A model generated the notes under the pieces. That model saw only the letters and a list, made by a program, of their open reading frames with translations, did not search any database and was not told where the DNA came from. A stretch of 21,871 nt of DNA, taken from a virus. Positions 1-21,871 of the stretch are shown here, one piece after another. Position numbers and translations under genes: made by a program. Each line of letters begins with the position of its first letter. The stretch's first letter is position 1. Where the stretch lies: IMG/VR virus record IMGVR_UViG_3300009593_000143, positions 1 to 21,871 of that record; one strand, written 5' to 3'.

Positions 1-2140
1 GTCCTGTGTCTGCTGTGGGATCTATATCATGCGCTTCCTTGAGGGTTTCTTGTGCTTGTGCCTCTAGGGATGCTTGCTTCTTTTGCAATTCTTCAAAGTC
101 CTTGAAACCAAGATTTTCTGCTATTTTTTTCTGCCTGCCTTCATCCGCACCTTTTTCATCAGTTGTGACAGTCTGAACCCTTTTTAAGACATTTGCCTCG
201 TCTTGTATCTTTTGTGCTTCTTCTTTTTTCCTTTTTGCTTCAACCTCATCCAAACTGAACATGCTACGGATTAAGGAGTTAGAGGTGAATCCTGTGAGGA
301 AATCTCCGAAGGATTGCATTGCAGGGAAGATGTCATCTCGAATCATGGGGACCAATTTTCCAACAATCTCTTGCTGGGCAAATCTTTCGAAAGAGTCAAG
401 AAGGTCTGTTGCTTTTCCGGTTGCGAACTGATCGAACCCGAATGCTGCGGCAATCTGTATTCCTACCTTCTTTGCGATGCCTGCTATTCTTTCCATAATA
501 GTCATGGTTTCTCTACCACGTTTTGAGAACTCGTTGAAACTTTGAGTTGCTTGCTCGACTGCGGTTAAGGAATCTTCTTCGATCTTTCCGGTGAACATCT
601 GTCTTGCTTTTACAAAATCTAAACCTGCTGCTTCGGCTAATGCCTCTTGTTCGAGAAGACTCATATCCTCAAAAGATTTTCCAGTGGCATCGAAGGAGTC
701 CTTTATCTTCTTCATTACTGCTTCCGGACCTTGGGCCCTTAGTTCCATCAGTTCCAAACTGTCAAGGAACTGTCCACCCATGATGAAGTTTAAATCTGCA
801 ACAGAATCTGCTGCTGAGTCGAAGGTCTTAAACTTGTCTGCCAACTGCACAACGTCACTCATTTCTACACCGAGTTGTCGGGCAGCAGACATCGTTCTTA
901 GAAAGACCTTTTCTGATCTGTTGCCGAAAACTGCGAAAGTGGCCTGAGTGCTGGTGAACTGCTTACTCAAATCTGAGAAGTCCATGCCCATTGTGACGGC
1001 AGCTGCATTGAGGTTTTGTATTGATTGTTTCACATCTTCAGTACTTCTTCCAAGACCAATGGTTTGAAACTTTGTTATTTCTGTGAGATCTTGGATGTCC
1101 ATTCCCAATCTCTTTGCTTCTACTCCGAGTTTTGCAAAGTCACCCATAGTATCTATACCCATGCCACCGACTCCTCGAAGGGATGTGCCGAGTTCAACCA
1201 TCATGTTTGTCAGCTGCCCTGCGTCTGTGCCTGTTTGATCTAAGGAACTTGCGACATCGATATATTGTTGTGCGAAATCTCTACCGTGTCCTGTTGTTTT
1301 TGCAATGCTTGCACCGAGATTATCAAAGAAGAGAATAGCACCTATTACTGCCTCGACTGCTGCTTGAAGGATTCGGGTTACTCCTCCGACTCCTATTTCG
1401 ACCGCAGCAGCTGCAATGTTTGTTTTTGTGAGTGATTTCCTAAACTCCAGTGTGCCAGACTTCATTTGTTCTAATGCGCTTTTGCCTGATTCGCCATCCC
1501 TAATGATGGAACCCAAGAAACCACCGAGTCCCTTGTTTGGTTGCGATTTTAATCTCATGGCTTTTAGGGCACTATTTGTAATACCCTTGACAACCTCTCC
1601 GGTTTCGATAGCTGCCTCGTTTGCCTCTTCATCGAGTTTCTTGCTTACGTTTTTTTCCCTATTTTGCTTTATTAACTCTTTGGTGATTTCTTTTCGCGCG
1701 TCGTCTTCAATCTCTAGAAATTCTATCTGCTTCTTTACCTGCTCACCTTGCTCCATTTTGATCTTCAGGATCTCTTCTTCTTCTTTAGTCTTGTCGGTTT
1801 TGAGTGCCAGATTTTGAATCTCTAGATCCAACTCCTTATCTCGTTCCTCCAATTGTTCTTTTAAAATGTTTAAACTTGCCTGATCCTCTTTTTTATGAAG
1901 TTCCTTGATCGCCAGCAAGTCTCGCAAATGATCCTTCTCGACTTGCCTCTGCCTCTCCTTCTCCAATCTTAACTTCTCGGAGAAAACTGAGGCAGATTCG
2001 CGTTCGGAACCATCAATGTCAAATCTAGCATCTCCCTGTGGTTGACCAGGTTGAGGTTCTGTGCTTTCGTTTGACTTTTTAAGTTGTTTTGTGAACTCTT
2101 TTAATGCAGCTTTAAGTGCATTCAGATCTGCTTCGTTCAT
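1..2140 (-). CDS. Tail tape measure protein (C-terminus beyond left edge)
   Basis: Translating the minus strand from the ATG at 2138-2140 gives 713 codons with no stop up to the left edge, so the gene is 3'-truncated. The start is preceded by a G-rich Shine-Dalgarno-like run (2147-2153), six bases upstream. Residues about 55-180 are highly charged and rich in Glu, Lys, Gln and Leu, which suggests a long coiled coil. A hydrophobic Ala/Val/Ile segment follows at about 241-273, then a helical part containing FAVFGNRSEKVFLRTMSAAR. This architecture, and the position after the tube gene and the putative chaperone genes, fit a tape measure, which sets tail length and is packed inside the tube before ejection with the DNA. 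The full length, and so the tail length, cannot be estimated here. The family call is by architecture and context, not by a specific signature. Confidence 0.82.
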   Translation of the reverse strand, partial: MNEADLNALKAALKEFTKQLKKSNESTEPQPGQPQGDARFDIDGSERESASVFSEKLRLEKERQRQVEKDHLRDLLAIKELHKKEDQASLNILKEQLEERDKELDLEIQNLALKTDKTKEEEEILKIKMEQGEQVKKQIEFLEIEDDARKEITKELIKQNREKNVSKKLDEEANEAAIETGEVVKGITNSALKAMRLKSQPNKGLGGFLGSIIRDGESGKSALEQMKSGTLEFRKSLTKTNIAAAAVEIGVGGVTRILQAAVEAVIGAILFFDNLGASIAKTTGHGRDFAQQYIDVASSLDQTGTDAGQLTNMMVELGTSLRGVGGMGIDTMGDFAKLGVEAKRLGMDIQDLTEITKFQTIGLGRSTEDVKQSIQNLNAAAVTMGMDFSDLSKQFTSTQATFAVFGNRSEKVFLRTMSAARQLGVEMSDVVQLADKFKTFDSAADSVADLNFIMGGQFLDSLELMELRAQGPEAVMKKIKDSFDATGKSFEDMSLLEQEALAEAAGLDFVKARQMFTGKIEEDSLTAVEQATQSFNEFSKRGRETMTIMERIAGIAKKVGIQIAAAFGFDQFATGKATDLLDSFERFAQQEIVGKLVPMIRDDIFPAMQSFGDFLTGFTSNSLIRSMFSLDEVEAKRKKEEAQKIQDEANVLKRVQTVTTDEKGADEGRQKKIAENLGFKDFEELQKKQASLEAQAQETLKEAHDIDPTADTG

Positions 2141-2146
2141 CAGTTA

Positions 2147-2153
2147 CCCCCCT
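2147..2153 (-). promoter_or_regulatory. Ribosome binding site of the tape measure gene
   Basis: The minus strand reads AGGGGGG, six bases before the ATG at 2140. It overlaps the stop codon region of the upstream 108-residue gene, so the two genes are probably translationally coupled. This site decides the start of the edge-truncated tape measure frame. Confidence 0.55.
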
Positions 2154-2478
2154 ATTTGAAAGGCCACTTAATCTTTGTGCTTTTCTCGAAATTACGAACT
2201 GCTGATTTTAAGCTTGCTCGATTTCTGTGCGTGATCGGATTATCTAAACCATATCTTTGATATGCTGATAAGTATCTCTTTTCTTTGCCGAGGACTCTTG
2301 CAAAGTCTTGAATCTGATTCTTAGTTCCTTTGACGTTTACTGGAATAGCAACACTGTCTCCGAAGACGTACCTCATTGCTACTTTCACCAAACTACCAAA
2401 TGCCTTGAGGAAACTCTCGTTGAGTTCACCATTGGCAGCAGCATTGAGATCGATTGTCATAGGTTCTTTATTTTCCAT
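2152..2478 (-). CDS. Conserved-looking small protein upstream of tape measure, function unknown
   Basis: This gene encodes 108 residues from the ATG at 2476-2478. A longer reading from a TTG at 2493 is unlikely because that codon abuts the Shine-Dalgarno GGAGG (2487-2491), which sits eight bases before the ATG. The N-terminal half is acidic to neutral (ENKEPMTIDLNAAANGELNE) and the C-terminal half is basic, with an aromatic-rich segment (KEKRYLSAYQRYGLDNP) and a terminal KIKWPFK. There is no signal peptide or membrane segment. It lies between the putative tail chaperone ORF and the tape measure and its stop overlaps the tape measure ribosome binding site, so a role in tail assembly is likely by context only. 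I do not recognise a named family. Confidence 0.75.
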   Translation of the reverse strand: MENKEPMTIDLNAAANGELNESFLKAFGSLVKVAMRYVFGDSVAIPVNVKGTKNQIQDFARVLGKEKRYLSAYQRYGLDNPITHRNRASLKSAVRNFEKSTKIKWPFK

Positions 2479-2486
2479 ACACGAGT

Positions 2487-2491
2487 CCTCC
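2487..2491 (-). promoter_or_regulatory. Ribosome binding site choosing ATG 2478
   Basis: The minus strand reads GGAGG with an eight-base spacer to the ATG at 2478. The alternative TTG start at 2493 directly abuts this site and so cannot use it. This supports the 108-residue form of the protein. Confidence 0.6.
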
Positions 2492-2497
2492 AACTAA

Positions 2498-2505
2498 TAA
2501 ATAGT
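2498..2505 (-). promoter_or_regulatory. ACTATTTA motif upstream of the 108-residue gene
   Basis: The minus strand carries ACTATTTA, ending 19 bases before the ATG at 2478, inside the 47-base gap after the preceding ORF. It is one of five exact copies of this octamer noticed at or near gene starts in the window. A phage late-promoter-like role is an inference; it does not match the T4 late consensus TATAAATA in this orientation. Confidence 0.35.
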
Positions 2506-2525
2506 AGAAAAAAGAGAAAGCATCA

Positions 2526-2753
2526 TCATCTTCTTTTTGATGCCTTTTCACTTGCCTCTCTTTCGTCTGCAAACTGTTTAACGAGTCTATCCAGAAACCA
2601 TCGACGGATTTTGATCGGAAGATTGTATGCTTCCATGAATCCCCACCCACCATGATATTTTAGGTTAAAGAATTCCTCATAAACAGATTGAATATAATCA
2701 TTGCTCAGGCCAAAAAAACGCGGGAGTGATGGGAACCTCCAAAGTCCCATCAT
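2526..2753 (-). CDS. Putative tail assembly chaperone extension, likely expressed by frameshift from the upstream gene
   Basis: This 75-codon frame overlaps the last 56 bases of the gp26/gp51-family gene. Its own first codons (ATG ATG at 2748-2753) have no Shine-Dalgarno sequence. The unique part after the overlap is compact and aromatic-rich (SVYEEFFNLKYHGGWGF, then EAYNLPIKIRRWFLDRL) and ends in a charged, probably helical tail. In other long-tailed phages the genes just before the tape measure often encode two tail chaperones joined by a programmed frameshift. A shift at the T7 run (2712-2718) would join residue 281 of the upstream protein to the GLSNDY segment of this frame, giving about 342-343 residues. 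A separately initiated 75-residue protein is the alternative. That the frame is coding is fairly sure; how it is expressed is inference. Confidence 0.72.
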   Translation of the reverse strand: MMGLWRFPSLPRFFGLSNDYIQSVYEEFFNLKYHGGWGFMEAYNLPIKIRRWFLDRLVKQFADEREASEKASKRR

Positions 2754-3555
2754 AGTTACACGACTTGCATTGGAATTCGTGATTCAGCTTCATAGTGGGG
2801 TTGATCAGTTTATATATTCCCCTGATATATTTCGAATCCATTGCAGGCATTGTATCTACAAACTGAGAAATGGTTGTTGATTCTGTTATACCATTAACAC
2901 TCCTAATCATCCTCTTTACCATGTCGGTTAAGGAGGAAGGAGGTAGTTTGTGTTTCTCACGATTCTTCTCTGCTTTTTCTAGATCTGTCTCATCTCTCGA
3001 TGTCAAGAACTTCATCTCCACTTTGTGACCAGACTTTGGCATAGTCAATAGTGGAAACCCACCATCACTTACCTCGATGTCGTCTAAGTGTTCGATAGCA
3101 TCTTTTGTTGCACCACTGAATTGCTTGCTGTCTTCAAGGTCCACTTCCATCTCTTCTCGTGAGTTGCAGTCTGGGCATGAAAACTTGGCAGAATACTCTG
3201 TGCCATATCCTGATATTCTTGCTGCTACAACGAGAGCATTCTTGTCTCCAATAAGGAGGTCGGAAACTTTTATATTCCTATCAACGATGATGCTCTGTAG
3301 CAGTCTGTCTATTGCGATTCCCTGCTTCAACAATGCAGGGGAGTTGAGGATGTCCTCCTCTTTTGCAGTCATGTACTTTATTTCCACCATCTCTTGTTTG
3401 TATAGAGCATGGTCTTCTGCATAGTATCTTCCACCGGATGGGAGTTCAACAAACTCTGTCGGAACTGCAAAACTTAGCTGATCCCCAGATACAGAAACAG
3501 GGGCAGAAGTATCCACTTCCCCCCCGATTTTGTCGAGATTATTTCTTTTTGTCAT
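2698..3555 (-). CDS. T4 gp26/gp51-family baseplate hub assembly protein
   Basis: This gene encodes 285 residues from the ATG at 3553-3555, with a short AGG six bases upstream. I assign it to the T4 baseplate hub assembly family (gp26/gp51 type) from its FVELPSGGRYY, EIKYMTAKEEDIL and NALVVAARISGYGTEYS segments. Two CxxC pairs, CPDC at 127-130 and CKSC at 263-266, could bind one zinc ion in a ribbon-like fold. The C-terminus ends with TPAFFWPEQ, and the FFW codons form a run of seven T residues just before the stop. It follows the tube gene by 17 bases and overlaps the next ORF in another frame. Known relatives act in tail or baseplate assembly; a chaperone-like role for the tape measure is an inference from its position. 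It is longer than I remember for T4 gp26. Confidence 0.85.
   Translation of the reverse strand: MTKRNNLDKIGGEVDTSAPVSVSGDQLSFAVPTEFVELPSGGRYYAEDHALYKQEMVEIKYMTAKEEDILNSPALLKQGIAIDRLLQSIIVDRNIKVSDLLIGDKNALVVAARISGYGTEYSAKFSCPDCNSREEMEVDLEDSKQFSGATKDAIEHLDDIEVSDGGFPLLTMPKSGHKVEMKFLTSRDETDLEKAEKNREKHKLPPSSLTDMVKRMIRSVNGITESTTISQFVDTMPAMDSKYIRGIYKLINPTMKLNHEFQCKSCNYDGTLEVPITPAFFWPEQ
2712..2718 (-). other. Candidate programmed frameshift site (T7 run)
   Basis: The minus strand reads GCG TTT TTT TGG in the frame of the gp26/gp51-family gene, five codons before its TGA stop. A +1 slip of a UUU-decoding tRNA, or a -2 slip, keeps perfect codon pairing and enters the overlapping downstream frame at GGC. 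A -1 slip instead meets a TGA two codons later (TTG GCC TGA), so only +1 or -2 is productive. Because TTT TTT TGG also encodes the C-terminal Phe-Phe-Trp, the run could arise from amino-acid constraint alone. Confidence 0.5.
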
Positions 3556-3572
3556 TTATTACCTACGCTTTC

Positions 3573-4136
3573 TTAACCTTGTGCTTTGAAGAACTCTCCA
3601 GCACCTTCACCGCCAGCAGCATTACTTGTATCGCATTCTGCCCAATCATATCTTATCGTAAGTGTGACATTTGTTAAGTCATCAGACTCATAATTTAATT
3701 CACCCCAATCAATATTGGTGATAAATGCATTTTTTAGAGTCCATACTTCTACTTCGTCGGTGCCGTCGTTAGAGAACTGACGAATCTTTACCTGACCGAG
3801 AGCATCTACTGCTTTTTTCTTGGTGATAGCATCTGTCATAGTTGCGTTACCAGGAACAATGTATCCACTATCTTGCAATGCTTCTGCCATAAGTCCAGCA
3901 GCATTAGGTGAGATAGGATCTACTAGAGTTACGTTAACCGTATCCCATTCGACTCGACCAGGATAATAGAAAGTATGATTAAGGTACTTGTGACTTACTT
4001 CACCAACTGTTGCTGATGGTTTCTTTACCTGAGTTACCAACCAAGTGTTCTCTGCACCGATTGCACCCATTGATAAAGTGAACCTATATGCTCTTTTAGG
4101 TGATGTTGAGGGGTTTGTCCAAAAATTAGTTGCCAT
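3573..4136 (-). CDS. 19: Tail tube protein, T4 gp19-like
   Basis: This gene encodes 187 residues, close to the length of T4 gp19. The ATG at 4134-4136 follows a strong AAGGAG nine bases upstream, as expected for an abundant protein. The N-terminus (FWTNPSTSPKRAYRFTLSMG) and the pattern KKPSATVGEVSHKYLNHTFYYPGRVEWDTVNVTLVD, quoted here only as positions about 37-73, fit the tube fold, in which stacked hexameric rings form the DNA conduit. The C-terminal half (about 130-172) has the expected alternating beta pattern ending in LTIRYDWAEC. It lies directly after the sheath gene, the usual order in T4-like and most contractile-tail phages. No anomaly is seen. Confidence 0.9.
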   Translation of the reverse strand: MATNFWTNPSTSPKRAYRFTLSMGAIGAENTWLVTQVKKPSATVGEVSHKYLNHTFYYPGRVEWDTVNVTLVDPISPNAAGLMAEALQDSGYIVPGNATMTDAITKKKAVDALGQVKIRQFSNDGTDEVEVWTLKNAFITNIDWGELNYESDDLTNVTLTIRYDWAECDTSNAAGGEGAGEFFKAQG

Positions 4137-4178
4137 TTGTATTTTTCTCCTTAAAATAAATACTTTCTATTTTATTTT

Positions 4179-7040
4179 TTAGTCATCAAAAGATGCGCCA
4201 CTGCGAAGAATAGTAAAATCAATCGCAATATACTCGGCAGTTCTTGTTGGTTTCAACAAAACCTTAGCATACATGATATTTCTATCAACTAAGTCTGCTG
4301 TAGTCGTTGAGTCGTCCAAGACAACCTTAAAATCTGTTAGACCGAAGTCGTTCTTGATTTGCTCCAAGAATGGATTTGCCTGACCTGTGAATCGATCCCA
4401 TGTTGCCTGAACATTTGGAGTGAATAACAAAGTGGAAGCAATTCTTGAAATGCCCTTCTTAACGTGAATCATTAATCGACGAACGTTAATTCTGTCAAGT
4501 GCCGAAGGAGTAGTTTGAAGTGTCTTTTGACCGAACACTACAATACCTTCTGCTGGGAACTTAGCAATCGGGTTTACACTTCTCTCATAGAGTTTATCTC
4601 TATCTTTTCTTGAGAGTTGCTCACGAACACCGACGACAGGGATACCTGCTGCTCCATCAGTCAACCCACCTCTGGTGAATCCTGCTGGTGCGAACCAAGG
4701 TGCTGCTTTCTTGTCCGTTGTTGAGAAAGTGCCTAATGCTGCTACTGAAGGTGGCATCCATACTAAGGAACCTGCTCCAGAAGTGTCTCTCACTTGAACC
4801 CAAGGGTGGAATGTACAAGCATAACTCGTATTCAATCCACGATTCTTTAAGTTACTAATGATACTATCCGTAGAACCCTGTCTTGCTGAAGCAGCAGAGA
4901 TGGATTCGTGGAGTGGTTCATAACCACCTGGTAGGTCGATAACGGCAAGTGCGTCACCTCTTGATTCACATGTAGTGATCAAGTGGTCAGTAATGCTCGT
5001 GTTCGTGATACCTGGAATGGATGCGAGGTTCATCTCGACAACTTCCGAATCTGAAACAGTATCGATTGCTCTCTTCATCGAGTAGAAAGCAGAGTTTGTT
5101 TGTTCTGTTGCACTACCTAGACCTGAGTTTCTAAAAGGATCTCTTTCTTTAATGTCGAGTCCGTCTGCACCACCGAAAAGTGGCATAGTAAAGGAATCGA
5201 AACCTGCGTCGAGGACAGATGTGTATGAACCAAAGTTCGTGCTACCTGCTGGTGCCCTTGAAGAGTTACAAGCAGTGATTGAGTTTCCTGCTACTCTCGA
5301 ACCTGCGAAATAAACACCATGAGATGTGATTCCGTTTGAGGCAGATACATAGTGAACGTCATCTAACGAGAAAGTAAACTGATAATCCATGTTTGATGCT
5401 GCACCGTTAAAAGAATCATAGCTGCTTGGTTTTGCTCTTAGCAAATCAAGGTTACTCTTCTCAAACTGGTTTGTCGTTCTCTCTGTAGAATCAAAACCGA
5501 AGTATGCGGCAGCTGCGTCTGTCAACCCACCAGCAGAACTAGATGTTCTTAATGCTACTTTTGGGAAAGTTGCTGTGATGGCATTAAGTTGACAGGACAA
5601 AGTTCCTGTGATAACCAAATCCACACCGTCTCTGTTTCCACCACCGATGATGGTTTGAGCAAGACTGTCGGCAGCAACAAGAGTTGTTCCTGTCATGGTT
5701 TCTCCACCAGTTCCACCGAAAGTAGTTGACTCCAACATTGTTGGACCCTTAAAACCGAAAGGAAGACTCAATGGGTTCAAGGAACCATTTGAAGTTTTTT
5801 CTGCCAACTCGACTCTGATGTAGTTAGACTGATTATTGTAATCTCCATACACCTTAAATCTCTTCTTGTCATCATCCCAAGTTCTGTACTTGTCTCCGAT
5901 CTTCTTAGCAACATAGTTTGCTGAGTTTGGATTCAAGTTACACCCTGTGAATGCTTCTAAGATCTTAACGTCACCGTCATGATCCTTCATGTTACGAACG
6001 ATAACAGAGAATGTTCCGTATTCGTCGTTAGTAGGATCTAGGGATGCTTTGATGTCTGCGATTGATACCTTAACACTTCTCTGGACTTCTTCACCTTCAT
6101 CAAGTGCGACGAGTTTGAAGAGACTCTCCATTGAAGCTGCTGAGTAACCTGCATTGTTAGTTGTCAAATCTTGTGCGATAACCCAACCTGACTGAGCAGC
6201 AGTTACTGCTCTTTCTGCAACGTGACCGTTGGCGATTGGGAGGACAAATGCGAATGCTTTGCCTGAATCTGCGTTTGATGCTCCGCAAGAGTCATAAACA
6301 CTTCTCTCGAACGTTTCGCCCAAGAAGTAATCAGATTTTGCTGTGTTGATCGCACCTAATAAGGTAGGATCTGTGTTAAAAACTTTTCTAATATAGAGGT
6401 CTGAGTTTGGATTTAAGTTAAATGAGGAAGTAAGGGTTGCTGATGCACCTTTCCCGATCACTGCTTTAAACTGAAAATCACCACCACTGCTCTTTACAAC
6501 TGTACCTGCACCGTCACCACCTGCTTGACCACTTGGGTAGTTTCCTTGTAGTTTGACGTATCCACCGTCAAGATACCAGACTGCTGCGAGTGTTGCCGTT
6601 AGGGTATTCGAACCTGAAGGCATTACGAATAGACCGTAAGCTCCACCATTCGCTGTTGCGTCACTACCTGGGGCGGTGACTGCCCAACCTGCTGCACCTG
6701 CGGAGGTTGCGTTTGGATGTTTTGCACCCAACAAACGAACTACCGTTAGAGCATTTGAATTCTTTAACCATGCTTGTGCAGCATAGCTAGCATACATAGG
6801 GGAAGTTCTATTCCCACTTCTCCATACATCTCCAGTCTCACCTCCAGCAACGGGACTTCCAAATACTGCCTCAAACTCTGCCATTGAGGAAACTTTAACT
6901 GGTTTTAGTCCTGGACCTCTGAGGGTTCTTCCGATGACTACTGGACCGATATCCTGTGGGGTTTTTGGGAGTTGGGAGTTATCGATTTCGTCGAGAAATA
7001 CTCCGGGGGATACAAACTTAAATTTTCTTGAATCTGCCAT
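4179..7040 (-). CDS. 18: Tail sheath protein, T4 gp18-like, oversized
   Basis: This gene encodes 953 residues from the ATG at 7038-7040. A TTG two codons upstream is too close to the AAGGAG (7051-7056) to be the start. The N-terminus has the sheath hallmark KFVSPGVFLDEIDNSQLP followed by GPVVIGRTLRGPG, and a later segment reads YASYAAQAWLKNSNALTVVR. The conserved C-terminal part runs from about 690 and includes WFAPAGFTRGG, RDKLYERSVNPIAKFPAEGI, VFGQKTLQ and NVRRLMIHVKKGI, ending with the last strand YIAIDFTILRSG. T4 gp18 has 659 residues, so about 300 more are present, mostly between about 110 and 640, probably as surface-exposed insertion domains. Sheath subunits contract around the tube to drive it through the host envelope. 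Confidence 0.93.
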   Translation of the reverse strand: MADSRKFKFVSPGVFLDEIDNSQLPKTPQDIGPVVIGRTLRGPGLKPVKVSSMAEFEAVFGSPVAGGETGDVWRSGNRTSPMYASYAAQAWLKNSNALTVVRLLGAKHPNATSAGAAGWAVTAPGSDATANGGAYGLFVMPSGSNTLTATLAAVWYLDGGYVKLQGNYPSGQAGGDGAGTVVKSSGGDFQFKAVIGKGASATLTSSFNLNPNSDLYIRKVFNTDPTLLGAINTAKSDYFLGETFERSVYDSCGASNADSGKAFAFVLPIANGHVAERAVTAAQSGWVIAQDLTTNNAGYSAASMESLFKLVALDEGEEVQRSVKVSIADIKASLDPTNDEYGTFSVIVRNMKDHDGDVKILEAFTGCNLNPNSANYVAKKIGDKYRTWDDDKKRFKVYGDYNNQSNYIRVELAEKTSNGSLNPLSLPFGFKGPTMLESTTFGGTGGETMTGTTLVAADSLAQTIIGGGNRDGVDLVITGTLSCQLNAITATFPKVALRTSSSAGGLTDAAAAYFGFDSTERTTNQFEKSNLDLLRAKPSSYDSFNGAASNMDYQFTFSLDDVHYVSASNGITSHGVYFAGSRVAGNSITACNSSRAPAGSTNFGSYTSVLDAGFDSFTMPLFGGADGLDIKERDPFRNSGLGSATEQTNSAFYSMKRAIDTVSDSEVVEMNLASIPGITNTSITDHLITTCESRGDALAVIDLPGGYEPLHESISAASARQGSTDSIISNLKNRGLNTSYACTFHPWVQVRDTSGAGSLVWMPPSVAALGTFSTTDKKAAPWFAPAGFTRGGLTDGAAGIPVVGVREQLSRKDRDKLYERSVNPIAKFPAEGIVVFGQKTLQTTPSALDRINVRRLMIHVKKGISRIASTLLFTPNVQATWDRFTGQANPFLEQIKNDFGLTDFKVVLDDSTTTADLVDRNIMYAKVLLKPTRTAEYIAIDFTILRSGASFDD

Positions 7041-7050
7041 TTTCAACTTT

Positions 7051-7056
7051 CTCCTT
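7051..7056 (-). promoter_or_regulatory. Ribosome binding site choosing the sheath start
   Basis: AAGGAG on the minus strand lies ten bases before the ATG at 7040 and only four bases before the TTG at 7046. The spacing favours the ATG and therefore the 953-residue sheath protein. Confidence 0.6.
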
Positions 7057-7094
7057 ATGTGTGCCTATTCGACAATTGTTTCACTGTCACTTAC

Positions 7095-7102
7095 TAAATA
7101 GT
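7095..7102 (-). promoter_or_regulatory. ACTATTTA motif upstream of the sheath gene
   Basis: ACTATTTA on the minus strand lies 54 bases before the sheath ATG, in the 89-base gap after gp15. The surrounding ten bases, ACTATTTAGT, are nearly palindromic and identical to those at 9471-9480. It is a possible sheath promoter or processing site; the function is unproven. Confidence 0.4.
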
Positions 7103-7129
7103 GTTTTTATTTTCCAAAGGAAGAGATTA

Positions 7130-7945
7130 TCACACTTTCTTTATGGTCTTCTCGGATAGAATTGTCTTCTCTCCAGTTATTTTAATCTTGGCTACACCCT
7201 CTTGCTTGAGGATTTTGGGAGAATCGTCATTAGAATCCTGACCGTACAAGTAACCTAACACATTGATAGTTATTGATGTTTGATAAATTCTTTCTTCCTG
7301 TTCGACGGCAGAGATATTATTGTCGAAAGAGAAATCAGATTGGACGAATGCTTCGTAGTGATGTCCGTCTTTTTCTATTAGAAAACTGTTTATATTCCCT
7401 GTCTTAGTCATGAACGGTTGTAGTATCTCGTTCATCTGTTGTTGATACTCTGTTCTCAAAGTTATTAAGTAACTCATATCAACATATGTTGGAGTTTTTA
7501 TGAAGTAAGACTGTTGGACGACGTTGGGGTTGTTGAATCGAAAGTTGTCCTGCTTAAATGTTTTCTTAGAGTTTGTATTTGCAAAATTTGCCGTCTTATC
7601 TTGCTTTATCTCACCATGAGTGTATAGTGTGAAATTGTTATGCTTATTTATTGGAGGCAAATATGCTTGTAGAGATCCACGACGTGCTGCGTCTTTGTTC
7701 ATCGCAGTTCTCTCAACGGAGATTACTGGGAAAATTAGAGATCCTTCTGAATCTCTTAGTTCTTTCCTGTTCTTGATCTGGAATGATCTTTCTCCACTGA
7801 CCCATATCACGGGAACCTTTTTAAATCCCTTGTTAGTGGTTGCATGGATATCCATTGATTTGTCTACCCACTCATAGAGAGCAAAATCAACTGTTTCTAT
7901 CCTTGAAGGTTCGAGTGTTAAGACACTATCTTGTTTTTTTGTCAT
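7130..7945 (-). CDS. 15: Tail completion / sheath terminator protein, T4 gp15-like
   Basis: This gene encodes 271 residues, almost exactly the length of T4 gp15 (272). The pattern FKKVPVIWVSGERSF followed by FPVISVERTAMNKDAAR parallels the KFIRVPITYASKEHF region of T4 gp15. The C-terminal half has the helix YLITLRTEYQQQMNEILQPF and then strands ending in SITINVLGYLYG, matching T4's order of features. gp15 caps the finished tail as a hexamer and docks it to the neck. The ATG at 7943-7945 is 12 bases after the stop of the preceding gene and has only a weak Shine-Dalgarno (AAGA), so translational coupling is likely. The neighbours on both sides are neck and sheath genes, which supports the call. 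Confidence 0.82.
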   Translation of the reverse strand: MTKKQDSVLTLEPSRIETVDFALYEWVDKSMDIHATTNKGFKKVPVIWVSGERSFQIKNRKELRDSEGSLIFPVISVERTAMNKDAARRGSLQAYLPPINKHNNFTLYTHGEIKQDKTANFANTNSKKTFKQDNFRFNNPNVVQQSYFIKTPTYVDMSYLITLRTEYQQQMNEILQPFMTKTGNINSFLIEKDGHHYEAFVQSDFSFDNNISAVEQEERIYQTSITINVLGYLYGQDSNDDSPKILKQEGVAKIKITGEKTILSEKTIKKV

Positions 7946-7949
7946 ATCT

Positions 7950-7957
7950 TAAATAGT
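7950..7957 (-). promoter_or_regulatory. ACTATTTA motif at the gp15 start
   Basis: The octamer ACTATTTA occupies most of the gap between the stop of the upstream gene and the gp15 ATG, four bases from that ATG. It is too close to act as a promoter for gp15 itself. This copy therefore weakens a simple promoter reading of the motif. Confidence 0.25.
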
Positions 7958-9391
7958 TCAACTAGCACTAAACGGGCTCTTGAACCAAACTCCATTTTCG
8001 TTAAAGTAATACTTGTTTTCTATAGAGAAAGGTCCGACTGCGGTATCACCAGCATTGGACAGGTAGATAACTCTCCCTGAGAAGGAGCCTGAGTTTGTGT
8101 GGAACCCTGTCAAGATTGCACGATCTTCAGTGTTAGCACCGTTGAGGTGAAGGATGTCGTGCAAATCGGGCATTTCCACACTTGCGGTAGTAGCAATAAC
8201 TGGATTGTTACTAAAGAATGGACTTGGGTGCCATGTCCCATTTTCGTTAAAGTAGAATTTTCTAGGAATCTTGAAAGAGGCAACAGGACTTGATCCGGTG
8301 GATGCAAGATATATGATCTTACTAGAATAACTACTTGCACTAACATGGTAGTTGTTCAATAGTGCCCGATAAGTTCCTCCTGGTCCGTCGTCGGCAATAG
8401 TGAGAACACCGTTACCTACGGATATGATCGTATCTCCACCGCCACCACCTGCTCCAAGCAGTGCCCACGATCCGTTTTGATAAAACTGAAATGCGTTTGT
8501 TGAAGTGTTGTATATCATCATCCCGTTAGTTGCAGAAACCGAGTTTCTTTGGGCTGTGGTCATTCTCGGTATCACCACCCCTCCCGTTGTGGACGTAACT
8601 GTTAGACTGCTTCCGTCAAAAGTCAAATTTGACTCTCCTTGTAAAGTTGTCCCGTTGACTCCCGTTATGATCCTGTTGTCTGCGGCAGAATTAAGAGTAA
8701 TGTCACCCCCTCCAGATCCTGTCACATCTACTGTCATTTTTCCGACATATAGAAACCCTCTAGCATGGGTTGGGACTCGATCATTTCGGTAATCTTGTAA
8801 AAAGATGATACCACTATAATAATCTATTTGCCAATCTGTTTCATCTAATGACGTAATCTCGTTCGTTGCATCGGTCGGATCACCTTTATAGAGTTTTAGG
8901 AAGTAGGGGTTTGCTCCTTGGTTTGAGAAATTGGGAGGAATAAGTTGAACCTTACCAAGTGTCTCATAGACAACCTTGTCGTCATCATAATACCCATTGC
9001 CCTTACTTGTGTTACTGGAAAGTGCTTCATAGTTTCCGGTCATTACGAGTTTGTATCCATGAGTACCGGCTGCGGTTGCTTCGTCACCACCACCAAAACC
9101 CACGCTGCCGAAAGTACCAGTGTTGGCATCATACGAAGTTCCACCGATTGGTTGAACTATAAAATCAACATACTCCACAGTTGTTGGAGAACCCACAGAG
9201 GCACTCTGAAGGAGATATAGGGTTAGTGCTGGGTTGTCTGGAATGCTTTGTCCAAAGATGGTTTGCGAAGAAACCTGTATATTGGACGGAATTGCTTCTT
9301 GAGCATCAGACTTGAGGTTTGATGTGTGTGCCCTTCCTAATAATTTCTTTTGCGAGAAAAGAGTTGCTGTTAGATTAGTTTTTCCTGCCAT
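7958..9391 (-). CDS. Virion surface protein with tandem FYFNENGxW modules
   Basis: This gene encodes 477 residues from the ATG at 9389-9391, with only a weak ribosome binding site nine bases after the upstream stop. The N-terminal 220 residues form a folded, Tyr- and Asp-rich domain (KKLLGRAHTSNLKSDAQEAI, later TDWQIDYYSGIIFLQDY), probably the virion-binding part. Residues 225-310 look fibre-like and include PRMTTAQRNSVSATNGMMIY, a motif common in phage tail-fibre-type proteins. The C-terminus carries two copies (about 343-394 and 425-474) of a module ending in KFYFNENGTWHPSPF or KYYFNENGVWFKSPF. The same module ends the protein encoded at 20301-21871. Gly-rich linkers separate the parts. Its place between neck and gp15 suggests a neck or collar appendage. 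The exact function is unknown. Confidence 0.8.
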   Translation of the reverse strand: MAGKTNLTATLFSQKKLLGRAHTSNLKSDAQEAIPSNIQVSSQTIFGQSIPDNPALTLYLLQSASVGSPTTVEYVDFIVQPIGGTSYDANTGTFGSVGFGGGDEATAAGTHGYKLVMTGNYEALSSNTSKGNGYYDDDKVVYETLGKVQLIPPNFSNQGANPYFLKLYKGDPTDATNEITSLDETDWQIDYYSGIIFLQDYRNDRVPTHARGFLYVGKMTVDVTGSGGGDITLNSAADNRIITGVNGTTLQGESNLTFDGSSLTVTSTTGGVVIPRMTTAQRNSVSATNGMMIYNTSTNAFQFYQNGSWALLGAGGGGGDTIISVGNGVLTIADDGPGGTYRALLNNYHVSASSYSSKIIYLASTGSSPVASFKIPRKFYFNENGTWHPSPFFSNNPVIATTASVEMPDLHDILHLNGANTEDRAILTGFHTNSGSFSGRVIYLSNAGDTAVGPFSIENKYYFNENGVWFKSPFSAS

Positions 9392-9400
9392 ACTCTATAA

Positions 9401-12400
9401 CTATGATCCATATACAAAAGATATTCGAGACAAATATCCCGTCCAGTCTTTGTGTGCGGTTATTCTTATTACTAAATAGTCTGCATCACCCCCCGAAGTG
9501 CCGTTTAAGGTTGCAGTTCGAAAGTTTATGCCGTAAGCAGTGCCATCTGCATCGACAGTTTGGTTAACGTCGTTGCCTCCTCCGTTGAATCCACCGACAT
9601 CGTTTATCACATTCTCTGAAACCGATGCAGGTCTGGCAAGGTCTAACCAACCTGTGTCTCCTGGTATCTTTACTTCGCAATGAATGTTCTTATTTGCTCC
9701 TGGTGATCCAGTGTTGAATGCTCCACCTTTTGCGACGAGGTTGGCATCACCATACAGAGTGACAGTTGCCAAAGAGACATCTCCAACATTATTAGAACGA
9801 AAATATCTATAATACTCCCTCGTTGCGGTGGAAAGGGAAGAGTAGTTGGGATTTCCTGTTGGTGCCTGTAGTTGTCCTGAGTTTGCTACTGATCTATAAT
9901 CTCCGTTTAGTCCACCTTTTGCGGGGGAGACAAGACGACCACTGTAGATAGACAATCCGTTGGAGTATGTTGCGTGTGATCCCACATCGTTGACACTCAC
10001 TGTGGAGTTCCATTTGTTGCCAGCATTAGTGACACTTGCTTGATTTACATAGGAACCTGATTGAAGTCTATACTTCTCACCATCCATAGGTTCATTGATG
10101 TTTATATTCCCAGTCTCACTGCCACTGAAAACCAAGAAACTATGCTTGCTCAATGTTGAAGTGGTCAAGTTTGACTTTATCGGATGTTTCACCCTTGAAC
10201 TTACAGATGCAGTGTGGGAAACAGATGCGTGGGCTCCTACTAAAGACGTTGCTGGATCGAAAACTATTGTTCCTGTCACAAACATCACTTGTGCTTCGGA
10301 GTTTGCACTTGTTGACAACGAAGGTATTGCCTTGGTTGCTCCATTGGTTGTGCCTGGTGATGCAAGTCCAGTGCCATTGGTTGTTATTTTTGTCGCTGTT
10401 GTGTTCGTTGTCGTTGGGAAACTTATGCCATCACTCGATCTGTAATATACGTTGCGGTGAGCATGTGATACTATATATCGATAAGATGAAGAGCATGCCG
10501 TGAAATATCTAACACCCGACATGGAATAGAAGGAACTTCCGGAGAAATCATCGATAGTGAGTTCGGTTGCAGCAAGAGCATTGCTGTCGGGATCGTTCAC
10601 CCACTCAACATAGTTAGTTACAGTTTGTCCGATTGTAGATCCCGAGTGTATAACCCTTGCATAGTTCCATCCGGTTCTCTGATCTGCTGTTCCTACTTGA
10701 TATTTTCCTGTTCTATAAGTTTTTGTATAATCTGGTAAGTTGTTGGACGCATACTTTCCTGCATCAAAAACACTCAAACTTACAAAACCAGAACCATTTC
10801 CGTTTACTTCCGAATCTGTACCGGAGCCAGGATTGCCTGCACCGACGGAGTTGCTAGTTAGGTCGATGCTGTGAACGACTGCTCCATTTACTTCAAGTTT
10901 TAGATTACCGAGGGCACCGTTTCTGAAAGAGTTGGCAACATAACTTGGAGTATTTGCATTAACATCTTCATTTAGTTCTCCGTCGATGACGACGGAACCG
11001 TTGAACACACCTGCGATGTCTCCACTGTCTAGGAAGTTTCCGTTTACGTCGATTGCAGAGTTTCCTGTGCCTGTGCCAACGTTAGTGTATCCAGATACTG
11101 CCTTGGAAGAACCGAAAGATAGCTTTACATCCTCTCCGTTATCGTTGATATCAACATCGTCGAGGGCAGGTGCTTCGGAGGGTGTTGCTCCCGTTCCAGC
11201 ACCAAAGGATACGGTGATGTCGTCAACATATCCAGTCCAAGATGTGTTCGACTCCACCTTCAAAACAATATCGTCACCATTAGCAACACCCTTTGTGCCA
11301 AATGACATATAATTGGTAGCATCTACTGAATTGTCAAAGTTCAAAACATATGCTCCCGATCCGTTTGATGTGCTGTCGTATGTAAATGCCTGTGCCACGT
11401 CCATCCAACCTGTAGTTCCTGGTATCTTTATGAATGCTTTTATTCTACCTGAGTTTAGTGCTGTTCCTTCTGGAACTATTGTAGTGGAACTTCCTTCGAT
11501 TGTTAAGACAATATCTCTTTTGGTTGCTCCGGTGGAGTTTCTAAAATATCTATAGAATGTTCTCAATCCAGACACACCAGAATAGTTCGGGTTTCCAGAT
11601 GGTGCTACACCTAGTGGTCCACCTTCACTATCGTCACGGAAGTCACCATTGTTGAGGGTTGCGAGTGGAGAATAGAGTCGAGCATTATAGAACTGCAATC
11701 CATCAGAATGATTTCCACCACCAGTCATGTGAGTTTGTGAGTTCCAAGTTCCACTATCGACATCAGATTGTGCGTTATACGATCCCGATGCTAGACGATA
11801 AGTTTCTGCCTTGAATCTCTCTCTTAGTGCGGTTGAGTTCCCTGCGATGTTGTAAACGAGAAGACCTGTTAGGTGTGCTGTTCCCGCATTACTAAGATCT
11901 GACTTGAGTGGGTGGGCAACATTGACCTTTGATGTTATAGTTCCACTGAGGAATGTAGTCCCTGAAGATGTTGCACTTCCTGTAATGCTCAATACTTTTG
12001 TCTCATCTTCTCCTGCCCCTGTGTTTAGTGACGGAAATGCTTGTGATGAAATTGCACAACTCGTGTTCGTAAATGAGATATTCTGTGTCGTATATACATT
12101 CCTGTATGCGTTGTTGACATCAACGAGATAGTTTGCCGAAACTGAAGTGAAGTATTTTACACCGGAGAGATACTTTGCTCCTGATCCTGCTGCACTTGCG
12201 AACCTCGCATTTGTAGCAGTAAGGGCATTGCTGTTATTGTCATTCACCCACTGGACATGGTTTGTTGTTTTAAGTCCCCAAGATCCTGAGTGTTTCACTT
12301 CTGCATAGTTCCACCCGTTTCTCTGATCTGCTGCTGCGACTTTGTAATCTGCGGTTCTGTGTTGGAAGATGCTAAACGCATTCTGACTTCTGTCTTGTGC

Positions 12401-15400
12401 TGAAGACGTAGTTGATACATTGAAGAATCCTGATCCGTTGCCGTTGAGGTGATTACCTGTGCCACTGCCTGGATTTCCAGAACCGATAGAGATGGAGGTT
12501 AAATCTATGCTGTGTAGCAATGCTCCATTTGCGAACAACTGAAGTGCCCCAGATTCTGCATTACCAAAAGAGTCGGCAGGGTAGTTTACAACATTATTGT
12601 CATATGTGTCTGTTGCGATATGAAAGTTCACCTCTCCATTGATCAGGGTAGCTCCGTTGAACGTTCCTCGGCGAAGGTTGTTACCAGAATTCTGTGCTTG
12701 ACTCGTATCATTAACGTTCAATCCCGCAAACTCATCGTGAGTTGTTACATTTGTATATCCAGATATGGTGTTTGCCGCACCGAATGATAGTTCAGCAGAA
12801 ACTCCTGTGTCTGCACAATCTATTCTCGAAACATCAGGTGCTGGTGATGGTGCAAGTATTTTTAGAATCTCATTGAACCTATCGATAGAAACACCAATAG
12901 AAGTGGTACTTGTGAAGTCTGTAAAAAGACCGTCGGCATAAGATCCATCTTCTGCGTTCCCGATGGTTGTAGTTCCTCCACCTCCTCCGGTGGAAGAGAT
13001 AGTTATTTGACCACTAGAACCTGTCACTAGAGTAACATTAGAACCTCCAATGAGGTAGGGATTGCCGTTTCTGAGTTTTGTCAATGAACCTGTCAAACCA
13101 GTGGCAATGAGATTACCAACCGTTACATTGTTTGTTGTTGTGGACCCGTTGTCAGTTACCTGATCTAGTGTTGATGCTGTTGAGATTCCGGTAAGCTTAG
13201 ATCCGTCACCGTAGAATGCTGATGCTGACATGTTTATCGATGCAGACAAGTTTCCGATGATCGTGGCATTACCTGTATGAGAACCATCCCATTCTGCTGT
13301 TATTCCCGTCAAACCTGCACCACTACCTACAAAAGATGTTGCAGTGATCGTGGCAGAAGATGAGAGGTTGCCTTGTATAGTTGCATTACCTGTGTGACTA
13401 CCATCCCACTCAGCAGTGACACCAGTCAAGTTTGATCCGTCACCATAAAAGGATGATGCAGATATGTTCAGGGATGCTGACAAACTTCCGACACTGAGTG
13501 CGTTTGTTGTTGTTGCTCCATTCTGAGTAACATAATCTAGTGTAAAATCTGTTGCATGCTTTGAATCTACAGTGTTTGCGTCAGCTGCCTGAGCAACTGT
13601 TCCTACAATGTTGCCAGCTGCGAGATTCGTAAGGGCTGCACCGTTTCCGACAAACGTTGTCGCAGTTATTTGAGCCGAAGAAGACAAGTTTCCTACAATA
13701 GTTGCATTACCCGTATGACTTCCATCCCATTCCGCTGTCACTCCCGTTAAACTAGATCCATCTCCGATAAATCTTGTGGCAGTTATTACTGCTGATGAAG
13801 AAAGGTTGCCCTGTATGGTTGCATTTCCAGTATGGCTTCCATCCCATTCAGCAGTAACACCTGTAAGATTAGATCCGTCACCATAGAAAGAAGATGCCGA
13901 TATGTTCATCGATGCTGATAGACTTCCCACTGCTAAGCTGTTGTTGGTAGTATATCCATTAGACGTAACGTAATCTAAATTGAATTGGGCAGCATGTTTT
14001 CCGTCGAGGGTGTCTGCATTTACTGCACTGGTGGCATTGGCAACTGCACCGTCTACATATGCTCCAGCAATATATGATGCTGTTTGGGCATGAGATGCTG
14101 ATAATGCTGATGCTACACGGCCATCGACGTAGGTTGCTGCAATGTATGAAGCAGTTTGGGCATGAGATGCAGATAATGCTGATGCGACACGACCATCAAT
14201 CTTGGATGCTTGTACATAGGATGCAGTTTGTGCTGTGACGGCATTTGTTGCATTAGCAATAGCTCCCACAATGTTTGCCGCAGTTAGGTTAGTGAGGTTT
14301 GCACCGTTTCCAGTAAAAGATAGAGCAGACATTCCCAACGAAGAACTAAGTGTTCCTTGTATGGTTGCATTTCCGACGTGACTACCATCCCACTCAGCAG
14401 TGACTCCGGTGAGGTTTGATCCGTCACCATAAAATCCCGATGCGGATATGTTCATTGAAGCAGATAAGGTGGAAACAGATAGGGCTGTGGTGGTGGTGGC
14501 ACCTCTTGCGGTGATACTCTGTAGTGTATCCTTTTCTGCATAGTAACTTGCTGTTTGTGCAGTCACCACATAAGATGCTGTCTGTGCTGTTACCGCATTA
14601 GTCGCATTGGTTGCTAATGCGACGGTACCGTTGACATTAGAACCGAGAATGTAAGATGCTGTAAGGGCATTTGTTATAGTTCCAGTAAGGTTTGCAGAAG
14701 ATGCAATTGTAATTGTGTTGGTGCTGGAATCTAAATCAATGTTACTACCTGCAACAAGGGACTTGAACTGTAGTTCTTTTCCTACCTTCTGAGAGAAGAC
14801 TCCTTCTCCTCCTCCGATGTTACGACCAGTATTGACTTCTCCGTCTGCTGTCACAAAATTGGCATTGTCACACAACTCTGTGGAAGTCATGTCTATAATC
14901 TTTCCGTCTACTTTTTGTTTTGCTAACCTAAATACACCTTCTCTAGATCGAATACATGTTGCGACGATTTCAAACTTCTGATCCACTTGACCATAAAGTT
15001 GTCGAGGTTGACCAACTGTTGTGATTTCGTAAAGAATCTTGCCGTATAGAACAAAGTCACCCTCTCTTACAAAGAGGTTCTGATCTTCTGCCAGTCGTCT
15101 CTTGTGAAACCTTACTGTAATCTGCGATCTTCTGTCTATTCCGAGATTTGTATAGGTTGTATCCGAACCTTCCCAAGATACTGCGGCAAAGATCCTCATC
15201 GGAGGTAGGAAGGTTTTCTTTACTGCCTCTCCATAAAGATCGTGAAAGTTACTGTGTGTTACACTTACGGGGAAATAGACGACTTGCTGACCGATTACTC
15301 GTTCTAACAACTCATCTCCGACTTGCTTTACTAAGTTTGTCTCTTTTTGCCCTGTGAAGAGTGGTGGCGGGGGATTTAATGGACGTTTGGATATTTCGTC

Positions 15401-16021
15401 ACATACCGCAGGGGTATCTCCCGAACCTCCTGTAGAGGTTCCTGTGCCGTCTAAGACATTAAGTTCATTTATGGGGTCACAAGGGGCAGCAGTTAGTCTT
15501 GGATCGTCTTCATCAGATTGTACCTTCTTTTGTTCTGGAAATACTCCGTCTCTTGCCCTAATACACGTTGCTACGATTTCGATTTGACTGTCTACTTGAC
15601 CAAATAGGGGTCTTGGTTGCCCAAGTGCTGCAATCTCATAAAAATGAGTGCCATATAAAACAAAGTCTCCCTCTCTTACGAAAAGGTTTTTGTCTTCCGT
15701 TATCCTTCTTTTGTGAAAGTGGATTGTTATAGAAGACTTCTTGTCTATTCCAAAATTATTTGTAGTGGTTTGTTCTTGTTCTCTCTCAACATACGCACTG
15801 ATGTGAACTGGTGGCAGAAAACTCTTGTTTACAGCTTCTCCATAAAGGGAGTGATAGTTGCTGTGCTTCAGACTGATGGGATAGTAAACAACCTCCGACT
15901 TTATGACTCTTTCAGTGAGTTCATCGGTGACTTGTTTTACAAGGTCTTTTTCTTTTTGGCCCGTAAACAACGGTGGTGGAGGTGCTTCCGGTTGTTTCCA
16001 GACGTTATCGTTATCTGACAT
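9401..16021 (-). CDS. Giant neck-fibre protein: two tandem gp14-like domains fused to fibre repeats and duplicated C-terminal modules
   Basis: This gene encodes 2206 residues from the ATG at 16019-16021, with GGAGG five bases upstream overlapping the gp13 stop. Residues about 16-165 and 218-365 are two diverged copies of a T4 gp14-like neck domain; each has LFTGQKE, YHSLYGEAV or FHDLYGEAV, FLPP, FHKRR, NLFVREGDFVLYG and EIVATCIR. T4 gp14 has 256 residues and no fibre. Residues about 420-960 are low-complexity, fibre-like repeats (FYGDGSNLTG, AEWDGSHTGNATI, AQTASY). Residues about 1064-1610 and 1615-2206 are a large duplicated module, each copy with a GWNYA core, YRYFR and a terminal WTGY. The context (gp13 before, gp15 later) supports a neck location. 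It probably builds the gp14 ring and projects a fibre from it. The receptor and oligomeric state are unknown. Confidence 0.85.
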   Translation of the reverse strand: MSDNDNVWKQPEAPPPPLFTGQKEKDLVKQVTDELTERVIKSEVVYYPISLKHSNYHSLYGEAVNKSFLPPVHISAYVEREQEQTTTNNFGIDKKSSITIHFHKRRITEDKNLFVREGDFVLYGTHFYEIAALGQPRPLFGQVDSQIEIVATCIRARDGVFPEQKKVQSDEDDPRLTAAPCDPINELNVLDGTGTSTGGSGDTPAVCDEISKRPLNPPPPLFTGQKETNLVKQVGDELLERVIGQQVVYFPVSVTHSNFHDLYGEAVKKTFLPPMRIFAAVSWEGSDTTYTNLGIDRRSQITVRFHKRRLAEDQNLFVREGDFVLYGKILYEITTVGQPRQLYGQVDQKFEIVATCIRSREGVFRLAKQKVDGKIIDMTSTELCDNANFVTADGEVNTGRNIGGGEGVFSQKVGKELQFKSLVAGSNIDLDSSTNTITIASSANLTGTITNALTASYILGSNVNGTVALATNATNAVTAQTASYVVTAQTASYYAEKDTLQSITARGATTTTALSVSTLSASMNISASGFYGDGSNLTGVTAEWDGSHVGNATIQGTLSSSLGMSALSFTGNGANLTNLTAANIVGAIANATNAVTAQTASYVQASKIDGRVASALSASHAQTASYIAATYVDGRVASALSASHAQTASYIAGAYVDGAVANATSAVNADTLDGKHAAQFNLDYVTSNGYTTNNSLAVGSLSASMNISASSFYGDGSNLTGVTAEWDGSHTGNATIQGNLSSSAVITATRFIGDGSSLTGVTAEWDGSHTGNATIVGNLSSSAQITATTFVGNGAALTNLAAGNIVGTVAQAADANTVDSKHATDFTLDYVTQNGATTTNALSVGSLSASLNISASSFYGDGSNLTGVTAEWDGSHTGNATIQGNLSSSATITATSFVGSGAGLTGITAEWDGSHTGNATIIGNLSASINMSASAFYGDGSKLTGISTASTLDQVTDNGSTTTNNVTVGNLIATGLTGSLTKLRNGNPYLIGGSNVTLVTGSSGQITISSTGGGGGTTTIGNAEDGSYADGLFTDFTSTTSIGVSIDRFNEILKILAPSPAPDVSRIDCADTGVSAELSFGAANTISGYTNVTTHDEFAGLNVNDTSQAQNSGNNLRRGTFNGATLINGEVNFHIATDTYDNNVVNYPADSFGNAESGALQLFANGALLHSIDLTSISIGSGNPGSGTGNHLNGNGSGFFNVSTTSSAQDRSQNAFSIFQHRTADYKVAAADQRNGWNYAEVKHSGSWGLKTTNHVQWVNDNNSNALTATNARFASAAGSGAKYLSGVKYFTSVSANYLVDVNNAYRNVYTTQNISFTNTSCAISSQAFPSLNTGAGEDETKVLSITGSATSSGTTFLSGTITSKVNVAHPLKSDLSNAGTAHLTGLLVYNIAGNSTALRERFKAETYRLASGSYNAQSDVDSGTWNSQTHMTGGGNHSDGLQFYNARLYSPLATLNNGDFRDDSEGGPLGVAPSGNPNYSGVSGLRTFYRYFRNSTGATKRDIVLTIEGSSTTIVPEGTALNSGRIKAFIKIPGTTGWMDVAQAFTYDSTSNGSGAYVLNFDNSVDATNYMSFGTKGVANGDDIVLKVESNTSWTGYVDDITVSFGAGTGATPSEAPALDDVDINDNGEDVKLSFGSSKAVSGYTNVGTGTGNSAIDVNGNFLDSGDIAGVFNGSVVIDGELNEDVNANTPSYVANSFRNGALGNLKLEVNGAVVHSIDLTSNSVGAGNPGSGTDSEVNGNGSGFVSLSVFDAGKYASNNLPDYTKTYRTGKYQVGTADQRTGWNYARVIHSGSTIGQTVTNYVEWVNDPDSNALAATELTIDDFSGSSFYSMSGVRYFTACSSSYRYIVSHAHRNVYYRSSDGISFPTTTNTTATKITTNGTGLASPGTTNGATKAIPSLSTSANSEAQVMFVTGTIVFDPATSLVGAHASVSHTASVSSRVKHPIKSNLTTSTLSKHSFLVFSGSETGNININEPMDGEKYRLQSGSYVNQASVTNAGNKWNSTVSVNDVGSHATYSNGLSIYSGRLVSPAKGGLNGDYRSVANSGQLQAPTGNPNYSSLSTATREYYRYFRSNNVGDVSLATVTLYGDANLVAKGGAFNTGSPGANKNIHCEVKIPGDTGWLDLARPASVSENVINDVGGFNGGGNDVNQTVDADGTAYGINFRTATLNGTSGGDADYLVIRITAHKDWTGYLSRISFVYGS
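9404..12832 (-). repeat. Tandem C-terminal modules of the neck-fibre protein
   Basis: Two modules of about 550-590 residues (residues 1064-1610 and 1615-2206) align over their whole length. Shared landmarks in the same order are LSFG, SGYTNV, a NG-rich turn, HSIDLTS, GNPGSGT, NGNGSGF, ADQR.GWNYA, HSGS, NALxAT, GNPNYS, YRYFR, IPG.TGW and a final W-TG-Y. The copies differ strongly in detail, so the duplication is old. They are likely beta-rich distal domains of the fibre, but I recognise no named family. Confidence 0.8.
9473..9480 (-). promoter_or_regulatory. ACTATTTA motif inside the end of the neck-fibre gene
   Basis: This copy lies within the last codons of the 2206-residue gene (encoding part of DYLV) and 81 bases before the ATG at 9391. 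The ten-base context ACTATTTAGT equals that upstream of the sheath gene. It could serve the downstream surface protein gene, or be a chance consequence of coding. Confidence 0.3.
13187..14434 (-). repeat. Fibre repeats: F-x-G-x-G-x-x-LT and AEWDGSHTGNATI
   Basis: About eight copies of a short unit of the type FYGDGSNLTG occur here, at residues about 530-945 of the neck-fibre protein. Five of them are followed by GVTAEWDGSHTGNATI or a one- to two-residue variant and a short Ser-rich link. Interspersed are AQTASYIA-YVDGRVA units. At the DNA level the copies share stretches such as CCATCCCA with mostly synonymous changes around them, which points to selection on the protein sequence. Confidence 0.85.
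14927..15370 (-). repeat. Second gp14-like neck domain
   Basis: This stretch encodes residues about 218-365 of the neck-fibre protein. It repeats the order of motifs in residues 16-165: LFTGQKE, VVYFPVS, DLYGEAV, FLPP, FHKRR, LFVREGDFVLYG, GQPR, EIVATCIRSREGVF. A Pro-rich segment (NPPPPLFTGQ) restarts the unit exactly as in the first copy. Confidence 0.82.
15527..15976 (-). repeat. First gp14-like neck domain
   Basis: This stretch encodes residues about 16-165 of the neck-fibre protein, with the motifs LFTGQKE, VVYYPIS, SLYGEAV, FLPP, FHKRR, LFVREGDFVLYG, GQPR and EIVATCIRARDGVF. The order of features (YYP near the start, a conserved Phe-Gly with hydrophobic strand, EGD before a Tyr or Phe strand) parallels T4 gp14. 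Confidence 0.8.
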
Positions 16022-16030
16022 CTAAACCTC

Positions 16031-17281
16031 CTATCCGACGAATATGCTTAGTGGTATCTTTTTCTGAATAGTACTGACATTATCGACCAAATCGGCATCA
16101 CCCTCCATGAGTTTGCCGTAAGTCATTTCATCTAGGATTGTTTTTAGTTCATCCCTTAGTTGGTTCTGCTCTTGTTGCGATTGGGCAATAAGTTCTGGTC
16201 CATTGAGAGTCACTGACTCTCCAGGAATTGGGATGTTTCCGAACTTCCCCCTGATGTGACCAAGTGTTTCCTTGCACAAAGAGAGAGCAAATCTTCTGAT
16301 CCACTGTTTTCCTATCGAGTTTATGTTGTGGTACGGAACATTGTCAAAAGGAAGTGTGTTCATATTGTTGATACCGTCTAGTCCAACATCCATGTTATCC
16401 GTTGTTGTCCAAGAATCTCCAGGAATGGAAAACTGGACCCACATTTTTGTTATAACGGATGTGTGCGGAACTGGAAATAGTCTTAGTTTGTTGTTCTTTA
16501 ATTCAAAAGAATAGTGACTCGTTCTAGTATAGATGTTGTCCTCGTAAGACATTGCTTGTAGTTTATTCTGCCATGACGGAACTACTTCGAAAGTAGAGTC
16601 ATCAGCATATTGTCCATAGGTTGACATGTTCCCAACTACACCGATGCCACCATAATATCCATAAAATCTCCACATAGCATTACTCGTTTTGTAGTAAACT
16701 TTCTTTACGAGAACTTTTTTATTGCCAACTGATCCAGAAAACTCCGGATTAGTGGATATCAGATCTTGTAAATCATAGTCTTGTCTTCCACTTGTGATGT
16801 CGAAAGATGCTGAATATACCGTATTGTTTCCTCCGACGTTTGCGTCTTCAGAAATGCCATCGGCAACCCTTCTTGCATATGCAAAGTCAAAAGATGGATA
16901 CTTTAGAGACACATGAGTGCCAGCAAGACTTGACGATAGTGGTCCGGAAAGCATTTCCCCTTTATGATTAAAAGAACCAGTTGAGTTACCAAGTACATCT
17001 GAAAGAATGTTCTTACTTTGGTGTATGTTTATTAAATATGAATACTCCAAACATGCTTCCTCGTAAGCAGAATAGACATTTTCTTCTCTAAGTTCAATGT
17101 CGAGAACATCACCTCCAAGTTTCCTGTAGACGTAAGTTACCTGCGATAAAGCACCTGATATGAAGTGGTCAGACTGGTATGCTCCTGTAGCCAATGAACT
17201 GAGAACATTTGTTGATGTCCCTGTGACTGGGAGAACAGAAACACTGGTTCTGCTTTTGGGGGTGAGAGTAGGTAATGCCAT
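16031..17281 (-). CDS. 13: Neck / head-completion protein, T4 gp13-like
   Basis: This gene encodes 416 residues from the ATG at 17279-17281, with GGAGG ten bases upstream. The helical N-terminal part (VTYVYRKLGGDVLDIELREE, then SAYEEACLEYSYLI) and the C-terminal helix KETLGHIRGKFGNIP with IPGESVTLNGPELI resemble head-tail connector proteins that dock onto the portal. The middle is aromatic-rich (MWRFYGYYGGIGVVGN). It is longer than T4 gp13 (309). It starts the transcript after the capsid terminator, and its stop overlaps the ribosome binding site of the gp14-like gene, so the two are coupled as expected for proteins that form one neck. A more general head-tail adaptor is the alternative reading. 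Confidence 0.78.
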   Translation of the reverse strand: MALPTLTPKSRTSVSVLPVTGTSTNVLSSLATGAYQSDHFISGALSQVTYVYRKLGGDVLDIELREENVYSAYEEACLEYSYLINIHQSKNILSDVLGNSTGSFNHKGEMLSGPLSSSLAGTHVSLKYPSFDFAYARRVADGISEDANVGGNNTVYSASFDITSGRQDYDLQDLISTNPEFSGSVGNKKVLVKKVYYKTSNAMWRFYGYYGGIGVVGNMSTYGQYADDSTFEVVPSWQNKLQAMSYEDNIYTRTSHYSFELKNNKLRLFPVPHTSVITKMWVQFSIPGDSWTTTDNMDVGLDGINNMNTLPFDNVPYHNINSIGKQWIRRFALSLCKETLGHIRGKFGNIPIPGESVTLNGPELIAQSQQEQNQLRDELKTILDEMTYGKLMEGDADLVDNVSTIQKKIPLSIFVG

Positions 17282-17341
17282 TTTTTGAAGTCCTCCGCGT
17301 AGATTTCAAAGTAAGTAGTTTTTTTTATTAGAAATAGAAAC

Positions 17342-17369
17342 AAAAAACCCCATCACAAGGACGGGGTTT
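17342..17369 (-). terminator. Rho-independent terminator after the major capsid gene
   Basis: On the minus strand a ten-base-pair stem AAACCCCGTC / GATGGGGTTT (one G-U pair) encloses the loop CTTGT. The T run of the right arm continues for three more bases beyond it. It lies 26 bases after the capsid stop codon. Confidence 0.85.
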
Positions 17370-17394
17370 AATGTTCATTATGTTTTTTTAGTTA

Positions 17395-19107
17395 TTAACC
17401 AGCAAAGTCTTGGATAAGAACTAAACCATACATGTCAGGACGTACCATCTGCTTCGCATAACGAGTCATGACACCTTTTCTTGGTACGAAATCTTCTGTA
17501 CCAAAAATGGTTGGTGTAACTTGTAGTGGGACATAAGGAGCATAGACATATCCACTTTCGAGGAAGCTGCTACCTTTACGGCCAACTAACACTACGTTGC
17601 GTGGGAAGTAAGGATCTACATAGATTTCCAACTTTCCACTCAAACTACCAACATTGACTGCACCAGCAGTACCTTTGTCAGCATCAACTTCTACTTTTGC
17701 TTTGAATCCAGCAGTGAACTCAAGGATGTTAGCTGCTTCAGGTGAAACCACGATGAAGTTAGCACCACCCTTTAAGGTCTTGCGATGGATGTTAGCAGAT
17801 ACGTCGTTGATGGTTTCGAGAAGAGTCTCGTACCACTCACTAACAGTACCAGTGAAGTCACCACCGAACAAACTTCCGTCTGCATCGTCAACTTCGATAG
17901 TTGAACCAGTAGTGCGGTCTACAAAACGACCAGGACGACGTGACCAATGCATGGTGGATGCCTTAGCACCTTTTACCAAATCACCCAAGATTTCTTGGTC
18001 GATTTCCAAACCGATATGCTCGGAAAGGACGTTAGTCAATTCGACTTCAGCATCGAGGTTGTGATAAGCATTCAAGTCTTGTCCTAATTCTGGAGTCCAC
18101 TTTGCTTTCAACTTACGAGTCTGAGCAGTAACAGCAATGCTGTCTACCTTGATGTCGATCTCAGGAATGTCTACGTTCTTGTAGTCAGTTGCCTGAGTGT
18201 CAGTGCCTTCAAGACCCCACGGGTCAGCACCTTTAAGGGCACCAAGAGCAACACCACTCGAAGTCAATCCGTCAGTGGAAGCAAAAGTCAAGACTCTTGA
18301 ACCTGCGGAATCGGCAACACCAGTAGTATGTGCAACGATGATACTCAAGTTACCAGCAGCAGTCAATTTCGTCAAACGACGAATCAAAGTACCACCTGCA
18401 AGTGCAGACTCAACAGTAACGAGGTTACTTTGGTCCAATTTTGCAGGAATGCCTGCTTTGGCAACGGTGAATTCACGAACGTGAGTGTAAGGTGAACCAG
18501 ACAATAAGTCAGGATCATGATCCAATCTTGCTTTATGAGAAGCAGACAAGGACGTAATTGGTACTGAAGTGTTAATAGTTCCTTCGTTACCAGTGTTTGC
18601 AACAGTAGCAGTTGCGGAACCGGTAGCTGCGGAGTAACCTTGGTTCAGACTGTACATACCTTTTTCAAGGTTAGTCGTTGACAAGTCAACACCATCAGTA
18701 ATACCTTTAGCAACCTTACCACCACCGTAGATGGAGTTATTGGCATCACCAGTTGGGCCTAATCGGTCATTATCAGTCTTGGTAAAATCCAAGAAGAAGA
18801 TGAGGCCGGAAGGCAAACTCATAGGTTGTACTGAAACTAATTCATTAGCAATCAAACCACCGAATACACGACGGACGATTGGAAATGCAACTGCTGCGAA
18901 ACCTTCTACATCACCTTGTGACATAGCAGATGCTTCGCGAAGCAATTCTTTTGCTTGGTTTTCAAGCAAGGTTGACATGCAATCTTTTTGACGGTCAGCA
19001 AGACCCTCAAGAAGACCAGATGCCTCCCATTTGGTACGGATAGCAGCTCCCTCAGCGGAGAGGTTGCGATCTACAATACCTTCTGTTAATTTTTCTAAAA
19101 TAGACAT
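17395..19107 (-). CDS. 23: Major capsid protein, T4 gp23-like
   Basis: This gene encodes 570 residues (T4 gp23 has 521). The ATG at 19105-19107 follows AGGAG. The segment LIANELVSVQPMSLPSG at residues 85-101 matches the gp23 pattern LIAFDICGVQPMNSPTG, and the C-terminal YVYAPYVPL and a following TRYAKQMV region match the family ending. Residues 1-58 form a charged helical N-arm of the kind removed during maturation; LRE at 56-58 followed by Ala-Ser fits the T4 prohead protease rule, hydrophobic-x-Glu before the cut. That would leave a mature chain of 512 residues. The gene lies just after the scaffold and is closed by its own hairpin terminator, suited to a very abundant product. The identification is firm; the cut site is inferred. 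Confidence 0.94.
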   Translation of the reverse strand: MSILEKLTEGIVDRNLSAEGAAIRTKWEASGLLEGLADRQKDCMSTLLENQAKELLREASAMSQGDVEGFAAVAFPIVRRVFGGLIANELVSVQPMSLPSGLIFFLDFTKTDNDRLGPTGDANNSIYGGGKVAKGITDGVDLSTTNLEKGMYSLNQGYSAATGSATATVANTGNEGTINTSVPITSLSASHKARLDHDPDLLSGSPYTHVREFTVAKAGIPAKLDQSNLVTVESALAGGTLIRRLTKLTAAGNLSIIVAHTTGVADSAGSRVLTFASTDGLTSSGVALGALKGADPWGLEGTDTQATDYKNVDIPEIDIKVDSIAVTAQTRKLKAKWTPELGQDLNAYHNLDAEVELTNVLSEHIGLEIDQEILGDLVKGAKASTMHWSRRPGRFVDRTTGSTIEVDDADGSLFGGDFTGTVSEWYETLLETINDVSANIHRKTLKGGANFIVVSPEAANILEFTAGFKAKVEVDADKGTAGAVNVGSLSGKLEIYVDPYFPRNVVLVGRKGSSFLESGYVYAPYVPLQVTPTIFGTEDFVPRKGVMTRYAKQMVRPDMYGLVLIQDFAG

Positions 19108-19134
19108 TTTGTATTTCTCCTGTTTATATATATT

Positions 19135-20172
19135 TTATTTTATCCCTGCCAAGGTTTTCCACCTTGTGGCGACGGGTAGTTTTTCATTGTTGGTGTTTTT
19201 GCGAGAAACCATCTTTTGGTTGTTTCTGCTCGTAACTTCACTCAAAGTTTGAGGAGTACGAGAACTACTAGCACCTACGGCACTTTGTAGTGTTTCATAA
19301 ACGACCTTTGCCTCTTCAGGCGTCTTGGATTCCCTGATTGCACCAACAATCTTTTCCTTCTGCCGCTCATTCAGGGAGCTGACTTCTAAAGTTTTGTTGG
19401 TGTAGACGAGTTTTGCGTTTTGCAAAAGCAAGTCTTCGAACACTTCGTTTAACTGTTGAAGTGTTTCTTTTAATTTCTCATTTTCTTCAACGATTTTTCC
19501 GTTAGAAGTTTTGAGTTTTTTATTATCTTGCCCCAGAGTATTGATTGACTCTTGGAGTTTGGTAAATTCGTTTGCGAGATTGAGGTTTTCGTTCTTCTCT
19601 TCAGACTGCTCTTCTTCTGCGTCTTTTAATCTCTCTTCCTCGTCTTCGATTCTCTCTTCTTCGAGTTCTACAGAACGAGCCATAGGATCTTTGTCTTCCA
19701 TAGGAGGCATCTTGTGCTGTTCGGGAGCATCCATCTCTTCCACTTTAACGTCTTCTTCGTTTAGTGCAGATAAAATCTGGGCAACAATGTCGTCTTCCAT
19801 TAGTTCATCGTCTTCTTCTGCGTCCTCATCTGATGGCATGTCTGCTAATGCTGACTCGGTTGACTCCATGTCACTCATATCTGCATCGTCTGAGGTTGCA
19901 AGGTCTGCAAGGTCTGAAAGATTGATTTCGATTTCTTCTTCTTCCTCTGGACACATGCATGCGTTTTCTCCTTCGGTTGCTGCAAGAGGGATTTCGTCAA
20001 TGGGGTTTGCGGAACTAGCATTGTCCATGCCGATCTCTGCTTCCAGAATGGCATCAATGCCCTTTCTCACTTCGTCGGAATACTTCTCAATGATTGATTT
20101 TTCAGCAGTTTTCATTGCAGCCTCTCTAAGTGCTTTTGCGTCTACGATTGCTTCTTCTAATAGTGTTGACAT
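19135..20172 (-). CDS. 22: Prohead core scaffolding protein, T4 gp22-like
   Basis: This gene encodes 345 residues from the ATG at 20170-20172, with AAGGAG eight bases upstream. The protein is strongly acidic between about 55 and 195 (runs of Glu and Asp) and then has a coiled coil at about 195-260 with Leu and Asn spacing. The C-terminal segment LVYTNKTLEVSSLNERQKEK and EEAKVVYETLQSAVG resembles the conserved end of gp22 from T4-like marine phages. The scaffold fills the prohead core and is degraded by the prohead protease before DNA packaging. Its position 27 bases before the capsid gene is the T4 order. Composition explains the long Ser-rich antisense frame over this gene, which I do not regard as coding. 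The protease gene, expected upstream, is not in the window. Confidence 0.88.
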   Translation of the reverse strand: MSTLLEEAIVDAKALREAAMKTAEKSIIEKYSDEVRKGIDAILEAEIGMDNASSANPIDEIPLAATEGENACMCPEEEEEIEINLSDLADLATSDDADMSDMESTESALADMPSDEDAEEDDELMEDDIVAQILSALNEEDVKVEEMDAPEQHKMPPMEDKDPMARSVELEEERIEDEEERLKDAEEEQSEEKNENLNLANEFTKLQESINTLGQDNKKLKTSNGKIVEENEKLKETLQQLNEVFEDLLLQNAKLVYTNKTLEVSSLNERQKEKIVGAIRESKTPEEAKVVYETLQSAVGASSSRTPQTLSEVTSRNNQKMVSRKNTNNEKLPVATRWKTLAGIK

Positions 20173-20206
20173 GTGCGGATCTCCTTGGAAATAGTACTAT
20201 ACCTTG

Positions 20207-20214
20207 TAAATAGT
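20207..20214 (-). promoter_or_regulatory. ACTATTTA motif upstream of the scaffold gene
   Basis: ACTATTTA on the minus strand lies 34 bases before the scaffold ATG, between the upstream terminator and the gene. A near copy, ACTATTTC, sits at 20188-20195. Since a terminator precedes it, a promoter must lie in this gap if the scaffold and capsid genes are to be transcribed separately, which makes this the best candidate for promoter function. Confidence 0.42.
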
Positions 20215-20242
20215 AGGATAATAACACAAAAACCTTTTTTGC

Positions 20243-20274
20243 AAAAAAAAACCCGACACATGAGGTGCCGGGTT
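20243..20274 (-). terminator. Rho-independent terminator before the scaffold gene
   Basis: On the minus strand a ten-base-pair stem AACCCGGCAC / GTGTCGGGTT (one G-U pair) encloses the loop CTCAT and runs into nine T residues. It lies 26 bases after the stop of the gene at 20301-21871. On the plus strand the hairpin has no comparable T run. Confidence 0.88.
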
Positions 20275-20300
20275 GGGTATTTTATTGTTTTAAGTATCTA

Positions 20301-21871
20301 TTACTCTTCAGCTGCGGTAGCAAATGGTGACATATGCCAGACACCTTCTTCGCAGAAGTAGAACTTGTTACCAACATCAAAGTTGTTTACAGCTCTTGCA
20401 GTGTTAGCACCTGTGTTCAAAGCACCGTCTCTTGAGGAGGTAGTATGCATTGCTGACAAGACATAGACCATGTAACCATCATAATGACCTGCTGCGAGAG
20501 CAGTTGCATCAGACAAATCGCACATGATGTCCTGACCTTCGTTGGATAATCCACTAATCTTTGCCAACTGGAGTGATCCACCTAGACGGACATTTTGACG
20601 ATAGTCAATAAATCCACCATGTTCTGGATTACCTAGTTGTGCAATAGTAGAGTTTGCTGCACCTCTGACATGAAGTCCCTTGGTTACACCTAGACCACCA
20701 GCAGTTAATAAACTACCAGTAATAGCACCAGTGCCCATAGTTGCTTCAGTGGTGTTGCCGAAGGTATAAATACCTGTGGCAGTCTCATTCTGATCCAACC
20801 TTGCGATGTTAGCAGCATCTGCCAACTTATCGAAAGCAATCGTTCCATCAACAATCGAAGCATTAACAACTGCGTTTGCTGCGAGTTGGTCTGCACCAAC
20901 AGCATCATCTGCAATCATTGCTTGCTCAACTGCGTCATTTGCGAGAGTCAAAGCACCGTTGGATGCTACAGTAGCATCACCGGAAACCTTCGCGAAGATA
21001 TATGTTGGAACTCTAGACATTGCGGATTTTCTATTTGTGCCACCTGCACCGTCGTCAACGAGGAACAAGTCAGCATCAGCAAGAGCAGCACCAATATCGG
21101 TACTTCCGTCGATGTCAAGTTTATCTGCTTTGAGTGAACCGTCAGTTACGGAAGCATTAACAACTGCGTTGGAAGCAAGTTGATCAGCACCGACTGCATC
21201 GTCTGCAATCATTGCCTGCTCAACAGCATCATTAGCAATCGTCAAAGCACCACCGCCAGCAACCGTTGCGTCTCCAGAGATATTACCAAAGATCTCATCT
21301 TCCAAATCGGAAAACGTAATCTTCTTCTCGGTTCCACCATCGGAAATCAAGAAATGGTCATTAGTCTGATGAAGATTACCAACGTCACTTAGTGCAGACA
21401 AAGTATCAATGTTCAAACTCAGAGTAGAACCGGACTTTGCAAGACCTGCTCCAGCAGTGATTGAACCTGCACCAGAGAACTGTCCCCATGCTACGGCAGT
21501 CGTACCCATAGTGATAGCACCATTTGTAGTCATCACAAAACCGTTATCAGCATTAGTAGTACCCTCTTCGACGAAAGTAAATGCACCTGCGGTTAGTTCA
21601 GTTGTTGTGTCTGCATCTGTTGCTCTTGTCAAGACAAAAGCAGCACTTCCATCAGCACCAGCATTAGTTACTGTGTAGATGCCGTTTTGGGCAGCAGTAG
21701 ACTGATCCTTGATGAGAAGTCTATCACCACTAACAACTGCTACGCCGTCGATGCTCAAGGCACCGTTTGCGTCGGCAGTCAAAGTTGCACCAACACCAGA
21801 AGTTCCATTAGCATAAGTACATGCCGCAAGAGCTGCTGTGGTTGCAAGATGAACAGAATCCTTAACATCTA
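20301..21871 (-). CDS. Repetitive virion surface / fibre-like protein (N-terminus beyond right edge)
   Basis: The frame is open to the right edge. A TTG at 21780-21782 is internal: upstream codons continue in frame (DVKDSVHLATTAALAACTYA) and are typical of phage fibre-type proteins. About 522 codons are visible. The N-terminal part has SIDGVAVVSGDRLLIKDQ and NGIYTVTNAGADG, a common motif set of tail-fibre-like proteins. Two tandem units of about 95 residues each carry FLISDGG or FLVDDGA, SGDATV, and NDAVEQAMIADDAVGADQLA. The C-terminus has KFYFCEEGVWHMSPF, matching the modules in the protein encoded at 7958-9391. The gene ends at its own terminator, just before the scaffold gene. It could be a head fibre or another exposed structural protein; location on the virion is unknown. 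Confidence 0.82.
   Translation of the reverse strand, partial: DVKDSVHLATTAALAACTYANGTSGVGATLTADANGALSIDGVAVVSGDRLLIKDQSTAAQNGIYTVTNAGADGSAAFVLTRATDADTTTELTAGAFTFVEEGTTNADNGFVMTTNGAITMGTTAVAWGQFSGAGSITAGAGLAKSGSTLSLNIDTLSALSDVGNLHQTNDHFLISDGGTEKKITFSDLEDEIFGNISGDATVAGGGALTIANDAVEQAMIADDAVGADQLASNAVVNASVTDGSLKADKLDIDGSTDIGAALADADLFLVDDGAGGTNRKSAMSRVPTYIFAKVSGDATVASNGALTLANDAVEQAMIADDAVGADQLAANAVVNASIVDGTIAFDKLADAANIARLDQNETATGIYTFGNTTEATMGTGAITGSLLTAGGLGVTKGLHVRGAANSTIAQLGNPEHGGFIDYRQNVRLGGSLQLAKISGLSNEGQDIMCDLSDATALAAGHYDGYMVYVLSAMHTTSSRDGALNTGANTARAVNNFDVGNKFYFCEEGVWHMSPFATAAEE

Follow-up and report, generated by a model that had tools for sequence, protein, structure and literature searches.

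A +1 frameshift probably yields two forms of a tail assembly chaperone in T4-related phages

How many proteins does a T4 gp26/gp51-type gene encode when a second reading frame runs on past its stop codon? This question is raised by a locus in the IMG/VR virus record IMGVR_UViG_3300009593_000143. The window, i.e. the whole stretch of DNA analyzed here, comprises 21,871 bases, and the gene of interest lies on its minus strand. The gene ends with the codons GCG (2719-2721), TTT (2716-2718), TTT (2713-2715), TGG (2710-2712), CCT, GAG, CAA and TGA (2698-2700), with a run of seven T residues at 2712-2718. A second ORF, at 2526-2753, overlaps this end in the +1 (= -2) frame and remains open for about 62 codons past the site, while a -1 slip would read TTG GCC TGA and stop immediately. 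The small ORF has two ATG codons in the window (2750-2753), which lack a Shine-Dalgarno sequence, and the pair recurs only in the closest relatives. The positions, the open +1/-2 frame, the gene end, the lack of a ribosome binding site and the early stop after a -1 slip had all been correctly described in the original prediction, which proposed a frameshift that fuses a tail-chaperone extension onto the gp26/gp51-type protein. The comparative evidence presented below strongly supports this proposal. With a probability of roughly 0.9, we take the phage to be a T4 relative with a contractile tail and the locus to be its tail assembly chaperone (TAC) gene, from which a +1 frameshift yields two forms.

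Table 1. Position and assignment of the chaperone locus and the neighboring tail genes in the window
Feature	Position	Strand	Basis or remark
Probable TAC-N, short tail assembly chaperone gene, 285 aa	2698..3555	-	PF12322 / phrog_150 (T4 gp26/gp51 family)
Putative slippery site UUU UUU UGG	2710..2718	-	conserved across 194 distinct relatives, natural variants included
Predicted extension in the +1 frame, forming the C-terminal part of TAC-NC; three predicted helices; DUF6760-like	2526..2717	-	
Whole frameshifted gene; predicted fusion TAC-NC, 342 aa, junction AFFGLSN	2526..3555	-	obtained by translating past one skipped base
Tail tube protein, gene directly preceding TAC-N in transcription	3573..4136	-	phrog_4542 tail tube, E 9.7e-27
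Tail sheath protein	4179..7046	-	phrog_23 tail sheath, E 3.2e-67
Probable tape measure protein, 713+ aa, cut by the window end	2..2140	-	position and make-up

The short protein matches the Pfam family T4_baseplate (PF12322) with an E-value of 3.3e-15 and 56.8 bits, against a curated cut-off of 24.5, and PHROG 150 (baseplate hub) with an E-value of 5.5e-18. Among its homologues, 53/66 match PF12322 and 65/66 match phrog_150. One PF12322 copy is present in the window, the record being a 21.9-kb fragment. The genes are transcribed in the order sheath, tube, PF12322 gene with its extension, a 113-aa ORF and the presumed tape measure gene. The product of the latter consists of a coiled coil followed by hydrophobic stretches and has no profile match; in the window itself it is placed as tape measure by position only, and its equivalent is annotated as tape measure in phages immuto, SP-15 and LIS04, which share the same gene order. 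The PF12322 gene lies between the tube gene, identified by profile, and the tape measure gene, identified by the annotation of relatives, and its slot is that of tail assembly chaperones in long-tailed phages. From sequence and position, the PF12322 gene is best read as a TAC gene with a short form, TAC-N, and a frameshifted form, TAC-NC.

Several neighboring ORFs were recorded as well. No convincing Pfam or PHROG match was obtained for the 113-aa ORF that follows the extension (2152-2493, minus strand), and a 271-aa ORF upstream of the sheath gene (7130-7945, minus strand) has no PHROG match. Further upstream, the minus strand encodes a fibre-like protein of 2206 aa (9401-16021), in which an N-terminal module of about 190 residues (PPPPLFTGQKE...) is present twice and is followed by many short repeats.

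To collect relatives, viral contigs were scanned with the small ORF, the window protein and the Mel-JY01 and immuto homologues; the window protein, like one further scan, gave little. Together, the scans returned 246 loci with a located site, 194 of them distinct after removal of near-copies. The second frame lies at +1 in all 246, so that a different frame relation was not encountered among them. Another 12 loci, from MAGs, came from a search through contigs of bacterial and archaeal genomes; 11 of these reach the gene end, and all 11 show the arrangement. The bins holding these relatives belong to several phyla. One relative with the same +1 site sits in CP070664.1, the MAG of a WOR-3 bacterium whose record gives it as a chromosome of 2.8 Mb; either a prophage or faulty binning could account for this. 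The same arrangement is present in the cultured Microcystis phage Mel-JY01 and Flavobacterium phage immuto.

The site itself varies within narrow bounds. Among the 194 distinct loci, it reads TTT TTT TGG CCT in 138, TTT CTT TGG CCT in 31 and TTT TTT TGG TCT in 12. Rarer variants are TTT CTA TGG (4 loci), TTC TTT TGG (3) and CTT TTT TGG (3), and in a few loci TAC replaces TGG (TTT TTT TAC in 2, TTT CTT TAC in 1). The codon in the A site is UGG in 191/194. The first Phe codon is TTT in 187 loci versus TTC in 3 and the second is TTT in 157 versus TTC in none, while elsewhere in the same ORFs Phe is encoded by TTT 1381 times and by TTC 498 times. Where Leu occupies the second position, its codon is always CTT or CTA. 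The relatives share ancestry, so these counts are not independent and are inflated. We controlled for this by comparing the site with other columns of the same codon alignment: the synonymous heterozygosity at the two Phe columns (0 and 0.03) is the lowest of 31 two-fold columns, the next lowest being 0.27 and the median 0.40. All 181 Pro codons in the column that follows TGG are CCT (181/181), in contrast to a heterozygosity of 0.60-0.72 at other Pro columns. This fixation is expected if its T must also serve a Leu codon in the extension frame. The zero-frame stop follows 5-8 codons from the first slip codon, and a -1 slip would meet a stop within 3 codons in 161/194 loci.

The original prediction had cautioned that a conserved Phe-Phe-Trp end might create the T run by itself. 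This caution is answered by the near-fixation of TTT TTT at a place where TTC would serve equally well. Relatives with TTC at the site amount to just 3/194 loci, and these still retain a slippable UUU U.

We then analyzed the extension as a protein. Past the zero-frame stop, pN/pS over 262 pairs is 0.20 in the extension frame, versus 1.46 and 1.94 in the other two frames; judged by these ratios, the extension is under purifying selection in the +1 frame only. Its Gly, Leu, Tyr, Pro and Arg residues match the core of the main domain in their invariance, an invariant Gly and Leu are among its first residues, and the conserved block begins exactly at the slip (FFGL). AlphaFold2 predicts the extension alone as three helices with a mean pLDDT of 93. 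A search of this fold against the PDB gave no match. Matches among viral folds are weak (E 0.2 and above, some with an rmsd near 1 Å) and are used as supporting information only; they include 'Gp51' of P-HM1, a baseplate protein of Klebsiella phage KPV15 and two tape measure chaperones (Moogle and Mica). It is hardly conceivable that the T run only encodes a conserved Phe-Phe-Trp and that the overlapping ORF arose by chance: the three residues are indeed conserved in the zero frame, but this idea is contradicted by the synonymous fixation of both TTT TTT and CCT, by the purifying selection on the extension and by its confidently predicted fold.

Could the extension instead be translated independently, from a start codon of its own whose use is coupled to ribosomes terminating on the upstream gene? 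Some relatives do have an ATG, GTG or TTG upstream, and the window has its two unconserved ATG codons. However, from the last stop of the extension frame to 10 codons past the slip, 63/194 loci contain no ATG, GTG or TTG, 67/194 have no start codon upstream of the slip in this frame, and in 84/194 the frame is closed by a stop within 10 codons upstream. A separate start would also leave the opening of the conserved block exactly at FFGL, and the fixed TTT TTT in loci whose extension frame is closed upstream, unexplained. The extension would thus generally not be able to be made on its own. In the GenBank record of immuto, just 36 aa of the extension are given, as a separate hypothetical protein (3833-3943); the immuto extension starts at the upstream slip site and not at the annotated ORF start.

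A further argument for a separate start comes from a side branch. Matches to PF20546 (DUF6760) are found for 34/65 homologues of the extension at E-values up to 1, the best being a subthreshold 3.8e-5, and the extension is distantly related to this family. The DUF6760 genes of actinobacterial injection-system-like clusters resemble the extension in this subthreshold homology and in following another gene, in their case a zinc-ribbon gene, the -1-frame DUF6760 ORF sharing an NTGA with the zinc-ribbon stop, downstream of a conserved G-rich stretch; the label Actinomycetota-type for these genomes refers to the phylum of one of them. This arrangement probably reflects re-initiation rather than a frameshift. 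One DUF6760 protein weakly matches GpE of phage P2 (E 0.019). The differences from our locus are the -1 frame, the apparent own start overlapping the upstream stop and an upstream gene without a PF12322 match. Taking both sides together, we consider separate initiation of the extension very improbable, and a frameshift fusing it to TAC-N remains our reading.

The +1 and -2 frames are identical, and the original prediction had left the choice between the two shifts open. Mu-like phages are reported to shift by -2. A slip of this kind along the U run would enter the same frame, with one Phe more at the junction (AFFFGLSN), and in the window U7 would keep UUU pairing after it. Natural variants break this re-pairing: TTC TTT TGG (3 loci) and TTC TTT CGT of Streptococcus phage GXN1 would put tRNA-Phe on UCU, a mismatch in the middle of the codon, and TTT CTA TGG (4 loci) would put tRNA-Leu on UUC with a third-position mismatch. 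These relatives do not show the compatible re-pairing of a Mu-type -2 site. All site variants permit a +1 shift, with tRNA-Phe moving from UUU to UUU or UUC, or tRNA-Leu from CUU to UUU; the latter is the slip known from the RF2 site. Since several of the variants break -2 re-pairing and all permit +1, we decide for +1 and regard a -2 shift as improbable.

Slippage could also happen during transcription, when RNA polymerase, on the T7 run, produced mRNAs one U shorter. An unbroken T7 is present in 152/194 loci, but a run of seven bases is on the short side for bacterial RNA polymerase to slip efficiently, and in 39/194 loci the longest T run is just 3-4 although frame relation and extension are the same. 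Because of these 39 loci, transcriptional slippage is most improbable as a general mechanism, and a translational +1 shift accounts for the arrangement better in our view.

We propose the following model for the expression of the locus. The majority of ribosomes would terminate at TGA and release the 285-aa TAC-N. A fraction would pause at UUU UUU UGG with peptidyl-tRNA-Phe in the P site, or tRNA-Leu on CUU in the variants. With UGG waiting in the A site, the peptidyl-tRNA may re-pair one base downstream, from UUU to UUU (or UUC in variants). The Trp codon would then drop out of frame, and +1 reading would yield the 342-aa TAC-NC with its three-helix C-terminal domain. If the two forms work as lambda gpG and gpGT do, the tape measure protein would be coated by the N-terminal part that both have in common, and tail tube subunits would be brought in by the C-terminal domain of the long form, the rarer of the two. 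Shifts by +1 usually go along with a slow codon in the A site (PMC10885494). As for other stimulators, a conserved downstream RNA structure was not detected, the stability of the region exceeding that of shuffled sequences only slightly (mean z -0.4 to -0.8, not beyond the control offset), and an upstream Shine-Dalgarno-like stimulator is not conserved, such a tetramer occurring within 20 nt in only 58/186. The support for the model is comparative: the frame relation, the fixed slip codons, the selection on the extension, the missing starts, the variants that fit +1 and the gene position all point to it. That ribosomes slip, how efficiently they would do so, and that the products act as chaperones are inferences.

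The direction of the shift is not uniform across the family. At the homologous Phe-Phe, the cultured jumbo phages RAS14, XacN1, PA5oct, CBB and Atu_ph07 carry a -1 extension at T TTT TTT or T TTT TTC, and SP-15, LIS04, Streptococcus phage GXN1 (site TTC TTT CGT) and an uncultured megaphage carry a +1 extension. In T4-like cyanophages, gp26 ends with TTT TTC or TTT TTA, and all 62 intact distinct loci on viral contigs (62/62) are -1. The Prochlorococcus phage P-HM1 illustrates this case: its gp26 ends at FF with an overlapping extension, and the annotated 53-aa 'gp51' (NC_015280, 9376-9557), whose fold resembles that of the window extension (TM 0.70, E 0.84), is best read as the end of the -1 extension of gp26. 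The cyanophages thus share the layout of the window lineage and differ in shifting by -1, at T TTT TTC or T TTT TTA, where the window lineage shifts by +1.

T4 gp26 has no overlapping extension. A profile of the fusion aligns to the T4 gp51 family colinearly to the gp51 C-terminus (probability 95%, E 6e-8). Its alignment to the last residues of gp51 is consistent with the possibility that gp51 is the long form encoded in one frame. A profile of the extension alone gave no significant match to T4 gp51, its score of 19 lying below the 24 reached by shuffled-column controls. In a protein tree of +1 sequences, the -1 sequences of the five jumbo phages and the proteins of T4, the -1 sequences group together; when the tree is rooted on T4, the +1 sequences do not form one clade, with only moderate support. 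Since other lineages shift by -1 at the homologous FF site, the direction of the shift has probably switched in the PF12322 family, and the tree, too, implies a change, from +1 to -1 or the reverse. It is likely that we are looking at one chaperone family with opposite frameshifts at the same Phe-Phe site. A very large uncultivated group would use +1, together with phages of Bacteroidota and Microcystis and those like SP-15; cyanophages and several jumbo phages would use -1; and T4 would have two genes and no frameshift. The direction would then have been reversed and the two-product output kept.

That tail assembly chaperones are made by -1 frameshifting is well established, as in lambda G/GT, T4 being an exception, and the shift in HSTV-2 is very likely +1 (PMC5009743). 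Like lambda gpG/gpGT, the locus described here has a short chaperone and a frameshifted long form just before the tape measure gene, and an extension ORF without its own start is joined at a conserved slippery site. It differs from lambda in direction, -1 being usual and not obligatory for G/GT-type chaperones, and in having UGG in the A site and none of the logic of a -1 heptamer. HSTV-2, a haloarchaeal myovirus, very likely also has a +1 shift in the tail assembly chaperone slot, and the likeness drawn here is one of slot and direction.

The original prediction held that such shifts had not been described for T4-like phages. This does not stand. Cyanophages and several T4-related jumbo phages have a -1 site, and according to the papers that cite it, the work of Vladimirov, Gautam and Davidson (2022, Virology 566:9-15) already identified the TAC genes of T4-like phages. 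In the parts of the literature available to us, separate short and long TAC genes are reported for some T4-like phages (PMC10885494) and poly-T -1 signals for the TAC-N genes of others (PMC12846349). The chaperone identity of gp26/gp51 and the -1 cases are, going by these texts, prior art. The texts citing Vladimirov et al. mention that identity and the -1 cases and, in what they report, neither a +1 direction nor the lineage of the window; because of this, we take the +1 class to be new, as far as could be checked through the citing papers.

Together, our results suggest that T4-related phages may reach the same two-protein outcome by a +1 shift, a -1 shift or gene duplication. For annotation, they imply corrections in public phage genomes, where the extension has been missed, truncated or called a separate protein. 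Programmed +1 frameshifts are few in bacteria and phages. The 194 distinct sequences form a large natural series of one +1 site with informative variants, and the re-pairing rules are therefore directly testable for a class of forward shifts for which no general motif is known (PMC10885494).

Follow-up and report, generated by a model that had tools for sequence, protein, structure and literature searches.

What might a phage protein do that carries the same neck-like domain twice and then continues into a very long fibre? The question is raised by a 21.9-kb IMG/VR virus fragment (21,871 nucleotides, analysed over its whole length and called the window here). The window contains a T4-like structural gene cluster on its minus strand, with genes for the major capsid protein, gp13 (Ad2), the fusion ORF of interest, a fibre-associated protein (fib2), a probable gp15, and the sheath, tube and hub (Table 1). 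Phage appendages must fit rings of 12, 6, 5 and 3, and a single chain that holds both a putative ring domain and a fibre bears directly on this problem.

The original prediction placed two tandem copies of one domain, at residues 16-165 and 218-365, in a single polypeptide, and this tandem duplication is confirmed. The segment concerned, 14927-15976, corresponds to residues 365-16 of the minus-strand ORF at 9401-16021. BLASTP of one half against the other gives 113/199 identical residues (57%, E=4e-80), and a shuffle test agrees: the alignment score for the two residue ranges is 522, compared with 29 +/- 5 (maximum 52) for shuffled sequences (n=500). At the DNA level, copies A and B are 68% identical. 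The landmark motifs quoted in the prediction are found in both copies, exactly or with one or two substitutions; YGEAV, FHKRR and NLFVREGDFVLYG are identical in the two. Because 23 other IMG/VR contigs have the two-domain layout as well, the duplication is not an assembly artefact. Coding on the plus strand at 14927-15976 was ruled out by the many stops in the frame read.

The spacing of the two domains is also regular. From the end of domain A to the PPPP of domain B, the A-B linker measures 52-55 aa in 18/18 two-domain sequences measured, and the linker after B is likewise 52-55 residues, so that both are near constant in length. The A-B linker (15371-15526) is strongly conserved despite its predicted disorder. 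A Cys-Asp/Glu pair follows domain B at the same offset as in the A-B linker, and an hhalign comparison of the tail after A with the tail after B did not support homology beyond the shared Cys-Asp at equal offset.

Table 1. Features of the window, by descending coordinate.
Feature	Coordinates	Strand	Evidence or remarks
Major capsid protein gp23	17395..19107	-	phrog_138, E=2e-70
gp13 / head-tail adaptor Ad2, upstream neighbour	16031..17281	-	phrog_211, E=1.9e-10; tblastn match to gp13 of T4-like phages
gp14-like + fibre fusion ORF, 2206 aa	9401..16021	-	two neck stopper domains (predicted), then long fibre
gp14-like domain A, residues 16-165	15527..15976	-	N-terminal helix + beta barrel (predicted)
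A-B linker, residues 166-217	15371..15526	-	low pLDDT; motif CDP(I/V/L)xxE(I/L)xVL in most members
gp14-like domain B, residues 218-365	14927..15370	-	BLASTP to A; predicted fold
B-fibre linker + first fibre module, residues 366-450 (GEGVFSQKVGKELQFKSLVAGSN..ITI)	14672..14926	-	module also in annotated tail fibres
Fibre shaft, residues 451-1057	12851..14671	-	FYGDGSNLTG / EWDGSH / AQTASY repeats; PF06598 repeats
Fibre tip module copy 1, residues 1058-1608	11198..12850	-	36% identical to copy 2, E=2e-95
Fibre tip module copy 2, residues 1614-2206	9404..11182	-	similarity to copy 1
fib2, fibre-associated protein, 477 aa	7958..9391	-	downstream of fusion ORF
YFNE module copy 1 in fib2	8216..8392	-	first of a tandem pair
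YFNE module copy 2 in fib2	7970..8146	-	second of a tandem pair
Probable gp15 / tail terminator, downstream	7130..7945	-	synteny; weak profile match to T4 gp15
Tail sheath gp18	4179..7046	-	phrog_23, E=3e-67

Are the two domains gp14? In T4, as had been stated at the outset, gp14 is a single-domain protein (256 aa, one domain per chain), and its layer of the neck is sixfold: a hexamer that sits on the gp13 dodecamer and gates the DNA (PMC12270204). The type 2 neck gene order is Ad2-Hc2-Tc2 (PMC4362835). The fusion ORF follows the same order, flanked by gp13 and by the probable gp15 (assigned by position and a weak profile match), and both of these neighbours are ordinary-looking. An AF2 model of residues 1-400, of moderate confidence, has a mean pLDDT of 58, with values of about 65-80 within the domains and disordered linkers, and predicts a helix followed by a beta barrel, twice; its pTM of 0.35, for the single chain, means that the inter-domain geometry is low-confidence. 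In a Foldseek search of the PDB with this model, the best match is T4 gp14 (9mkb, E=2.3e-7), and the next-ranked matches are almost all phage neck stoppers, about 20 of them, with those of Pam3, phage 812 and E217 among the first. VIA-align superposes both halves on phage stoppers, reaching a maximum Z of 10.8 (rmsd 4.1 over 123 residues), and on T4 gp14 at Z of 8.6-9.2. Thus, the claim that both units are gp14-like holds by predicted fold and by position between gp13 and gp15, while sequence-only HMM comparisons support it weakly. The best match to phrog_679 (head closure Hc2) has E=9e-4, matches occur in 4/30 family members, and copy A of the window reaches only 0.06; an hhalign comparison of the domain family with T4-type gp14 gives a co-linear alignment (E=0.0016) whose probability, 16%, is low. 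A Pfam search of both halves found no neck family, and PDB sequence searches with domain A, the domain family and the whole chain found no significant relative. In two ~190-kb two-domain contigs, whose completeness is uncertified, the two domains of the fusion are the only gp14-like ones. If these contigs are near complete, the fusion must perform the job of gp14, because there is no other gp14-like gene to do so. Assignment of the ORF as a putative phage head-closure stopper (gp14/Hc2) protein is well supported by predicted fold and locus together.

The two-domain form belongs to a group of uncultivated marine T4-like phages. IMG/VR scans identified 24 contigs in which two domains are visible, the window included; 19 of these have complete ORFs (617-2479 aa) and five are cut at one end, and three more contigs end inside the domains. 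A C-terminal fibre is present in 19/19 complete two-domain ORFs, and the gene order in two-domain contigs is gp13 - fusion - (fib2) - gp15 - sheath - tube - hub. A single stand-alone domain is found at the equivalent locus in about 75 close relatives (ORF of about 163 aa, in the order gp13 - 163-aa gp14 - gp15 - sheath) and in 82 more distant Mel-JY01-type relatives (about 177 aa). The 484-kb phage LR756508 also has a stand-alone single gp14 domain (187 aa; E=8e-32 to the family profile); a scan with it as the query returned a single near copy. A separate lineage of four contigs (L059, L234-L236) joins one gp14 domain to a YFNE module of ~60 aa, lacks a shaft, and is a possible intermediate architecture. 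In these contigs (L059:110-1162, L234, L235, L236), a separate 80-82-aa YFNE ORF follows the gp14-YFNE fusion, and gp15 comes next. Both the 163-aa gp14 (L008-L081) and gp14-YFNE share the domain and the locus with the window chain, but have one domain and no shaft. In one single-domain clade (L128:12974, L139:12138, L142:12920), a 1238-1436-aa fibre-like ORF lies between gp15 and the sheath gene; no similarity of this ORF to the window fibre was detected.

In the sampled contigs, fusion to a shaft goes with two domains and shaftless fusion goes with one. How much weight can this pattern bear? In the tree, the A copies form one clade and the B copies another (support 100/98), indicating one old duplication. 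Since the two-domain form has one origin, the contig counts are not independent events, and the link between duplication and shaft amounts to a single evolutionary association and one lineage that contrasts with it. The two copies are near-equally constrained: compared in pairs, A copies share 78% identity on average and B copies 81%, and 60 columns are conserved in 95% or more of the single-domain proteins, of which A has kept 49 and B has kept 51.

Beyond domain B, the chain is a fibre. The first fibre module matches the tail fibre protein of Pseudomonas phage Rollin (E=4e-8) and, weakly, the tail fibre protein of Agrobacterium phage Atu_ph07; PDB sequence searches with this module and with the L121 fibre found no significant relative. 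The distal fibre (9404-12850) is also a tandem duplication, of a ~560-aa tip module at 36% identity, and this module is apparently single copy in the uncultured huge phages LR756500-LR756508. Across two-domain members, the fibre part ranges from about 250 to 2100 aa and the tips vary. Neither of the two ~190-kb contigs yielded a match to the window tip module, which is compatible with exchangeable tips. In LR756508, about 140 kb away from gp14, a 703-aa gene of its own encodes a relative of the tip, and a fib2-like gene comes next; the fibC homologue and the fib2-like N-terminus are adjacent unfused genes. This arrangement suggests a fibre unit that was already complete when it came to lie beside gp14 and was fused to it.

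The fib2 gene lies downstream of the fusion, and in many relatives its C-terminal part, a pair of YFNE modules, is joined to the end of the gp14-fibre chain. The YFNE module is ~60 aa long and C-terminal, with the consensus ..Y.GRAIYLS.TGS..VG.F....KYYFNEGGVWH.S.F. A tandem pair occurs in nearly every two-domain locus and ends either the gp14-fibre chain or the next gene; examples are at 7970-8392 (fib2) and at the C-ends of L005, L103, L105-L107, L109, L111-L115 and L121, and L101 has one copy. The pair has a confident AF2 model, for which neither the PDB nor BFVD yielded a fold match at E<=0.001. Upstream structural ORFs of the two-domain group (20301-21869 in the window and L003:1-4710), with PHROG matches of head decoration or fibre-like type, also terminate in a single YFNE-type module. 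If three two-domain chains do form the neck ring (see below), the paired distal YFNE modules may echo its two-per-chain logic.

How could two stopper domains and a fibre work together? The gp14-type stopper has been duplicated in tandem, and its C-terminal end now continues into what is probably a neck fibre. Three chains would most likely form a ring, with the gp13 dodecamer on one side and the gp15 hexamer on the other, in which the domains alternate A-B-A-B-A-B, such that three chains would supply both the six ring domains and the three fibre strands. The three C-termini would leave the ring through the ~50-residue linkers and merge into one trimeric fibre beside the neck, and this fibre would probably be an adhesin or a whisker-like appendage with exchangeable tips. 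We infer three chains per ring, a trimeric fibre, one fibre per virion and an adhesin role; none of the sequence and structure matches proves that the fibre is trimeric. If the ring is about as wide as the T4 tail tube, 90 angstrom (PMC3004832), C-termini 120 degrees apart would be separated by some 80 angstrom, which the ~50-residue linkers could span. Because the ring encloses the DNA channel, a trimeric fibre must be off-axis, single and asymmetric. Such an appendage is unusual, and is the geometric weak point of the model. Trimer-to-hexamer symmetry matching, as originally proposed, is plausible, and is now better supported, though indirectly, because the doubled domain occurs only with the shaft, both copies are conserved, and no other gp14-like gene was found in two ~190-kb relatives. 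Taken as a whole, the reading in which three two-domain chains form a pseudo-sixfold stopper ring that anchors one trimeric neck fibre has about an even chance of being correct.

Other arrangements of the same chain have to be weighed. The T4 gp14 ring is built from six separate chains (PMC12270204), and the ring of the fusion protein could also contain six, with one domain (A or B) in the ring and the other outside it or in a second layer; the ~50-aa flexible linkers would let one domain hang free. The fibre parts would then assemble as two trimers or stay as six single-chain fibres. An unused domain would be expected to decay or vanish, however, and a domain has been lost in 0/19 complete fusions. 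Both copies retain most of the residues conserved in single-domain proteins, including those of the N-terminal helix, which contacts gp13 in T4, and the gp13 and gp15 neighbours have an ordinary appearance. Six chains per ring, with either type of fibre, are unlikely.

It is also conceivable that the ring has three chains and the fibre parts do not make one trimer, either running separately along the neck or tail or pairing with fib2. The domain, locus and conservation data also fit this arrangement, and it has no off-axis problem, since three fibres at 120 degrees preserve threefold symmetry. Phage fibres are generally trimers, however, and here the first fibre module is also present in phage proteins annotated as tail fibres and the shaft is repetitive and glycine-rich, as in phage fibres. 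Separate fibres are rather unlikely. A duplication with no role in symmetry, i.e., an old tandem copy in a lineage that also gained a fibre, would agree with the single origin in the tree, which makes the co-occurrence statistically one event, and with the other tandem duplications in the cluster (tip module and YFNE module). It is improbable, given that both copies are similarly strongly constrained and are never lost while fibre length varies, and that the shaftless fusion lineage stayed single. Cleavage between A and B, with free A and B-fibre as ring subunits at 1:1, would have a conserved and predicted disordered linker as its target, but is very improbable, as in T4 the neck is added to a head that has already matured and been packaged, when the prohead protease is gone.

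The three-chain ring with one trimeric fibre can be compared with several known systems. First, T4 gp14 (Hc2; PDB 9LU4-9LU7, 9MKB) shares the fold, the gp13-gp15 locus and the presumed ring on the gp13 adaptor. The T4 protein has one domain per chain, six chains, a ~80-aa gp15-binding C-terminal arm and no fibre, whereas the window chain has two domains and a C-terminal fibre. Second, the T4 baseplate hub gp27 is a trimer with a pseudo-sixfold torus and has been called a symmetry adjuster (PMC3004832). It has two related barrel domains per chain, as does the window ORF, and its trimeric torus adapts a trimeric spike to the sixfold baseplate. Unlike the putative neck ring, gp27 occupies an axial position at the tail tip; its two domains share only 4% identity, and another protein forms the spike. 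Third, the tube domain of T5 pb6 is tandemly duplicated, and its rings are trimers in a stack that also contains hexamers (PMC11784142, PMC9022992). A normally hexameric ring domain is doubled within the chain in both cases, giving a trimeric pseudo-sixfold ring in T5, although pb6 belongs to the tail tube rather than the neck and has no fibre. Having two ring-domain copies per chain where relatives have one is thus shared with proteins of the gp27/pb6 type. Fourth, the T4 fibritin (wac) whiskers and the A-1(L) neck fibres gp82-81-80 are neck-anchored fibres. Fibritin, a coiled-coil trimer, comes from a separate gene and binds gp13 non-covalently, and gp82-81-80 come from separate genes and bind non-covalently to a pentadecamer; in contrast, the window fibre is in the same ORF as the stopper and is covalently part of it. 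The symmetry trick is known elsewhere (T4 gp27, T5 pb6). A search of a literature library found no paper describing a duplicated or fibre-fused neck stopper.

What are the implications for these phages? Known neck adapters are separate proteins; here the adapter is apparently within one gene, as a doubled ring domain plus a fibre. The single-domain relatives, the shaftless fusion and the 19 complete fused versions together provide a comparison set. The architecture also suggests a direct mechanical link from a surface fibre to the DNA gate. A more far-reaching proposal is that the genome gate is a C3 pseudo-hexamer of three two-domain chains with a covalent fibre, single and off-axis; this is tentative and falls somewhat short of an even chance. 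If it is true, the pull or binding of a single off-axis fibre could pass directly to the DNA gate.
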